The position numbers were made by a program, and so were the translations under genes. Shown here one piece after another: positions 1 to 64,000 of a stretch of DNA of 64,000 nucleotides. The first letter of the stretch is position 1. Each line of letters opens with the position of its first letter. The stretch comes from Verrucomicrobiaceae bacterium (lineage in GTDB: Bacteria > Verrucomicrobiota > Verrucomicrobiia > Verrucomicrobiales > Verrucomicrobiaceae), in NCBI GenBank assembly GCA_947458455.1, contig CANGYJ010000010.1:117832-181831 (forward strand), read 5' to 3'. The notes below the pieces were generated by a model. The model worked only from the letters and a program-made list of their open reading frames with translations, did no database searches and was not told the origin of the DNA.

Positions 1-1049
1 AGCATGATGTGCTCGGCACGTTCTTTGGGGTCGTGGAGCAGCTCATCGGCCAGCGCATCGTCCTCGGCATTCGTTTTGCCTCTCCAACGGGTGCCGGCGA
101 TGGGACGGATGTCGATGCGGCCGTTCATGCACTTCACATGCACCTCCGGCGAGCTGCCGACGAGGGCGAAGCCCTGCGGGAAATCCATGCAAAACATGTA
201 AGGACTGGGATTCACATGCCGGAGGGCGCGGAAGAGATCGATCGTGCTGCCGCTGTAGGCCGTCTCGAAGCGCTGGGAGGGCACGCCTTGGAAAATATCC
301 CCGGCGGCGATGTATTCCTTCATCTTGAGCACCATGCCCTCGTATTCCTCGCGGGTCGTGTTGCCGCTCGGTGTCGGGAGCTGCTCGTTGGTGATGGGGG
401 CGAAGGCCTGGAGCGGCTTCGCGGCGAGCGGTCGCTCGAGCTTGCTCATCACATCCAAAATCTGCTTCTGCGCCCAATCGTAGGCGTTTTCGAGGTTCGC
501 ATGCTCGTCTGTGTGAACGTTCGCGATGATCGAGAGGCGGCGCGTGCGATGGTCGAAGACCAAAACGGTGTCCGTGACCATGAAAACCATGTCCGGCAGG
601 CCAAGCTCATCCTTCGGCGGTGCTGGCAGGGTCGGCTCAAAGAAGCGCACCATGTCGTAGGCCAGGTAACCGACCGCGCCGCCATGGAAAACCGGCAGCG
701 CAGGCGAATCGTGCGGGCGGAAGGGCTTCATCAGCGCCTCGAGTTCGGTCAGCGGATCGGATTGGGTGGTGTAGCTGCGCTTCTGACCACGTTCCTCGAT
801 TTCGATCTTCTTGCCGCGAGCGGTAAAGATGATGCGCGGCGAGCTGCCGAGCAGCGAGTAGCGTCCCGAGTGCTGCGTGAGCTCGGCCGATTCCAAAAGG
901 AAGGCGCAGCGGCCGTCGTGGATCTTTTGGAAGGCCGAGAGCGGCGTCTCATAGTCCGCGGTCAATTCGGCGACGACAGGGACGAGGCTACCCTTTTCCG
1001 CGAGTGATTGGAAGGCTGGAAAATCGGGCTGAAGATGGAGCTTGGGCAT
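1..1049 (-). CDS. trpE: Anthranilate synthase component I, 5' part (TrpE)
   Basis: Chorismate-utilising subunit that makes anthranilate, the first step of tryptophan synthesis, normally with the TrpG glutaminase. The gene runs off the left edge, so only the first 349 codons are visible and the C-terminal catalytic end is missing. Family marks seen: the N-terminal LLES element of the tryptophan feedback site (near residue 53), GGAVGYLAYD, IFQGVPSQRFE, NPSPYMF, GSSPEVHVKC and RPIAGTRWRG. The start is the ATG whose complement lies at 1047-1049, giving MPKLHLQPDF. It lies 44 bp downstream of the kinase-like unknown gene on the same strand. No leader peptide or attenuator was recognised in that gap. 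Confidence 0.93.
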   Translation of the reverse strand, partial: MPKLHLQPDFPAFQSLAEKGSLVPVVAELTADYETPLSAFQKIHDGRCAFLLESAELTQHSGRYSLLGSSPRIIFTARGKKIEIEERGQKRSYTTQSDPLTELEALMKPFRPHDSPALPVFHGGAVGYLAYDMVRFFEPTLPAPPKDELGLPDMVFMVTDTVLVFDHRTRRLSIIANVHTDEHANLENAYDWAQKQILDVMSKLERPLAAKPLQAFAPITNEQLPTPSGNTTREEYEGMVLKMKEYIAAGDIFQGVPSQRFETAYSGSTIDLFRALRHVNPSPYMFCMDFPQGFALVGSSPEVHVKCMNGRIDIRPIAGTRWRGKTNAEDDALADELLHDPKERAEHIM

Positions 1050-1093
1050 GAGCGAGCCGGATTCTGCATGCAAAAAGCGAAACTGGCAACGGC

Positions 1094-2125
1094 TCAGGCG
1101 AGGTGCTTGCCGAGTGTGAGTTCTAGGTTCCGCTCGACGATGTCACCCATGCTCTGGCAGGAGTCAAAGCGGTGCGTCTGGTGATACTCGCCGAGTTCGG
1201 CGCGGAGCTGCACGACCTTCTCAAACGGCTCCACCGCGTTCTTTTTCATGCAGGCGAGCAGCGTGGCGATGCGCTGGTGCTCCGAAATGTAGCGGCGGGA
1301 GATCAGGCTGCGCTCTTCCTCCTGATACTGCTTCATGGTGGGGAAGTTAAGGCAGGTGGAGCAGAGCTGGACGATGGGATTGTTCTCTTTGAAGAACTGC
1401 GGCAGGTAGAGACTCTTCCGCCCCTCGTAGCTCTGCTGGTCAAAGTCGATGGCACGGACGCGATACTGCACCTCTTCGAAGTCCGGCGTCATATCGATGA
1501 CATAGTTGTAGCTGCGCATGTCCCCCAGCAGGCGGATGAAACAGCGCTCGCTGAACTTCACGAACTCCTTCGCAATGCGCACGCGGTTCAAATCCGGGCG
1601 ATGGAGGTAATCGCGCATGAAGACATCCCCCGGAATGCCGGCGATGTGCTCCTCCACCAGCGTGCCGCCGCGATGGACGAGGTAATTGATGCGGTTCGGC
1701 GAGAGCAGATGCTCCAGTTCCAGACCATACACGCGGGAGGCATCGGCTGTCTTGACGTAAAAGTGGTCGTAGTTGTCGTTGTATTGGTTCACCACCCGCA
1801 CGCGAAAGGGGCGTGAGTTGCCAAACTCGCAGTAGTCCACCCGCTCCACATACAGATGCGGCACCGCGTGGTAATCCCCCGTGCGCAGGAGCGAGTAGAT
1901 GCTCGTGAGCTTCGGATAAATCTCCTGCTGTACCTCGCGGGGGTAGAGCACACTGCTCCAGTAGGTCGCGTTGCCGTCTTTGTCGAAAAGCGGGTAGCTC
2001 TCGGAGAAATTGCGCAGGTCGTTGTAGGTCGTCGGCAACGCGTCGCAGCGGCCAAACTGGTCGAGATACTCGATCAACCCTTCGGTGACAGGGATGAAAT
2101 TCTTCCGGCGGGTGATTTCGATCAT
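1094..2125 (-). CDS. Uncharacterised protein with kinase-like motifs
   Basis: 343 aa, soluble, no signal peptide; I do not recognise the family with certainty. The residue layout resembles an aminoglycoside-phosphotransferase/HipA-like kinase: a possible ATP-binding lysine in HFYVKTAD (residue 125), a glutamate 12 residues later (LELEHLL), a hinge-like EEHIAGIPGD near 158-167, a catalytic-loop-like GDMRSYNYVI (201-210) and a DFG-like RAIDFDQQ (224-231). The C-terminal third is helical and charged, with one CSTC motif. It is immediately upstream of trpE and downstream of the zinc-ribbon gene, in the same direction. A kinase role is my inference from spacing of motifs; the protein and any substrate are unknown. 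Confidence 0.8.
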   Translation of the reverse strand: MIEITRRKNFIPVTEGLIEYLDQFGRCDALPTTYNDLRNFSESYPLFDKDGNATYWSSVLYPREVQQEIYPKLTSIYSLLRTGDYHAVPHLYVERVDYCEFGNSRPFRVRVVNQYNDNYDHFYVKTADASRVYGLELEHLLSPNRINYLVHRGGTLVEEHIAGIPGDVFMRDYLHRPDLNRVRIAKEFVKFSERCFIRLLGDMRSYNYVIDMTPDFEEVQYRVRAIDFDQQSYEGRKSLYLPQFFKENNPIVQLCSTCLNFPTMKQYQEEERSLISRRYISEHQRIATLLACMKKNAVEPFEKVVQLRAELGEYHQTHRFDSCQSMGDIVERNLELTLGKHLA

Positions 2126-2172
2126 GAGCTTCGGCGGAACAGCAGGCTTGATGCCCTTAGGCGATCTATTTC

Positions 2173-2874
2173 CTACTCGATGAGGTAAAGGATGCGCCCG
2201 CAGGAGTCGCAGTGTGTGAGCCCAGCGGCCTGCTTGAGGGATTGGATCGTGCTGCTCACCACTTTGACGTGGCAGCCCTTGCAGATGCCCAGTTCCACCG
2301 CCGCCACGGCATCTGACTTCTTGTTAAAGATGCGGGTGTAAAGCTCCAGCGCATCGGGATCGACCGGCTCGGCGAGCTTTTTCCGCTCCGCCTGAAGATC
2401 CGCCAAGCGGGCCTGAACGCCCCCCGCACGCTCATCGAGCGCCTTCAGCTCCACATCCACACGAGCCTGCGTTTCGGCCAGCTTGCCCTGCGCCACTTTG
2501 AGAGCCGCTTTGGCCGCTTCGAGAGCCTCCATCTGATCCAGCTCGCTGTCTTCGAGAGCGGAGACATCCGCTTGGTAGCGTTTGATCTCCGTCCCGAGGG
2601 CGGTGAACTCATCGTTCTTCCGCGTCTCGAACTGCTGATCCTGCAATCGCTTGATGCTGATCTGGCGGGTCTGAATATCGAGCTCGATGCTTTTGATCTT
2701 CACCTCGATCTCCTTCATCGCCTGCGTGGCCTTTTCGACGCCAGCGGTATCGCCAGCGAGCTGGGTTTTGGCCCGGCCCTGCTGCAACGGGATGTCTTTG
2801 AGTTCTTTTTGGAACTTCAGGATGCGCTGGTCGCGTTCCTGGACTTGGAGGAGTTGGGTAAGCACTTCGAGCAT
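2173..2874 (-). CDS. Coiled-coil protein with C4 zinc ribbon (CT398-like)
   Basis: 233 aa from the chosen ATG (MLEVLTQLLQ). The open frame extends 29 codons further upstream, but that part is read from an intergenic inverted repeat and is unlikely to be coding. Residues 10-180 are heptad-rich helices expected to form a long antiparallel coiled-coil hairpin. The C-terminus holds a zinc ribbon with two CxxC pairs, CKGC and CDSC, separated by about 20 residues. This architecture matches the widespread C4-type zinc ribbon family exemplified by Chlamydia CT398, whose function is not settled; some members are linked to sigma-54 or secretion partners. Forty-seven bp separate it from the next gene downstream. 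Confidence 0.85.
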   Translation of the reverse strand: MLEVLTQLLQVQERDQRILKFQKELKDIPLQQGRAKTQLAGDTAGVEKATQAMKEIEVKIKSIELDIQTRQISIKRLQDQQFETRKNDEFTALGTEIKRYQADVSALEDSELDQMEALEAAKAALKVAQGKLAETQARVDVELKALDERAGGVQARLADLQAERKKLAEPVDPDALELYTRIFNKKSDAVAAVELGICKGCHVKVVSSTIQSLKQAAGLTHCDSCGRILYLIE

Positions 2875-2910
2875 GTGGCCTCCATCTTGGCGGGAGCGGG
2901 GGGAAGAATC

Positions 2911-2993
2911 AACATTCAACATCGAACGTCCAACATTCAACGCCCAAGGCTCACCGTTCAACGTTCAACGTTGAAAGTTCGATGTTGAACGTT
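2911..2993. repeat. Intergenic inverted repeat, CAACATTCAAC type
   Basis: Two imperfect 32-nt arms (2911-2942 and about 2962-2993) are reverse complements with a handful of mismatches, built from repeated units such as AACATTCAAC and CATCGAACG. The element fills most of the gap between the zinc-ribbon gene and the 138-aa gene. It could form a long hairpin in RNA or a cruciform in DNA. It resembles the dispersed palindromic repeats of planctomycete and verrucomicrobial genomes; the mechanism of spread is unknown. Confidence 0.75.
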
Positions 2994-3000
2994 CCCCACT

Positions 3001-3417
3001 TTAATTCTTCGACGTGTCCACCGGCAGCGTCGAGGGCAGCGAGAATCTCGCCACATCCACCGGGCCGTTGTAGCCGGGAATGATGGCGGCGAGGCCCTTG
3101 TTCACGCTTTCAAAGTGGAAAAAGATCACCGCCCGGCCCTCCACCGAGCCGCTGCCATGATGGAAGCCATGCCCGCTCACGCGGAAGGTCTTGGCGGGCA
3201 AAAACGTCCGCATCTGGCCGGAGGCCCCTTTGATGACATGCCGGATCACGGCATAAAGCATCGGCGTCTGCACCATTTCGCCACTGGTGATGAAGGGCAT
3301 GTCTCCGGCGAACTCCTCCAAAAAGTAGTGCAGCGCCTTTTCATAGTCCGTGGGATGCTGAAGACGCTCCAAAAGCGTGGCGAGATGATGCGCGGGATCT
3401 TTGGAGGCGTTGTTCAT
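3001..3417 (-). CDS. Conserved hypothetical protein, 138 aa
   Basis: Small soluble protein that I do not recognise. It has a helical N-terminal half (HHLATLLERLQHPTDYEKAL) and a second half rich in beta-type residues and histidines (GHGFHHGSGSVEG). No signal peptide, membrane helix or metal motif is evident. Its ATG overlaps the xseA stop codon by four bases, so the two are probably translationally coupled and co-transcribed. That coupling is the only functional hint: it might act with exonuclease VII or simply share its promoter. It is not XseB, which is shorter and almost entirely coiled coil. Confidence 0.75.
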   Translation of the reverse strand: MNNASKDPAHHLATLLERLQHPTDYEKALHYFLEEFAGDMPFITSGEMVQTPMLYAVIRHVIKGASGQMRTFLPAKTFRVSGHGFHHGSGSVEGRAVIFFHFESVNKGLAAIIPGYNGPVDVARFSLPSTLPVDTSKN

Positions 3418-4766
3418 GGCTTGGTGACGGTGCTGTGGAGCGTGCCTTTGGCGAGTCGGGTGATGATCGGGCTACCAGCGTCGGCCTCATCGGGATCGGT
3501 GAGCACACGGCCATCGGCGGTGGTGGTATAGGAAAAGCCACGCGAGAGCACGGAGTCCGGCCCGAGATGACGCATCACCTCGTGACGCGAGGCTAGGCGG
3601 TCGGCGAGACGGTCGAGGCGGTGTTTGGCGGCTTGTTGCAAAGCGAGAGCGGCGGCCTGCACGCGATGCGCCACTTCCACGATCTGCACACGCGGATGAC
3701 GCTCGGCCAGCACCTGCTGCTTCGCGGAGAGGTCATCTTGAAGACTGCGGAGATGCTCGCGCATGGCATCGCGCAGATGGGATTCGGCGTCGTCGATGCT
3801 TTGCTCGGCTTCGAGGAGCAAACGCTGCGGCTCGCGATGCAGCGGCCCCTTCTCGGTGAGATCGAGCACGCGCTGGTGATGCTCGATGATGGTCAGCGTG
3901 CGGTTTTGCAGCGTGCGGCTGGCGTTTTCGAGGGTGCGACGAAGCTCTGCCGCATCCGGCGTTAGCAATTCCGCCGCCGCGCTGGGCGTGGGTGCCCGCA
4001 AATCCGCGACGAAGTCTGAAATGGTGAAGTCAATCTCATGACCCACCGCCGAGATGACCGGGATGCGCATCACCGCGAGCTGCCGGGCGAGCACTTCCTC
4101 ATTGAAGCACCACAAATCCTCCAAACTGCCGCCACCACGCCCGACGACGATGGTATCCGGCACCGGCAGCCCAAACTCCTCCGCTCGATTCAGCACCTGA
4201 AGGGCACGCACGATCTCATGCTCGGCTCCATTGCCTTGCACCCGCACGGGATACACGAGCACCCGCAGCCAGGGCGCACGACGGGTGAGAATGTTCAGCA
4301 TGTCCTGGATGGCCGCGCCGGTGGGCGAGGTGACGACGGCCACGACTTCCGGGAAGCGTGGCACGGGCTTTTTGCGTTCCTGATCGAAAAGGCCTTCGGC
4401 ATGCAGCTTGCGCTTCAGCGCCTCAAAACGGGCCTGGAGACCTCCCTGCCCTTTCATCTGCACCTGCCGCACGATCATTTGATACTGACCACGAGGCTCA
4501 TAGACAGAGATTTCACCCAGCACCTGCACCTGCGACCCATCCACCAGCCTCGCTCCGGCCCGCGAGGCCGCGCCGCGAAACATCACGCAGGAGAGCTGCG
4601 AGCCCGCATCCTTCAGCGTGAAGTATTGATGACCGGAGCTTTGCAGGCGGTGATTGCTGATCTCTCCCTCCACCCACACCGTGCCGATGCGCCCCTCCAG
4701 CACCTCGCGGATCTCGCGGGTGAGCTGGGACACGGAAAGCACCTGCGTCTCATCGGTTTCGGGCAT
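3414..4766 (-). CDS. xseA: Exodeoxyribonuclease VII large subunit (XseA)
   Basis: Catalytic subunit of exonuclease VII, which degrades single-stranded DNA from both ends. 450 aa from ATG (MPETDETQVL), the normal family length. The frame stays open far upstream, but that part is antisense to dhaK. An N-terminal OB fold (about 15-110; VWVEGEISNHRLQSSGHQY) precedes the catalytic domain with VAVVTSPTGAAIQDML, VGRGGGSLEDLW and GHEIDFTISDFVADLRAPTPSAA, followed by a long coiled-coil region and a C-terminal beta segment. The small subunit gene xseB is not next to it. The stop codon overlaps the start of the following 138-aa gene. It diverges from dhaK across about 120 bp. Confidence 0.96.
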   Translation of the reverse strand: MPETDETQVLSVSQLTREIREVLEGRIGTVWVEGEISNHRLQSSGHQYFTLKDAGSQLSCVMFRGAASRAGARLVDGSQVQVLGEISVYEPRGQYQMIVRQVQMKGQGGLQARFEALKRKLHAEGLFDQERKKPVPRFPEVVAVVTSPTGAAIQDMLNILTRRAPWLRVLVYPVRVQGNGAEHEIVRALQVLNRAEEFGLPVPDTIVVGRGGGSLEDLWCFNEEVLARQLAVMRIPVISAVGHEIDFTISDFVADLRAPTPSAAAELLTPDAAELRRTLENASRTLQNRTLTIIEHHQRVLDLTEKGPLHREPQRLLLEAEQSIDDAESHLRDAMREHLRSLQDDLSAKQQVLAERHPRVQIVEVAHRVQAAALALQQAAKHRLDRLADRLASRHEVMRHLGPDSVLSRGFSYTTTADGRVLTDPDEADAGSPIITRLAKGTLHSTVTKP

Positions 4767-4889
4767 GCGCCGATGTGGCGTGGAATGCGCCGATGTCCAG
4801 TGCGGCGCACGCCCACCGGGGATTGCACTTTGACACTCGGAGGCCGCACCGCTAAAACTGGCGCTCCTTTTCCCCAACCCACGCATCCC

Positions 4890-5903
4890 ATGAGCCACGC
4901 CAATCCTGCCAAAAAGATCATCAACGACCCTCTCAAGTGCGCCGACGAACTCTTCGACGGCCTCGTGCTCGCCTATGATGGCAAGGCACGCCGCGTGGGC
5001 ACCCGCTCCATCGTGATGAATGACCTCCGCCCGGATGCCCCAGCCCTCCTCGTGGGTGGTGGTGCCGGTCACGAGCCGATCTACCATGGCCTCATCGGCA
5101 AAGGCATGGCCGATGGTGCTGCCGTGGGCGAAATCTTCGCCGCGCCTCCTCCTGACATCGTTCTCGAAGCCACGCAGGCCGTGAATCGCGGCAAAGGCGT
5201 CCTCTTCCTCTATGGCAACTACGCCGGTGACGTGATGAACTTCGACATCGGTGCCGAACTCGCCGCCGACGAAGGCATCACGGTCAAGACCGTCATCATC
5301 GCCGATGACGTCTGCTCCGCCCCTTCTTCGGAAAAGCACAAGCGTCGCGGTGTGGCCGGTCTCGTGCCGATCACGAAGCTCGCCGGTGCGGCCGCCGCCA
5401 CCGTTGATTCCCTTGATGAACTGGCCCGCATCGCCCAGAAGGCCTGCGACAACACCCGCACCGTCGGCGTTTCCACGAAGCCCGGCAGCATTCCCGCCAC
5501 TGGCAAACCCACCTTTGAACTCGCCGACGACGTCATCGGCCTCGGCATGGGCATTCACGGCGAAAAAGGCGTGGGCCTCATCCCGATGTGCAGCGCCGAT
5601 GAACTCGCCGCGAAGATCCTCGACCTTCTTTTCGCCGATGACCTCGCTTTGAATGCGGGCGACGAGATCGTGTTCTTCGTGAACAGCCTCGGCAGCACGC
5701 ACATGATGGAGCTGCTCATCCTCCTCCGCGGAGCCAAGCCCATCCTCGAAAAGCGTGGCATCAAGATTCACCAGACGATCGTGGACAACATCGTCACCTG
5801 CCAGGAAATGGCCGGCGTGAGCTTCAGCATCACGAAACTCGACGCCGAGCTGAAAAAGCTCTGGGACATGCCTTGCGAGAGCGTCGGCTACACCAAGCTG
5901 TAA
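4890..5903 (+). CDS. dhaK: Dihydroxyacetone kinase, DhaK subunit
   Basis: Dihydroxyacetone-binding subunit of dihydroxyacetone kinase, 337 aa. Start at the ATG giving MSHANPAKKI, close to the family N-terminus; an open frame of 284 codons upstream is antisense to xseA. Seen: LLVGGGAGHEPIYHG, PDIVLEATQAV, NYAGDVMNFD, RRGVAGLVPI and GMGIHGEKGVG, which carries the histidine that binds the substrate in characterised enzymes. The nucleotide-binding DhaL and phosphotransfer DhaM subunits are absent from the neighbourhood, so either they lie elsewhere or this copy has another role. It is the only plus-strand gene in the first 18 kb. Confidence 0.94.
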   Translation: MSHANPAKKIINDPLKCADELFDGLVLAYDGKARRVGTRSIVMNDLRPDAPALLVGGGAGHEPIYHGLIGKGMADGAAVGEIFAAPPPDIVLEATQAVNRGKGVLFLYGNYAGDVMNFDIGAELAADEGITVKTVIIADDVCSAPSSEKHKRRGVAGLVPITKLAGAAAATVDSLDELARIAQKACDNTRTVGVSTKPGSIPATGKPTFELADDVIGLGMGIHGEKGVGLIPMCSADELAAKILDLLFADDLALNAGDEIVFFVNSLGSTHMMELLILLRGAKPILEKRGIKIHQTIVDNIVTCQEMAGVSFSITKLDAELKKLWDMPCESVGYTKL

Positions 5904-5926
5904 GCCACAAAGCTCTCGATTGATCC

Positions 5927-6904
5927 TCAGCGGATGCCATGTGTCTTCGTCGCCACACGAACGAGGAACATGTCGGCCGTGATGTAGAGCGTGGAAAAGT
6001 CTTCACCGCCCCAGGCGCAGTTCGCTGTCGCCTGGCCGGTGAGGATGGAGCCGAGGTGCTTGCCGTTTTTGTCGAGGATCAGCACGCCGCCGGGACCGGT
6101 GGTCCAGAGATTGCCCAGGGCATCGACCTTCATGCCATCACAGCCGCCTTTGCGCTGCGGTGATTTGAGGCTCTGCGCATTGAAGACGACCTTCGCGGAT
6201 GGATTGACAGAAGCCAGATCATACGAGATCACCCGCGTGTCCTGCGGATCAGAGACGGCCACATAGAGCGTCTTTTCGTCCGGGCTGAGGGCGATGCCAT
6301 TCGGGAAGCGGATGGACTTGTCGATCAGCGTCACCTTGCCCGCCGCATCGACCGAGTAGATGCCGTGGAAGTCGAGTTCCGGTTGGTCGCTGCCCTTTTT
6401 GAGGCCGTAAGGCGGATCGGTGAAGTAAACGAGACCGCTTTTCGCGATGACGAGGTCGTTCGGGCTGTTGAAGCGTTTACCTTCAAAGCGATCCGCCAGC
6501 GAGGTGAAGCTCCCATCCTTCTCCAGGCGAGCCACACGACGCTCGCCATGCTGGCAGAGCACGAGCTGACCTTTGGCATCCACCGCGAGACCATTGCTCC
6601 CCTGCCCTCCCGCCCCGTTCAAACTGCCGCTGGGCTTCAAAACGACCTTCGCCTCCTTGTCACCTTCCTTCCAGCCGAACACCGTGTTTTCCGGCACATC
6701 GGAGAAAACAATTCCGCCATCCTTCCAGACGGGTCCTTCGCTCCAGTTGAAGCCGGAAGCCAGCACCTCGATTTTGGCGTCCTGCGCCAACAAGGCATCC
6801 AAAGCGGGATCGAGTCGCTCAATCGAACCCTGAAACGCGGGAACGGGTTCGGCGGCATAAGCAGCGAGGGCGAGGAAGGAGGCGGCGAAGGTCGGGAATT
6901 TCAT
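5927..6904 (-). CDS. Exported SMP-30/gluconolactonase-family protein
   Basis: 325 aa with a cleavable signal peptide (MKFPTFAASFLALAAYAAEP), then a six-bladed beta-propeller of the SMP-30/gluconolaconase/LRE type. Typical pieces: WSEGPVWKDGG with a metal-binding glutamate, FNSPNDLVIAKSGLVYFTDPPYG, FPNGIALSPDEKTLYV and GCDGMKVDALGNLW, which together supply the Glu, Asn, Asn and Asp ligands of this fold. Probable periplasmic lactone or ester hydrolase acting on sugar acids; the substrate cannot be told. It converges on dhaK (23 bp between stops) and has no obvious operon partner. Confidence 0.9.
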   Translation of the reverse strand: MKFPTFAASFLALAAYAAEPVPAFQGSIERLDPALDALLAQDAKIEVLASGFNWSEGPVWKDGGIVFSDVPENTVFGWKEGDKEAKVVLKPSGSLNGAGGQGSNGLAVDAKGQLVLCQHGERRVARLEKDGSFTSLADRFEGKRFNSPNDLVIAKSGLVYFTDPPYGLKKGSDQPELDFHGIYSVDAAGKVTLIDKSIRFPNGIALSPDEKTLYVAVSDPQDTRVISYDLASVNPSAKVVFNAQSLKSPQRKGGCDGMKVDALGNLWTTGPGGVLILDKNGKHLGSILTGQATANCAWGGEDFSTLYITADMFLVRVATKTHGIR

Positions 6905-6937
6905 GGCCCGCGTTTTTCTCCGAAGCCTGCCTCCGCG

Positions 6938-7555
6938 TCAAGCCTCACGACGTCCTTCACGACGAAGCTCGGTGATCCAGGCTGGTGCAGTCCCCTGCCC
7001 TGGCACGGAGCTATCCGGCTGGCGGCGGAGGCCAAACGCATGCTCCAGCACCCATTCGAGACCTTCCCAGAACCTCACGCCATCGAGCAGCGGGTTCAGC
7101 ACATTGGTGATCGGGCAGTAATGCACTTCCTTGGGATTGGTATGATGCACCGCGTGATGTTGCGGCGTCTGCAAAATCCGACGATCTTGCAGCCACGAGA
7201 TGAACAGCCCATTCTCACGCCGCGTGCGATGCGACCACTTATGAACCTCGTTCGCATTGCCAGCCACCATGGCAAAGAGCCACACATGCCACGTCAGCCT
7301 CCCGAGCATCGCCGCTGCACCGATGAGCAGTCCCATGACCAGCAGCAGATCCCAGTTGCTCTGCCACCACGAGTTCCGCGCCATGCGACGCGGCAGATGA
7401 TGATGCAGCGTGTTTGGTTTGCCGATCAGGCGGCCCACCAGCGGTGTGTCCTCGCGGATGTAGGCATCCTCGGCCCAGTGAATGATTCCGGCGGCAAAAT
7501 CGGCGGCAAGGATGATGCCTGCGGCTTGAAGGGAGATGGCGATGAGGTCGTTCAT
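6938..7555 (-). CDS. CarF/PEDS1 (Kua)-family membrane lipid desaturase
   Basis: 205 aa, integral membrane, with the histidine pattern of the Kua/TMEM189 family: DFAAGIIHWAED (His26), NTLHHHLPRRM (51-53), GNANEVHKWSH (105, 109) and QTPQHHAVHH (133-138). Family members CarF of Myxococcus and human PEDS1 desaturate alkyl ether lipids to vinyl-ether plasmalogens with a di-iron centre. The role here is therefore plausibly oxygen-dependent plasmalogen synthesis. Start chosen at ATG 7555, with a GGGG run just upstream; an in-frame GTG four codons earlier is the alternative. It sits 33 bp downstream of the lactonase start region and 69 bp from the rsmA fusion; no other ether-lipid gene is seen. Confidence 0.88.
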   Translation of the reverse strand: MNDLIAISLQAAGIILAADFAAGIIHWAEDAYIREDTPLVGRLIGKPNTLHHHLPRRMARNSWWQSNWDLLLVMGLLIGAAAMLGRLTWHVWLFAMVAGNANEVHKWSHRTRRENGLFISWLQDRRILQTPQHHAVHHTNPKEVHYCPITNVLNPLLDGVRFWEGLEWVLEHAFGLRRQPDSSVPGQGTAPAWITELRREGRREA

Positions 7556-7624
7556 GACGCCCCACACCTATCCCGCGATCTCACCGGCAGAACATTGATC
7601 CTCCCGAAGCTGCCATCGACGATC

Positions 7625-8980
7625 TCAATGCAGCGCCTGACTCCGCCACGCCTTCCAGCAGGTGACAAAACCCTTCGCAAAGTCCTGCGGTCGAGCTTCG
7701 ACCCACGCATCAATGTCCTCCGGCATGAACCACTCACCCGTGGCGATTTCCTCCGGCAGGTAGCGGATCGGCCCATCATGCTTCGCGAGGCGCAGCTCGA
7801 CGAATTCATGATCCGTGTTGTCACCCGCCGGAATCTCCGCCGCCAGCTCCGTGGCCGTCACTTCGATGCCGATCTCCTCATTCAACTCACGAATCGCGGA
7901 GGCCGCGTAGGTCTCTCCGGCATCGAGATGCCCAGCGGCGCTGCTGTCCCATTTCAAAGGCGACACGTCCTTCAAATGCGAGCGCTGCTGAAGGTAAATT
8001 TTGCCGCGTGAGTTGATCACGAAGATGTGAACGGCCCGGTGCAGCAGCTTGCGTTTGTGAACCTCACCTCGCGTCTCCTGACCGATGACTTCATTGCGTT
8101 CATTCACCACATCGAAGACCTCGCTGGCCTTCTGACCGGCATCCGCCTCCGTTCGATTTTCATACCAGCGGGCAATCTGCACCCACTGCTCCAGCGAAAG
8201 CTCCTCCGCTCGCACCGAGGCGGCCACGCTGAGGGCCTCCACCAGTTCCTGCCAGCTTCGCGGCGGCTCGGGCAGTAGGTTCTTGAGCTGCTTGCGACGC
8301 TGCGAAAAGCCCATCCGCACCAGCCGATCAAACAACACGCGATCAAACACCGGCAGCGAGGCCGGATCACGCGGCGTGAGGCGAATCACCGCCGAGTCCA
8401 CCTTCGGCCGCGGATTGAAAACCTCCGGCGGCACGATGCGCAGCATCTCCACGTCCCAATCTTTCTGCACCAGAAGCGAGAGTGCTCCATAGCCGTCATC
8501 GCCGAGCTTCGCCCCGAGGCGCTGACACACCTCTTTTTGCAGCATGAAGACCGCACAACCCACCGGCGAAGGCGGCGTGAGCCAGTGCTTCAAGATCTCA
8601 CCACCCACCGAGTAAGGCAGATTACCGACCAACTTGAACGGCCCATGCCGAAACCACGGCCTCAAATCAATCCGCGTGGCATCCTGGGCGATTACCTCCA
8701 CATCCTCACGACCTTCAAAACGGCGCTGCAACTCGGGTGCCAGTTGATAATCCTTTTCAATGAGCACCAGCTTCTTCGGCCTGCCAACGAGATGCTCCGT
8801 CAGCGCCCCCATGCCCGGACCAATCTCCACCACCAGCGGGGCATCATCCGGCTGGATCTGATCGGCGATCCACTTCGAGATGGATTCATCGACGAGGAAA
8901 TTCTGCCCCATGCTTTTGCGTGGGGCGATCTCCGCGCCTTCACGGCTGCGCATCGTTCGACGAGGGGAGGTGTTCTTCAT
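7625..8980 (-). CDS. rsmA: RsmA (KsgA) 16S rRNA dimethyltransferase fused to a Nudix domain
   Basis: 451 aa against about 270 for ordinary RsmA. Residues 20-275 are RsmA: KSMGQNFLVD, EIGPGMGALTEHL (SAM site), catalytic NLPYSVGG (120-127) and NPRPKVDSAVIRL. This enzyme dimethylates two adjacent adenines near the 3' end of 16S rRNA. Residues 285-440 form a Nudix hydrolase with a full box from Gly350 (GHLDAGET...RELNEEIGI), of the IPP-isomerase-like/YfcD subtype. The frame is continuous and both domains look complete, so this is a real fusion rather than a missed stop. Start ATG 8980 (MKNTSPRRTM), with GCAGGAC upstream; the frame is open 18 codons further. Confidence 0.93.
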   Translation of the reverse strand: MKNTSPRRTMRSREGAEIAPRKSMGQNFLVDESISKWIADQIQPDDAPLVVEIGPGMGALTEHLVGRPKKLVLIEKDYQLAPELQRRFEGREDVEVIAQDATRIDLRPWFRHGPFKLVGNLPYSVGGEILKHWLTPPSPVGCAVFMLQKEVCQRLGAKLGDDGYGALSLLVQKDWDVEMLRIVPPEVFNPRPKVDSAVIRLTPRDPASLPVFDRVLFDRLVRMGFSQRRKQLKNLLPEPPRSWQELVEALSVAASVRAEELSLEQWVQIARWYENRTEADAGQKASEVFDVVNERNEVIGQETRGEVHKRKLLHRAVHIFVINSRGKIYLQQRSHLKDVSPLKWDSSAAGHLDAGETYAASAIRELNEEIGIEVTATELAAEIPAGDNTDHEFVELRLAKHDGPIRYLPEEIATGEWFMPEDIDAWVEARPQDFAKGFVTCWKAWRSQALH

Positions 8981-9052
8981 GTCCTGCGCATGGAGAGAGC
9001 GGGGAGACCTTGTCAAGATACGCACCGCGAGCATCGAGCGCTAAAATGTGGT

Positions 9053-9096
9053 GCAGCCGTCCCGGCTGCCATCAGATGAGTCCAGAGGACTCATCC
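9053..9096. repeat. Double-hairpin intergenic element
   Basis: Two consecutive perfect short-loop hairpins: GCAGCCG / CGGCTGC with a 3-nt loop (9053-9069), and GATGAGTCC / GGACTCATC with loop AGA (9075-9095). They lie between creC and the rsmA fusion and could act as a terminator or mRNA-processing structure for the minus-strand transcript. The paired-hairpin design recurs at 12116-12188. Confidence 0.65.
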
Positions 9097-9116
9097 ACGT
9101 TGAAGCCCACCAAACA

Positions 9117-10544
9117 TCACGGCATCACCAGCACCGCCTTCGTTCCCTTGCCTGCCTCACCGGGCAGAAGGTCGATGCTGCCGCCGTGAAGCGTGGCGGC
9201 TTCTTTGACGAAGCAAAGGCCCAGGCCGCTGCTTTTCTTGCCCGTATCAGGTCGCGGCAAAGAGTAAAAGCGCTCAAAAACTCGCTCGCGAGCGTAGTCC
9301 GGCACACCGGGGCCTTCGTCCTCGATCTCGATCACGCAGCGCTGCTCGAAGCGATAGGTTTTGACCTTCAACTGGCCGCCAGAGGGCGAGAAGTCGATGG
9401 CGTTTTGAAGCAGATTGCTCACCGCCAGCTCGATCAACCACGCATCGCCTTCCACGATAAGGCTTTCATCGATTTGCGGCTCAAAATGCACCTTCCGCGC
9501 TTGCGCCAGCACGGCCAGATGATCCCAGGCACGAAGGATGACCTCCTGCAAATTCACCGACTCACGCTTGAGCAGCGTCTTTTGCTTCTCCAGCGCCGCG
9601 AGATGCAGCAGTCGCTCCAGAAGGTCGCGAAGCCTTCCAGCCTCCGCACGGATGTTTCCGAGGAAACGCGTGCGTTTATCCTCCGGCACATCGCCATCCT
9701 GCAAAATCTCACTGGCACCCAAAATGGCCGCCACGGGGCTTTTCAGCTCGTGGGTGAGGCTTTGCACATAGCTCTCCACATACTCGCGGCCTTCCAGCGC
9801 ATCCCGCATGTCCTCCAGTGCCGTGGCCAGTGTCTTCATCTGATGCCCCGGCATATCCGGCGGCAAAGAACGCTCGCCACGGCTCACCGCCATCGCATGC
9901 TGCGTGAGGTCTTCGAGCGGCTTGGTGGCCCACTTCGCGGCCAAGAAGATGCCTGCGAGCATCAGCAGCACCGTCGAGATGATGGACCACTTCAACCAGC
10001 GCTCCGTCTCCCAAACGAAAGCCAGCACACCACGCTGAGGCTTGGCCACGCTCACCATGCCGATCGTTTTGCCCTCCACCCGGATCGGAGCGCCCACAAA
10101 CATCACGATGGAGAGAGGGTCATACGAATTCGTCCGGCTGCTGCGGGCCCCGTATTCGCCGTTCAACGTGAGCACCACATCGCGGCGATTCGAGATCGTG
10201 CCGGGCTCCTCCACGCCAGCGGAGTCAAACAGCACGCGGCGCTCGGCATCCGTCACATAGACGTGCATATCCACCTGCGTCTTGGTGCGGTTGTAGATCT
10301 GCGCATTCAGCTCCCGTGCCTGCGCAAAACGAATCGCGGTCTCCACCATGGTGGGATCGAGAACGCCGCTCTTGGCCTGTGAAGCGAGGATTTCAGCGAG
10401 AATGTTCGCCACATCCACCATCGGCTCCTCCGTGGCCTCCATGTATTGACGCTCCACCCGTTGAATGAGCTGCGAAAAGAGCACGAACAGCCCCACGCTG
10501 GCGACCAGCGCAAAACCAAGCAAAAAGCGGGCAGTGAGGCTCAT
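9117..10544 (-). CDS. creC: Sensor histidine kinase CreC
   Basis: 475 aa, closely similar along its whole length to E. coli CreC, the sensor of the CreBC system that responds to carbon and fermentation state. TM1 is at about residues 7-27, followed by a periplasmic sensor part with MHVYVTDAERRVLFDS, LTLNGEYGARSS and SVAKPQ, then TM2 at 185-203, HAMP, H-box LTHELKSP with His265, N-box LLQNAIDFSP and G-boxes EDEGPGVPDYA and SSGLGLCFVKE. The phrase FERFYSLPRPDTGKKSSGLGL matches the CreC signature well. Start ATG 10544 (MSLTARFLLG). No response regulator is adjacent; the upstream gene is nnr, 14 bp away, so a CreB partner must lie elsewhere. Confidence 0.92.
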   Translation of the reverse strand: MSLTARFLLGFALVASVGLFVLFSQLIQRVERQYMEATEEPMVDVANILAEILASQAKSGVLDPTMVETAIRFAQARELNAQIYNRTKTQVDMHVYVTDAERRVLFDSAGVEEPGTISNRRDVVLTLNGEYGARSSRTNSYDPLSIVMFVGAPIRVEGKTIGMVSVAKPQRGVLAFVWETERWLKWSIISTVLLMLAGIFLAAKWATKPLEDLTQHAMAVSRGERSLPPDMPGHQMKTLATALEDMRDALEGREYVESYVQSLTHELKSPVAAILGASEILQDGDVPEDKRTRFLGNIRAEAGRLRDLLERLLHLAALEKQKTLLKRESVNLQEVILRAWDHLAVLAQARKVHFEPQIDESLIVEGDAWLIELAVSNLLQNAIDFSPSGGQLKVKTYRFEQRCVIEIEDEGPGVPDYARERVFERFYSLPRPDTGKKSSGLGLCFVKEAATLHGGSIDLLPGEAGKGTKAVLVMP

Positions 10545-10558
10545 CGTGGAATGATCTT

Positions 10559-12019
10559 TTACCAGCAGCCCGATTTCAAATCCAGCACCGCACGGCCCAG
10601 ACAAGCCGGCACATCCGAGGCGCAGATGCCTTCACGACCCGCGATCTCTGCCGCACGACCGCAAAGCCAAGCGCCAAGCCCCGCCGCGTGATGCAGCGGC
10701 ACGCGGCGGGCCGCCAGAGCCGCACACACGCCCGTGAGCACATCGCCCATGCCACCTCCCGCCATGCCGGGATGACCGGTGGAATTGAAGAGCGTCACCT
10801 CACCTGCGGTGGCGATCACCGTGCGTGCGCCCTTCAAAAGCAGCGTGCGTTTCGGCGCCGTCTTGACCAGCATCTCCGTCACCGTGCGACGATCCATCCC
10901 ATGCCAGCCGGGATAGTTTGCCAGTAGCCGATCCAGTTCACCAGGGTGCGGCGTGAGCAGTCGCGGCAGGCCGTTCATCTCATCCATCGTCTCTGGATTC
11001 TGTGAGACCATCGTCAGCGCATCCGCATCCACCACCGTCGGCATTTTTGCCTGCCGCAGCACCTCCAGGACCTCGTCCTCGCTATCAAAACCTAGTCCGG
11101 GGCCAATCGCCAGCGCATCCGCCTTCATCTCCAAAGCCTCGCGATAGTCATCCACGCACTTCACCATCACCTCCGGCGGCACACGATCTGCGAGCAAATC
11201 ATAGAAGGCCTTCTTCACCAGCAGTGTCGTCAAACCTGCGCCCGCCCGCAAAGCCCCGCGACAGGTCAGCTCCGCCGCACCGAGAAAACCGCGTGAGCCT
11301 GCGAGGATCACCACGCGGCCCGCATTCCCTTTGTGCATGTCGTTCGGCCGATGGGGCAGCCAGTGACGAATGCCACGCGGTGTCATCACCATCGCCGAAG
11401 CATCGCCTTGGATACCTTCCAGTTCGCTCAGCGGCACCAAAGCGAGACGTCCCACGTTTCGCTCCGCCCCATTCTCCACGAGCAGGTCTTTGATCTGCGC
11501 CACACAGGCCGTCACATCCGCCTCCACCGCATGCCTTGATCCGAGACCACTCGGCAGGTCCATCGCGATGATGCGGGCGTGGTGCTGCTCACGAAGCACC
11601 TTCATCTCCTCCGCCATCGCTACCAGCTCCGGCTTCATCTCCCCGCTGAAACCGATGCCCAGCAGTCCATCGAGCAAAACCAGCGGCCCGCGAGGAAAGG
11701 CACGCGTGCGGGCCTCCTCGATCACCTCCACCCAATCGCCCCAATGCCCACGCGGCAGTTCCTTCATCTCCGCCGCAGGCACGCAAAGCCTTCCAAAAAC
11801 CTTCCAACCATCCTTTCGCAGTTCCCGAGCCGCCACCAGCGCATCGCCCGCATTGTTTCCTTTGCCCAGATACAGCACCAGCGATCCCGCCACCGGCTCA
11901 AACTGCCTCACCACCTCCGCGATCCCCTTCCCCGCCTCCTCCATCAGCTCTGCCGCCGAAACACCCCGCGCCATCGCGGCTTCCTCAAACTCTTGCATCT
12001 GCTGGGTGGTCACGATCAT
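10559..12019 (-). CDS. nnr: Bifunctional NAD(P)H-hydrate epimerase / ADP-dependent dehydratase (Nnr)
   Basis: 486 aa two-domain repair enzyme for damaged NADH and NADPH hydrates. Residues 1-205 are the YjeF-N epimerase: MARGVSAAELMEEAG, LGKGNNAGDALVAAREL and DLPSGLG. Residues 215-486 are the ribokinase-like dehydratase: HKGNAGRVVILAGSRGFLGAA, DADALT, LLTPHPGELDRL, LLLKGARTVIA and the GGGMGDVLTG nucleotide loop. The order and length match the standard fusion. It is followed 14 bp downstream by creC on the same strand, probably one transcript. Upstream lies a structured intergenic repeat and rnhA. Confidence 0.95.
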   Translation of the reverse strand: MIVTTQQMQEFEEAAMARGVSAAELMEEAGKGIAEVVRQFEPVAGSLVLYLGKGNNAGDALVAARELRKDGWKVFGRLCVPAAEMKELPRGHWGDWVEVIEEARTRAFPRGPLVLLDGLLGIGFSGEMKPELVAMAEEMKVLREQHHARIIAMDLPSGLGSRHAVEADVTACVAQIKDLLVENGAERNVGRLALVPLSELEGIQGDASAMVMTPRGIRHWLPHRPNDMHKGNAGRVVILAGSRGFLGAAELTCRGALRAGAGLTTLLVKKAFYDLLADRVPPEVMVKCVDDYREALEMKADALAIGPGLGFDSEDEVLEVLRQAKMPTVVDADALTMVSQNPETMDEMNGLPRLLTPHPGELDRLLANYPGWHGMDRRTVTEMLVKTAPKRTLLLKGARTVIATAGEVTLFNSTGHPGMAGGGMGDVLTGVCAALAARRVPLHHAAGLGAWLCGRAAEIAGREGICASDVPACLGRAVLDLKSGCW

Positions 12020-12115
12020 GGTGAGCCGAGTCTAGGCCGTGTTTTCGATCTGAAAAGCGTGGCGTTAGCAAAGAGAGCCGTTGCCCGCGAATCCTCTCGC
12101 TGTTCAGAGGGCAGA

Positions 12116-12188
12116 AGAAAGTGGCACAGGATTGTATCCTGTGCGTCTGACGGGGAACGAACAGGTTGGAAAACCTGTTCCACTTTCT
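12116..12188. repeat. Nested hairpin repeat between rnhA and nnr
   Basis: An outer inverted repeat (AGAAAGTGG at 12116-12124 with CCACTTTCT at 12180-12188) encloses two perfect short-loop hairpins, CACAGGAT-TGT-ATCCTGTG and GAACAGGTT-gga-AACCTGTTC. The complex would fold as a three-way or cloverleaf-like structure in either strand. It fills the 180-bp gap with no coding potential. Resembles dispersed verrucomicrobial hairpin repeats; its function is unknown. Confidence 0.7.
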
Positions 12189-12199
12189 CAGACACCACC

Positions 12200-12694
12200 T
12201 CAACCTTCCGCTTCTTTGAAGACCTTCAGCGCTTTGGCGAGTTCGGCGGATGAATGGCTGTCTTTGACCTTGGCGATGGCTTCCTGGACGAGTTCGTCGC
12301 AGCGTTCGTTGAGGTCATTGCCCGCGTGGCCTTTGACCCAGTGCCAGCGGACGGTGTGGCGGGCATTGGCGGCCTCGAGCTGCTGCCAGAGATCGGCGTT
12401 TTTGACGGGCTTCTTGGCGGCGGTGCGCCAGCCATTGCGCTTCCAGCCGGCGAGCCACTGCGTGATGCCGTTGCGGACGTATTCGGAATCGGTGTGGAAG
12501 TCGATGTCGCAGGCTTCTTTGAGCATGTTGAGCGATTCGATGGCGGCCATGAGTTCCATGCGGTTGTTCGTCGTGGCGGCGATGCCGCCGGTGATCTCAC
12601 GCACATGCTTTCCATACTGCAACACAGCCGCCCAGGCTCCAGGGCCGGGATTTCCATGGCATCCGCCGTCGCTGAAAATGATGACCTTCTTCAT
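12200..12694 (-). CDS. rnhA: Ribonuclease HI
   Basis: 164 aa. Cleaves the RNA strand of RNA-DNA hybrids. The catalytic residues fit the RNase HI fold: [15 protein letters not shown] (first Asp), [13 protein letters not shown] (Glu), [11 protein letters not shown] (Asp) and [19 protein letters not shown] (His and last Asp). Start ATG 12694 ([10 protein letters not shown]) lies behind GGAGG, although the frame stays open 34 codons further. The gene overlaps the stop of the small DUF3817-type membrane protein gene by four bases, indicating translational coupling. Confidence 0.96.
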
Positions 12695-12996
12695 GCCGCC
12701 TCCTCCGCCCAGGATTTCACGCGACGATCCAGCCAGAAGGGCACCAGAGGTAGCAGCGAAGCCACGAAGAGCATCGCCGCACGACCCAGCGGCCACGCGG
12801 CTTTTTGCATTGCCAGCAGCAGCGTGAGGCAGAAGGCCACAAACAGAGCTCCGTGGATGGAGCCGATGATTTTAACGGCAATCGGCATCTGCCAGAGGTA
12901 TTTCAGCGGCATCGCAATGCCGAGCAAAACGAGGTAGGACACCGCCTCGGCGAGGGCGGTCCAGCGAAAGGCGTTCACAGCTTGTTGGCGCGTCAT
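12691..12996 (-). CDS. DUF3817-type small integral membrane protein
   Basis: 101 aa from ATG ([10 protein letters not shown]), with three predicted membrane helices (about 13-33, 40-62, 72-92). Features match DUF3817: an early [24 protein letters not shown], with a glutamate inside the first helix, and a [14 protein letters not shown] segment. The function of the family is unknown; it is found in inner membranes. Its stop overlaps the rnhA start (ATGA), so the pair is co-expressed, rnhA second. The open frame upstream of this ATG is read from a repeat and is rejected. Confidence 0.82.
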
Positions 12997-13040
12997 GGGA
13001 CGGTGGGTAAACACCAAGCGACGCGGGGCTTCAAGAGAGG

Positions 13041-13217
13041 AATGGCCGCAAAAGAACGCAGAGATCGCAAAAGAGGCTTGGGGATAGATTTTCTTATCTC
13101 TGTGCTCCTCCGTGACCTCTGTGGTCGAACATGAAAGGGGGCAACCACAGAGCACCGAGACACACAGAGGCTTTGGTTCGTTTATGCGCTCTTTGCGATC
13201 CTTCGCGGCTATTCCCC
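13041..13217. repeat. Long intergenic cruciform repeat (CACAGAG type)
   Basis: About 177 bp of nested imperfect palindrome. The outer arms GGAATGGCCGCAAAAGAACG (left) and the reverse complement of GCGATCCTTCGCGGCTATTCC (right, written shifted) match, including a shared ATCGCAAA block. The inner arms pair CTCTGTGCTCCTCCGTGACC with the complement of CACCGAGACACACAGAG. It fills the gap between the DUF3817 gene and the DsbD-N gene. Similar CACAGAG-rich palindromes are dispersed in many bacterial genomes. No coding potential. Confidence 0.7.
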
Positions 13218-13222
13218 TGCTT

Positions 13223-14071
13223 TCATCGCCGGATGAGCGGGGCGATTTGCAGGCAGCGCCAGGCTTCGCCCTTCACCCAGCCGTCGTCGTGGCGGAGGAT
13301 GCAGCGCAGCGTGGAGGGTGGTGAGCCGCCAAGGTAGGTATCGGCTTGGATGAGCTGGATGGAAAGGGTGCCATCGGAGTGCAGCGTGATGGTTTGCGGC
13401 TTGTCGCTATCGAACCAGCCGTCCTCGGTGAAGACGATGAGCTTCTCCGCGTCGCGTTGGCTTTGTCGCAAGGCGGCACGAGCATCGGCGGGGCGGAGCG
13501 TGAGGGTGATGACGCGCCCCTTCTCGGAGGCCTCGGCTTTCCAAGCATCGCTCGTGCGCTCAGCGAGGACTCGCTCGGCTTCGAGAAGGCGGTGCCATTT
13601 CTCATTCGGCTCCGCACTCGCCGCCACAGGCAGGGTGAGGCTCAATTCCATGGCACCGGGATGGCAGGAGTTTCCGCAGCACATCCACACGGCCTTGCCG
13701 GATAGCGTGACCTCATCGCCGGGCTTCAAATTATCCGGCGGGGTGACCTCCGTGCGCAGCATGACATCGCGATCAAAGCCCTGCGCTTTGATTTGATACA
13801 TGAGCGTCCTCTCAGGCTCGGGAAACACCAGCGGCCCAGCCTTCCAGCCCTTCGGCAGGCTCCAGTTCATCTGCGTGGGCACGCCGACGATGCCGGGAAA
13901 GCGCCAGTAAGTATGACAGCCGCGATCATGCTGAATCCAAAGGCCGACGGTGAAGGGCTTACCGGGCACCACAGCGACTTGCTCGGAGACGAGCTGGAGC
14001 TTGAGGCCGGTCTGCGCATTGGCAGCGAAGGGCCAAGAGCAAAGAGCGAAGAGAAGGAGACGGAAAGGCAT
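13223..14071 (-). CDS. Exported DsbD N-terminal-domain (ScsB-like) protein
   Basis: 282 aa from ATG (MPFRLLLFAL) with signal peptide MPFRLLLFALCSWPFAANA. The mature part resembles the periplasmic N-terminal domain of DsbD/ScsB: WIQHDRGCHTYWRFPGIVG, GWKAGPLVFPEPERT and KAVWMCCGNSCHPG with a CCxxxC cysteine cluster near residue 150. In the family this domain passes electrons to periplasmic or copper-resistance targets. The membrane-embedded DsbD-beta and thioredoxin parts are not encoded here, so it stands alone and must rely on another reductase or act as a scaffold. It is downstream of the antitoxin remnant on the same strand. Confidence 0.8.
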   Translation of the reverse strand: MPFRLLLFALCSWPFAANAQTGLKLQLVSEQVAVVPGKPFTVGLWIQHDRGCHTYWRFPGIVGVPTQMNWSLPKGWKAGPLVFPEPERTLMYQIKAQGFDRDVMLRTEVTPPDNLKPGDEVTLSGKAVWMCCGNSCHPGAMELSLTLPVAASAEPNEKWHRLLEAERVLAERTSDAWKAEASEKGRVITLTLRPADARAALRQSQRDAEKLIVFTEDGWFDSDKPQTITLHSDGTLSIQLIQADTYLGGSPPSTLRCILRHDDGWVKGEAWRCLQIAPLIRR

Positions 14072-14140
14072 GCCCTGAAAACGAGCCGCGATAGGCATTT
14101 CCGGCAACCGATTCAAGACATCGGCGGCGAGATGGTCAAT

Positions 14141-14182
14141 TCACGCTCCACGAAGGTTGCCTCCGAGGATTTTGATTTTCAT
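14141..14182 (-). pseudogene. Possible decayed RelE/ParE-type toxin start
   Basis: Directly after the antitoxin gene, overlapping its stop by three bases (CATCA on the plus strand), an ATG opens MKIKILGGNLRGA and then stops after 13 codons. Toxins of this addiction-module family begin with a similar MKVxIL strand and overlap the antitoxin in the same way. No further toxin-like sequence follows in any frame before the DsbD-N gene. Interpreted as a truncated toxin; a chance short frame is possible. Confidence 0.35.
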
Positions 14183-14355
14183 CGCACCGCTTCGAGAATC
14201 TCTTTTTTCGCCAACTCCCAGTCGAGGAACTTCGCCTTCCCGGACTCGATGGCCTCCTCGCGCCCATCCAGCAGGTCTGTTTGCCAAGCAGGCAAAGCCA
14301 AATCAACCTCAGCCGACCGCAGCAGGAGTTCATGAAGGGCGTTTAAAGGAATCAT
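14179..14355 (-). CDS. Addiction-module antitoxin, 58 aa (orphan)
   Basis: MIPLNALHELLLRSAEVDLA begins a 58-aa protein ending in the characteristic antitoxin tail: REEAIESGKAKFLDWELAKK followed by EILEAVR. That matches the C-terminus of putative addiction-module components (Unstab_antitox, TIGR02574 type), where RxxExxSGK...W is conserved and wraps the ParE/RelE toxin. The N-terminus is shorter than usual. The partner downstream appears reduced to a 13-codon remnant, so this is an orphan antitoxin, possibly still able to neutralise related toxins. It sits 31 bp downstream of asnS on the same strand. Confidence 0.7.
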   Translation of the reverse strand: MIPLNALHELLLRSAEVDLALPAWQTDLLDGREEAIESGKAKFLDWELAKKEILEAVR

Positions 14356-14386
14356 TTGCTGATGCTATTCGGATAGCGAGTAGAGA

Positions 14387-15748
14387 TCAATACGCCGCAT
14401 GCCCGGGCGTGCGGGCAAAGGGAATGACATCGCGGATGTTGGGCACGCCGGTGACGAACATGAGGAGGCGCTCGAAGCCGAGGCCGTAGCCGGCGTGGGG
14501 GACGCTGCCGTAGCGGCGGAGGTCGGCATACCACGAGTAGTTTTCGGGTTCGAGGCCCTGGGCGGCCATGAGGGCTTCGAGGATATCGAGGCGCTCCTCA
14601 CGCTGGCTGCCGCCGACGATTTCGCCGATGCCGGGGACGAGTAGATCCATGGCTGCGGCGGTTTTGCCGTCGTCGTTTTGGCGCATGTAGAAGGGTTTGA
14701 TGCCCTTGGGATAGTTGAAGATGGTGACGGGGCCTTTGACGTGCTCTTCGGCGAGGAAGCGCTCGTGCTCGGTTTGCAGGCCTTCACCCCAGACGACGGG
14801 GTTTTCGAAGCTGCGGCCGGATTTGAGCAGGATCTCGACGGCGTCGGTGTAGCTGATGCGCTCGAAGGGTTTTGCCAACGTTTGCTGGAGGCGGGCGACG
14901 AGTTCTTTGTCGATGAATTTGTTGAAGAACTCGAGTTCGTCGGGGCATTCGTCGAACATGGCCTGAACGAGGTAGCGCACCTGTTCTTCGGCGAGCGTCA
15001 TGTCGTCGAAGAGGTCGTAGAAGGCCATCTCGGGCTCGATCATCCAGAACTCGGCGGCGTGGCGGGTGGTGTTGCTGTTCTCGGCGCGGAAGGTGGGGCC
15101 GAAGGTGTAGATATTGCCGAGGGCGCAGGCGAAGGCCTCGCCTTGAAGCTGGCCGCTGACGGTGAGGTAGGTGGGGCGGCCAAAAAAGTCCTGCTCGGGC
15201 TTCGTGGGAGTGTTGGGCTTCAGCGTGGTGACTTGAAACATCTCGCCCGCGCCTTCGCAGTCGCTGCTGGTGATGATGGGCGTGTGAACGTAGAAGAAGC
15301 CGCGCTCCTGAAAGAAGCGATGCACGGCGAAGGCCATCTTGCTGCGCACGCGGAAGACGCTGCCGAAGAGATTCGTGCGCGGCCGCAGATGGGCGATGGT
15401 GCGGAGGAACTCAGGCGTGTGGCCTTTCTTTTGCAGCGGGTAGCTCGCATCCGCTTCGCCGAGGAGTTTGACCTCTTTGGCCTGCACTTCCCACTTCTGT
15501 CCGGCGGCAGGTGAAGCGATCAATTCGCCGGTGATCTCGACGGAGGCACCAGTGAGGATGCGAGGGAGCAGATCGGCGGTCGGCAGCGTGGCATCGACGA
15601 CGACTTGGAGGCCTTTGAAGCAGGAGCCGTCGGTGATTTCGAGGAAGGAGCAGGCTTTCGAATCACGCTTCGTGCGCACCCAGCCGCGGGCGAGGATGCT
15701 GGAACGCGGCTCGGAGGCGTAGAGGAGGTCTTTGATGGTCTCGGGCAT
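14387..15748 (-). CDS. asnS: Asparaginyl-tRNA synthetase
   Basis: 453 aa class IIb synthetase that charges tRNA-Asn. The N-terminal OB domain has [20 protein letters not shown]; the catalytic core has class II motif 1 ([20 protein letters not shown]), motif 2 ([20 protein letters not shown]) and motif 3 ([15 protein letters not shown]), plus [16 protein letters not shown]. Highly similar throughout to E. coli AsnS, ending [13 protein letters not shown]. Start at ATG 15748 ([10 protein letters not shown]); an ATG four codons earlier is equally possible. The longer upstream frame overlaps the sensor-kinase stop and is rejected. Confidence 0.97.
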
Positions 15749-15806
15749 GGTGGCGTGCATTTTCCGCCGGAGGGCGGATTCGCCAAGTCTTCTCCAAAAG
15801 AAAAGA

Positions 15807-17813
<2,007 letters not shown>

Positions 17814-17850
17814 AGGCAGTGTGGGTGGGTTCGGGAGGAGAGCTTGAGAA

Positions 17851-18492
17851 TCAGGCCGTGGGAGCCGGGCTGGTAAGCGGCGGCGGCATCGAGGCACGAG
17901 CCCAAACGCGCCGCATGCATTGCTCGACGGCGGCTTCCAGATGCTGGGAAATCCAGGTTTCAAAGTCAGCCCGGAGAGCAGCCACCTCGGAGGAGGCCCC
18001 TGCGGAGGTACCGCTACGACTTTCGAGGCGCTCCAGACGATCGTTCAAGGCGCTGATGTTCGTGGCGGCGGAGAAGAAATCATTTCGCATCTGGTCCACC
18101 TGCCCGGCAACCTCACGCACTAGGAGCTCCGTTTCCGTCGATACGGCGACGGGAGGCGGCGGTGCATGAAAATGGGTCGTGGGAGCTTGGCCGAGCGACA
18201 GGTAGGGCTGGCCATTGAGCGGCGGAGCCTGCATCTGCGGCCGTGGGGCTGGAAGCGGTGATGGAGCTGCGGCGGGAGGCTGATTTGCCTGAAAATCAAT
18301 CAGCTGAGCCGGTCTAGGAGCGGCCCCAGGGGCACCAAATGCCAAGGTGGCAAAGGCTGGATCCTTCACGGCTCCAGGTTGCTCGACGAGGCCGACGAGC
18401 TCATGAGGTTTCGTGTAAGCACTGCCCATGCCGAGCGCTGCTTCGAGCACCGGAGCGATTCTTTGTGCTGAGAATGAGAAAGCTAAGGGCAT
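17851..18492 (-). CDS. Proline/alanine-rich hypothetical protein
   Basis: 213 aa from ATG (MPLAFSFSAQRIAPVLEAAL); the frame also opens from a TTG nine codons earlier. The N-terminal 60 residues look folded. A low-complexity Pro/Ala/Gln linker follows (about 75-120), then a helical, probably coiled-coil segment containing TETELLVREVAGQVDQMRND and LNDRLERLESRSG, and a tail with AAVEQCMRRVWARAS. No signal peptide, no recognised domain. Position directly upstream of, and in line with, the hybrid kinase suggests a partner or a scaffold, but this is only context. Its promoter should lie in the AT-rich stretch upstream. Confidence 0.75.
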   Translation of the reverse strand: MPLAFSFSAQRIAPVLEAALGMGSAYTKPHELVGLVEQPGAVKDPAFATLAFGAPGAAPRPAQLIDFQANQPPAAAPSPLPAPRPQMQAPPLNGQPYLSLGQAPTTHFHAPPPPVAVSTETELLVREVAGQVDQMRNDFFSAATNISALNDRLERLESRSGTSAGASSEVAALRADFETWISQHLEAAVEQCMRRVWARASMPPPLTSPAPTA

Positions 18493-18782
18493 TTGTTGAA
18501 ATGCAAGGATATCGCACAATTAACATGAGTTATATAAAATTTCCATAATTTTCTAAATTTATTTCAAATATGCGCAGCATTAAATGCTCCCAGGCCTGCT
18601 TTTTTTGACCAAACCGGGCCTTTTGAGGCTTCCAAGCGGTCAAGATGGCAGAACCTTTGAAAAGAGGTGCTAACAAAAATATTGAGCCAAGAGGCCCATG
18701 GCATGATTTTCGGTTCTCTAATCTCCCCCGACTCCGAAACCATCTTGCACCCTCCGGCCAAGTGTCTTAAATCGGGTGCCGC
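18493..18782. other. AT-rich divergent intergenic region (hypothetical / fur)
   Basis: 290 bp with no gene. Bases 18500-18570 are strikingly AT-rich for this window (TTATATAAAATTT and ATTTATTTCAAATATG) and should hold the promoter of the minus-strand 213-aa gene. A perfect 13-bp palindrome AGCATTAAATGCT lies at 18576-18588. The side towards the regulator contains no clear Fur box, so autoregulation cannot be read from it. Confidence 0.5.
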
Positions 18783-19268
18783 ATGATCGAAGATGTCAAA
18801 AAACGCCTGGATGCCTATCTCGCCCAACAAGGGCAGCGGCGGACCAAGCAGCGTGATGTCATCATCGAGGCTGCTTTTGCCACGGACGACCATTTTAACG
18901 CCGAGGAGCTCCTCGACAAGGTGCGCAAGATCGACCGCACCGTCTCCCGGGCCACGGTTTATCGCACCATCACCCTGATGCAGGCCTGCGGGGTGCTCCG
19001 CGAGGTGGATCTGGGCCGCGACCAGACCTACTACGACCCGAATTTCCTCGAAAAGCCGCAGCACAACCACCTCATCTGCCTCGATTGCGACCGGGTAGTG
19101 GAGTTTGAGGACGAGCACATCGCCCTGCTGCACGACTGCATCTCCCGCCGCCTCGGTTTCAAACCCCAGCTCAAGAGCATGCGCATCGAGGCCCACTGCG
19201 AGGAACTGGCCCGTGAAGGTGCCTGCCGACATAAAACTGCCCGCGAAGAAGCGGCGCTGAACTCATGA
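18783..19268 (+). CDS. Fur-family metalloregulator
   Basis: 161 aa cytosolic repressor. The N-terminal winged helix (1-85; RRTKQRDVIIEAAF, HFNAEELLDKVR and SRATVYRTITLMQACGVL) recognises DNA. The dimerisation domain carries metal-site residues HNHLICLDCDRVVEFED (HxH plus CxxC) and a C-terminal HCEELAREGACRH. These fit Fur better than PerR or Zur, but the metal cannot be settled from sequence. Start ATG 18783. It converges with cinA, the two stops overlapping by six bases. No iron-uptake gene is nearby. Confidence 0.92.
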   Translation: MIEDVKKRLDAYLAQQGQRRTKQRDVIIEAAFATDDHFNAEELLDKVRKIDRTVSRATVYRTITLMQACGVLREVDLGRDQTYYDPNFLEKPQHNHLICLDCDRVVEFEDEHIALLHDCISRRLGFKPQLKSMRIEAHCEELAREGACRHKTAREEAALNS

Positions 19269-20516
19269 CCTCGGCGTGAGGCCGCGCAGCCTCCGGCGGA
19301 GCAAATCGAGCGCCGCCTGGGAGGTCAGCAGCTTGAAGCGATCCCGCGCACCAGGGTAAAAACGCTTCAAAGTCCATGTCTCGCCCGCTTTGGACGCCAG
19401 GCCGATCCACACCGTGCCCACCGGCTTTTCCGGGGTGCCACCACTGGGGCCAGCGATTCCTGTAACGGAAAGAGCGTAATCCGCACCGCTCACCGACAGC
19501 GCACCTTCAGCCATCGCCCGGGCGACTTCCTCGCTCACCGCGCCGTGTTTCTCGAAAAGCTCCGCCGGCACGCCGAGGTGCTGCTGCTTGGCCTCGTTCG
19601 CGTAAGTCACCCAGCCGTGGCCAAAAACCTTCGAGGAGCCGCTCACATCGGTGATCCGGCTGGCGATGGTGCCACCCGTACAGGATTCCGCCGTGGCCAT
19701 CCACTCGCCGCGATCGGCCAAAAGCTGGACGATGACCTCCTCGATGACCCGGCGATCCTCCGAGACGATGCAATCGCCAAAAGCTCCACGCACAATGCCC
19801 GCGGCCGCGTCCACCGCCGTCTGAGTGCCGGCGAGACGCACATCGACATCCCCTTTTCTGATGCAGTAGCCCAGATCGAGGCCCGGAACGGCCTCCAGCT
19901 CCTTCTCCACCGCCTCGACGATGTCCGACTCGCCGATGCCGGTGACCTTGAGATAGAGCACGCGACGCGACGCCCCATCTGGCAGCCACTCTCGCAGGCG
20001 TGGCTCCACCTCGTTCTCGACCATCGGCTTCAGCTCACGAGGCGGACCCGGCAGGAGGAAGATGTGGGCATTCCAGCCCAACGGCTCGCCCAGCGAAGCC
20101 GGGAAATACAGGCCGGGGGCCGTGCCAAAGGGGTTCGCCATCACGCTCGCCCCCTTCGGCACCATCGCCTGGCGCTTGGTGGCATCGTTCACGGCTTTGT
20201 TCCGTTTCGCAAAGTAGGTCGTGAGGTGCTCCAACACGCCTTCATTGAGCTCCATCGGCAGGCTGAGAAGCTCAGCGGTCGATTCACGGGTGAGATCATC
20301 ATTCGTCGGCCCCAGGCCGCCGGAGACCAGCACCACGTCCGACCTTTGCGCTGCCTCCGCAATCGCCACGCGAATGATCGCGCCATCCGGCACGATGGTC
20401 TGCCGCGTCACTTGGATGCCCAGCGCCGCCAGACGCTGGCCGATCCACGCTGCGTTCGTATTCACCGTGTCCCCGAGGAGGAGTTCTGTGCCAGTATTAA
20501 CAAGTTCGACTCTCAT
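19263..20516 (-). CDS. cinA: CinA: competence/damage-inducible protein, NMN deamidase
   Basis: 417 aa, the standard two-domain CinA. The N-terminal MoCF-like (COG1058) domain carries NTGTELLLGDTVNTNAAWIG, VLVSGGLGPTNDDLTRE and LLPGPPRELKPMVE. The C-terminal PncC domain (about 255-415) carries TAESCTGGTIASRITDVSGSS and SVTGIAGPSGGTPEKPVGTV. The C-terminal domain deamidates nicotinamide mononucleotide in pyridine-nucleotide salvage; the N-terminal domain is linked to ADP-ribose hydrolysis in some homologues. It is transcribed away from the two-ATPase module, about 146 bp from its first ATG. Confidence 0.96.
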   Translation of the reverse strand: MRVELVNTGTELLLGDTVNTNAAWIGQRLAALGIQVTRQTIVPDGAIIRVAIAEAAQRSDVVLVSGGLGPTNDDLTRESTAELLSLPMELNEGVLEHLTTYFAKRNKAVNDATKRQAMVPKGASVMANPFGTAPGLYFPASLGEPLGWNAHIFLLPGPPRELKPMVENEVEPRLREWLPDGASRRVLYLKVTGIGESDIVEAVEKELEAVPGLDLGYCIRKGDVDVRLAGTQTAVDAAAGIVRGAFGDCIVSEDRRVIEEVIVQLLADRGEWMATAESCTGGTIASRITDVSGSSKVFGHGWVTYANEAKQQHLGVPAELFEKHGAVSEEVARAMAEGALSVSGADYALSVTGIAGPSGGTPEKPVGTVWIGLASKAGETWTLKRFYPGARDRFKLLTSQAALDLLRRRLRGLTPRS

Positions 20517-20614
20517 GTGCCGCCTCCTATAAACGCAACCCGAGCACTTTCACGGCAAAATCTAGCGTCAGCAGACATTGAATACAAAGCAGTGCCACAA
20601 TGCGCCCTGAAAAG

Positions 20615-20648
20615 GCCAACAAATTTGTTGCACAACATATTTGTTGGC
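20615..20648. promoter_or_regulatory. 34-bp operator-like dyad overlapping a candidate promoter
   Basis: A nearly perfect palindrome with outer arms GCCAACAAAT and ATTTGTTGGC, made of four CAACA/TGTTG half-sites. Bases 20617-20630 (CAACAAATTTGTTG) are a perfect 14-bp palindrome and 20633-20646 a near-perfect second one, with centres 16 bp apart. A weak sigma-70-like pair can be drawn through it (TTGTTG at 20625, TATTGT at 20649, 18-bp spacer), which would start RNA almost at the ATG at 20663. This suggests tight repression of the downstream ATPase genes. The binding protein is unknown; the promoter assignment is inference. Confidence 0.6.
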
Positions 20649-20662
20649 TATTGTCCGTATCC

Positions 20663-21922
20663 ATGAGCCAGCCGAAACGCATCTCATCCACCCCAGACTT
20701 CTACGTCGGCTCCGTTGTGCCAGCGGAGGATCTTCGCTTCCGCGATGAGTTCATCCGGGAGTTGTGGGAGTCGATTTTAACTCATCACCTGATCCTGAAG
20801 GCACCTCGCCGCTGCGGGAAAACGAGCGTGATGGAACACCTTCGGGCGACACCGCAACACGGCTACTCGGTCATCTATGAAAACGTACAAGACCTCACTC
20901 ATCCGGCTGACCTGTTCCTAGCGATTTTGGACAACTTTCGCGATCAGCATCCGAACCTCTTTCATTCGCTGGTCAAAGGCTGGGAAACGGTGACTTCGTG
21001 GCTGCCGACACTGGAGGAAGTGGGCTATGGCGGCGTGAAAACGAAGTTCCGGGAGCATGTGAAGGATTATCGCGAACACTGGCGCGAACACGGCGAGGCG
21101 TTGTTCCGGCAGCTGCGTTCGTTGAAACGCCCCATTTTGATCATCGTGGATGAGCTGCCGGACATGCTCATCAACCTCAAGCAGGAGGACCCGAAGCTCC
21201 TGCGTGACTTTCTCTCGTGGTTCCGGGACAAGAGGTGCGATCCGCTGCCAAAGAAGGATAATGTCCGATGGCTGCTGGGTGGCTCGATCAACCTGTCATC
21301 GACACTCGATGGCATTTCGCTGCTGGACCGGATCAACGACCTCAAAGACGTGTCTTTGCCCGACCTCACGGCGCGGCAGATAGAAACTTTTGTCCGCGAC
21401 ATGCTGGAGGCGCGGCACGTCGAGTTTGAACGAAAAGTCCCGTCCAGGCTGCGCGAGTTGCTGGGCCGCCCGATCCCACTTTTCCTGCAAATGCTCACGC
21501 AGGACGTTTTCCGCTCCTGGCGAAACAAGCCCCGCAAACTCAAAAAGGCCGATGTCGAAATTGAGTTTGGCCGATTTGTGACCAGCACCGCCGCGCAGGA
21601 CAAGCTCCAGCACTACTACACGCGCCTGGCCAAGTATTACGAGGAGCCTGCGCTGAGCCAAGCCCATGAAATGTTGAATCATCTCTGCCAGACGGCGGAA
21701 AAAGTCGGCAAGGACGAAGGTGCCAGCCGTGCGACACTGATGCAGATCGCTGAAAGTGCCTATCCGCCGGGTAAATTGCCGCCTGTGCATGAGCGGAAAC
21801 GGCTGTTTCTCCAGCTCATGCGGGATTTGGAGAATGATTTCTATGTGATCGAGATCGCAGAAGGCCGCTACGGCTTTGCCAGCGGCATCATGAAAGCTTG
21901 GTGGAGGAAGCACTATGCTTGA
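20663..21922 (+). CDS. P-loop ATPase, first gene of two-ATPase module
   Basis: 419 aa from ATG (MSQPKRISST); 21 further upstream codons run through the dyad and are rejected. AAA-type ATPase: Walker A APRRCGKT (47-54), Walker B PILIIVDELP (157-166), a sensor-like WLLGGSINLSSTL (203-215) and a lid with LPDLTARQIETF. The C-terminal 100 residues look like a winged helix ending YGFASGIMKAWWRKHY, as in archaeal-type ATPases (ATPase_2/AAA_35-like). No effector or membrane domain is seen. No Shine-Dalgarno is apparent, consistent with a leaderless or nearly leaderless mRNA. Its stop overlaps the next gene by eight bases. Confidence 0.9.
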   Translation: MSQPKRISSTPDFYVGSVVPAEDLRFRDEFIRELWESILTHHLILKAPRRCGKTSVMEHLRATPQHGYSVIYENVQDLTHPADLFLAILDNFRDQHPNLFHSLVKGWETVTSWLPTLEEVGYGGVKTKFREHVKDYREHWREHGEALFRQLRSLKRPILIIVDELPDMLINLKQEDPKLLRDFLSWFRDKRCDPLPKKDNVRWLLGGSINLSSTLDGISLLDRINDLKDVSLPDLTARQIETFVRDMLEARHVEFERKVPSRLRELLGRPIPLFLQMLTQDVFRSWRNKPRKLKKADVEIEFGRFVTSTAAQDKLQHYYTRLAKYYEEPALSQAHEMLNHLCQTAEKVGKDEGASRATLMQIAESAYPPGKLPPVHERKRLFLQLMRDLENDFYVIEIAEGRYGFASGIMKAWWRKHYA

Positions 21923-24422
21923 GAATACTAGCACCTCTCATTTTGGCTTCTACCGCACCGGGCTGATGACGCCGGAGCATCGCCGCTTCGTCACCGTGGG
22001 ACGTCGGCACATGCTTGAGGACGTGATGGATTCGCTTCGGAAGAATGCAGGCCGCACGGCGAAGCATCACTCGCTCTTCATCGGTCTGCGAGGCATGGGA
22101 AAGACGCACCTGCTCTCACTCATTGAGGACGAGATCGCGCACGATGCGGAACTCGCGCAGCACTACCTCGTTGCTCGTTTTCCGGAGGAAAGCTTACGCA
22201 CCTTGTCGTTCGCCGACTTTCTGCTCGGTCTGGTGGAAATCCTCGCCACGAACTGTCCGCACGAACCTGAGTGGCAGCAGCTCCACACGCTTCTGCGCGA
22301 GGAGGAGGACGATGCCAAAATCGTAGATACCCTCGTGTCGGCCATCCGGCAGGCGAACCAGCAGCGCCAGCGCACGCTCGTCATCATGCTGGAAAACATG
22401 GGCGAAGTGTTCACGAAGCAAATCAAAGACAAGCGTGAGATCGCTGCGCTGCGGAAGTTTTTGATGGAGTCGAAAAACGGCTGCCTGCTCATCGGCACGG
22501 CCACGCAGAGCTTTTCCGGCCTCACAAGCGTGGACGAGCCGTTTTACGACTTCTTCGACGTGCAGCACCTGGACCACCTCAGCGAAGACGACGCCACGCA
22601 GCTCGTGCGCCGCACCTTGGAATGGGAAAAACGGGCCGATCTGCTCGCGCAGTGGGAGGAGCTGCATCCGCGCATTCTCGCGCTGTATCGCATGACCGGC
22701 GGCAGTCCGCGCCTGACCGTGATGCTGGCGGATTTGATCGCCAAAGACTCTGTAATTGAGGTGAAGGAGCAGTTCCGCATCCTCATAGATCGCATCACGC
22801 CCTTCTTCCAGGACCGGCTAAAGGCCATCAGCGGCTCGCAGGAGTGCGCCGTGCTCGAAACGATGGCCACCATGCGTGATCAGGACAAAACGCCCGCCAG
22901 CATCGCCAAACGCATGCGCATGAAGGCCTCACAGGTGTCCACTTTGCTCGGACGCCTCGCGGATCAGCGGCTGGTACGCTCCAGCCCGCATCCGCAGGAT
23001 AAGCGTGTGCGCCGCTACACGATCAGCGAAGGGCTTTTCGACCTCTGGCTCTGCATGAACGTCTCCCGTGGAGCACGCGAGCGGCAGCCCTTCCTGCTCG
23101 ACTTCTTCGCCACTTTTTATCCCAGTTACCTAGCCCGGGAAAAGAAGCGTGCCGAACTGCTGGAGGATACTGGGAAGCAGGAAAAACGAGCCAACGCCCT
23201 CGCCGCGCTCGACACGCTGAGTGAGATCGGCACACCGACGGAACGCGCACGGTCCAAAATGGTCCTCGCGACGGCCTACAGCCGTGGTGGACATGATTAC
23301 GATGCAGAAAACGTGCTTCGGGAAGCCGCGAACGAGCCATTGGACCGCGTAGGCGGCTGGATCGTCCGCAGCGCAACCACAGAGGACTATCCGGACTACC
23401 TGACGGAGATCCAAGACCTCATCACGCTCTGGGATGAGCACCGCAGCGGCAATCTCGAAGCCTTTGTGCGCAAGATGCGCGAGATGGGAGATGGCTTCAC
23501 ACCTTATGCCTACTCAAAAGCCAAACTCGCCTTCTTGGAGGCCCACTTGGACGAAGTTCCTCTGGGCGAGGATCGGGTGCGGCTGCGCTTGAAAATCGGA
23601 GAAATTCACAATGCCTTGGCTCACTGGCAGGATGCCGAGACACAGGTGCGGCTTGCGGTCGAAGAGGCTGAGGCGAGAGCACCTGCACTCTTTTCATGGG
23701 CATTGAATGACCTTGCGGTCCTAATGCAAACCATGAACCGACTGGCTGAAGCCGAGCCACTGATGCGCCGTGTTCTTGAGCTGGATGAAAACAGTTTCGG
23801 CCCGGATCATCCCAAAGTTGCCAGAGATCTTAACAACATTGCGCAACTGCTGAAATCCACGAACAGGGTGAGTGAGGCCGAACCGCTAATGCGCAAAGCG
23901 CTACGGTTAGCTGAAGACAGCCTCGGCCGCGATCATCCTCGTGTTTCCATCCACCTCAACAACCTTGCACAATTGCTGCAAGCCACGAACCGGCTGACCG
24001 AGGCCGAGTCACTGATGTTTCGTGCATTGAATCTGGCAGAAAAGAACCTCGGCCCGAACCATCCAAATGTCGCCAGCTACCTCAACAATTTCGCGTATCT
24101 GCTGCAAGTATCAAACCGGCTGGAGGAGGCTGAGCCGCCCATACGCCGTGCCCTAGCGCTGGATGAAAAGAGCTTCAGTCCGGACCATCCCAACGTCGCC
24201 CGAGATCTCAATAATCTCGCAAAACTGCTGCAAGCTACGAATAGGCTGGAAGAGGCTGAGCCACTCATGCGCCGCAGCATCGTGATCTTGCGACATTTTG
24301 ATCAGGCAGCCGTTTATCCGCACCCTGAACTCACCAAGGTGACGACAAACTACCGGCTCCTCTTGGCCGAAATGGGCAAGAGCCCAGAAGAGATCGAGAG
24401 GACATTTGAATCGTTGAGTTGA
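21915..24422 (+). CDS. STAND-like ATPase with winged helix and TPR repeats
   Basis: 835 aa. Walker A GLRGMGKTH (57-65); a Walker B-like strand LVIMLEN (155-161) lacks the usual Asp-Glu pair; sensor-like LLIGTATQSF (191-200). A winged-helix/MarR-like segment follows (about 308-372; KTPASIAKRMRMKASQVSTL, then VRRYTISEGLFDLW), a helical connector, and at 595-795 five 42-residue kinesin-light-chain-type TPRs with the pattern LNNLAxLLQxTNRLxEAEPL and PDHPxVA. NTPase plus TPR sensor is the STAND layout, used in signalling and phage defence; no toxic effector domain is recognised. GGAGGA precedes its ATG. It overlaps the first ATPase gene, so the two are translationally coupled. Confidence 0.9.
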   Translation: MLENTSTSHFGFYRTGLMTPEHRRFVTVGRRHMLEDVMDSLRKNAGRTAKHHSLFIGLRGMGKTHLLSLIEDEIAHDAELAQHYLVARFPEESLRTLSFADFLLGLVEILATNCPHEPEWQQLHTLLREEEDDAKIVDTLVSAIRQANQQRQRTLVIMLENMGEVFTKQIKDKREIAALRKFLMESKNGCLLIGTATQSFSGLTSVDEPFYDFFDVQHLDHLSEDDATQLVRRTLEWEKRADLLAQWEELHPRILALYRMTGGSPRLTVMLADLIAKDSVIEVKEQFRILIDRITPFFQDRLKAISGSQECAVLETMATMRDQDKTPASIAKRMRMKASQVSTLLGRLADQRLVRSSPHPQDKRVRRYTISEGLFDLWLCMNVSRGARERQPFLLDFFATFYPSYLAREKKRAELLEDTGKQEKRANALAALDTLSEIGTPTERARSKMVLATAYSRGGHDYDAENVLREAANEPLDRVGGWIVRSATTEDYPDYLTEIQDLITLWDEHRSGNLEAFVRKMREMGDGFTPYAYSKAKLAFLEAHLDEVPLGEDRVRLRLKIGEIHNALAHWQDAETQVRLAVEEAEARAPALFSWALNDLAVLMQTMNRLAEAEPLMRRVLELDENSFGPDHPKVARDLNNIAQLLKSTNRVSEAEPLMRKALRLAEDSLGRDHPRVSIHLNNLAQLLQATNRLTEAESLMFRALNLAEKNLGPNHPNVASYLNNFAYLLQVSNRLEEAEPPIRRALALDEKSFSPDHPNVARDLNNLAKLLQATNRLEEAEPLMRRSIVILRHFDQAAVYPHPELTKVTTNYRLLLAEMGKSPEEIERTFESLS
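23700..24293 (+). repeat. 126-bp tandem repeats coding TPRs
   Basis: The 3' part of the large ATPase gene consists of about five 126-bp direct repeats, each coding one 42-residue TPR; phrases such as CTGCTGCAAGCCACGAACCG recur with substitutions. Such arrays can gain or lose units by recombination, changing the sensor surface. Confidence 0.8.
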
Positions 24423-24424
24423 AA

Positions 24425-24454
24425 AAAGGCGGCTGAGTTGCCTCAGCCGCCTTT
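24425..24454. terminator. Bidirectional intrinsic terminator
   Basis: Perfect 13-bp stem AAAGGCGGCTGAG / CTCAGCCGCCTTT with loop TTGC, flanked by an A-run on the left (U-run for the minus transcript). It lies between the stop of the TPR ATPase gene (plus) and the stop of gnd (minus) and can end both transcripts. Confidence 0.85.
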
Positions 24455-24461
24455 CGAGAGA

Positions 24462-24486
24462 TCCAGAACGGGCTAAAGCCCGAACT
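24462..24486. repeat. Short hairpin repeat CGGGCTaaAGCCCG
   Basis: Perfect six-bp stem CGGGCT / AGCCCG with a 2-nt loop (24469-24482), flanked by AGAA and AACTAC. It follows the terminator in the convergent gap before gnd. It belongs in style to the short-loop hairpins at 9053 and 12116. Confidence 0.5.
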
Positions 24487-24493
24487 ACAAACG

Positions 24494-25936
24494 TCAGCCA
24501 ATGACCTCAGGCCATTCCGTGTGGAACATCTGGCCTTCGGGTTTGTCGGTGCGCTCGTAGGTGTGGGCGCCGAAGAAGTCGCGTTGGGCTTGGAGGAGGT
24601 TGGCGGGGAGGCGGGCGGCGCGGTAGCTGTCGTAGTAGCCGAGGGAGGCGCTGAAGGCAGGAACCGGGATGCCGTTGAGGGTGGCGATGCTGACGACTTC
24701 ACGCCAGTTTTGCTGGGTCTTGCTGAGCACGTCTTTGAAGAACGGATCGAGCATGAGATTGGCCAGATTGGCGTTGGTGCGGTAGGCGTCGGTGATGCGA
24801 TTCAGGAAGCGGGCGCGGATGATGCAACCGCCACGCCAGATGGCGGCGATGCGACCGAGGTCGAGCTTCCAGTCCTTCTTGGCACCCATGGTCTGGATGA
24901 GGTCGAGACCTTGGGCGTAGCTGATGATCTTGGAAGCGTAGAGGGCGTCGTGGACCTTTTTGACCAGTTCCTTCTTGTCGGTGGTGATGTTGACGGCCGG
25001 GCCGGTGAGCTGGGTGCTGGCGGCGACACGCTGCTTCTTCTGGCTGGAAAGGATGCGGGCCTCGACGGCGGCGTTGATGGTGCTGATGACGACGGCGTTT
25101 TCGGCGGCGTTGAGCAGGGTCCACTGGCCGGTGCCTTTCTGGCCGGCTTTATCGACGATGAGTTCGACGACGGGCTTGCCGGTTTCGGGGTCTTTTTGCT
25201 CCAAAGCCTTGCCGGAGATCTGGATGAGGTAGCTGAGGAGGTCGCCCTCGTTCCACTCGTTGAAGATAGCGGCCATCTCGTCGGTGGTGAAGCCAGCGTG
25301 CTTGAAGATGTTGTAGGCTTCGCAGATGAGCTGCATGTCGCCGTATTCGATGCCGTTGTGGATCATCTTCACGTAGTGACCGGCACCGCCGGGGCCGATG
25401 TGGATGACGCAGGGCTCGCCATCGACCTTCGCGGCGATGGATTCAAAGATGGGCTTCATCACTTCCCAAGTGGAAGCCGGGCCGCCGGGCATGATGGAGG
25501 GGCCTTTGCGGGCACCTTCTTCACCGCCGGAGACGCCGGCGCCGATGAAGCGGAGGCCTTTCTCGGCGAGGTAGGCGTCGCGACGCTCGGTGGTCTGGTA
25601 GAAGCTGTTGCCGCCGTCGATAACGATGTCGTCTTTATCCAGCAAAGGAATGAGCTGCTCGATCACGGCGTCCACGGCATCGCGGTCAGTGTCCTTCACG
25701 GCGGTGGATTTCACCATGATGTGGATTTTGCGCGGGGTGGCCAGGCTCTGGACAAATTCTTCCAGGGTGTGGGCACCGACGAGGGCTTTGCCGGGGTGTT
25801 TGGCGATGAATTCATCCGTCACGCTGGTGGTGCGGTTGAAGACACTGACCTGAAAGCCGCGGCTTTCGACGTTGAGAACGAGGTTTTGGCCCATCACAGC
25901 GAGGCCGATCAATCCGAAGTCACTTTTTTTGCTCAT
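24494..25936 (-). CDS. gnd: 6-phosphogluconate dehydrogenase, decarboxylating
   Basis: 480 aa, the long (dimeric) type. Converts 6-phosphogluconate to ribulose-5-phosphate with NADPH formation in the oxidative pentose phosphate pathway. Seen: Rossmann GLIGLAVMGQNLVLNVESRG, VIDGGNSFYQTTERR, GAGVSGGEEGARKGPSIMPG and GPGGAGHYVKMIHNGIEYGD with the catalytic Lys, Asn and Glu. The long helical C-terminal domain has KGTGQWTLLNA and RGGCIIRARFL. Start ATG 25936. Single transcription unit between a bidirectional terminator and the divergent trpA. Confidence 0.97.
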   Translation of the reverse strand: MSKKSDFGLIGLAVMGQNLVLNVESRGFQVSVFNRTTSVTDEFIAKHPGKALVGAHTLEEFVQSLATPRKIHIMVKSTAVKDTDRDAVDAVIEQLIPLLDKDDIVIDGGNSFYQTTERRDAYLAEKGLRFIGAGVSGGEEGARKGPSIMPGGPASTWEVMKPIFESIAAKVDGEPCVIHIGPGGAGHYVKMIHNGIEYGDMQLICEAYNIFKHAGFTTDEMAAIFNEWNEGDLLSYLIQISGKALEQKDPETGKPVVELIVDKAGQKGTGQWTLLNAAENAVVISTINAAVEARILSSQKKQRVAASTQLTGPAVNITTDKKELVKKVHDALYASKIISYAQGLDLIQTMGAKKDWKLDLGRIAAIWRGGCIIRARFLNRITDAYRTNANLANLMLDPFFKDVLSKTQQNWREVVSIATLNGIPVPAFSASLGYYDSYRAARLPANLLQAQRDFFGAHTYERTDKPEGQMFHTEWPEVIG

Positions 25937-26078
25937 AATTTAGGGGCTGCGTCCATACCTGCCCGCCCTGCCTTGGCAAAGGGGATTTTGTTCATGGGCG
26001 GCATGAGGGGCGTCGATGGGCAGCCCGCGTGGCTCTCGGCTCGACATCGGGCGATCCCCATGCTAAACGGCCTGCCTC

Positions 26079-26891
26079 ATGCCAGCCCCCGCCAACCGCA
26101 TCGACGCCCGTTTTGCCGCCCTCCGTCACGAGAATAAGAAAGCCTTCGTGGCTTATGTGTGTGCGGGTGATCCCACGCTCGATGCCACGATCGACATCGT
26201 GCTGGGCCTGGAGCGTGCCGGGGTGGATGTGGTGGAGCTGGGCGTGCCTTTCTCCGATCCACTGGCCGATGGCGTGGTGAATCAGATGGCTGCGGATCGT
26301 GCGCTGAAGGCTGGAGCTTCCACTCCGGGCGTGATCGAAATGATCCGCAAGCTGCGCACGAAGAGCCAGATCCCGCTCGTGCTTTTCACCTACCTGAACC
26401 CGATCTACACCTACGGCTACGAGCGATTTCATCACGACGCGGCGGCCGCAGGCGCGGACGGTGTGCTAGTACTCGATCTGCCACCGGAAGAAGCGGCGCA
26501 AAACGCCGAACTGAAGCCCGAGCCGGAGCTGCGGCACATCCAGCTCATCGCCCCCACGAGCCCGGCGGAGCGCATCGCCAGCATCGCGAAGTGCGCGGAA
26601 GGTTTTGTGTATTATGTGAGCCGTCTCGGCGTCACCGGAGCGCAGGCGGAGATTGCCACCGGCATCGCCGAGCAGGTGGCGGTGATCAAAGCGGCCACGG
26701 AGGTGCCGGTGTGCGTCGGTTTCGGCGTCTCCAACCCCGAGCAAGCCGCCGCGATCGCCAGCAAGGCGGATGGGGTGGTCGTGGGCAGCGCCATCGTGAA
26801 GCTCATCGAGCAAAACGGCAGCTCGCCAGACTGCGCCGCAAGGGTCGAGGCCTTTGTGAAACCGCTCGTCGATGCGGTGCATGCGTTGTAG
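26079..26891 (+). CDS. trpA: Tryptophan synthase alpha subunit
   Basis: 270 aa TIM-barrel enzyme that cleaves indole-3-glycerol phosphate to indole for the beta subunit. Catalytic Glu and Asp lie in VDVVELGVPFSDPLADG; phosphate-binding loops are GVTGAQ and GFGVSNPEQ; also LFTYLNPIYTYG. Start ATG 26079. trpB and other trp genes are not adjacent, and trpE is 25 kb away, so the pathway genes are scattered. Its last 19 codons recur in diverged form at 28195-28254, beyond the ankyrin-like gene, which points to an insertion or duplication at the 3' end. Confidence 0.96.
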   Translation: MPAPANRIDARFAALRHENKKAFVAYVCAGDPTLDATIDIVLGLERAGVDVVELGVPFSDPLADGVVNQMAADRALKAGASTPGVIEMIRKLRTKSQIPLVLFTYLNPIYTYGYERFHHDAAAAGADGVLVLDLPPEEAAQNAELKPEPELRHIQLIAPTSPAERIASIAKCAEGFVYYVSRLGVTGAQAEIATGIAEQVAVIKAATEVPVCVGFGVSNPEQAAAIASKADGVVVGSAIVKLIEQNGSSPDCAARVEAFVKPLVDAVHAL

Positions 26892-27003
26892 CTGCACCGC
26901 GACCGCTTCTGCCACAAAACTATCGACAACTGGCCGCACAGCCAGGTAGCTTTCATCTGACATGGAGCGATTTGCGCCTGCCGTCATCCCACCTGCCATT
27001 GTT

Positions 27004-28095
27004 ATGAAACAGCGCCTCCACCATCTTTGCATTGGCCTGCTGCTCGCCGTGCTCGTCAGCCATGTCTCCGCCCAGATCTATCCACCGCCTTGGAACACCG
27101 GCGCAGTAGGAACGACTTGGGAGTGGGACGAAAGTGCTGCCAGTCCCTTTGGCTCTTTGCGTCGCTACGGCTCTGAATACGATGTCCGCATCCTGCTTCA
27201 GAAGCAAAAAGATGGCAGCCGCCTATCCATCTCGTTCCTCGACGGCGAACGCGAGGTTTTCACCATCCATGGGCACGATCGCACTGTTTTCGCAACTTGG
27301 GGTGACCGGCTTTACTACGGACTCTTCAATACCGCATCAAACGGCGCAGAAATCGTCGCCGTCGATCTGAAGACCGGCGAGGAATTATGGAAGTCACCAG
27401 TGTTCGGCATCGGCATGGTCTCTCATTCCTCCTACAGCAATGCCCCCATCTTGAAGGCCGATCCGCACGCCGTGACCATCTACGGGAACGAAGCAGGCGG
27501 TCAGTACTTCGAAACCAAGGATACCAACACTGGCGTCACCACCACCCATAAGATCTTCTCCCGCGACGAGACCGATCCTGCTGCCATTGGTGCTCGGAAC
27601 GCGGTGGAAGAATACTATGGTGCATGCCAAAGAGGCTATCTTGACGGCGTGAAAAGGTATCTGGCCGCGGGGGTGGACGTGAATGCGCTCTACAAAGGAA
27701 ATATTGACCGCAAGTGGACCACCACTCCGTTACATCTCGCCGTGGAAAAGGTAGCACCAAATGTCGTCGCGCATCTGCTCGACCACGGTCATGCCATGAC
27801 GCGCAAAGATGCTGATCAAAAGACACTATTTGACCTTGCCGTAGAGTCCGCGGTCAAGGCATCAACGGCCGCACCCTCGGATGCCAAGCCGCCTGTGTTG
27901 TATGAAACGGGACTTACTGCGCTACAGGGGGCATTGAAATGCAGCCTGCTCCTCCTCCAGCACGGTGCCCCCACCACGCCAGCGGCCCTCGATACGCTGC
28001 GCCCCATCGCCCAAGCTGCGGGGGATGCCGATCTCCTCCGCGCGATCGACAAGGCCTCCTCTCCGAAACCCGTCGCGCCCGCCCCCCTGCGGTAG
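27004..28095 (+). CDS. Exported protein with ankyrin-like repeats
   Basis: 363 aa from ATG (MKQRLHHLCI), with signal peptide MKQRLHHLCIGLLLAVLVSH and cleavage near SAQ. Residues 30-190 are beta-rich, with DLKTGEELWKSPVFG typical of a PQQ-like propeller blade. Residues about 205-355 contain degenerate ankyrin repeats: GYLDGVKRYLAAGVDVNALY, TTPLHLAVEKVAPNVVAHLL and GLTALQGALKCSLLLLQHGA. Likely periplasmic protein-binding role; no enzyme motif. It lies exactly between trpA and a second copy of the trpA 3' end, so it may have arrived with the event that duplicated that end. Confidence 0.8.
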   Translation: MKQRLHHLCIGLLLAVLVSHVSAQIYPPPWNTGAVGTTWEWDESAASPFGSLRRYGSEYDVRILLQKQKDGSRLSISFLDGEREVFTIHGHDRTVFATWGDRLYYGLFNTASNGAEIVAVDLKTGEELWKSPVFGIGMVSHSSYSNAPILKADPHAVTIYGNEAGGQYFETKDTNTGVTTTHKIFSRDETDPAAIGARNAVEEYYGACQRGYLDGVKRYLAAGVDVNALYKGNIDRKWTTTPLHLAVEKVAPNVVAHLLDHGHAMTRKDADQKTLFDLAVESAVKASTAAPSDAKPPVLYETGLTALQGALKCSLLLLQHGAPTTPAALDTLRPIAQAAGDADLLRAIDKASSPKPVAPAPLR

Positions 28096-28179
28096 CGTGT
28101 GCCTTTCCAACATATTGCCCACGAGCAGCACCAAGATGTTGGAAGGAGCGTCTTGGCTATAGCTGGCTGCAGCTTTGAA

Positions 28180-28254
28180 ATGTTTCCCGGCGCTCGCGCC
28201 GCGAAGGTGGAAGCCTTTGTGAAGCCGCTCGTCGATGCGGTGCATGCCCTGTGA
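28180..28254 (+). pseudogene. Diverged duplicate of the trpA 3' end
   Basis: The reading frame from 28198 gives AAKVEAFVKPLVDAVHAL followed by stop, against AARVEAFVKPLVDAVHAL at the true trpA end (26835-26891). The DNA differs mostly at third positions, so these are homologous but diverged sequences, not a recent copy. A 24-codon frame starts at 28180 but has no independent function that I can infer. It marks the right boundary of the ankyrin-gene segment. Confidence 0.85.
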
Positions 28255-28260
28255 GGCGGA

Positions 28261-28665
28261 TTAGTCCTCCCAGACCTTCAGCAGCTCGACCTCAAAGATG
28301 AGCGTCTCATCGGGTCCGATGTCGATGCCTGCGCCGCGTTTGCCATAGGCGAGGTGGCTGGGGATGAAGAAGCGAGTCTTGCCGCCTTCCTTCATGGTTT
28401 GCAGACCTTCGGTCCAGCCTTTGATGACTCGGTTCAGCGGGAACTCCGCCGGTTCACGGCCCGCGAGGTAGCTGCTGTCGAATTCCACGCCATTGAGCAA
28501 GGTGCCACGATAGTTCACCACGACGGTGTCCTTGGCTTTGGGGCTTTTGCCGGAGCCCTCGGTGAGGACGAGGTATTGCAAACCGGTTGGGGTGGTGATG
28601 ACGCCGGGTTTGGAGGCGTTTTCGGTGAGGAAGGCTTGGCCGAGTTCGAAGGCAGATTTGGACAT
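28261..28665 (-). CDS. FKBP-type peptidyl-prolyl cis-trans isomerase
   Basis: 134 aa, cytosolic (no signal in the chosen start MSKSAFELGQ; the frame runs 23 codons further through a repeat). One FKBP domain (about 40-132): TGLQYLVLTEGSGKSPKAKD, VVVNYRGTLLNGVEFDSSY, VIKGWTEGLQTMKEGGKTRF, FIPSHLAYGKRGAG and IGPDETLIFEVELL. The N-terminal 35 residues form a short helix like the FkpA/FklB linker. Accelerates proline isomerisation in folding. Downstream of trmD on the same strand, separated by a repeat. Confidence 0.94.
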   Translation of the reverse strand: MSKSAFELGQAFLTENASKPGVITTPTGLQYLVLTEGSGKSPKAKDTVVVNYRGTLLNGVEFDSSYLAGREPAEFPLNRVIKGWTEGLQTMKEGGKTRFFIPSHLAYGKRGAGIDIGPDETLIFEVELLKVWED

Positions 28666-28716
28666 TGGAAAGGACTTTGAGCTAGGCGGGAGGGTGCGAG
28701 AGCGCAAATGGCGTTT

Positions 28717-28802
28717 CACTTCAACAATCAGCAATCGGAGTTCATCAATCTGCGGTTGAGGCCGTTCGCAGCTCGGAAGGTCGATTGCTGATTGTGGAAG
28801 TT
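28717..28802. repeat. Palindromic repeat family A, copy 1
   Basis: Inverted arms ACTTCAACAATCAGCAATCG (28718-) and its counterpart ending at 28802, enclosing a conserved core with CAATCTGCGGTT. A second copy in opposite orientation, including the core, is at 39960-40060. It fills the gap between trmD and the FKBP gene. Confidence 0.8.
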
Positions 28803-29482
28803 TAGGACCTCTCCGACAACAAATCCGGCCTCACCAACCGAGTGCGTTCCAAAGCTTGTTCATGTCGCCACGCGGCGATTTTGGCGTGATTGCCACCGAG
28901 GAGGATTTCGGGAACTTTGAGGCCGGCGTATTCGGCGGGTTTGGTGTACTGCGGTGCTTCGAGGAGGCCGTTTTCACCGAAGCTTTCTTCCACGGCGCTC
29001 ATCTCATCGCCGAGCACACCGGGCAGCAGACGCACGATGGCATCCATCACAACGACAGCGGCGATGGCACCATTGGTGAGGACATAATCACCGAGGCTAA
29101 TCTCCTCATCCACCCAGTGATCAATCACCCGCTGGTCGATGCCTTCGTAGTGGCCAGAGATGAAAATGAGATGCTCCTCCGCCGCGAGACGATGGGCGGT
29201 GCTTTGCGTGAAGGGTTTTCCAGCCGGCGACATCAGGATCACGCGTGCCTGCGGGCGATCCACCTGCTCCAACATGGCCCACATCGGCTCCGGGCGGATA
29301 ACCATGCCCTGACCGCCACCGTAGGGCGTGTCATCCACATGGCGGTGCTTGCCGAGGCCGTGCTCACGCAAATCATGCACCTGCAATTCCAGCGCGCCTT
29401 TTTCCTGGGCACGGCCCATGATACTCGCACCCATCGGCACGGTCACAATCTCGGGGAACAGGGTCACAACATCCACTCTCAT
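28802..29482 (-). CDS. trmD: tRNA (guanine37-N1)-methyltransferase
   Basis: 226 aa SPOUT methyltransferase that makes m1G37 in tRNAs with a G at position 36, preventing frameshifting. Motifs of the trefoil knot: PYGGGQGMVIRPEP, FISGHYEGIDQRVIDHWVDE and ISLGDYVLTNGAIAAVVVMD, then RLLPGVLG; and an N-terminal VDVVTLFPEIV. Start ATG 29482 (MRVDVVTLFP); the frame opens 15 codons earlier but those residues do not fit the family. It lies just downstream of the Ate-like gene (24 bp), and is not with rpsP/rimM/rplS as in many bacteria. Confidence 0.96.
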   Translation of the reverse strand: MRVDVVTLFPEIVTVPMGASIMGRAQEKGALELQVHDLREHGLGKHRHVDDTPYGGGQGMVIRPEPMWAMLEQVDRPQARVILMSPAGKPFTQSTAHRLAAEEHLIFISGHYEGIDQRVIDHWVDEEISLGDYVLTNGAIAAVVVMDAIVRLLPGVLGDEMSAVEESFGENGLLEAPQYTKPAEYAGLKVPEILLGGNHAKIAAWRHEQALERTRLVRPDLLSERS

Positions 29483-29505
29483 GCGGCTTTTATCGCCCGG
29501 CTGAA

Positions 29506-30165
29506 TCAGCGAGGCAACTCCTGCCATGCGCCCGTATCAAAATCGAGCCATTCGACACCGGTGAACTGCTTTTTGTAGTCGTAAGCGCTCGGCTCCTGCG
29601 TGGCGTAGCCGGGATAGAGGAACTCAAAGCCGCTGTCACGGGCAAACTGAAGCTCCAGCAGCATCGTGAAGGTGCCCAGGCTGCGCCGTGCTGCCTCGGG
29701 CTCAAACACGGCATACACGCTGGAGACCGCGTTTTGTCCCACATCGAGAAAACTGGCCGCGAGGAGCATTTCACCTTCAAAAACACGCAGCATGCGGCAG
29801 TCACATGGACCGGACTCAGGCGCCTCTCCGAGGAAGTTTTCGAGCGTTTCGGGGATGTTTTCACGAAAGCGTGCTTTGTGACGCTGAAACATGGCTCGCA
29901 GATCATCGTCGAGTTTTGTGGGCTCCATCTCCCATCGTAAATCTGCGTTTCGAGCCAGCACGCGGCGCTGGCTTTTGGTCGGCTGCCATCTTTTCAAATC
30001 GATGCGCAGCGGGGTGATGTGCTGGGGCTCGCCATCGGCAGTGTGCTGGCGGCTGTAGCGAAAGAAAACGCGGCCAAAATGCCTCCAACCACCTGACCAC
30101 AGCGCATCCATGACCTCCGCAGGCACGGCATCGCACATGTAGGCATCATCGAGGTCGAGTGTCAC
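29506..30165 (-). CDS. Arginyl/leucyl-tRNA-protein transferase-like (Ate/Bpt)
   Basis: 219 aa from a GTG; an ATG nine codons in is an alternative. The C-terminal GNAT-like core of Ate1/Bpt is recognisable: GGWRHFGRVFFRY, PLRIDLKRWQPTKSQRRVLA, SSVYAVFEPEAARRSLGTF and LYPGYATQEPSAYDYKKQF. These enzymes transfer Arg or Leu from tRNA to protein N-termini to mark N-degron substrates. The cysteine-rich N-terminal part of canonical Ate1/Bpt appears shortened and lacks its CxxC cluster, so activity or donor could differ. Twenty-four bp upstream of trmD, same strand. Confidence 0.82.
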   Translation of the reverse strand: MTLDLDDAYMCDAVPAEVMDALWSGGWRHFGRVFFRYSRQHTADGEPQHITPLRIDLKRWQPTKSQRRVLARNADLRWEMEPTKLDDDLRAMFQRHKARFRENIPETLENFLGEAPESGPCDCRMLRVFEGEMLLAASFLDVGQNAVSSVYAVFEPEAARRSLGTFTMLLELQFARDSGFEFLYPGYATQEPSAYDYKKQFTGVEWLDFDTGAWQELPR

Positions 30166-30268
30166 AGCCTCCGCTCATAGCTCTCCCGAGGGATGTCTCA
30201 ATCAGACATTGTGGAAGAGCGGGGCGGATTTCCGCTGAGATTGCTGACCATCCATGTAAAAGACCCGC

Positions 30269-31645
30269 ATGCCTGAGCTACCACCGCCCCTGCCTACCGC
30301 CACCGCCGAAGCACCGCCCCTGATCGTGCGTGGCAGCCGTGCAGGCACCGTGCTGGCCTCCGCCGCCATTTTACTCACGGTGGTGCTCGCCCTTTGGTTC
30401 ACGCCGCGATGGAAGAAGGAACTGAAGGGCGCAGCGGCGGGACCGAACGTACTGCTCGAAATGCTCGGGCGGTATGTAGCGGGTTGTCAGGTCCTCTTTA
30501 AAAGCACGGGGGCATGGAATGCGGAAACGGAAGCGCAGCTCCTGGAAAGCTGTCGCGAAGGCGTCCGAACCGATGCGGACAAACTACGCCTCGTGATGCT
30601 GCGTGGCTGGCTGGATGACCGGTCGCCAAGTCCGAGTGAAACCTTTCCCGGTCTCGAACACGATGTGGAGGTCCTGCGGCATCTCGCCGGCAAGCAAGAG
30701 ATCGCGGAAGACACCTGGAAGCCCTTCGAGAAAAAGTACGGCTGGTTTGCGCGGGCGGCCAAAGCCTTGTCTCACGACAAAGGCCATGCGCTGCGGCAGC
30801 AGGTGAAACTGGACGCCATGCGCACGATGCTGGTTTTTGGCATCGGCATCATGGGAGGGTTCGCGGCCTTCATCGCCGGTCTCGTGATGCTGATCTTGCT
30901 GCTCGTACGCTGGCGTGCCTCGAAGCGAACTGGCACTGCGCCACCACTGCGCCTCACGCTCGAGCAGGAGGTGCCGGAAGTCGGCGGCACGCTCATCGAG
31001 GCCTTTGCCATCTACATGATCAGCCTGGTAGTCCTGCCGACGCTCATCCATCTGGCCTTTCCGGCGCTGAATTCATACCTGACCTACGCCTTGATCGCTC
31101 CCATCGTGCTCTTCGCCGTGTGGTGGCCGAGGCTGCGTGGCGTGCCTGCTCAGCGATGGAAGCAGGTGATGGGGCTTCATTCGGGTGCGGGAGTCTGGCG
31201 TGAGATCGGCGCGGGCCTCACCGCTTGGATCGCCTGCCTTCCCGTCGTGGCTTTGGGACTTTGGCTCACGACGCTGCTCATCCGCCTCAGTGGCGTCGAA
31301 ATGCCCGTGCATCCCATCGTCAACGAATTCGCTGCGGGTGGAGCCTCACGCTATCTGCCCCTGCTGCTCGCCGTGCTGTGGGCACCCGTGACGGAGGAAC
31401 TCGCCTTCCGCGGCATGCTCTTTCCTGGCCTTTCCACCCGCCTGCGCTGGATTCCCGGTGCCGTGCTGAGTTGCTTCATCTTCGCCGTCATTCATCCACA
31501 GGGTTGGTTCGGTGTGCCGATGCTCATGATCATCGCCGGCATGCTCGCTTTCGTCCGTCAATGGCGCGGCAGCGTCCTGGGCGGCATGGCCGCGCATGCG
31601 CTGAACAACGGTCTCGTTACGCTTTTCGTGCTGCTGGCTTTTTGA
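30269..31645 (+). CDS. CPBP-family intramembrane metalloprotease
   Basis: 458 aa. An N-terminal cytoplasmic stretch and TM helix (about 29-47) are followed by a roughly 140-residue extramembrane helical region, then several membrane helices. The C-terminal CPBP (Rce1/CAAX-like) domain has the three metal motifs: TEELAFRGMLFPG (EExxxR), FIFAVIHPQGW (FxxxH) and MAAHALNNGL (HxxxN). Such proteases process prenylated or bacteriocin-related peptides in eukaryotes and Gram-positives; substrates in Gram-negatives are mostly unknown. Divergent from the Ate-like gene over about 100 bp. Confidence 0.9.
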   Translation: MPELPPPLPTATAEAPPLIVRGSRAGTVLASAAILLTVVLALWFTPRWKKELKGAAAGPNVLLEMLGRYVAGCQVLFKSTGAWNAETEAQLLESCREGVRTDADKLRLVMLRGWLDDRSPSPSETFPGLEHDVEVLRHLAGKQEIAEDTWKPFEKKYGWFARAAKALSHDKGHALRQQVKLDAMRTMLVFGIGIMGGFAAFIAGLVMLILLLVRWRASKRTGTAPPLRLTLEQEVPEVGGTLIEAFAIYMISLVVLPTLIHLAFPALNSYLTYALIAPIVLFAVWWPRLRGVPAQRWKQVMGLHSGAGVWREIGAGLTAWIACLPVVALGLWLTTLLIRLSGVEMPVHPIVNEFAAGGASRYLPLLLAVLWAPVTEELAFRGMLFPGLSTRLRWIPGAVLSCFIFAVIHPQGWFGVPMLMIIAGMLAFVRQWRGSVLGGMAAHALNNGLVTLFVLLAF

Positions 31646-31654
31646 AGCCGCCTT

Positions 31655-31756
31655 TTTCACATTCGTTTTCGCCGCAGAGGAGCAAAGGGGCGGAGAACGC
31701 CGTGTTCTCCATCTTTTTCAACCTCTGCGCCCACTGCCTCTCTGCTCCTCTGCGGC
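31655..31756. repeat. Palindromic repeat family C, full copy
   Basis: Inverted 14-bp arms GCCGCAGAGGAGCA (31671-31684) and TGCTCCTCTGCGGC (31743-31756) with an extended, less perfect stem. The left flank TTTTCACATTCGTTTTCGCC recurs at 39844. It lies in the convergent gap between the CPBP gene and the Fe-S carrier gene. Confidence 0.75.
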
Positions 31757-31802
31757 AAATTCCATGTCAGAGACAGCGTGATGAGTGGGAGAACAGTCTG
31801 CC

Positions 31803-32171
31803 TTATGCAGAGAAGCTCTCACCACAGGAGCAGGTGACGACGGCGTTGGGGTTTTTGACCTTGAAGCCGCCTTGCTGGAGGTCGTCGCTGTAGTCGAGTT
31901 CGGAGCCGGAGACAAAGAGGGCACTCTTCGGATCGATCACGACACGCACCTCGGCGCTGGTGACCATGATGTCGCGGTTCGCGGGGCCATCGACGAGGTC
32001 CATCTTGTATTGCAGGCCAGAGCAGCCACCGCCGACCACGGCGATGCGCAGCGCACCGTGGTCTGCCCTGCCCTGCTTTTTGAGCAGGCCGAGGAGACGG
32101 TTCGAGGCTCCGGGGAGGATTTTGATGAGCTTTTCGTTGCCGATCTTGAAGCTGACGGGCGTGGCGGACAT
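31803..32171 (-). CDS. A-type Fe-S cluster carrier (IscA/ErpA/SufA family)
   Basis: 122 aa from ATG (MSATPVSFKI); the frame opens 30 codons earlier but overlaps the divergent oxidoreductase promoter. HesB/IscA fold with the three cysteine ligands: GGGCSGLQYKMDL, then NPNAVVTCSCGESF near the C-terminus. Accepts a cluster from a scaffold and delivers it to apo-proteins. Subtype (ErpA, IscA or SufA) cannot be set from context because no isc or suf gene is adjacent. Divergent from the Gfo/Idh gene across about 100 bp. Confidence 0.94.
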   Translation of the reverse strand: MSATPVSFKIGNEKLIKILPGASNRLLGLLKKQGRADHGALRIAVVGGGCSGLQYKMDLVDGPANRDIMVTSAEVRVVIDPKSALFVSGSELDYSDDLQQGGFKVKNPNAVVTCSCGESFSA

Positions 32172-32274
32172 GCGGAGATGCTTGGCAGCCTCTGGGGTGG
32201 GATTCAAGGTCTTCCATGCGAAGGCGGAAAAAGAGGTCGCAAATGCCCCGGCATTCGCCAAGAAGGCCTTTCAC

Positions 32275-33234
<960 letters not shown>

Positions 33235-33237
33235 TGC

Positions 33238-34440
33238 TCAAGACAGGCTGGCAAGCAGCGCCTTCGCGCACGCAGTGGCGAATTCGGGGGCATTCACCTC
33301 GCAGTCCATCTCGACGAGCGGAATGCCGGGGCGGAGATGCTTTTTGATGCTGTCGAAGAGGGCGGCATCGGCTTCGGGGCTGTGGAAGGGTTTTCCGGCG
33401 GCGCTGATGATGCTGATGGCCTTTTTCGGCAGCAGCACGGTGACCGGTCCGCGGCAGGCGTTGGCCTTTTCGGCGAGGATGCGGCCCAGTTCGGCGCATT
33501 CGGCCGCATTCGTGCGCATGAGCGTGACCTGCGGGTTGTGGATGTAAAACGTGCGCCCTTCAAACTTGGCGGGCACCGTGGCTCGCTCGCCAAAGTTCAC
33601 CATGTCGAGGCAACCGGGCGTGATGATGGAGGGCACGCCGGTTTTGGCAGAGGCATCGAGCCGTGTGGGGCCGGCCCCGAGGATGCCGCCGACGTATTCA
33701 TCCGCCCATTCGGTGGTGGTGATGTCCAAAACGCCCGCAAACATGCCACTCTCGATGAGGGATTCCATGATGCGGCCGCCGGTGCCGGTGGCGTGGAAGA
33801 CGAGGACCTCGTAGCCCACGTCTTCGAGGATCTTTTTGGCCATGTTCACGCACTCGGTGGTATTGCCAAACATGGAGGCGGCGATGAGCGGCTTGTCATC
33901 GGCGGCGGGCACTTCCGTCTCCGCCATGCCGCAGATGGCTCCCGCAGCGCGGGCGAGCAGCACGCGGGAGATGCGGTTCAGGCCGCTGACATCGACGATG
34001 CTGGGAAACATCACGATGTCCTTCGTGCCCACATACGGGGCCACATTCCCAGCGGCGAGCGTGGAGACCATGACCTTCGGAAAACCTACCGGCAGGGCCC
34101 GCATGGCCGCGCTGCCGATGGCGGTGCCGCCGCCGCCGCCGAGGGAGATCACGCCCTGCACGCGGCCTTCACCGACGAGCTTCGCCAGGTAAACGGCCGC
34201 CGCTCCAGCCATGGCGGTGACGGCTTCACCGCGATCTTTTCGCTCCAGGATGCCCGCGAGATCCACGCCATTCGCTGCGGCCACCTCTTCGCGGCTGACA
34301 TCGGGTTTCACCTGCGGTGGCTCGGCGCTGCCGGTATCAATGAGGAGCGTCTGATGGCCGCGGGAGCGGATGATCTCCGCCACATAGGCGTGTTCGTGGC
34401 CTTTGGTGTCGAGGGTGCCGAGGACTGCGATAGTAGACAT
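33238..34440 (-). CDS. Tm-1-like ATP-binding (UPF0261) protein
   Basis: 400 aa. N-terminal Tm-1 domain: MSTIAVLGTLDTKGHEHAYV, GVISLGGGGGTAIGSAAMRA and VGTKDIVMFPSIVDVSGLNR. The second half is the mll-type C-terminal domain with VLVFHATGTGGRIMESLIES, GAGPTRLDAS and ITPGCLDMVNFG. The family includes tomato Tm-1 (a viral replication inhibitor in its plant setting) and bacterial enzymes that may act on carbohydrate or TIM-barrel substrates; the bacterial role is undefined. Start ATG 34440. Single gene, divergent from the SHD1 metalloprotease. Confidence 0.9.
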   Translation of the reverse strand: MSTIAVLGTLDTKGHEHAYVAEIIRSRGHQTLLIDTGSAEPPQVKPDVSREEVAAANGVDLAGILERKDRGEAVTAMAGAAAVYLAKLVGEGRVQGVISLGGGGGTAIGSAAMRALPVGFPKVMVSTLAAGNVAPYVGTKDIVMFPSIVDVSGLNRISRVLLARAAGAICGMAETEVPAADDKPLIAASMFGNTTECVNMAKKILEDVGYEVLVFHATGTGGRIMESLIESGMFAGVLDITTTEWADEYVGGILGAGPTRLDASAKTGVPSIITPGCLDMVNFGERATVPAKFEGRTFYIHNPQVTLMRTNAAECAELGRILAEKANACRGPVTVLLPKKAISIISAAGKPFHSPEADAALFDSIKKHLRPGIPLVEMDCEVNAPEFATACAKALLASLS

Positions 34441-34580
34441 AAGAGCTGGATTGGAACGGAAAGGAAGCCGGATGGCAACCCTGGAGATGAGGCCGCAGCC
34501 CACCTCGAACTATCCGAAGTCCTCCACAGGAATTGCGATTGCCATTTGAAAGGTCGCCATCGTATAAAAATGCCCCTCTG

Positions 34581-35873
34581 ATGAATTTCAAAAACAGCCT
34601 TCTGTTTCTCCTTCCTGCCACAATGCTGCTCGCCCAGCAGGCGGAGCGCCCGTGGAAAGACGCACAGGGCCGCGTGATCCAGGCGGCCTATGTTTCCAGC
34701 ACGGCGGACAGCGTGACGATCCGCCTGGCCGATGGGAAGCAGCACACGCTGCCGCTTTCACGCTTCAGCGCCGAAGACCAGGCCTATGTGAAAAGCCAGG
34801 CTTCCGCTCCCGCTGCGGCCGCCAAAGCGCCGGTCGTAGATCTGGACCGCGTGCCCTTTGAAAAACGCGTGTGGCCGCCGCAGGTGGAGGTGCCGAAGAA
34901 GGCGGTCGAGATCACGGCGACGGTGGAAAATGGGCCCGCGAGGCAGTTTGGCTATCAATCGGAGGCCTTTGAATTCACCTCGCAGGCCAAGCTGGCTGGC
35001 AGTGTGATGAAAGAAGTAGCGGTCACCTTTGAAGCCACGAAGTCACTCGTGGCCACGCTACCCTGGGGAATCGTGTGCAAGCCGCCGCCCGGCTTTGAAC
35101 GCTACAAAGCGGCGCTGTATGAGACGCGGCAGGATTACATCACGGCGGGCGGCCCCGAAAACTCCGGTGGCGTTTATATGAGCGGCCCCAAGATCTTCAT
35201 GATCCCCTTCCCCAGCCTCGGCCTGGAGATGCGCGGGAAGACCTGGTTCAAGGACGAGAACTACCGCAGCGACACGCTGGTGCATGAGATCACCCATCAG
35301 GTGATGCACGACTACCTCACCTTCCTGCCGAAGTGGGTCATCGAAGGCACGGCGGAATACACCGAGAACCTGCCCTATAAGAACGGCATCTTCCGCGTGG
35401 ACGGCCATAAGAACGGCATGAAGGACGCCATCGAGGAGGCAGGCCGCCGGGGCTACTTCGCGCAGATCCCGAGTCTCAAAGAGCACCTGTCCATGAACCG
35501 AGCGGCGTGGGATGCCATCGCAGATGATTCCAACAAGGGCATGGGAGAGCTGTACTTCCGCTCTTACCTGCTGGTGTATTTCTTCAACCACCTCGACGAG
35601 GAGAAAAAAGGCTCTCGCTTCATCAAATTCATGGAGGCCGTGTATGGCGAAGTGAAGGCGCTGCGGGAGTTTTTTGCTGATCCGAGGGTGAAACACTTCC
35701 CAGATGGCCGCTTCAGCTACCCGAGCAATTTTCCTCCGCCAGACATCAAACCCGAAAGCGCCCCCTTCAAGCATCTCGGCATCCTCATGGAAGGTCGCAC
35801 CCATGCGCAACTCGCCGAGCAGATGAAGGCGGCGTATAAGGAAGTAGGCGTGAAGCTCAGCGTGGGCGAGTGA
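34581..35873 (+). CDS. Exported SHD1-domain putative metalloprotease
   Basis: 430 aa from ATG (MNFKNSLLFL) with signal peptide to about residue 18 (LLAQQAE). Residues 22-75 are an SHD1/SLA1-homology-like domain (RPWKDAQGRVIQAAYV, VTIRLADGKQHTLPLSRFSA), typical of verrucomicrobial and planctomycetal exported proteins. The rest carries a gluzincin-like zinc site: HEITHQVMHDYL, with a second glutamate in WVIEGTAEYTE about 24 residues later, as in DUF1570-type peptidases. Likely periplasmic peptidase; the substrate is unknown. It stands alone between divergent and convergent neighbours. Confidence 0.85.
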   Translation: MNFKNSLLFLLPATMLLAQQAERPWKDAQGRVIQAAYVSSTADSVTIRLADGKQHTLPLSRFSAEDQAYVKSQASAPAAAAKAPVVDLDRVPFEKRVWPPQVEVPKKAVEITATVENGPARQFGYQSEAFEFTSQAKLAGSVMKEVAVTFEATKSLVATLPWGIVCKPPPGFERYKAALYETRQDYITAGGPENSGGVYMSGPKIFMIPFPSLGLEMRGKTWFKDENYRSDTLVHEITHQVMHDYLTFLPKWVIEGTAEYTENLPYKNGIFRVDGHKNGMKDAIEEAGRRGYFAQIPSLKEHLSMNRAAWDAIADDSNKGMGELYFRSYLLVYFFNHLDEEKKGSRFIKFMEAVYGEVKALREFFADPRVKHFPDGRFSYPSNFPPPDIKPESAPFKHLGILMEGRTHAQLAEQMKAAYKEVGVKLSVGE

Positions 35874-35942
35874 CTCTAAGCGGAAGGTGTCATGGAGTAG
35901 TGGAGCGCTGGAGTATTGGGACTCAGAACTCCATCACTCCCC

Positions 35943-36983
35943 TCAAAGCCTCCGCAGCCCATCTTCCGTCATCGGTGTGGGGATCTCGACGTCGATCTCG
36001 TCGATGCGGGCGAGCGTTTCGGCATCAAGGATAAGATCAGCGGCTTTCAGGCTTTCTTCGAATTGATCCAGCGTGACGGCCCCCACGATGGTGGAGGCCA
36101 CAAAATCATGCTGGCGGCTCCACGCGAGAGCCAGCGCCGTGACACTCACACCGATGTCCCGAGCGATGACTTGCAGACGAGCTGTGGTCTCCAGCGAACG
36201 ATCATTCACAAAACGGGCCGCCATGCGCTGCTGGCGCGGGCCGCCATTTTGAATGTAATCCGTGAAGCGTGCTCCGGCAGGCAAAGCTCCGCCATTGTAC
36301 TTCCCGGTCAGCACACCGCCGCCGAGCGGTGAGTAGGGCAGCAGGCTCACGCCTTCCTTTCGGCAGACCTGCGCCAGCTCGCTCTCGCAGCGGCGGTTGA
36401 TGAGCGAGAAATTGTTCTGCACGGAGGCCATGCGGGCGAGGCCATGCTTCTCCGCCTCCCAGAGGTTTTTCATCACGCCCCAGCACGTTTCATTGCTTGA
36501 TCCCCAGGCGCGGATCTTGCCCTGGTCGATAAGCATCGTGAGCGCCGTCAGCGTCTCCTCCTGCTCCATGCCGTGATCCGGCCAATGCGTTTGGTAGAGG
36601 TCGATGTAGTCCGTTTGCAGGCGGCGCAGGCTATCCTCGCAGGCCTGGAAGATCTGGCGGCGATCGAGCGCCGTGAAGCCACCGCGAATCGGCGGGCGAA
36701 ACCAGCCGTGGCCTGGCCCAGTGACCTTCGTGGCCAGGATGATTTCGCCACGACGCTGCCCACGCAGCCAGCGGCCCACGATCTCCTCCGTGATGCCAAA
36801 TTTTTCCGCGCTGGGCGGCACAGGATACATCTCGGCGGTGTCGAAGAAGTCGATCCCAGCCTCCAAAGCACGATCCATGATGGCGAAGGAGGTCTTTTCA
36901 TCGGATTGCAGACCGAAGGTCATGGTTCCCATGCAGATATCGGTGACGACGATGCCGGTGCGGCCGAGGCGATTGCGTTTCAT
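35943..36983 (-). CDS. Aldo/keto reductase
   Basis: 346 aa (beta/alpha)8 NADPH-dependent reductase. Catalytic tetrad in place: [10 protein letters not shown] (Asp, Tyr), ILATKV (Lys) and YQTHWPDH (His); cofactor part [13 protein letters not shown] and [16 protein letters not shown]. The layout resembles E. coli Tas/YajO-type members, with the [10 protein letters not shown] phrase. Start ATG 36983 ([10 protein letters not shown]); the much longer frame is antisense to the neighbouring aminotransferase. Divergent from that gene over about 110 bp. Physiological carbonyl substrate unknown. Confidence 0.94.
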
Positions 36984-37094
36984 AAGACCTCCAGAGTGGC
37001 CTGCCACGGCTCCTGCGCAACCCAGGTCATGAATCATGCACAAAAATACCGCGACCGGATGCAAAGCGCGTAGCAGCGACATGGCGAGCGATGC

Positions 37095-38486
37095 ATGATC
37101 GTCCTCACCATGGGCAAAGAATTCAGCACCACACCGCAAGTCGTCCCTCACGTCGAAACCAAGCACCGCCGCATCGGCTCGCCGGTGCCGCATCCAGACA
37201 GCGTGGCGCTGCTGGAACGCATGCGCGAGGTGGAGCCGCTGTCCATGCGTGGCATGCCGCCCATCGCATGGGACAAAGCGCAGGACATCTACGTCTTCGA
37301 CAAGCACGGCAACAAGTGGCTCGACTGGAGCAGCGGCGTGCTCGTGACCAACGCCGGGCATGCCGCGCCGGAAATCTGCAAGGCCATGATCGACCAGATC
37401 AACAGCGGCCTCATTCACAACTATGTCTTCCCCAGCGAAGAACGCCTCGAAGCCGAGGAAATCATCGCCTCCGTCTCGCCGGAAAGTTTGAAGAAGGTCT
37501 TCCTGCTCAGTAGCGGCAGTGAGGCCACCGAGTGCGCCATCAAGCTCAGCCGTGCGCACGGCATCAAGGCCGGCGGCACCTCGAAAATCGGCATCATCGG
37601 CTTTGACCGCGGTTACCACGGTCGCACCCTCGCCAGCCAACAGGCCGGCGGCATGGGCGGGCAAAAGACGTGGATCGTGAATCTCGACAAGGCCATCATC
37701 AATGCCCCCTTCCCTGATGGTTATTGGGAGGGCGACAGCTCCTTCGATGCCTTTTTGAAGGCCATCGAAAGCAGCGGCATGAAGCCTGAAAACATCGCCG
37801 GTGTCATCATGGAGAGTTATCAAGGCGTGGGGCCTGATTTTGCGCCCGTGGAATACATTCAGAAGCTTCGAAAATGGTGTGATGAGCATCAGGTGGTGCT
37901 CACCTTTGACGAGGTGCAGTCCGGCTTCGGCCGCACAGGCAAGTTCTGGGCCTTCGAGCACTACGGCATCACGCCGGACCTCATCTGCTGTGGCAAAGGC
38001 ATCAGCTCCGGCATGCCGCTGAGCGCCGTCATCGGCCGCCAGCACATCATGGATCACTTCCCACCCGGCAGCATGACGAGCACGCACACCGGCAATCCCG
38101 TCTGCTGCGCTGCCGCCACCGCGAACATCAAAAAGCTCCTCGCCGAAGACCTCACCGGCAACGCCGCCAAGCTCGGCGTGATTTTGCATGAGCGCTGCAA
38201 AGCCATTCAGGCACGTCATCCAAGCGTCATCGGTCATGTGACCTGCGCCGGACTCGTCGCAGGCTTGCAAGCCATCGTTCCCGGCAAAAAAGAGCCGAAC
38301 CATGACTTCGCCCATCGCGTCATTGAGCTGTGCTACCAGCGCGGCCTGCTGCTTTTCGCTCCCGTGGGAGCCTGGGGCCAGACCATCAAAATCTGCCCAC
38401 CGCTCACCGTCACGGAAGAAGCCCTCATCGAGGCCTGCGACGTGCTCGACCAGGCGGTGGATGATGCCGTGGCGGAGCTTGCCTAA
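37095..38486 (+). CDS. Class-III PLP aminotransferase (GabT-like)
   Basis: 463 aa. PLP-dependent omega-aminotransferase: [64 protein letters not shown] (PLP-pyridine Asp) and [18 protein letters not shown] with the Schiff-base Lys. Class III membership is clear; whether it uses 4-aminobutyrate, ornithine or another amine is not. The start could be ATG 37095 or ATG 37110 ([10 protein letters not shown]), neither with a good Shine-Dalgarno. It is followed by a hairpin repeat and the convergent murG. Confidence 0.93.
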
Positions 38487-38516
38487 CGGTCCACCCATGG
38501 CCACCGCCACCACCAG

Positions 38517-38576
38517 AAGCTGACAAAAAAATGGGGACAAAAAAGGATATTTTCTGTCCCCATTTTTTGTCAGCTT
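38517..38576. repeat. GGGGACA-type hairpin repeat
   Basis: Arms AAGCTGAC-A7-TGGGGACA (left) and TGTCCCCA-T6-GTCAGCTT (right), about 22 bp each with one bulged A, separated by a 15-nt AT-rich loop. It lies between convergent genes and could terminate both. The ATGGGGACA core is reminiscent of REP elements mobilised by Y1 transposases (RAYTs); no such transposase gene is in the window. Confidence 0.75.
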
Positions 38577-38598
38577 GATCGGGCTTTGTTGATGCTCT

Positions 38599-39759
38599 TC
38601 AACCGACCTTCGAGGCTTCCTTTGCGATCAGCGTGGCGATCTTCTCAGCGCAGTCCTTCACGGACTGCTTCTGAGCGGCCTGCTTCATCTTGTTCGCGAC
38701 TTTGGCATCCGTGAGGATGCTGCGCACCGCATCGGTGAGCGTGTCCGCATTCAGCGTGGCTTCCGACATCATTTTAGCCGCGCCAGCCTGATCGAAGATC
38801 TCGGCGTTGCGTGTCTGATGATCCTCAGCGGCATGCGGGTAAGGCACGAGAATGCTGGGGACGCCGAAGTAAGCCAGCTCTGTCATACTGGAGGCGCCGC
38901 TGCGAGCGATAGCGAGATCCGCCACGCGATAGGCGAGGTCCATCCGGTGGCAAAACGCGGCCACATGCTGCTTCAGAAGCGGATGCTTGGCATACACATC
39001 CCGCACCTCTTCATAGTCCGTGGTGCCCGCGATGTGCAGGACCTGAATGCCCATGGCTTCAAACTGCTCCAGCGCCATGCCGACGACGCGATTGATGCCG
39101 CGAGCGCCCTGGCTGCCGCCCATGATGAGGAGCGTGCGCTTGTCCTTATCGAGCTTGAAGAAGGCATGCGGATCATCCGCATTCGCCTCCCGCATCGTGC
39201 TGCGGATGGGCGTGCCCACCACACGGACATCGGGATGCTTCGGAAAGAGCGATTTGCAGGCTTCGAGGCCGCACAGGACGATGTCGGAGTAGCGGGCGTT
39301 GAGTTTGTTCGCCTTGCCTGGGATGGCGTTGCTCTCGTGGATGAGCGTGCGGCACTTTTCTTTTTTGCCGGCAAACAACGGCGCAAAGGAGGTGAAGCCT
39401 CCCATGCCGAGCACCACGCTCACCTCGTTCTCGCGGATGATCTGGCGGCAGCGCTTCGTGCCCTGCCACAGCCCTTTGAGAAAGCCCATCATCTTCGGCG
39501 ACCACGGCTTCGGCATGGCCAGGAAGGGCATTTTCTCGAATCGCAGTTCCTTGTGACCGCTGGCAGCGAGGGAGTCGATCTTCTTCTCGCTGATGAGCAA
39601 AGTCACCTCGTGCCCGCGCTTCGCCAGCACCTCGCCCACGGCGATGCCCGGAAACAGATGCCCCCCCGTGCCACCGCACGCGATGAGGACGTGAATATTA
39701 GATTGGTTCGCTTTCAAGGTTGGAAATTTCCCCCGGTGTATAGAAGAACTGCCCAGCAT
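38599..39759 (-). CDS. murG: UDP-GlcNAc:undecaprenyl-PP-MurNAc-pentapeptide transferase
   Basis: 386 aa peripheral membrane GT28 glycosyltransferase that makes lipid II for peptidoglycan. Seen: [72 protein letters not shown] and the donor-site [20 protein letters not shown], plus [10 protein letters not shown]. About 20 residues precede the usual start, so a start near the second codon block (around residue 18) is possible. The dcw cluster genes that usually flank murG are absent here. Confidence 0.95.
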
Positions 39760-39843
39760 GCAACCGGTCAGATGACGAAAGTCAGCCGGATGGGAGCTTG
39801 GCCGTGGCCGAGAGAGGGGCCTGGCTCCACGGCCTTGCCTGCA

Positions 39844-39890
39844 TTTTCACACTCGTTTTTGCCGCAGAGGGGCAAAGAGGCAGGGGGCAG
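39844..39890. repeat. Palindromic repeat family C, partial copy
   Basis: Matches the left half of the element at 31655: TTTTCACACTCGTTTTTGCC then GCAGAGGGGCAAAGAGG. The right half and its hairpin partner are missing or too diverged to see. Confidence 0.6.
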
Positions 39891-39959
39891 AGGAAGGCGC
39901 AGCGTGGCATGTGTAAGACAGGCAGGCTGGCATCTCGTGCACTTGCGGCCTTGGCCCAT

Positions 39960-40060
39960 TCAACATTCAACAATCAGCAATCGACATTCCCCGCTCCGCG
40001 AGCTGCTAGAGCGCCCGAAACCGCAGATTGCTGAACTCCGATTGCTGATTGTTGAAGTTA
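39960..40060. repeat. Palindromic repeat family A, copy 2 (inverted)
   Basis: Arms TTCAACAATCAGCAATCGA (left) and TCCGATTGCTGATTGTTGAA (right) enclose AACCGCAGATTG, the complement of the core seen at 28717. Arms and core are both conserved against copy 1, in opposite orientation, so this is a real family and not a chance palindrome. Confidence 0.8.
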
Positions 40061-40069
40061 CCCACCGCC

Positions 40070-41596
40070 TTATTTCTCCGCCAGTTCATAGCAAACGGCT
40101 TCGCGGTCGTTTCGGAGCAGCAGCCAGCGTCCGGCGAGGGTGGGCGGGTTCCAGGTTTTGGATTTGAGGGCATCGAGGCGGGAGATTTCGATGAGTTTTT
40201 CCGGGGAGGGCTTCACCAGCACCGCCGGGCCTTTTTCGGTCTGGATGAGCAGGAGGTCATTACCCACGCGAATTTGCTGGCCGAAGCCGTAGCGCCCTTC
40301 CCGCCAGGTGCGTTCGCCGGTTTTGAGGTTCACGCAGCAGAGCGTGCCTTCATCGATGGCATAGGCGTGATCGCCAAAGACGCTGGCGCTGCTGAATTTC
40401 GTCCGAGGATTGCTCTCCGCCCAGATCACGCGAGGCGTCTTGGAACCCGCACTGATTTCCAACAGATGGCTTTTCAGACCGTAGCTGGAAGTGATGAGCA
40501 ATTGGTTTTCACCCAGGGCCAGCGGCTGCGCCACTTTCGGGAACATACCCGGCCAGTCAAAGCTCCACAGCACCTCACCGCTGCCAACTTCGTGTCCGGT
40601 GACACTGCCACGGTTCACGGTGACGATCTGCTCCTTCCCGGCAAGCGTGAGCAAAACGGGCGAGGCATAGCTGCCACCATCGTTTCCGGCCTTCCACGCG
40701 GTCTCACCGGTTTGCCGATCATATGCGATCAATGAAGCGCCATCATCTCCGGCCGAGCAGATGACCTGCGAGGCCGTCAGCAGTGGCGAGGAGCTTTTGC
40801 CCCATTCGAGGTTCCGCGTGGCTCCGCCGTCCTTAAGCACCTCCCGCTGCCATTTTTTCTCGCCCGTGAAGAGGTCGAGGCAGTTCAGATGGCCCATCGC
40901 ACCCATCGTGAAAACCCTTCCAGCCACCGAATCCACGGTGGGCACGGATCGCGGACCTTCGCCGCCCATCAGTTCATTGAATTGCGCCTGATCCGTGTGA
41001 GACCAGAGCAGCTTTCCATCGCGGATGTCGTAACAGGTCACGCACTCCAGCTCGCCGCGTTGCTCCTGCGTGATCGCCCGATGCCCCGTCACGGCAAAGC
41101 CGGACCAGCCGGGTCCAATTTGAATGCGCCACACCTCGCGTGGAGCCTTCGCGGCCCAGTCAGTGGCAAATTCCGCCGCTGGCAGCACGCCATCGCCTTT
41201 CTCGCCCAGGAAACGCGGCATGTCCCGCAGGCCCGCCGGTGCCACATCGGCCAGCGAAGGTTGGGCCTTCACCTCGCCGAGCATCGGCACCACGGGCGCA
41301 ACCTTCTTCTGCCATTTGAAGGCGAGCTGCGGCCACGCAGAACCATCCGCCGAGCCTTCGTAACGCACGGCAAAGCGGAAGAACATCACCACCGCCACGG
41401 CGCCAAGCACAAAGACGGCGAGCCGCTTCAACCGCACACCTTTTTTCCGCAGCACCCACCACAGACCATTGAGAAGAAGCCACAGTCCGCCTAGCAGCAC
41501 CACCGCCAACGAGCGCATGACATTGTCCGTCATCCACATCCAGGTGAGCAGGCTGCCGAGAAGGACGGTGGTGAGGAGAGGAAAAAGCGGGGGCAT
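40070..41596 (-). CDS. Membrane-anchored PQQ-like beta-propeller protein
   Basis: 508 aa. Membrane helices near residues 5-22, 28-48 and 58-75, then a large propeller domain (about 130-500) with repeated blades ending in Trp-containing turns: DIRDGKLLWSHTD, DLFTGEKKWQREV, DRQTGETAWKAGN, EVGSGEVLWSFDW and NLKTGERTWREGR. This resembles BamB/PQQ-type repeat proteins; catalytic PQQ-dehydrogenase residues are not recognised. Probably binds partners or ligands on the outer face of the inner membrane. The LysR-family gene lies 21 bp upstream on the same strand, so they may be co-transcribed. Confidence 0.85.
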   Translation of the reverse strand: MPPLFPLLTTVLLGSLLTWMWMTDNVMRSLAVVLLGGLWLLLNGLWWVLRKKGVRLKRLAVFVLGAVAVVMFFRFAVRYEGSADGSAWPQLAFKWQKKVAPVVPMLGEVKAQPSLADVAPAGLRDMPRFLGEKGDGVLPAAEFATDWAAKAPREVWRIQIGPGWSGFAVTGHRAITQEQRGELECVTCYDIRDGKLLWSHTDQAQFNELMGGEGPRSVPTVDSVAGRVFTMGAMGHLNCLDLFTGEKKWQREVLKDGGATRNLEWGKSSSPLLTASQVICSAGDDGASLIAYDRQTGETAWKAGNDGGSYASPVLLTLAGKEQIVTVNRGSVTGHEVGSGEVLWSFDWPGMFPKVAQPLALGENQLLITSSYGLKSHLLEISAGSKTPRVIWAESNPRTKFSSASVFGDHAYAIDEGTLCCVNLKTGERTWREGRYGFGQQIRVGNDLLLIQTEKGPAVLVKPSPEKLIEISRLDALKSKTWNPPTLAGRWLLLRNDREAVCYELAEK

Positions 41597-41617
41597 GGTA
41601 AAGAGGATTCGTTTGGG

Positions 41618-42511
41618 TTACTTCCACAGATTTCCATCCTTCAGCCATTCGCGCACGAGCTCTAGAAAAGCCGACACGGCGGGATCCTCGCCCTCTTTGG
41701 CCCACACCATGATGAGCGGGATGGAGGTCATAGGCTTCAGCGGGATGAGGGCGATGTTCTTGCTCATCGTGCTCTCCGGCACCACCCCGATGCCAGATCC
41801 AGCCTCGACGTATTGTAAAATGGTGCCGATGAGGCTCGGCGTGTGCGTGAGGCGTGGCTCAAAGCCCGCTGCGGCGCAGGCGGCATGGATCGCATCATGC
41901 GAACTGGCTCCTTCACGTCGTGCGAGGATCACCAGCGGCTCGCCCGCGAGCTTTTTCCACGGGATCGAGGCCATCTTTGCCCACGAGTGATCCTTCGGCA
42001 CGGCAGCGCAGAATTTCTCTTCACGCAAAAGCAGCGATTGCAGCCCCAGCTCATCATGAGCGAGCACCGGCCGTGTGAGGCCGACGGAGAGCTTGCCTTT
42101 GGACACCATCTCCCACACGCGTTCCGGGGTGCGTTCCTCCAAAATCACATTCACGCGCGGAAAACGTCTCGCATACTCTTTGAGCAGCCTCGCCAGAAAC
42201 GAACGCGTGGGCGGGCCGATGTAGCCGAGGCGCAATTCGCCTTCTTCCCCCTTCGCCGTGCGGCTCACGCGTTTCAGCAACTCATCGAAACGTTGCAGCA
42301 ACACGCCGGTCTCCCGCAGCAGCACCTCACCAGCGGGCGTGAGTCGGGGCGAACGGCTCACCCGCTCGATCAAGGACGTCCCCAGCTCCCGCTCCATCTC
42401 CTGCACCGCACGGCTCAGCGCCGGCTGGGCAATGCGCAGCCGCCTCGCCGCCCGGGAGAAGCTCAGCTCCTCCGCCACGGCTTGGAAATATCGAAGGTGT
42501 CGCAGTTCCAT
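41618..42511 (-). CDS. LysR-type transcriptional regulator
   Basis: 297 aa. N-terminal winged helix: MELRHLRYFQAVAEELSFSR, then AARRLRIAQPALSRAVQEME, the typical LysR HTH; then linker and a periplasmic-binding-protein-like effector domain (about 90-295; LRLGYIGPPTRSFLARLL, RPVLAHDELGLQSLLL). The start resembles the CatR/BenM subgroup, but the effector is unknown. Divergent from the MECR-like reductase gene, the classical arrangement in which a LysR protein controls its neighbour; an inverted repeat lies between them. Confidence 0.93.
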   Translation of the reverse strand: MELRHLRYFQAVAEELSFSRAARRLRIAQPALSRAVQEMERELGTSLIERVSRSPRLTPAGEVLLRETGVLLQRFDELLKRVSRTAKGEEGELRLGYIGPPTRSFLARLLKEYARRFPRVNVILEERTPERVWEMVSKGKLSVGLTRPVLAHDELGLQSLLLREEKFCAAVPKDHSWAKMASIPWKKLAGEPLVILARREGASSHDAIHAACAAAGFEPRLTHTPSLIGTILQYVEAGSGIGVVPESTMSKNIALIPLKPMTSIPLIMVWAKEGEDPAVSAFLELVREWLKDGNLWK

Positions 42512-42533
42512 GAAGTGCCGCGAGGCTTACCGG

Positions 42534-42557
42534 CGGGCTTTCAAGCGGTCAAGCCCG
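42534..42557. promoter_or_regulatory. Inverted repeat in LysR/reductase divergent region
   Basis: CGGGCTT-N10-AAGCCCG, 24 bp, placed 23 bp from the LysR start and 56 bp from the reductase ATG. Size and position suit a LysR-dimer site, although the arms do not show the usual T-N11-A core clearly, and the same arms resemble the short hairpin repeat at 24469. Confidence 0.4.
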
Positions 42558-42612
42558 GCGGCAGAAGCAAACGCCACCTTGCGACTTTCCGAACACGGCC
42601 TAAACCGAACCT

Positions 42613-43608
42613 ATGGCGACTTTCTCTTCCGGCTTTTTGCAGTTCACCCAGACAGGAAACCCCGCCGAAGTGCTCCACGCGGCGGAGCGCGAGGTTCGAC
42701 GGCCCACCGGCCACGAGGTGCTCGTGCGCATGCGTTACGCTCCAGTGAATCCCGCCGACCTCAATTTCATGGAAGGCACCTACGGCCGTGCGGCCACGCC
42801 ACCCTGCATCCCCGGCCACGAAGGCTGCGGCGAGGTCGAGGCGGTAGGACCGGACGTGCAATCCCTCGCCAAAGGGGATGTCGTCATCTCGCTGCTAGGC
42901 ACTGGCTGTTGGGCAGAGCATGTCACCGGTCCCGAGCACGCCTTTGCCAAGGTGCCCTCCCGCATCGACGCCGTGCAGGCGAGCATGCTCCGCGTGAACC
43001 CCGTCACCGCCTGGCTCATCTTGAAGCACTTCGTCGAGCTAGAACCCGGCTCCTGGGTGGTGCAAAACGCCGCGAACTCCGGCGTCGGCCGTGCCTTGAT
43101 CCAGATCGCCAAACGATTCGGCCTCAAGACGCTGAACTTCGTTCGTCGTGAAGAGCTCGCCGCCGAGTTGAAAGGCCTGGGGGCGGATGAAGTCCTGCTC
43201 GATACCGATGAAGGCATGACCCAGGCCAAGGCCATCCTCGGCACAGCGCCGGTCATGCTCGCCGCGAACGCTGTCGGTGGTGATAGCGCCCTCCGCCTGA
43301 TGGACGTGCTCAGCAGCGAAGGCACGATGATCACCTACGGAGCCATGAGCCGCCGCAGCCTGAAGGTGCCGAACAAATTCCTTATCTTCAAAAACCTCAC
43401 GCTGCGTGGCCTGTGGGTCACGAAGTGGTTCGAGAAAGCCACCCGTGAACAGCTCTACGATGTCCTGGAACCTCTCACCGAGATGATTCTCGCCAACGAA
43501 CTCGTCACCGCCATCGACGAGATCGTTCCCTTCCGCGATTGCTCCCAGGCCATCCTCCGCGCCCAGGAAAACAGCCGCTCCGGGAAGGTGATTCTGGATT
43601 TTGCGTAG
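42613..43608 (+). CDS. MDR-family reductase (MECR/ETR-like)
   Basis: 331 aa medium-chain dehydrogenase/reductase without zinc ligands. GroES-like N-terminal part with APVNPADLNFMEGTYG, PCIPGHEGCGEVEAVG and WAEHVT; Rossmann domain with QNAANSGVGRALIQIAKRFG. The NPADLNFxxGxY phrase and AANSGVGRxxIQIAK are typical of trans-2-enoyl-CoA/ACP reductases (MECR, Etr1), which reduce the double bond in fatty-acid synthesis; quinone reductase-like activity is the alternative. Start ATG 42613. Divergent from the LysR gene, which probably controls it. Confidence 0.88.
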   Translation: MATFSSGFLQFTQTGNPAEVLHAAEREVRRPTGHEVLVRMRYAPVNPADLNFMEGTYGRAATPPCIPGHEGCGEVEAVGPDVQSLAKGDVVISLLGTGCWAEHVTGPEHAFAKVPSRIDAVQASMLRVNPVTAWLILKHFVELEPGSWVVQNAANSGVGRALIQIAKRFGLKTLNFVRREELAAELKGLGADEVLLDTDEGMTQAKAILGTAPVMLAANAVGGDSALRLMDVLSSEGTMITYGAMSRRSLKVPNKFLIFKNLTLRGLWVTKWFEKATREQLYDVLEPLTEMILANELVTAIDEIVPFRDCSQAILRAQENSRSGKVILDFA

Positions 43609-43842
43609 GGGATAAGGTTTTAAATGTAACGCCAATGTTACGCTTTTGACGTTTTATAAACGCAATCAATCGAGATGATTCGTCGGAATAATGAGGGAAA
43701 GTTGTCTGCGCCCCATCTTCCCACCCCTCTACGCCACCAATGATTCCCGAGTGCCTCATTCCGGCGTCCTACCAGGCTTCGAGGCAAAAGGAAGGTGGCG
43801 GGAAGACGGGCTGCGTGCTTGAGTACCCGGATGTCAGCGCAG
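43609..43842. other. Intergenic region upstream of algD
   Basis: 234 bp without a supported gene. GTAAC-N6-GTTAC (43626-43641) follows the reductase stop, then AT-rich sequence with TTGACG and TTTTATAAA that may hold the algD promoter. Imperfect complementary pieces (GGAATAATGAGG with CCTCATTCC, GCCACC with GGTGGC) suggest a folded leader or a worn repeat. Confidence 0.4.
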
Positions 43843-45132
43843 ATGAGCAATACAGTCAGTGTTTTCGGCCTCGGTTACGTGGGGACAGTTACGGCGGCGT
43901 GCCTCGCCGGCCGAGGGATGGCTGTGATCGGGGTGGATGCGAAGACGGAGAAAGTGGATGCAGTGAACTCGGGCCATTCTCCCCTCGTGGAGCCGGGATT
44001 GGAAAATCTGGTGCGCCAAGGACATTCCAGCGGCCTGCTTCGTGCGACTTTGGATGCGTCGGAAGCCGTTCGCGGTTCGAGCACGAGCCTCGTGTGCGTA
44101 GGCACGCCCTCGCTGAGCAATGGTCGCGTGCAGATGGATCATGTGCGGGCGGTGGCAGCGCAGATCGCGGCGGCCCTGCGAGAGTCTCCCAAAGCGCACA
44201 CGGTGGTGTTTCGCAGCACCATGCCGCCGGGCAGCACGCGAGCGCTGGTGGCGGAGTTCTTCAGCGGAACGACCACGCGGGTGCTGTATGTGCCGGAATT
44301 TCTCCGCGAAGTCTCAGCAGTTCACGACTTCCTCGAACCCAGCCTCAGCGTGCTCGGCACGGAGGATGGTGAGAGCACCGCCGAGGCTTTGGAAGGCCTG
44401 GGCAGCTTTGACGAGGTGCTGCGCTGGGAGGAGGCGGAAATGCTGAAATATGCCTGCAATGCTTTTCATGCTCTCAAAGCCGGTTTTGCGAATGAGATGG
44501 GCCGCGTGGGCAAATTTCTCGGCCTGGATGCCCGCCGGGTGATGGCCGCGCTAGGTCGCGATGAGAGACTGAACATCTCCCGCGCCTACCTAAAGCCTGG
44601 AAATCCGATTGGCGGCTCCTGCCTGCCGAAGGACGTGGGCGTGCTCGCCGCCTTGGCGAGATCGGAAGGGCTAAAACTGCCGCTCATCGAGCAGATGATG
44701 GATTCCAATCAGGCGCATCTCGATCATCTCACCCGCCTCGTGGAGGCCACCGGAGCACGACGCGTGGGTTTTCTCGGGCTGGCCTTCAAAGCAGGCACCG
44801 ATGACCTTCGCGGCAGCCCCATGGTCTCGCTGTCGGAGACGCTGCTGGGCCGCGGGCACTCGCTAAGCATCTTTGATCCGAGTGTGAACCTCACCCGCCT
44901 CATCGGGGCCAATGAAGCCGAGATTCAGCGTCGCATGCCGCATTTGGCCCGGCTGATGGCGGCCTCCGCTGCCGAGGTGGTGAGCGAGAGCGAGGTCATC
45001 GTGGCCGCTCAGCCTTGTGCGAGCCTTGAAGAGCTACGCGACTGCGTACGGCCCGATCAGCACGTCATTGATGTGAATGGCTGGCGAGAGCTGGAGACGC
45101 TGCCGTGGCGCTATGAAGGACTCTGCTGGTAG
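43843..45132 (+). CDS. algD: GDP-mannose 6-dehydrogenase (AlgD-like)
   Basis: 429 aa UDP-glucose/GDP-mannose dehydrogenase family. Two Rossmann-like domains: VSVFGLGYVGTVTAACLAGR at the start, then SPLVEPGLENLVRQG, RSTMPPGST, the catalytic thiol in GGSCLPKDVG, and FKAGTDDLRGSPMVSLSE. The closing EGLCW and IFDPSV-type C-terminal segment match Pseudomonas AlgD (which ends EGICW) better than UDP-glucose dehydrogenases, so GDP-mannuronate formation for an exopolysaccharide is likely. Start at ATG 43843 (MSNTVSVFGL) or ATG 43831. No other polysaccharide gene is nearby. Confidence 0.88.
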   Translation: MSNTVSVFGLGYVGTVTAACLAGRGMAVIGVDAKTEKVDAVNSGHSPLVEPGLENLVRQGHSSGLLRATLDASEAVRGSSTSLVCVGTPSLSNGRVQMDHVRAVAAQIAAALRESPKAHTVVFRSTMPPGSTRALVAEFFSGTTTRVLYVPEFLREVSAVHDFLEPSLSVLGTEDGESTAEALEGLGSFDEVLRWEEAEMLKYACNAFHALKAGFANEMGRVGKFLGLDARRVMAALGRDERLNISRAYLKPGNPIGGSCLPKDVGVLAALARSEGLKLPLIEQMMDSNQAHLDHLTRLVEATGARRVGFLGLAFKAGTDDLRGSPMVSLSETLLGRGHSLSIFDPSVNLTRLIGANEAEIQRRMPHLARLMAASAAEVVSESEVIVAAQPCASLEELRDCVRPDQHVIDVNGWRELETLPWRYEGLCW

Positions 45133-45182
45133 CGGAGGAGTTGATGGTCGAGCTGCACTTCGAGCATCAGCAAACCTTCCTA

Positions 45183-46712
45183 TCATGAGAGACTCTCGCC
45201 TTTCGTTTCTGGGGCGAACCAGATGAGCACCATGCCGACGAGGTAGATCGAACACAGCGCGGAATAGGCATTGGCGGAGGTGCCGAAGGCGTGGACGAGA
45301 TTCGCAATTTGAAGTCCGCCGATGGCGGCGATGATGCGTCCCACATTGAAGCAGAAGCCCTGGCCGGTGGCCCGCACGCTGGTGGGGAAAAGCTCAGGCA
45401 GATAGAGCGGGAAGAAGCCGTAGAAGCTCGCGGTGATGCCCCCCATGATGAAGGCGGTGGCAAAGAACCAGCCGTTGATGACGGCGTTCGTTTGGTAAAA
45501 CAACAGCGCCGAGGCCAAAGCCAGGATGCACATGAAAAAGTAGGTTACTCGGCGGTTCAGCAGGTTCGAGATCACGGGAGCAATGAACGCAAACAAGCAG
45601 GCACCTACCGAGGTGGCGATCTGGGTGTATTGCGCCACATTGGTGAAGCCGTTCGCATTCAAATCGGCCGAGGTGGACCACTTCGCACTCTGCTGCGCCG
45701 CACCCCAGGTGCCCAGCAAGGCGATACCGGCGAGGGAGGCTCCCATGATCAAATTCCTACGCACGCTGATCCGGCTGGCCTCCGTGATGCTGCCAGCGGC
45801 TTCGGCACGGCCCAGGTAACGGCGCGCCGGCAGCAGATAACCCCAGACGACGACGCCAAAGCCCACCACCGTGATGAGGACGGCCATGAGCGGTGTAACG
45901 CCGCTTTCGATACCGGCGGGAGACCACGACCAGATGATAAACATCGCCACGATGGCTCCGATGAGCACGCCTTTGAGGTCCATCGTGCTCCAGTGGCTGG
46001 TTTTGCCCGCCGCTTTTTCCTCCTCCCATTTGTCCGATTCGGGAACGAAGATACGGATGAGGAAGATGATGATCGCGGGCAGTGCACCGATGAGCATCAG
46101 GAAGCGCCAGGCCTGATGATCGAGCAGCCAGCCGGCCAGTTCCTCGCTACCGCCGAGAGCCAGCGTCCAGGTGCGCATCGTTTCGATGAAGGTATTCATG
46201 CCGAGGCTCAGGCCAGCGACAAGGAGGTAGCCGATATTGGCCGCTGCGCCGATGGCTCCGGCCACGAAGGCGCGATTGCCATGCGTCCACAGTTCATTCA
46301 CCAGCGCCACGCCCAGCGCCCACTCACCGCCCATGCCGAGGGAAGCCACGAAACGAAGAATGGCGATGTGCCAGGCCTCCGTGGCAAAGCCGCACAGGCC
46401 GGTGAAGATGGCGTAGGTGAAGATGGAGAAGGACATGGCTTTGACCCGGCCGATCCGGTCTCCCAACCAGCCAAAGAACACACCGCCCGTAGCCGCTCCG
46501 ACGAGGAAGGTGGCGATGATGACACTGAACCAGCGATCAAGCGTGGCACTGAGCGCCTCGGGAGCTGCGGTGCTCGCGAGAAGATCCTGCAACGCCGGTT
46601 TCCCGATCAGCGGGAAGAGCCCCATTTCAAACCCATCAAACATCCAACCGAGGAAAGCGGCGATGAGCGCCATGTTACGACCGGTGGAGGAGGGAGCGGA
46701 GGGGGAAGACAT
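45183..46712 (-). CDS. MFS transporter (sugar-porter/aromatic-acid type)
   Basis: 509 aa with about 12 membrane helices. Major facilitator motif between TM2 and TM3: GWLGDRIGRVKAM; TM1 holds the acidic MFDGFEMGLFPL typical of the AAHS/SHS metabolite:H+ symporter group; after TM6 a long cytoplasmic loop with FVPESDKWEEEKAAGKTSHW. The C-terminal LYLPELFPTSVRATGQGFCF is also typical. The insert between TM7 and TM8 is longer than usual. Substrate unknown, perhaps an organic acid or sugar. Start ATG 46712 (MSSPSAPSST); stops converge with algD over 50 bp. Confidence 0.92.
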   Translation of the reverse strand: MSSPSAPSSTGRNMALIAAFLGWMFDGFEMGLFPLIGKPALQDLLASTAAPEALSATLDRWFSVIIATFLVGAATGGVFFGWLGDRIGRVKAMSFSIFTYAIFTGLCGFATEAWHIAILRFVASLGMGGEWALGVALVNELWTHGNRAFVAGAIGAAANIGYLLVAGLSLGMNTFIETMRTWTLALGGSEELAGWLLDHQAWRFLMLIGALPAIIIFLIRIFVPESDKWEEEKAAGKTSHWSTMDLKGVLIGAIVAMFIIWSWSPAGIESGVTPLMAVLITVVGFGVVVWGYLLPARRYLGRAEAAGSITEASRISVRRNLIMGASLAGIALLGTWGAAQQSAKWSTSADLNANGFTNVAQYTQIATSVGACLFAFIAPVISNLLNRRVTYFFMCILALASALLFYQTNAVINGWFFATAFIMGGITASFYGFFPLYLPELFPTSVRATGQGFCFNVGRIIAAIGGLQIANLVHAFGTSANAYSALCSIYLVGMVLIWFAPETKGESLS

Positions 46713-46802
46713 GCGGAAGTCGGGAAAGGAGTCTGGAGGATGGCAACAAACGGACTCCCCGCGAAGGAATTTCGAGTCTGGATGTGAAATCACTCTCGGT
46801 CC

Positions 46803-48167
46803 TCACCCGACGATGGCTCGCGGGACACGGCCATTCACATCGGTGAGGCGGTAATCGCGGCCGGCGTAGCGGTAGGTGAGCTTTTCGTGGTCGATGCCAA
46901 GGAGGTGGAGGATGGTGGCGTGGATGTCGTGGACGTGCATTTTATTCACGGCAGCTTTGAAGCCGAAGTCATCGCTCTGACCATAGGCGGTGCCGCCGCG
47001 GGCTCCGCCACCGGCGAAGAACATGCAGAAACCGTGCGGGTTGTGATCGCGACCATTGCCGTTTTCACTCACGGGTGTGCGACCAAACTCGCCGCCCCAG
47101 ACGATGAGGGTATCATCGAGCATGCCGCGCTGTTTGAGATCGGCGATGAGGGCGGCGATGGGCCGATCGATATCGACGGCGAGTTTTCGCGTGGCGGTTT
47201 CGTGATTCGAATGGGTATCCCAGGGCTGGCCGTTGCCGTAATAGACCTGCACGAAGCGCACACCACGCTCGACGAGCCTGCGAGCCATGAGGCAGCCGTT
47301 GGAGAAATGGCTGGTGCCATACATCTCGCGGATTTTTGGAGACTCGAGGTTCACGTCGAAGGCATCCGTGGCGGCGGACTGCATGCGGAAGGCGGTTTCC
47401 ATGGCCTGGATGCGGCCATTGAGCATGACATCGGCTCCACCACGAGCGGCGAGGTGCTCGGCATTGAGCGTCTGCATGAGATCGAGCTGGCGGCGTTGGT
47501 CGCTGGATGCCAGGCGGCTGTTGGTCAGCCACGGGATCATCTGCTTGGGGTCGAGATTCGAGTGGTTGATGTAAACGCCCTGATGCTGCGCGGGAAGGAA
47601 GGCGCTGCTCCACAGGACGGAGAAGCGCACGGGCTTGCCAGGACAAAGCACGACGAAGGAAGGAAGATTGGCGTTTTCATTGCCAAGGCCGTAGCTGAGC
47701 CAGGAGCCCATGCTGGGCACGCGCTCGGTCATGGTGCCATTGTTCATGAGCAGCAGTGCGGGGCCGTGATTGGGATTGTCCGTGTGGCAGGAGCGGAGCA
47801 CGCAGAGGTCATCGGCATGCTGGGCGAGGTTTGGCAGCAACTCACTGATCTCCAGGCCGCTCTGACCATGCTTCGAATAGGCATACGGTGAGGCGAGCAG
47901 GCCGCCGGTGGGCCGCTCCGTGCGTAGATCCGCGCCTTCGGGCTTCTGACCGGCATATTTGGTCAGTGCGGGCTTTGGATCGAAGTAATCGGGGCCGAAG
48001 GGGCCACCATTCATGAAGAGGTGAATGATGCGCTTGGCCTTCGGGACGAAATTCGCGCGTGGCAGACCGCCTGCGGCTGCGAGACTGGAAACAAGCCCCA
48101 ACGAGCCCAAACCACCTCCCAGGCGGGCGAGGAGGTCACGGCGTGAAAACGGATCGAGAGGAGGCAT
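46803..48167 (-). CDS. DUF1501 Tat-exported protein
   Basis: 454 aa with twin-arginine signal FSRRDLLARLGGGLGSLGLV. DUF1501 marks: IIHLFMNGGPFGPDYFDPKP, LCVLRSCHTDNPNHGPALLL, GCLMARRLVERGVRFVQVYY, DDTLIVWGGEFGRTPVSENG, RDHNPHGFCMFFAGGGARGG and HDIHATILHLLGIDHEKLTY. The fold is alkaline-phosphatase/sulfatase-like, and the family is abundant in Planctomycetes and Verrucomicrobia. Members usually follow a DUF1549/DUF1553 cytochrome-like partner gene; none is present here. Start ATG 48167 behind GAGG-rich sequence. Divergent from the outer-membrane factor gene over 87 bp. Confidence 0.93.
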   Translation of the reverse strand: MPPLDPFSRRDLLARLGGGLGSLGLVSSLAAAGGLPRANFVPKAKRIIHLFMNGGPFGPDYFDPKPALTKYAGQKPEGADLRTERPTGGLLASPYAYSKHGQSGLEISELLPNLAQHADDLCVLRSCHTDNPNHGPALLLMNNGTMTERVPSMGSWLSYGLGNENANLPSFVVLCPGKPVRFSVLWSSAFLPAQHQGVYINHSNLDPKQMIPWLTNSRLASSDQRRQLDLMQTLNAEHLAARGGADVMLNGRIQAMETAFRMQSAATDAFDVNLESPKIREMYGTSHFSNGCLMARRLVERGVRFVQVYYGNGQPWDTHSNHETATRKLAVDIDRPIAALIADLKQRGMLDDTLIVWGGEFGRTPVSENGNGRDHNPHGFCMFFAGGGARGGTAYGQSDDFGFKAAVNKMHVHDIHATILHLLGIDHEKLTYRYAGRDYRLTDVNGRVPRAIVG

Positions 48168-48254
48168 GAGGTTTCTACGGCTCTCGAAGCATTCGCTTTG
48201 CCGCGAAGGGCGAAAAAGCATTCCTTTGGAAAGATCACATGCAAAGCGCCCGGA

Positions 48255-49697
48255 ATGAAGTCATTCAACATGGTGACTCGGAAATCGGAAACTGGCAGAA
48301 CCTCAGGACAAGCAGCAGCGGCCTTGCTAGGCCTTCTTGCGCTCACGGGATGCAATTTGGCTCCGTCGTTTCTGAAGCCAGCGGTTCCCCTGCCCTCCTC
48401 TTTTAAGCGCAGCGGCCCGTGGCGCACGGCGACGCCGCGTGATGAGGTCAAACGCGGCTCGTGGTGGAGTTCGTTTGGCGATGCGAGGCTCTCCAGCCTG
48501 ATGAAGCAGGCAGAAGCCAACAGTCCCACGCTCGAACTGGCCATGCATCGAGTGACGGAAGCGCAGGCACTCGCACGAGCGGATCGGGCGAACCTGTTTC
48601 CTTTCCTCACGCTGAATGGCTCGGCGCAGCGCAGTCGCGGCTCGAGTAATTTGCAGTTTCAATTCGCGGGTGGTCGCACACGCACGCTGCTGGGCACGGG
48701 TTTGGATTTGAGCTACGAACTCGATTTCTGGGGTCGCCTACGCAATCAAAGCCGCGCCGGAAGCGAACGTGCCGAAGCGGCGGAGGCCAATCGAAACACG
48801 GCGCTGCTTGGTCTTCAAAGCGAACTGGCGATGAATTACTTCGCGCTGCGCACCCAAGATGCGCAAATCGCGCTGCTGCGCCGCACCGTGGAGCTGCGGC
48901 GCAGGACGGTGAGCCTTGCTCGCACTCGCTTTGAACAGGGCGACATCGCCCAAGTGGATGTGGCGCAGGCGGAGACCGATCTGAATGCCACGGAAGCGGA
49001 GGCGATAGGGCTGGAACGCACTCGCATGGAGCTAGAACATGCCATCGCGCTGCTGCTGGGCACCACGCCTTCGCAATTCAATCAAGTCGAGCATGCGATC
49101 AGCGGTCAGCCACCTTCCGTTCCCAAATCAATGCCGAGTGATCTACTGGAGCGCCGCCCGGATATCGCGAGCGCGGAACGCCAGATGGCGGCGCTGAATG
49201 CGGAGATCGGTGTGGCGAAGGCGGCTTTGTTTCCGAGCGTGACCATTGGCCTGACCGGCGGCACGCAGACGAGCTATCCGTGGAAAATCGCCGATGCAGC
49301 GAGCCGTGTGTGGGGTCTCGGCCCCGCCGGGGTGGAATGGCCGCTGCTGCGTGGTGGCGAGGTGAAAGCTGGCATTGAGGCCAGTCAGGCCCGCTACGAT
49401 CAAGCGGCGGCGGCTTACAAAAGCACGGTGCTCTCGGCGGTGCGTGAAGTGGAGGATGCTCTGGCTGGCATTGAGGTGCTGAAACGCCAATCGGCCGCTC
49501 AAGATGCTACGGTGGCCGCTGCCAGCCAGGCGCTGGCCCTTTCCCAAAAGCGCTACGAATCCGGCCTGGTGGCCTACTACGAGGTCCTGGATGGTCAGCG
49601 CACGTTGCTTCGTGCCGAACAGGAAGCCACTCGCATTCAGGGCGAGCGCTTTTTAGCCACGGTGATGCTGATCAAGGCGCTCGGCGGCGGCTGGTGA
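48255..49697 (+). CDS. Outer-membrane efflux lipoprotein (NodT/OprM type)
   Basis: 480 aa. Lipoprotein signal ending LLGLLALTGC (lipobox LTGC). Mature part is a TolC/OprM-like trimeric channel: PTLELAMHRVTEAQALARAD, LSYELDFWGRLRNQSRAGSE, ALRTQDAQIALLRRTVELR, FEQGDIAQVDVAQAET, LLERRPDIASAERQMAALNA, VEWPLLRGGEVKAGIEASQA and GLVAYYEVLDGQRTLLRAEQ. These are standard for RND-pump partners. The RND permease and membrane-fusion genes are absent next door, so it may serve a distant pump. Start ATG 48255 (MKSFNMVTRK). Converges with the methyltransferase gene, six bp apart. Confidence 0.93.
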   Translation: MKSFNMVTRKSETGRTSGQAAAALLGLLALTGCNLAPSFLKPAVPLPSSFKRSGPWRTATPRDEVKRGSWWSSFGDARLSSLMKQAEANSPTLELAMHRVTEAQALARADRANLFPFLTLNGSAQRSRGSSNLQFQFAGGRTRTLLGTGLDLSYELDFWGRLRNQSRAGSERAEAAEANRNTALLGLQSELAMNYFALRTQDAQIALLRRTVELRRRTVSLARTRFEQGDIAQVDVAQAETDLNATEAEAIGLERTRMELEHAIALLLGTTPSQFNQVEHAISGQPPSVPKSMPSDLLERRPDIASAERQMAALNAEIGVAKAALFPSVTIGLTGGTQTSYPWKIADAASRVWGLGPAGVEWPLLRGGEVKAGIEASQARYDQAAAAYKSTVLSAVREVEDALAGIEVLKRQSAAQDATVAAASQALALSQKRYESGLVAYYEVLDGQRTLLRAEQEATRIQGERFLATVMLIKALGGGW

Positions 49698-49703
49698 GCC
49701 TGT

Positions 49704-50597
49704 TCAATCCTTCAACCACCAGCAGAAACCACCGCTGGGCACTGGCAGGACATTTTCAGCACCGCGCAGCTGCATCTCGCCCTGCTCGAAATGTCCACCA
49801 CGAGATCCAAATGCCTGGAGCAGCAGATGATGCAGCGAGATCGGCGTGAGCTCGGGTGTATGACAGGATAGCAGCACGCCGAGCGGTTCATCGGAGGTGA
49901 GTTTCGTGAGCAGTGATAGCAGCTTGGGCAGATCGCTTTCTATCTTGAAGATCTCGCCCTTGGCTCCGCGTCCGTAGCTAGGCGGATCGAGGATGATCAA
50001 ATCATAGCGTCGTTCCCGGCGCAGTTCGCGTTCGAGGAACTTGGTCACATCATCGACGATCCAGCGCACGGGACGATCTTGAAGTTGATTGATCGTCGCG
50101 TTTTGACGGGCCCATTCGACCATGCCTTTGGAGGCATCCACATGGCAGACCTCCGCGCCAGCATGCGCCGCAGCGAGCGTGCTGCCGCCGGAGTAGGCGA
50201 AGAGGTTCAGCACACGGGCAGCCCGCTGATGCCTAGTCTGATACGCGGTGCAGACTTCGCGAATGCGACGCCATTGATCCCGCTGCTCAGGGAAGATGCC
50301 CAGATGGCCGAAGTCAGTGGAGCTAAGCTGGAAGCTCGTGCCATCGACGTTGATCGTCCATGATTCCGGCAAACGATCTCGGCCGCGCCATTGATTGCCG
50401 CCATCACGAAAGAAGGTGGCGGTGGCCTGCTGCCACTCATGCTTTGGTAAAGAGGGATTCCACACGGCCTGCGCACAAGGCCTGGAGAGCACCACGGGGC
50501 CAAAACGCTCCAACTTTTGAAAACCGCCGCTGTCGAGCAGGGCATAGTCGGAGCTGGAAGACGCGGCGGACACGGTGAGATGCCGGTTTAGGGCCAC
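49704..50597 (-). CDS. RlmI/RlmK-like SAM methyltransferase
   Basis: 297 aa from a GTG at 50597, preceded by AAGGA; a second GTG is at 50573. The longer upstream frame is antisense/out-of-frame to map and is rejected. Class I fold: VLNLFAYSGGSTLAAAHAGA and VCHVDASKGMVEWARQNA (SAM site), then DLIILDPPSYGRGAKGEIFK with the DPPSY motif of the rRNA m5C/m2G type. The N-terminal PUA domain of RlmI is missing, so its RNA target is uncertain. The start overlaps the end of map by about ten bases: last gene of the ribosomal cluster. Confidence 0.87.
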   Translation of the reverse strand: MALNRHLTVSAASSSSDYALLDSGGFQKLERFGPVVLSRPCAQAVWNPSLPKHEWQQATATFFRDGGNQWRGRDRLPESWTINVDGTSFQLSSTDFGHLGIFPEQRDQWRRIREVCTAYQTRHQRAARVLNLFAYSGGSTLAAAHAGAEVCHVDASKGMVEWARQNATINQLQDRPVRWIVDDVTKFLERELRRERRYDLIILDPPSYGRGAKGEIFKIESDLPKLLSLLTKLTSDEPLGVLLSCHTPELTPISLHHLLLQAFGSRGGHFEQGEMQLRGAENVLPVPSGGFCWWLKD

Positions 50598-51439
50598 AGA
50601 TCCTTGATCGGGCGCGGCGTGAGGTCCTCGACGCCTTTGGGGAACATGCGCTTGCGATAGGTGAGGATCTCCGGCTCCTGCGCCGTGATGAGCACGACGT
50701 GCTCGTAGTGGCTGCTGGGCTTGCGATCCGTGGCGATGACGGTCCACTTGTCCTCCAAAATGCGGGTTTTCTCGGTGCCCATGTTGATCATGGGTTCGAT
50801 GGCGAGGGTCATACCGGCCTTGAGACGAGGGCGGTCACCTTTTTTACCAAAATTCGGCACCTGAGGATCTTCGTGGAGCTTGCGGCCGACACCGTGGCCG
50901 ACGAATTCACGCACGACGCTATAACCGAACTTCGTGACGTGGTTTTCGACGCTGTGGCAGAGATCGCCGAGCATCCAGCCATCACGGGCGTGATTCACGG
51001 CGATGTGAAGGGACTCCTCTGTGGCTGCCATGAGCTTGAGCGTCTCCTTCTCCACATTACCGACGGGCACGGTGAGGGCGTTGTCACCCACCCAACCATC
51101 GCGGTAGATACCGATGTCGATTTTGACGATGTCACCGTCTTGAATGACGCGAGCACCGCCAATGCCGTGAACGACTTCTTCGTTGATGGAGATGCAGATG
51201 TTCCCTGGGAACTGGCGATAACCGAGGAAGGCACTGGTGCAGCCACTGGCCTTCATGGCGGCGGCAGCAAAGCGGTCGATCTCACCAGTGGTGACACCCA
51301 CATGAACCTCAGCAGCCGTTTTCAGTAAGATGTCGCGAGCGAGCTGGCCCGCTTTGCGAATGCAGTCCTGCTGCTGACCGTGGCGGATTGGGATGTTCCC
51401 CGATTTGGCAAGACCCATGAGCCAGTTAAAAAAACTCAC
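50588..51439 (-). CDS. map: Methionine aminopeptidase, type I
   Basis: 283 aa with an N-terminal extension of about 35 residues. Removes initiator methionine from nascent proteins. Metal ligands in VKIDIGIYRDGWVGDNALT (two Asp), EFVGHGVGRKLHEDP (His), LAIEPMINMG (Glu) and HYEHVVLIT (Glu). Its ATG overlaps the secY stop by four bases, so it is translated from the spc-type operon; adk, often between secY and map, is absent. Confidence 0.97.
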   Translation of the reverse strand: MSFFNWLMGLAKSGNIPIRHGQQQDCIRKAGQLARDILLKTAAEVHVGVTTGEIDRFAAAAMKASGCTSAFLGYRQFPGNICISINEEVVHGIGGARVIQDGDIVKIDIGIYRDGWVGDNALTVPVGNVEKETLKLMAATEESLHIAVNHARDGWMLGDLCHSVENHVTKFGYSVVREFVGHGVGRKLHEDPQVPNFGKKGDRPRLKAGMTLAIEPMINMGTEKTRILEDKWTVIATDRKPSSHYEHVVLITAQEPEILTYRKRMFPKGVEDLTPRPIKDLWP

Positions 51440-52941
51440 TTGTTAAGGAGATAACTCACGAGGGCGACCAGCACGATGAGAGCGATGCCGACCCACAACC
51501 ACACGAGGGTGGTGGAGTCCATCACTTTACCACCGGTCTGCTGCAAGCGGTCGAAGCGACCGCGGATGCGTCCCTTCTTCAGGAATCCGTCGTAATGGCT
51601 CTGTAGAAGGTGCGTTTCCACCTGGCGCATCACGTCGAGCACAACGCCAACCAAGATGAGCAGGCTGGTGCCACCGAGGAACTGCGCGGCGGAGGCGGAG
51701 ATACCAAGGGCGGAGCTAGTGATGCCCGGAAGGATGTACAAGGCCGTGAGGAAGATGGCTCCGGCAAAGGTCAGACGGCTCATCGTGAAGTCGAGGAAGT
51801 CAGCGGTGGGCTTGCCCGGGCGAATGCCCGCGATGTAGCCCCCGGATTTCTTGAGATCTTCACTGATCTGCTGCGGCTGGAACATGGTGGCGACCCAGAA
51901 GTAGCTGAAGAAGAAGATGAGCAGGGCGGAGATGGTGTAATACCAGAAACCGGTGCTGAGCGTCATGGAGAGGCTTTGAATCCAGCCGACATCGCTAAAG
52001 AAGGAAGCAAGGATCTGCGTGGGAAAGAGCAGAATGGCCTGGGCGAAGATAATGGGCATCACGCCAGAATAATTGATCTTCAGCGGCAGATACTGGGTCT
52101 GGCCGCCATACACTTTACGGCCCACCACACGCTTCGCGTAAGTGATGGCAATGCGGCGGGTGGCCTGCGTGAGAGCGATGACGCCAGCGATCACGATAAT
52201 CATAAAGGCAACAAGGAGGAGCAGCTTCGCGGCGCTGGAAGGATCTGCATCCGCACCACCGACGTAGGTCTTCCAAACCTGGATGAAGGCCCCAGGAAGG
52301 TCGGAGACGATGTTCACGCAGATAAGGATGGAGGTACCATTGCCGATACCACGCTCGGTGATCTGCTCGCCGAGCCACATCATGAACATGGTGCCAGCGG
52401 TGATGGTGATGACGGCGGGCAGAATGAAGGTCCAGAAACCAAAATTGGGCACGAGCGGACGTCCCATGGTTTCAATCGTCTGACCGAGGCCTTGCATGAG
52501 GTAGTTCTGCTTCGGATCGGCAAGCGATTGCACGAGCATGAACGCCTGAAACACGCAGAGCACAATCGTGGCCCAGCGAGTGTATTGAGTGATCTTTTGA
52601 CGTCCGCCTTCCTCGCGGGCGAGCTTCGTCAGCGGCGGCCAGACGGCAGTGAGGAGCTGCAGCATGATGCTGGCGCTGATGTAGGGCATGATGCCCAAGG
52701 CGAAAATGGCGCAGTTTTGCAGACCACCGCCGGAGAAGATGTTCAAAAGTGCGGCCACCTGAGCACCTGCGGAGGTGCTATTCTCAGCCTTATCGGTGAT
52801 CCACTGGCTAAGCACGGTGGGATCAATGCCAGGAAGGGTGATCTGGGTGCCGATGCGGACGATCACGATCATGGCGAGCGTGAAAAGGATGCGGGAGCGC
52901 AGTTCTGGGACCTTAAAGCTGTTGGCGAATGCGGAAATCAT
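51436..52941 (-). CDS. secY: Protein translocase subunit SecY
   Basis: 501 aa core of the Sec channel in the inner membrane. Family phrases: LGIMPYISASIMLQLLTAVW, GEQITERGIGNGTSILI, QATRRIAITYAKRVVG, YLPLKINYSGVMPIIFAQAI, FSYFWVATMFQPQQISEDLK and GGYIAGIRPGKPTADFLDF. Ten standard helices are followed by an unusual C-terminal extension (about 460-501) with one more predicted helix, STTLVWLWVGIALIVLVALV. Standard place after rplO and before map. Confidence 0.97.
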   Translation of the reverse strand: MISAFANSFKVPELRSRILFTLAMIVIVRIGTQITLPGIDPTVLSQWITDKAENSTSAGAQVAALLNIFSGGGLQNCAIFALGIMPYISASIMLQLLTAVWPPLTKLAREEGGRQKITQYTRWATIVLCVFQAFMLVQSLADPKQNYLMQGLGQTIETMGRPLVPNFGFWTFILPAVITITAGTMFMMWLGEQITERGIGNGTSILICVNIVSDLPGAFIQVWKTYVGGADADPSSAAKLLLLVAFMIIVIAGVIALTQATRRIAITYAKRVVGRKVYGGQTQYLPLKINYSGVMPIIFAQAILLFPTQILASFFSDVGWIQSLSMTLSTGFWYYTISALLIFFFSYFWVATMFQPQQISEDLKKSGGYIAGIRPGKPTADFLDFTMSRLTFAGAIFLTALYILPGITSSALGISASAAQFLGGTSLLILVGVVLDVMRQVETHLLQSHYDGFLKKGRIRGRFDRLQQTGGKVMDSTTLVWLWVGIALIVLVALVSYLLNK

Positions 52942-53045
52942 AGGCGGCGGGTGGTCTTGATACGGCGAAGGGCCTGTCTCCAGAAGCGGTGGGTAACCAC
53001 CGTGGAAACCGGCCCATCACGAAAGTGGTTGGGAATAATGAGAAA

Positions 53046-53489
53046 TTACGCGGCGATGCTGCCGCCGGCCTTCTCGATCTTCTCACGGGCCGTGGCGCTG
53101 ACTTTGGCGCCCTGGATGGTGAGTTTGCGAGTCAGCTCGCCAGTGCCGAGGATCTTGATCTCATCGCAATTGCGGGAAACCAAGCCGACCGTGCGGAGGG
53201 AAGCTTCATCGACGGTGGCCCCGTCTTCGAAGGCGTTGTTGAGTTCGCCAACGTTCACGACTTCAATAGCGTCCTGGAAAGCCCTATTATTGAAACCTTT
53301 TTTCGGGAGACGGCGATGCATCGGCATCTGTCCACCTTCAAAGCCGGGACGGATACCGCGACCAGAACGGGCCATCTGGCCTTTGTTGCCCTTGCAGGAG
53401 GTTTTACCATGGCCGGAGCTTTCTCCGCAGCCGATGCGCTTGCGACGCTTACGAGCGCCGGGGCGGTTTTGTGTGTCTTGGAGCTGCAT
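53046..53489 (-). CDS. rplO: 50S ribosomal protein L15
   Basis: 147 aa. MQLQDTQNRPGARKRRKRIG, then GCGESSGHGKTSCKGNKGQM ARSG and PGFEGGQMPMHRRLPKKGFN are the L15 signature. Follows rpsE by 36 bp; rpmD (L30), normally between rpsE and rplO, is missing. About 104 bp separate it from secY, a gap without a recognised terminator. Confidence 0.96.
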   Translation of the reverse strand: MQLQDTQNRPGARKRRKRIGCGESSGHGKTSCKGNKGQMARSGRGIRPGFEGGQMPMHRRLPKKGFNNRAFQDAIEVVNVGELNNAFEDGATVDEASLRTVGLVSRNCDEIKILGTGELTRKLTIQGAKVSATAREKIEKAGGSIAA

Positions 53490-53525
53490 GTGTTTTGAAA
53501 TTTAAGTATTTGAAATGCAAAAGGC

Positions 53526-54119
53526 TTAGAGAGCCTTGGGCTTCCGCTCGCGGCCACGGGCGCGGAGGATTTCGTCAGGGAGGCGGAGCGTGCTAAGAGC
53601 ATGCAGAGTGGCTTTAACGATATTTGCGTGATTGGAGGAGCCGAGGGACTTGCCGATCACGTCCTTAACGCCGACGCACTCGAGAACGGCACGGGCAGCA
53701 CCACCAGCGATGATGCCGGTACCAGGAGAGGCAGGCTTCAGCATAAGGTAACCGCCGCCATGATCACCGATGGTTTCATGCGGGATGGTGCCATTGGTGA
53801 TGTTGTAGGTCACCATGTTCTTCTTGGAGCTTTCAGTGGCCTTCTTAATGGCATCCGCCACTTCGTTGGCCTTGCCGAATCCCCAACCGACCTTGCCCTG
53901 CTGGTCACCGACGACGACGAGGGCGCTGAAGCTGAAGCGACGACCGCCCTTGACGACCTTCGCGCATCGGTTGATGTGAACGACTTTCTCGATGGTGTCG
54001 CCGGAGCTACGAGAATCACGGGACTCACGCTGCTGTGGAGCGGCAGAGGCTTGGGCGATGAATTCCTCGACGGGAATTGCGATTTCTACGGTAGCAGGAG
54101 CTGCTGTTTCAGTGGCCAT
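53526..54119 (-). CDS. rpsE: 30S ribosomal protein S5
   Basis: 197 aa. S5 core from about residue 42: [60 protein letters not shown] and [19 protein letters not shown]. The first 40 residues are an extra Ala/Thr/Glu-rich stretch ([20 protein letters not shown]). Contributes to decoding accuracy and mRNA helicase activity of the ribosome. Confidence 0.97.
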
Positions 54120-54154
54120 ACAGTGCGTTTGGGGAAAGTGCGAGGTGATGAGAA

Positions 54155-54511
54155 TTAGAACTGAAGGCCTTTTTCACGGGCGGCATCTGCAAGAGCTTTG
54201 ACTTTACCGTGGAAAGTAAAACCGGCACGATCAAAAACGACGGCAGAGATATTATTGGCAGCGGCACGTTCAGCGATAACAGCCCCCACCTTGGCGGCGT
54301 GTTCCGAATTGGCCTTACCGGCACCGTAGCCCTTCTCCTTGGTGGAGGCGGAAACGATCGTTTTGCCAGCCTCGTCGTCGATGATCTGGGCATAGACGTT
54401 GGCATTGGAGAAGTAAACGGCGAGGCGGGGGCGCTGTGCGGTGCCGCCGAGTTTGCGGCGGATACGCGCATGGATACGAGCGCGAATGGCTTTGCGATTT
54501 TGAGTGGCCAT
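54155..54511 (-). CDS. rplR: 50S ribosomal protein L18
   Basis: 118 aa 5S-rRNA-binding protein: [68 protein letters not shown] and [18 protein letters not shown]. Standard length and position between rplF and rpsE. Confidence 0.97.
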
Positions 54512-54538
54512 AATGGTCTGCGGGCGAAATTGAAGGGG

Positions 54539-55078
54539 TTACTTGACGGACTTGCCGGCTTTGCGGCGGATGTATTCGCCGACATAGCGAACGCCTTTGG
54601 CCTTGTAAGGCTCCGGCGGATAGTAGGCGCGGATGTCAGCGGCGAGCTGGCCGACAACTTGCTTGTCGATACCTTCGATGCTGATTTTGGTGTTTTCAGT
54701 GACGGTGACCTTAACGCCCTTCGGAATGGGATGGAGGCGGTCATGGCTCTGGCCGAGCTGGAGATCGATGTTGGTTCCTTTCACGGCAGCGCGGAAACCG
54801 ACGCCGTGAATTTCAAGGTTCCGAGTGTACCCCTGAGAAACGCCAACGATCATGTTCGTGATGAGGCGCTGTGTGGTGCCGTGAAGGGCACGGACGGTGC
54901 GCTCATCGGATTCACGGGTGACACTGAGAGTGCTGGCATCGCCGGTCACAGTCACGCCACGAGGAAGAACCCAGTTGAGTTCGCCCTTAGGGCCTTTGAC
55001 GTTCACATTGCGATCATCACCAACTTTGACGGTGACTTTTTCAGGAAGAGGAATGGGGAGTTTGCCGACGCGGGACAT
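54539..55078 (-). CDS. rplF: 50S ribosomal protein L6
   Basis: 179 aa, two-domain L6: MSRVGKLPIPLPEKVTVKVG, VKGPKGELNWVLPRGVTV, RALHGTTQRLITNMIVGVSQ and the C-terminal signature YPPEPYKAKGVRYVGEYIRR. Sits at the GTPase-associated centre. Standard order after rpsH. Confidence 0.97.
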   Translation of the reverse strand: MSRVGKLPIPLPEKVTVKVGDDRNVNVKGPKGELNWVLPRGVTVTGDASTLSVTRESDERTVRALHGTTQRLITNMIVGVSQGYTRNLEIHGVGFRAAVKGTNIDLQLGQSHDRLHPIPKGVKVTVTENTKISIEGIDKQVVGQLAADIRAYYPPEPYKAKGVRYVGEYIRRKAGKSVK

Positions 55079-55104
55079 GTAGAGATAGGCTCCAGGTTCG
55101 GGGT

Positions 55105-55497
55105 TTACCAGACAAAGGCGAGGAGTTCGCCGCCAAGCTTCGATTTGCGAGCGCGGGAACCTGTCATAACGCCCTTAGAGGTCGAAAGGATGGCAATGCC
55201 GAGGCCACCGAGTACGCGGGGGATCTCGTCACAGGAGACATACTTTCGAAGGCCAGGCTTGGAGACGCGCTGAAGCTTGCGGATAACCGGTGTGGTATCG
55301 TCTGTGTATTTGAGTTTCAGTTTGAGCCGGGGATGAGCGGCGCTGGTATCCACTTCGTAAGCCCAGATGTAACCTTCTTCTTTGAGGATTCGGGCGAGTT
55401 CAGCCTTCATTTTAGAGAAGGGTGCGAGGATCTGCTCCTGGCCGGCGGAAAGGCCATTGCGGATACGGGTGAGAAAATCAGAAATCGGGTCAGTCAT
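55105..55497 (-). CDS. rpsH: 30S ribosomal protein S8
   Basis: 130 aa: MTDPISDFLTRIRNGLSAGQ, LKYTDDTTPVIRKLQRVSKP and the C-terminal GLGIAILSTSKGVMTGSRAR. Binds 16S rRNA helix 21 and in enteric bacteria represses the spc operon. It follows rplE by 37 bp; rpsN (S14), which usually lies between them, is absent. Confidence 0.97.
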   Translation of the reverse strand: MTDPISDFLTRIRNGLSAGQEQILAPFSKMKAELARILKEEGYIWAYEVDTSAAHPRLKLKLKYTDDTTPVIRKLQRVSKPGLRKYVSCDEIPRVLGGLGIAILSTSKGVMTGSRARKSKLGGELLAFVW

Positions 55498-55534
55498 GAC
55501 GTGGCGGTGGGTCCGTGGTGTTTAAAATTCAGGA

Positions 55535-56125
55535 TCAGGCTGCCTGGGCACCTTCTGCGGCGGCATCATCGCTCTTTTTCTTACCCATGGAGCGGAAGGG
55601 CATTCCCAAGGCACGTAGCATTTCGCGAGCATGGTCGTCATTGGTGGTGCTGGTGACGAAGGTGATGTCAAAGCCGAGCGTGCGCTTGATCTTATCGAGT
55701 TCGATTTCGGGGAAGATGGACTGATCGCTGATGCCGAGGGTGTAGTTGCCACGACCATCAAAAGCACGAGGAGCGACGCCGCGGAAGTCACGCACACGGG
55801 GGACAGCAGTGCGAACGAGACGCATCATGAAGTCGTACATCTTGTTGCCACGAAGGGTGACTTTCACACCGACGTTTTCACCCTCGCGGAGTTTGAAGTT
55901 GGCGATGGCCTTCTTCGACTTGGTGATGATGGGCTTCTGACCAGTGATGAGCTGAACTTCGTTCACAGCATCTTCGATGGCCTGCTTACGCTCTCCCTGG
56001 CTGCCGACGGAGCAGTTCAGGACGATTTTTTCAAGCTTGGGCACTTCGTGAATGTTTTCGAGACCGAGATGGCTCTTCAATTCACTGACTTTTTCTTTAT
56101 AGAGGGTTTTGAGGGCGGGTTCCAT
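55535..56125 (-). CDS. rplE: 50S ribosomal protein L5
   Basis: 196 aa: [72 protein letters not shown] and [20 protein letters not shown]. Contacts 5S rRNA and P-site tRNA. Ends with a short Lys/Asp/Ala tail ([15 protein letters not shown]). About 100 bp separate it from rplX, more than between the other genes of the cluster. Confidence 0.97.
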
Positions 56126-56227
56126 GAATCAGTTTCGGGCTGTGCGTCCTTTCCGCCGTGGTCTGCTTATCAAAGCAAAGCTTGTTGCGGCGGGGGAGGC
56201 AAAAATGGGGGGCGTGAGGATGGCGTC

Positions 56228-56509
56228 TTACTTCTTTTTAGCAACTGCCTTTTTCTTCGCAGGAGCCTTCTTTTCTTTTTTTGGTGCGTCAGCAAGCTTT
56301 ACATTGGAGATAGCAATGGGCGCTTCCTTCTCAACATGGCCACCAGCTTGGTTCTGCTGGGTAGGCTTGACGGCCTTTTTGATCATGTTCACCCCCTCAA
56401 CGAGGACGCGGCCTTTGGCCGGAAGAACTTGGAGCACCGTGCCCTGCTTACCTTTGCTAGCGCCTGTGATGACGGTGACAGTATCACCTTTTTTGACGTG
56501 GGTTTTCAT
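56228..56509 (-). CDS. rplX: 50S ribosomal protein L24
   Basis: 93 aa. KOW motif part [20 protein letters not shown] and [20 protein letters not shown] identify L24, an assembly initiator. The last 20 residues are a basic Lys/Ala tail ([12 protein letters not shown]) beyond a slightly shortened core. Confidence 0.95.
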
Positions 56510-56518
56510 GTTTGTAAA

Positions 56519-56887
56519 TCAGAGCACTTCAGGTGCAAGGGAAACGATCTTCATGAAGTTCTTGTCGCGCAGCTCACGAGCGACGGGGCCGAAGATACGA
56601 GTGCCCTTTGGGTTGTTGTCCTTGTCGATCACGACGATGGCATTCTTGTCAAAGCGGAGGATAGAGCCGTCATTGCGGCGGATCGGATGCGCAGTGCGCA
56701 CCACAACGGCGCGGATGACTTCACCTTTTTTCACTGCCGCAGTCGGGGTCGATTCACGAACGTGAGCCGTGATAATATCGCCAACGTAGGCGAAACGAGT
56801 GTTTTTCTTGCCGAGCACGCCGATCATCTCGGCCATGCGAGCGCCGGTGTTGTCAGCGATCGGGATTTCGGATTCCATTTGAAGCAT
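56519..56887 (-). CDS. rplN: 50S ribosomal protein L14
   Basis: 122 aa: [60 protein letters not shown] and [20 protein letters not shown]. Standard length; part of the subunit interface. Confidence 0.97.
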
Positions 56888-56932
56888 AAGTCGATTCCTC
56901 CGTGGGTCTGGGGTTCTTGAAAAGGGGCGTTA

Positions 56933-57214
56933 TTAGTGCTTGAGGACCTCAGTGAGGTTCCAGCGCTTGAGCTTGGAAAGCGGGCGGGTCTCGGCGATGA
57001 GCACCTTGTCCCCCTCCTTGGCTTCGCTTTTCTCGTCGTGAGCGTAGAACTTGGAAGTCTTACGAACGATCTTTTTGAAGCGGGGATGCGGCACGCGGCG
57101 CTCGACTTCAACGACAATGGTTTTAACCATTTTGGCAGAAGTGACAACTCCGACGCGTGTCTTCTGCACGGTCTTCTTTTCAGTGGGGGCGGATGTAGTG
57201 GCGGCCTCGCTCAT
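56933..57214 (-). CDS. rpsQ: 30S ribosomal protein S17
   Basis: 93 aa. Core [40 protein letters not shown] and [20 protein letters not shown]. The first 18 residues ([18 protein letters not shown]) are an added low-complexity leader. Standard place between rpmC and rplN. Confidence 0.96.
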
Positions 57215-57246
57215 GTGTAACGTAATAAAAGGGTTGGTGCGGAGGA

Positions 57247-57459
57247 TTAAGCGGCCTTCTTGATGACGGCAGCGCGGGAACGCTCGGTGATGATGGTCTC
57301 GATGCGCGCGATCTCCTTGCGGATCAGAGTGATACGGGCTGGATTTTCAAGCTGGCCACTCTGCTGGGAGATGCGCAGGTTAAGAGCCTCTTGCTTCAGC
57401 TCGCGGCGGCGAGCGGAAAGTTCTTCGACGCTGGATTCACGGAGTTCTTTGATCTTCAT
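57247..57459 (-). CDS. rpmC: 50S ribosomal protein L29
   Basis: 70 aa helical hairpin: [40 protein letters not shown] and [17 protein letters not shown]. Lies near the peptide exit tunnel, docking site of SRP and trigger factor. Confidence 0.95.
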
Positions 57460-57498
57460 GGGGCGGTTCTCGGTTCGCGGTTCTAGGTTCTCCGAAGG

Positions 57499-57921
57499 TT
57501 ATTTGTGCAGGGACTCACGGGTGACGAAGCGGCTGCGGATGCCAATCTTGTTGGCGGCTAGACGACAGGCTTCGCGGGCGGTGGCTTCATTGACGCCGGA
57601 GATTTCAAACATCATGTGTCCAGGAAGAACAACAGCCACCCAGAATTCGGGAGCGCCTTTACCTTTACCCATTCGGACTTCCGGCGGGCGCTGGGTGACA
57701 GGCTTGTGAGGGAAGATGCGGATGAAAACCTTACCTTTTCGCTTGAGGAAGCGGGTGAGCGCCACACGGCAGGCTTCGATCTGGTTGTTTCTGATCCAGC
57801 CGCGGTCAAGGAGCTGAAGGCCGAAGTCACCAAAGTCGAGCTTGTTGCCGCTGGTGGCATTGCCACTGCGATTGCCGCGCTGCTGCTTTCTGTATTTGGT
57901 TCTGCTGGGGAGGAGGGCCAT
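57499..57921 (-). CDS. rplP: 50S ribosomal protein L16
   Basis: 140 aa: MALLPSRTKYRKQQRGNRSG, GDFGLQLLDRGWIRNNQIEA, KVFIRIFPHKPVTQRPPEVR, MGKGKGAPEFWVAVV and PGHMMFEISGVNEATAREAC. The arginine of the RMGKGKG loop hydroxylated by RoxA in E. coli is present. Confidence 0.97.
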   Translation of the reverse strand: MALLPSRTKYRKQQRGNRSGNATSGNKLDFGDFGLQLLDRGWIRNNQIEACRVALTRFLKRKGKVFIRIFPHKPVTQRPPEVRMGKGKGAPEFWVAVVLPGHMMFEISGVNEATAREACRLAANKIGIRSRFVTRESLHK

Positions 57922-57959
57922 GACGGTCTAATTTGAAAGGTGAAAAGGGATGTTTGAAA

Positions 57960-58742
57960 TCACGCAGCGGCAGGGGCCTCGGCGGGAGCGGCAGCAGGGG
58001 CACCTTCGCCCATGGGGCGGCGGGCACGTCCACCACGAGGAGCGGCACCACCAGGACCACCACCGTCGTTACGATCGCGACGAGGGCGACGTTCTTCACG
58101 CGGACGGGAATTCTCAGGAGCATTGCCACGGTTCATCCAGACTTTGCAGCCGATGATACCATAAACTGTGCGAGCTTCGGCGAAGCCATAATCAATCGGG
58201 ATACGCAAGGTTTGAAGAGGCACTTTGCCTTGACGATACCACTCAGCACGAGCGATGTCAGCACCACCGAGACGACCTGCGACGCGGATACGAATGCCTT
58301 CGGCACCCATGTCCATGGCGGTCTGCACGGCGCGCTTCATGGCGCGGCGGAAGGAAATACGACGCTCAAGTTGCACGGTGACGGCTTCAGCGACGAGCTG
58401 GGCATCAAGCTCAGGCTGCTTGATCTCAAAGATATCGATCTTTACCTGACGACCACCGCACATTTCGGAGATCTTCTGGCTCATCACTTCAATTTCTTGA
58501 CCTTTACGACCAATCACGAGGCCCGGACGAGCGGTATGAAGAGTAACACGAACTTGATTCCAAGCGCGCTCGATCACGATCTTAGCCAAGGCTGCCTGCA
58601 TGAGCTTTTCCTTGAGATAGTTGCGGATGGCGATGTCACTGTGAAGAGAATCGGCGAACTCTTTTTTCGGAGCATACCACTTGGAGCGCCAGTCTTTGGA
58701 GACGGCGAGGCGGAAACCGATTGGATTGACTTTCTGGCCCAT
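57960..58742 (-). CDS. rpsC: 30S ribosomal protein S3
   Basis: 260 aa: MGQKVNPIGFRLAVSKDWRS, KH domain with GLVIGRKGQEIEVMSQKISE, RRISFRRAMKRAVQTAMDMG, GRLGGADIARAEWYRQGKVP and IDYGFAEARTVYGIIGCKVW. The C-terminal 50 residues are a disordered Arg/Gly/Pro/Ala tail with repeats of the kind RRPRRDR and PAAAPAEAPAAA. Confidence 0.97.
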   Translation of the reverse strand: MGQKVNPIGFRLAVSKDWRSKWYAPKKEFADSLHSDIAIRNYLKEKLMQAALAKIVIERAWNQVRVTLHTARPGLVIGRKGQEIEVMSQKISEMCGGRQVKIDIFEIKQPELDAQLVAEAVTVQLERRISFRRAMKRAVQTAMDMGAEGIRIRVAGRLGGADIARAEWYRQGKVPLQTLRIPIDYGFAEARTVYGIIGCKVWMNRGNAPENSRPREERRPRRDRNDGGGPGGAAPRGGRARRPMGEGAPAAAPAEAPAAA

Positions 58743-58777
58743 AAGGTGCGTATCGAGGTGTTAAGTGACGAAAGGTT

Positions 58778-59191
58778 TTATTCAGCAGATTTCTTGGCGG
58801 CCATCTTTTTGGCTGGCCGTGAGGCCTTCTCTGGCTTGGCCTCTTCTTCTGGTTTGGCACCGATGATGACGGTGATGTGGGACATACGCTTCTTGATGGA
58901 AGCGCCTGAGCCACGAGCACGAGGCATGAAGCGGGAAAGAGCAGGTCCAGGAGTAGCGACGGCGCTGGTGACGATCATTTCAGAAGCGTCGAGTTCGTGA
59001 TTGTTTTCGGCATTGGCGATGGCACTACGGAGGGCTTTACCGACTAGAAAAGCACCTTTCTTCGGAGTGAAATCAAGGACGCTCAGGGCTTGGCTCACGG
59101 GCATGCCAGTGATGGCGCGGGTGACCTGGCGGGCCTTCTGCGGAGAGATCCGGGCATACTTGTATGTGGAGCGGACGGTGGGGGCTGACAT
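58778..59191 (-). CDS. rplV: 50S ribosomal protein L22
   Basis: 137 aa: YKYARISPQKARQVTRAITG, GMPVSQALSVLDFTPKKGAF, KALRSAIANAENNHELDASE and the tunnel loop PALSRFMPRARGSGASIKKR. A Lys/Glu/Ala tail (about 25 residues) follows the conserved end. In transcription order it comes after the exported coiled-coil gene instead of directly after rpsS. Confidence 0.96.
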   Translation of the reverse strand: MSAPTVRSTYKYARISPQKARQVTRAITGMPVSQALSVLDFTPKKGAFLVGKALRSAIANAENNHELDASEMIVTSAVATPGPALSRFMPRARGSGASIKKRMSHITVIIGAKPEEEAKPEKASRPAKKMAAKKSAE

Positions 59192-59227
59192 AACTTGGAG
59201 AGGCTTCTTCGTGTGCAGGGTGGGTTT

Positions 59228-60016
59228 TTAAAAAGAGGAGGCGGTGGTCTCGGCTCGGCCACGATCACCGACACGGACGGGGTCCATGTTGTCGGCGAGT
59301 TCTTGGACGATAGCACCGCTGACAGACTGGCGGACTTCAGTGATGAGCACTTTAGCGAGAGGCTTATCTTCGCGGAAGATTTCAAAGGGCATGCCAGGCT
59401 TCACGCCGTCTTTACGGCCAAGGCTGAGGACGGCAATGCCGAGTTCGGGTTTTAAAGAAACGACACGAGCATTTTGTAGACCGTCAGAAGGAGCGCCATC
59501 CACGGGGGCCGTGGTTCCGATCTTACTCAGCAGCCCATCTGCGGCAGTGAGGGTTTGGTTCAGAGTATCAGCGGCAGCCGGATCGGCATTGGGTGCGGAA
59601 CGAGCGAGGTTCACACTGGCTTCCGCCACCACCATAAGAGATTGGGCAAGTTCGTCACGCTGCTGCTTCACGATACGAAGATCGCTCAGCGCAGCGAGGA
59701 GACGCTCCTGCGCTTGATCCTTGGAGCTTTCGAGGGCGGATATGCCCAAACCTTCGAGTAAGCCACGGAGTTTCTCATAGCGGTCTTTGAGCTCACCCGC
59801 TTCGTTGTTTGCCGCAGCAGCGGATTGAGCGAGAGCATCGAATTTATCCTTGGATGCGGCAGCATCGGTTTCGAGCTTCTGAATCTTACGAGCAGCCACG
59901 GCGAGCGTGGTGTGCAATTCACGAAGTTCGAGATTCACATCACTCTGAGCACGCACGACACCGCCCACTGCCAGAAGCAGTGCTAAAGTGTAGCGTGCGT
60001 GCGAAAAGAGAGACAT
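59228..60016 (-). CDS. Exported coiled-coil protein inserted in the S10 operon
   Basis: 262 aa, not a ribosomal protein. Signal peptide MSLFSHARYTLALLLAVGGV (cleavage near VRAQS), then heptad-rich helices from about 26 to 145 (coiled coil; LHTTLAVAARKIQKLETDAA), a linker, and a C-terminal beta domain (about 180-255) with VVSLKPELGIAVLSLGRKDG, KPGMPFEIFREDKPLAKVLI and VRVGDRGR. That end resembles the FlgT-C/MreC-like beta domain found in exported verrucomicrobial and planctomycetal proteins. It lies 23 bp after rpsS and 36 bp before rplV on the same strand, so it should be transcribed at ribosomal-protein levels. Probably an abundant envelope protein; function unknown. Confidence 0.9.
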   Translation of the reverse strand: MSLFSHARYTLALLLAVGGVVRAQSDVNLELRELHTTLAVAARKIQKLETDAAASKDKFDALAQSAAAANNEAGELKDRYEKLRGLLEGLGISALESSKDQAQERLLAALSDLRIVKQQRDELAQSLMVVAEASVNLARSAPNADPAAADTLNQTLTAADGLLSKIGTTAPVDGAPSDGLQNARVVSLKPELGIAVLSLGRKDGVKPGMPFEIFREDKPLAKVLITEVRQSVSGAIVQELADNMDPVRVGDRGRAETTASSF

Positions 60017-60039
60017 GACCTAGGAGAACAAAAAGAAGA

Positions 60040-60321
60040 TTACTTAGCAGCCTTGACGGTGACAGCACCGTGGGATTTGAACATACGAGTGAGGGCAAAT
60101 TCGCCGAGGCGATGGCCGACCATGTTTTCGGTCGCATAGACGGAGACGAAGTCTTTCCCGTTATGAACTAGGAAGGTGTGGCCGACGAGATCGGGCGTGA
60201 TCATGGAGGAGCGAGCCCAGGTCTTGATGGGGCGCTTGCCGCCTTTAGACTCATTCATCTTGTCCACCTTATCGAGGAGGGCTTGTTGAATGAAGGGGCC
60301 TTTTTTCAGGGAACGTGCCAT
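60040..60321 (-). CDS. rpsS: 30S ribosomal protein S19
   Basis: 93 aa: [60 protein letters not shown] and [17 protein letters not shown]. Standard length, at the head of the 30S. Followed by the non-ribosomal exported protein gene. Confidence 0.97.
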
Positions 60322-60348
60322 AAGAAAATTCGTTGAGTCAAAAATGGG

Positions 60349-61185
60349 TTACTTGCCTTTGCGATGCTGGACGATGAGCTTGCCAGTGGCCTTCTTCTTA
60401 TTGCGAGTCTTCTCACCCTTGGCATGCCCCCAGGGGCTGAGAAGGTGCTGGCGACCACCACCAGACTTGGAACGACCTTCACCACCACCGTTTGGATGGT
60501 CGATGGGGTTCATGCACATACCACGCACTGTCGGGCGGACGCCCTGCCAGCGTGTGCGGCCAGCCTTGCCGGAAACCACATTCATGTGCTCGATATTGCC
60601 GACCTGACCGATCGTGGCGTAGCACACAGAGAGGATCTTGCGGATTTCACCGGAAGGCATACGCACGAGGGCATATTCACCTTCTCGGTTATTCAAAACG
60701 GCAGCCTGACCAGCGGCACGGGCAGCAACACCACCACGTCCAGGAACGAGTTCGATATTGTGAATGCTCATCCCGAGTGGGATCTTCGCCAAAGGAAGGG
60801 CATTTCCCACTTCAGGAGCGGCATTTTCACCAGCCATAACGCTAGAACCAAGCTGGAGCTGGGCAGGAGCGAGGATGTAGGCACGCTCACCATCCTTATA
60901 CTCGACGAGAGCAATGCGTGCCGAACGATTCGGATCATACTCGATGCCGATGACTTTGGCGCCTTCATTACGGCGGAGACGCTTGAAGTCGATCAGGCGG
61001 TAACGCTTGTCGTGACCACCGCCGATATGACGGCAGGTGATGCGGCCCGTGTTGTTACGGCCACCACTGCGGCGGAGAGCGACGGTGAGGCTCTTCTCCG
61101 GCGTATCCTTGGTGATCTCGTCGAATGAGTTCCACTCCTTGTAGCGGTTGGATGGGGTTTGGGGCTTGAATGTTTTCAGCGCCAT
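60349..61185 (-). CDS. rplB: 50S ribosomal protein L2
   Basis: 278 aa: [72 protein letters not shown] and the peptidyl-transferase-centre motif [20 protein letters not shown] with its key histidine. Standard length. Confidence 0.97.
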
Positions 61186-61226
61186 GGTCGTGTAAGGGTA
61201 AAGGGTTGCCTAGAAGGGGCGGAGGA

Positions 61227-61511
61227 TCATGCAAGGTCGAGCTTTTCGCCAGCTTTCAAGCGGACGACAGCCTTTTTCCAATGGTTGGTGCGGCCATAAT
61301 CGGCGCGGCGTTCGCGCTTGGCCTTGCCAGAAACATTCAGGGTGCGGACGCCATCGACTTTCTTGCCGAAGAGCTTTTCTACAGCCTGCTTGATATCAAT
61401 CTTCGTAGCCTGGGGATCGACGCGGAAGACGTATTCGTTGTTTTTTTCGCCGAGAAGCGTGGCTTTCTCGGTGAGGCGGATGGTCTGAATCACTTTGTGA
61501 AGGTCTCTCAT
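61227..61511 (-). CDS. rplW: 50S ribosomal protein L23
   Basis: 94 aa from ATG 61511 (MRDLHKVIQTIRLTEKATLL); the frame extends upstream into rplD in another register. Core EYVFRVDPQATKIDIKQAVE and KVDGVRTLNVSGKAKRERRA identify L23 at the tunnel exit. Its start follows the rplD stop by one base. Confidence 0.95.
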   Translation of the reverse strand: MRDLHKVIQTIRLTEKATLLGEKNNEYVFRVDPQATKIDIKQAVEKLFGKKVDGVRTLNVSGKAKRERRADYGRTNHWKKAVVRLKAGEKLDLA

Positions 61512-61512
61512 A

Positions 61513-62121
61513 TCAGGCGGTCCTCTGGGCAAGGGTTTGGAGGGCGTCACCGGCCACAACGATGGCCTGGTAGCGAAGAAGATTCTCAGCATTCACATCA
61601 CTGGCGGCCATGAGCTGGACGTTCTGGACGTTGCGAGCGGCGCGGAAAGTGATCTCGTCGAATTTATTGCCAAGCAGGAGCACATTCTTGGCGGTCGAGA
61701 GGTTGCTCACGGCGGAGATGAATGACTTGGTCTTTCCATCGGTGATGGCGAACTCACCCACCGTAAGGACTGCACCATCATTGATGCGAGCGGTCAAAGC
61801 GGCACGAAGGGCCAGCTTTTTAACGTTCTTGAGGGTCTTCTTGGAGTAGTCGCGAGGGCGAGGACCAAAGACAACACCACCACCACTCCAGATTGGAGAG
61901 CGCTTCGAACCCATACGGGCATTACCCGTACCTTTTTGATTCCAGAGCTTCTTGCCGGAGCCGGAGACTTCGGAGCGGTTTTTGGTGCAGGCGGTTCCCT
62001 GACGGCGGTTCGCCCGGTAGGCGACAACGGTTTCGTGCAGGGCCTGAGAGCCTTGATGACCTTCGGTGAGGTTGATTTGGGCCGCTTTGGCGGCATCGGC
62101 AGTGAGAACTTGGGCGGACAT
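61513..62121 (-). CDS. rplD: 50S ribosomal protein L4
   Basis: 202 aa: tunnel loop GSGKKLWNQKGTGNARMGSK and SPIWSGGGVVFGPRPRDYSK, then KVKKLALRAALTARINDG-like helix and LLRYQAIVVAGDALQTL. In E. coli L4 also represses its own S10 operon; no matching leader is assessable here. Confidence 0.96.
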   Translation of the reverse strand: MSAQVLTADAAKAAQINLTEGHQGSQALHETVVAYRANRRQGTACTKNRSEVSGSGKKLWNQKGTGNARMGSKRSPIWSGGGVVFGPRPRDYSKKTLKNVKKLALRAALTARINDGAVLTVGEFAITDGKTKSFISAVSNLSTAKNVLLLGNKFDEITFRAARNVQNVQLMAASDVNAENLLRYQAIVVAGDALQTLAQRTA

Positions 62122-62141
62122 GATTCAGTTCCTCGGGGTGA

Positions 62142-62786
62142 TTATTTAGCGACAGCTTTTTTGCCGGGGCGCACCACGACGATGCTGCCTTTGTTACCGG
62201 GGACGGAGCCTTTGATGAACAGCAGGCCCTCTTCAGGACGGCTCTGCACGACGACGAGATTTTGCGTGGTGCGACGATCCACACCATCGTGGCCGGGCAT
62301 TTTCTGGTTCTTCCAGACGAGACCTGGGGTAAGGCGGCAACCAATGGAGCCAGGGCGGCGATGCATCATGGAACCGTGCGACTGAGGCTGACCGGCAAAG
62401 TTCCAGCGTTTCACGACGCCCTGGAAGCCTTTGCCCTTCGTGGTGCCGATGACATCAACAATTTGACCATTGGTGAAGAGGCTGGCGTCATATTTAGCAT
62501 CCGCTGCGGGAAGCTGGTCATCTCCTGTGAGACGGAATTCCTTCACGATCTTCTTCGCGGTGGAGCCGTGCTTCTTGAAATGGCCCATGAGGGGCTTCGT
62601 GATGCGGAATTCCTTCTGCTCACCGTAGCCGACCTGCACGGCGGTATAGCCGTCCTTGCCGTCGCTGCGCTTAACCTGGATGATTTTGTTTCCGCTGACG
62701 TCCACGACGGTCACGGCGACTGCTTCGCCCTTGTCCGTGTACACTTTCGTCATGCCGAGTTTTTTGCCGATTAGTCCGAGACTCAT
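62142..62786 (-). CDS. rplC: 50S ribosomal protein L3
   Basis: 214 aa: MSLGLIGKKLGMTKVYTDKG, DVIGTTKGKGFQGVVKRWNF, AGQPQSHGSMMHRRPGSIGC and KMPGHDGVDRRTTQNLVVVQ. Standard L3; the residue methylated by PrmB in E. coli (Gln) is in the MPGH-proximal loop region but not confidently aligned. Confidence 0.96.
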   Translation of the reverse strand: MSLGLIGKKLGMTKVYTDKGEAVAVTVVDVSGNKIIQVKRSDGKDGYTAVQVGYGEQKEFRITKPLMGHFKKHGSTAKKIVKEFRLTGDDQLPAADAKYDASLFTNGQIVDVIGTTKGKGFQGVVKRWNFAGQPQSHGSMMHRRPGSIGCRLTPGLVWKNQKMPGHDGVDRRTTQNLVVVQSRPEEGLLFIKGSVPGNKGSIVVVRPGKKAVAK

Positions 62787-62834
62787 ATGGTTATCTCCGT
62801 GGGGATGATTTTTGGGGGGTTCTCGTGGTGAAAA

Positions 62835-63143
62835 TTAGATACGGATCGTGATGTCCACACCGGAGGGAAGATTGAGCTTCTTCAGCTCGTCCACGGTGCG
62901 AGCGGTCGGATCGACGATGTCGAGGAGACGCTTGTGAGTGCGCAGCTCAAACTGGTCCATCGACTTTTTGTCCACGTGGGGAGAGCGATTAACGGTGAAC
63001 TTCTCGATGCGGGTGGGCAGCGGGATAGGACCCGCGACACGGGCCCCAGTGCGCTTGGCAGTTTCGACGATGTCCGCAGTGCTCTTATCGAGTGTGCGAT
63101 AGTCGTAGGCGCGGAGTCGGATACGGATGCGCTGGTTACTCAT
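62835..63143 (-). CDS. rpsJ: 30S ribosomal protein S10
   Basis: 102 aa from ATG 63143 ([20 protein letters not shown]); the longer frame upstream is unrelated to the family. Signature [20 protein letters not shown] and [20 protein letters not shown], ending SGVDITIRI. Forms the NusE transcription-antitermination surface as well as part of the 30S. It directly follows fusA (44 bp), with no tuf gene between. Confidence 0.97.
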
Positions 63144-63186
63144 GACGATTCTTCTTGGGTAAAGGGGGTTCAGTGAGGGATGAAGA

Positions 63187-64000
63187 TCAGGATTTGCTGC
63201 CGCCGCGTTGCTCGACGATCTGCTCGACGATCTGCTGGGGAACCTGCTCAAAGTGCGAGGGCTGCATGCTATAGCTAGCACGTCCGGAGGAAAGGGTGCG
63301 GATGGCGGTGGAATAACCGAACATCTCAGCGAGGGGGACCTCTGCACGAAGAACAGCAGTGGCACCGCGCATGTCCATCCCCTGAATCTTACCACGGCGG
63401 CGGTTCAAGTCACCGAGGATGTCACCTTGATAGTCTTCTGGTGTGGAGGCTTCTACGGCCATGATAGGCTCAAGGAGGATGCACTTCGCTTTCTTGAGAG
63501 CGTCTTTGACCGCGAAGATGCCGGCCATTTTGAAGGCGTTTTCGTTGGAATCGACGTCGTGGCTCGATCCGTCGATTAGCTCAATATGCATGTCGATCAC
63601 CGGATAACCTGCGATGATGCCATTGAGGGCAGCTTCGATACAGCCATTCTTGGCTGGGTTGATGAATTCTTTCGGGATGGTGCCGCCGACGACCTTGTTT
63701 TCGACCACGATGCCGCTGCCTTTTTCACCAGGACGGACGTTGATGACGACGTGGCCATACTGACCACGACCACCGGACTGCTTAACGAGCTTACCTTCGC
63801 CACCAGCTGCCTGGGTGAGAGTCTCACGGTAAGCGATCTGCGGCTTGCCCGTGTTGGTTTCCACCTTGTGCTCGCGCTTGAGGCGGTCGCAGAGAATTTC
63901 GAGATGCAACTCTCCCATGCCGGCGATGATGACCTGACCGGTTTCTTCGTCGGTTTTGACGAAGAAAGTCGGATCTTCTTCCGAGAGGCGCTGAAGTGCA
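63187..64000 (-). CDS. fusA: Elongation factor G, C-terminal part
   Basis: Translocation GTPase; only the 3' part is in the window, about 271 codons, and the G domain lies beyond the right edge. Visible: domain III/IV boundary [60 protein letters not shown], domain V with [34 protein letters not shown] and [20 protein letters not shown]. Ends with a short [12 protein letters not shown] tail. Its place joins the str and S10 gene groups. Confidence 0.97.

Follow-up and report, generated by a model that had tools for sequence, protein, structure and literature searches.

The junction between rpsS and rplV is among the most conserved gene neighbourhoods of bacteria, and in Chlamydia the two genes are adjacent as well. 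Non-ribosomal genes in ribosomal protein operons, such as secY, rpoA, adk and infA, are passengers co-expressed with the ribosome and encode cytoplasmic or translocon parts. The gene described here (from now on referred to as the insert gene) resembles them as a probable passenger but differs in that its product is predicted to be exported and in its location between rpsS and rplV; a literature search, made mostly without subscription papers, found no paper describing an insertion at this site.

For the predicted product the closest described proteins are FlgT of the flagellar H ring, TsaP, which is a periplasmic, secretin-associated LysM protein of type IV pili, and MreC. With FlgT it shares the (predicted) export and, over 76–77 residues with 16% identity, the beta-barrel fold of the C-terminal domain (PF16538), but there is no FlgT N or M domain, residues 24–167 being helical only in the model, and at all loci the gene is situated in the ribosomal operon and not in a flagellar context. 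The likeness to TsaP consists of a weak sequence match of the barrel (residues 187–227, E 0.003) from a profile search of solved structures, in which the better-scoring matches are helical coiled coils, but the insert gene has no pilus gene context and no LysM domain was seen among the Pfam matches of the window protein to E 10. The layout of MreC, an exported protein with a coiled coil followed by a beta domain, is also predicted for the insert protein, but MreC has two barrels instead of one, and the signal peptide of the insert protein is predicted to be cleaved.

The insert gene and its predicted product

The window, i.e. the whole stretch of 64,000 nucleotides from a Verrucomicrobiaceae bacterium that was analysed, contains the following features around the junction.

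54539..63395, minus strand: S10-spc ribosomal protein cluster, rpsJ to rplF, surrounding the insert gene
60040..60321, minus strand: rpsS (S19), neighbour on the upstream side
60017..60039, minus strand: spacer from rpsS to the insert gene, 23 nt
59228..60016, minus strand: insert gene for a predicted exported coiled-coil/beta-barrel protein, 262 codons, ATG start
59192..59227, minus strand: spacer from the insert gene to rplV, 36 nt
58778..59191, minus strand: rplV (L22), downstream neighbour and linked partner across the phylum

The order on the minus strand is rpsJ-rplC-rplD-rplW-rplB-rpsS-[insert]-rplV-rpsC-rplP-rpmC-rpsQ-rplN-rplX-rplE-rpsH-rplF. The two spacers are comparable to the other intergenic gaps of the cluster (9–48 nt, save one of 102 nt), confirming the original prediction of a 262-aa ORF between rpsS and rplV with normal operon spacing, and the genome has one S10-type insert gene. 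Since homologues occupy the same position and dN/dS between close relatives is 0.04–0.08, somewhat above the values of the ribosomal proteins, the ORF is a real gene and a chance ORF was ruled out; as judged from these ratios it is under strong purifying selection.

A scan of 9.8 kb revealed no sigma-70-like promoter near the insert gene on the same strand, the sole consensus match being located within rpsC, while terminator-like matches were at chance level only and a search with Rfam matched no known RNA element. Judged from the shared strand, the short gaps and the absence of a nearby promoter-like site, the insert gene is very likely co-transcribed with rpsS and rplV. In RNA data from Akkermansia muciniphila the whole cluster Amuc_0294-0308 rises together (PMC11480725). 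With the insert gene counted these 15 tags correspond to rpsJ to rplE, which by gene count would make it Amuc_0300, a tag of which no mention was found in the literature (again searched mostly without subscription papers).

The codon adaptation of the insert gene is 0.575, compared to about 0.60–0.77 for the ribosomal proteins, and in several pairs its synonymous divergence exceeds theirs (dS 1.07 vs 0.42–0.56), which together argues for less protein per mRNA than for ribosomal proteins. The proposal of an abundant envelope structural protein made in proportion to ribosomes is conjectural, and the weaker codon adaptation argues against ribosome-level amounts.

In the cluster of the window rpsN (S14) is absent between rplE and rpsH (window 55498–55534), and the only S14 gene of the genome is found at G000:C7:19610-19765. 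The listed rplW ORF shares 80 nt with rplD (window 61513–61592), its real start probably being an internal ATG (MRDLHKVIQ...), and the N-terminal extension of the rpsJ ORF as listed is probably spurious.

Within the insert gene three regions were distinguished.

59948..60016, minus strand: predicted signal peptide, residues 1–23, cleaved between VRA and Q (sequence and hydropathy)
59516..59947, minus strand: helical/coiled-coil region, residues 24–167 (AlphaFold2 model)
59243..59488, minus strand: C-terminal six-stranded beta-barrel, FlgT-C-like, residues 177–258 (model, structural matches and conserved residues)

The N-terminus (MSLFSHARYTLALLLAVGGVVRA, followed by QSDV) contains a hydrophobic core with a mean KD of 2.49, a value reached by 3.5% of shuffles and to be compared with 0.6–1.4 in ribosomal proteins, and the context of the predicted cleavage site is AVGGVVRA before and QS after. 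A hydrophobic N-terminal segment was found in 65/67 family members, and the insert protein is predicted to be Sec-exported with a cleavable signal peptide. The lipobox cysteine of Lpp-type lipoproteins is absent, the window protein having no Cys at all.

The AlphaFold2 model, run on an alignment of 52 sequences (mean pLDDT 88), shows helices at residues 5–94, 99–139 and 146–167 and a beta domain at 183–255, with an uncertain arrangement of helices to barrel because pTM is 0.45. The best structural match of the beta domain is the FlgT C-terminal domain (8z5n, Z 11.2, rmsd 2.3 over 77 residues; 3w1e, Z 10.8, rmsd 1.9 over 76 residues), nearly equalled by the N-terminal barrels of F1-ATPase subunits (Z about 10), and since the same barrel fold forms the F1-ATPase crown the fold by itself names no function. 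The conserved residues of the barrel are G200, G204, G208, R229 and G250.

The window protein scores below the cut-off of every family in Pfam and NCBIfam, and the insert family is an uncharacterised, conserved one with no entry in either. Pfam FlgT_C matches 3/27 members without significance (E 0.053), and the NCBIfam MreC models match at most 3/27 (best E 2e-4), with the window protein below cut-off and no MreC match in its Pfam search. In the Foldseek list MreC appears at E 6e-4 and TM 0.2, a weaker likeness than that of FlgT. Hydropathy, the model and the two Z values agree with a predicted exported protein that combines a coiled coil and a FlgT-like beta domain; where the domain had been called FlgT/MreC-like, the FlgT-C fold is supported and the likeness to MreC is weak, with a single barrel and no match to the MreC family that exceeds the cut-off. 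A separate gene, beside one for an MreB-like protein, encodes an MreC-like protein (G085, L254).

Distribution and history in Verrucomicrobiota

Among 56 relatives screened in Verrucomicrobiales, a strong homologue was found in all 44 with a completeness of at least 90%; four of the 56, which are 74–81% complete, have none and two of these show weak, paralog-like matches only. The order-level set comprised 83 loci, some genomes being taken twice, with records named Prosthecobacter, Brevifollis and Verrucomicrobiaceae among them. Wherever a contig of the order spans both neighbours, the insert gene is flanked by rpsS and rplV and has their orientation, with median spacings of 24 nt on the rpsS side and 25 nt on the rplV side.

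At the level of the phylum, the positions of rpsS, rplV and matches to the insert profile were determined in 241 Verrucomicrobiota genomes, and outside the order 60 loci were sampled, one or more per family from about 40 families (names beyond the named records are assigned by inference). The insert gene is located immediately upstream of rplV at 41 of the 60 loci, 40 of them identified with the order-level profile (A1) and one, G104, recovered with the split-clade profile (A4, 4e-44). The expected presence in other Verrucomicrobiota was thereby found, and confinement to one strain, the condition under which the original prediction was to fall, is excluded by the phylum-wide presence. A recent insertion or mobile element was also ruled out, the gene being phylum-wide and without match in plasmids or phages. 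At 24 of the 40 loci the stop codon overlaps the rplV start or lies within about 10 nt of it, these distances being approximate because the start positions were taken from alignments.

In 19 sampled taxa rpsS is located elsewhere in the genome, and in 18 of these the insert gene is still beside rplV, as the first gene of an rplV-rpsC unit with unrelated genes upstream. On the tree of nine ribosomal proteins these split taxa form one clade (support 0.997), which is probably Kiritimatiellia plus Lentisphaeria; at their loci (L137-L174, e.g. L153, L158 and L174) the break in the S10 cluster falls between rpsS and the insert gene. A short protein of 110–130 aa, consisting of signal peptide and barrel without coiled coil, is found in Opitutales-like families (f7, f9, f13, f14, f16 and f17; the name is tentative), which makes the barrel the core of the family and the coiled coil dispensable for it. 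Profile-profile comparison of the order-level type gave a probability of 99.5 (E 2e-22, 222 columns) with the split-clade type and of 98.4, across the barrel, with the short Opitutales type (A3), and the homology of the most distant members is based on profile scores together with position.

The tree comprised 76 sampled taxa and was rooted with E. coli as single outgroup. The gene-bearing taxa trace back to the ancestor of all 76, which with a single gain requires 10 losses; by Fitch parsimony the presence label changes 10 times, whereas shuffled labels change 18 times on average. One early gain at the base followed by 10 losses is compatible with the tree, and a single origin is preferred, given that the members have site, strand, architecture and subfamily residues in common. 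The losses include f8 (three sampled genomes, apparently Methylacidiphilum-like) and several families related to f19, f26, f42 and f38. Two genomes of 0.9 Mb (G085 and G106), which appear to be Xiphinematobacter-like, lack the gene, and no recognisable remnant was seen in their rpsS-rplV gaps of 139 and 304 nt (L128 and L129). With about 10 lineages having lost it, members of the phylum can live without the insert gene.

Explanations for the position upstream of rplV

The reading preferred here, with a probability of about 0.5, is that the gene is an ancient passenger of the S10 operon, which encodes an exported scaffold protein of the envelope and is transcribed together with rplV, often with translational coupling to it. 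The gene would be transcribed with the ribosomal proteins, and the short or overlapping junctions suggest translational coupling to rplV in many lineages, so that synthesis of the protein would follow growth up and down. In the periplasm the coiled coil may oligomerise and the barrel may dock on a partner in the envelope, be it peptidoglycan, the outer membrane or a ring complex, giving a scaffold or spacer required in step with cell growth. Given its site just before rplV, mostly within the S10 operon, the gene has probably had its expression linked to ribosome production from the origin of the phylum onwards. A more far-reaching version, a phylum-defining, hard-wired link between ribosome and envelope, in which the ancestor put the scaffold gene in the S10 operon and selection kept the coupling to rplV even after the operon broke, is offered tentatively, being judged somewhat doubtful; if it is true, envelope growth tracks ribosome synthesis.

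The protein may also belong to the envelope while the gene stays where it is by historical accident, its co-expression with ribosomes being of no particular significance; a paralog duplicate would have landed before rplV, where excision without harm to essential neighbours is rare. Such a course agrees with a paralog family with the same barrel in the same genomes, with the codon adaptation below that of ribosomal proteins and with the losses as such, but these were clean excisions, often leaving gaps of 0–140 nt, so removal is possible, and the insert gene kept rplV when the operon broke on the other side; it is considered unlikely. The FlgT-C fold and the weak TsaP match would suit an accessory subunit of a secretin, pilus or secretion ring, TsaP- or FlgT-like and highly expressed for that machine, yet the missing LysM and FlgT N/M domains and a location in the ribosomal cluster, away from pilus or flagellar genes, make this improbable. 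Very improbable, finally, is a role in which the product is secondary and a signal peptide translated partway along the S10 mRNA tethers this mRNA with its ribosomes to the membrane, or rplV translation is set by the cistron through coupling: the junction is very short or overlapping in many lineages and the signal or anchor segment is retained even where the coiled coil is lost, but the spacer in the window is 36 nt, and the conservation of the five barrel residues at protein level together with the low dN/dS implies that the protein product matters.

The original interpretation as a whole is thus partly supported. A predicted exported protein kept at the rpsS-rplV junction throughout the phylum, Akkermansia-like gut bacteria included, is a ready group marker, and the general question of whether envelope growth is coupled to ribosome synthesis via operon structure becomes testable in a cultivable host.

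Membrane-anchored paralogs

Away from the ribosomal locus, several genomes of the phylum encode membrane-anchored paralogs that share barrel and general layout with the insert protein and are an uncharacterised family of their own. They differ in a predicted uncleaved anchor, a WNFVVLDIG motif and, mostly, the lack of G208 and R229, two residues that mark the S10-linked type (G208 in 64/67 proteins vs 4/17 paralogs, R229 in 63/67 vs 4/17). Relocation of the insert gene in lineages lacking it was ruled out, as matches elsewhere are mostly such paralogs and not of the S10 type. The paralogs are a possible source of the duplication, and we infer that one was duplicated before the radiation of the phylum and then landed upstream of rplV.

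One paralog of 263 aa, with membrane-anchored coiled coil and FlgT-C-like barrel, is located at L175:5921-6712 and adjoins a neighbour of 387 aa, possibly another of this type, the pair spanning L175:5921-7930 (G000:C8, about 308.9–310.9 kb). Similar pairs were observed in other genomes (L176, L178 and L243).
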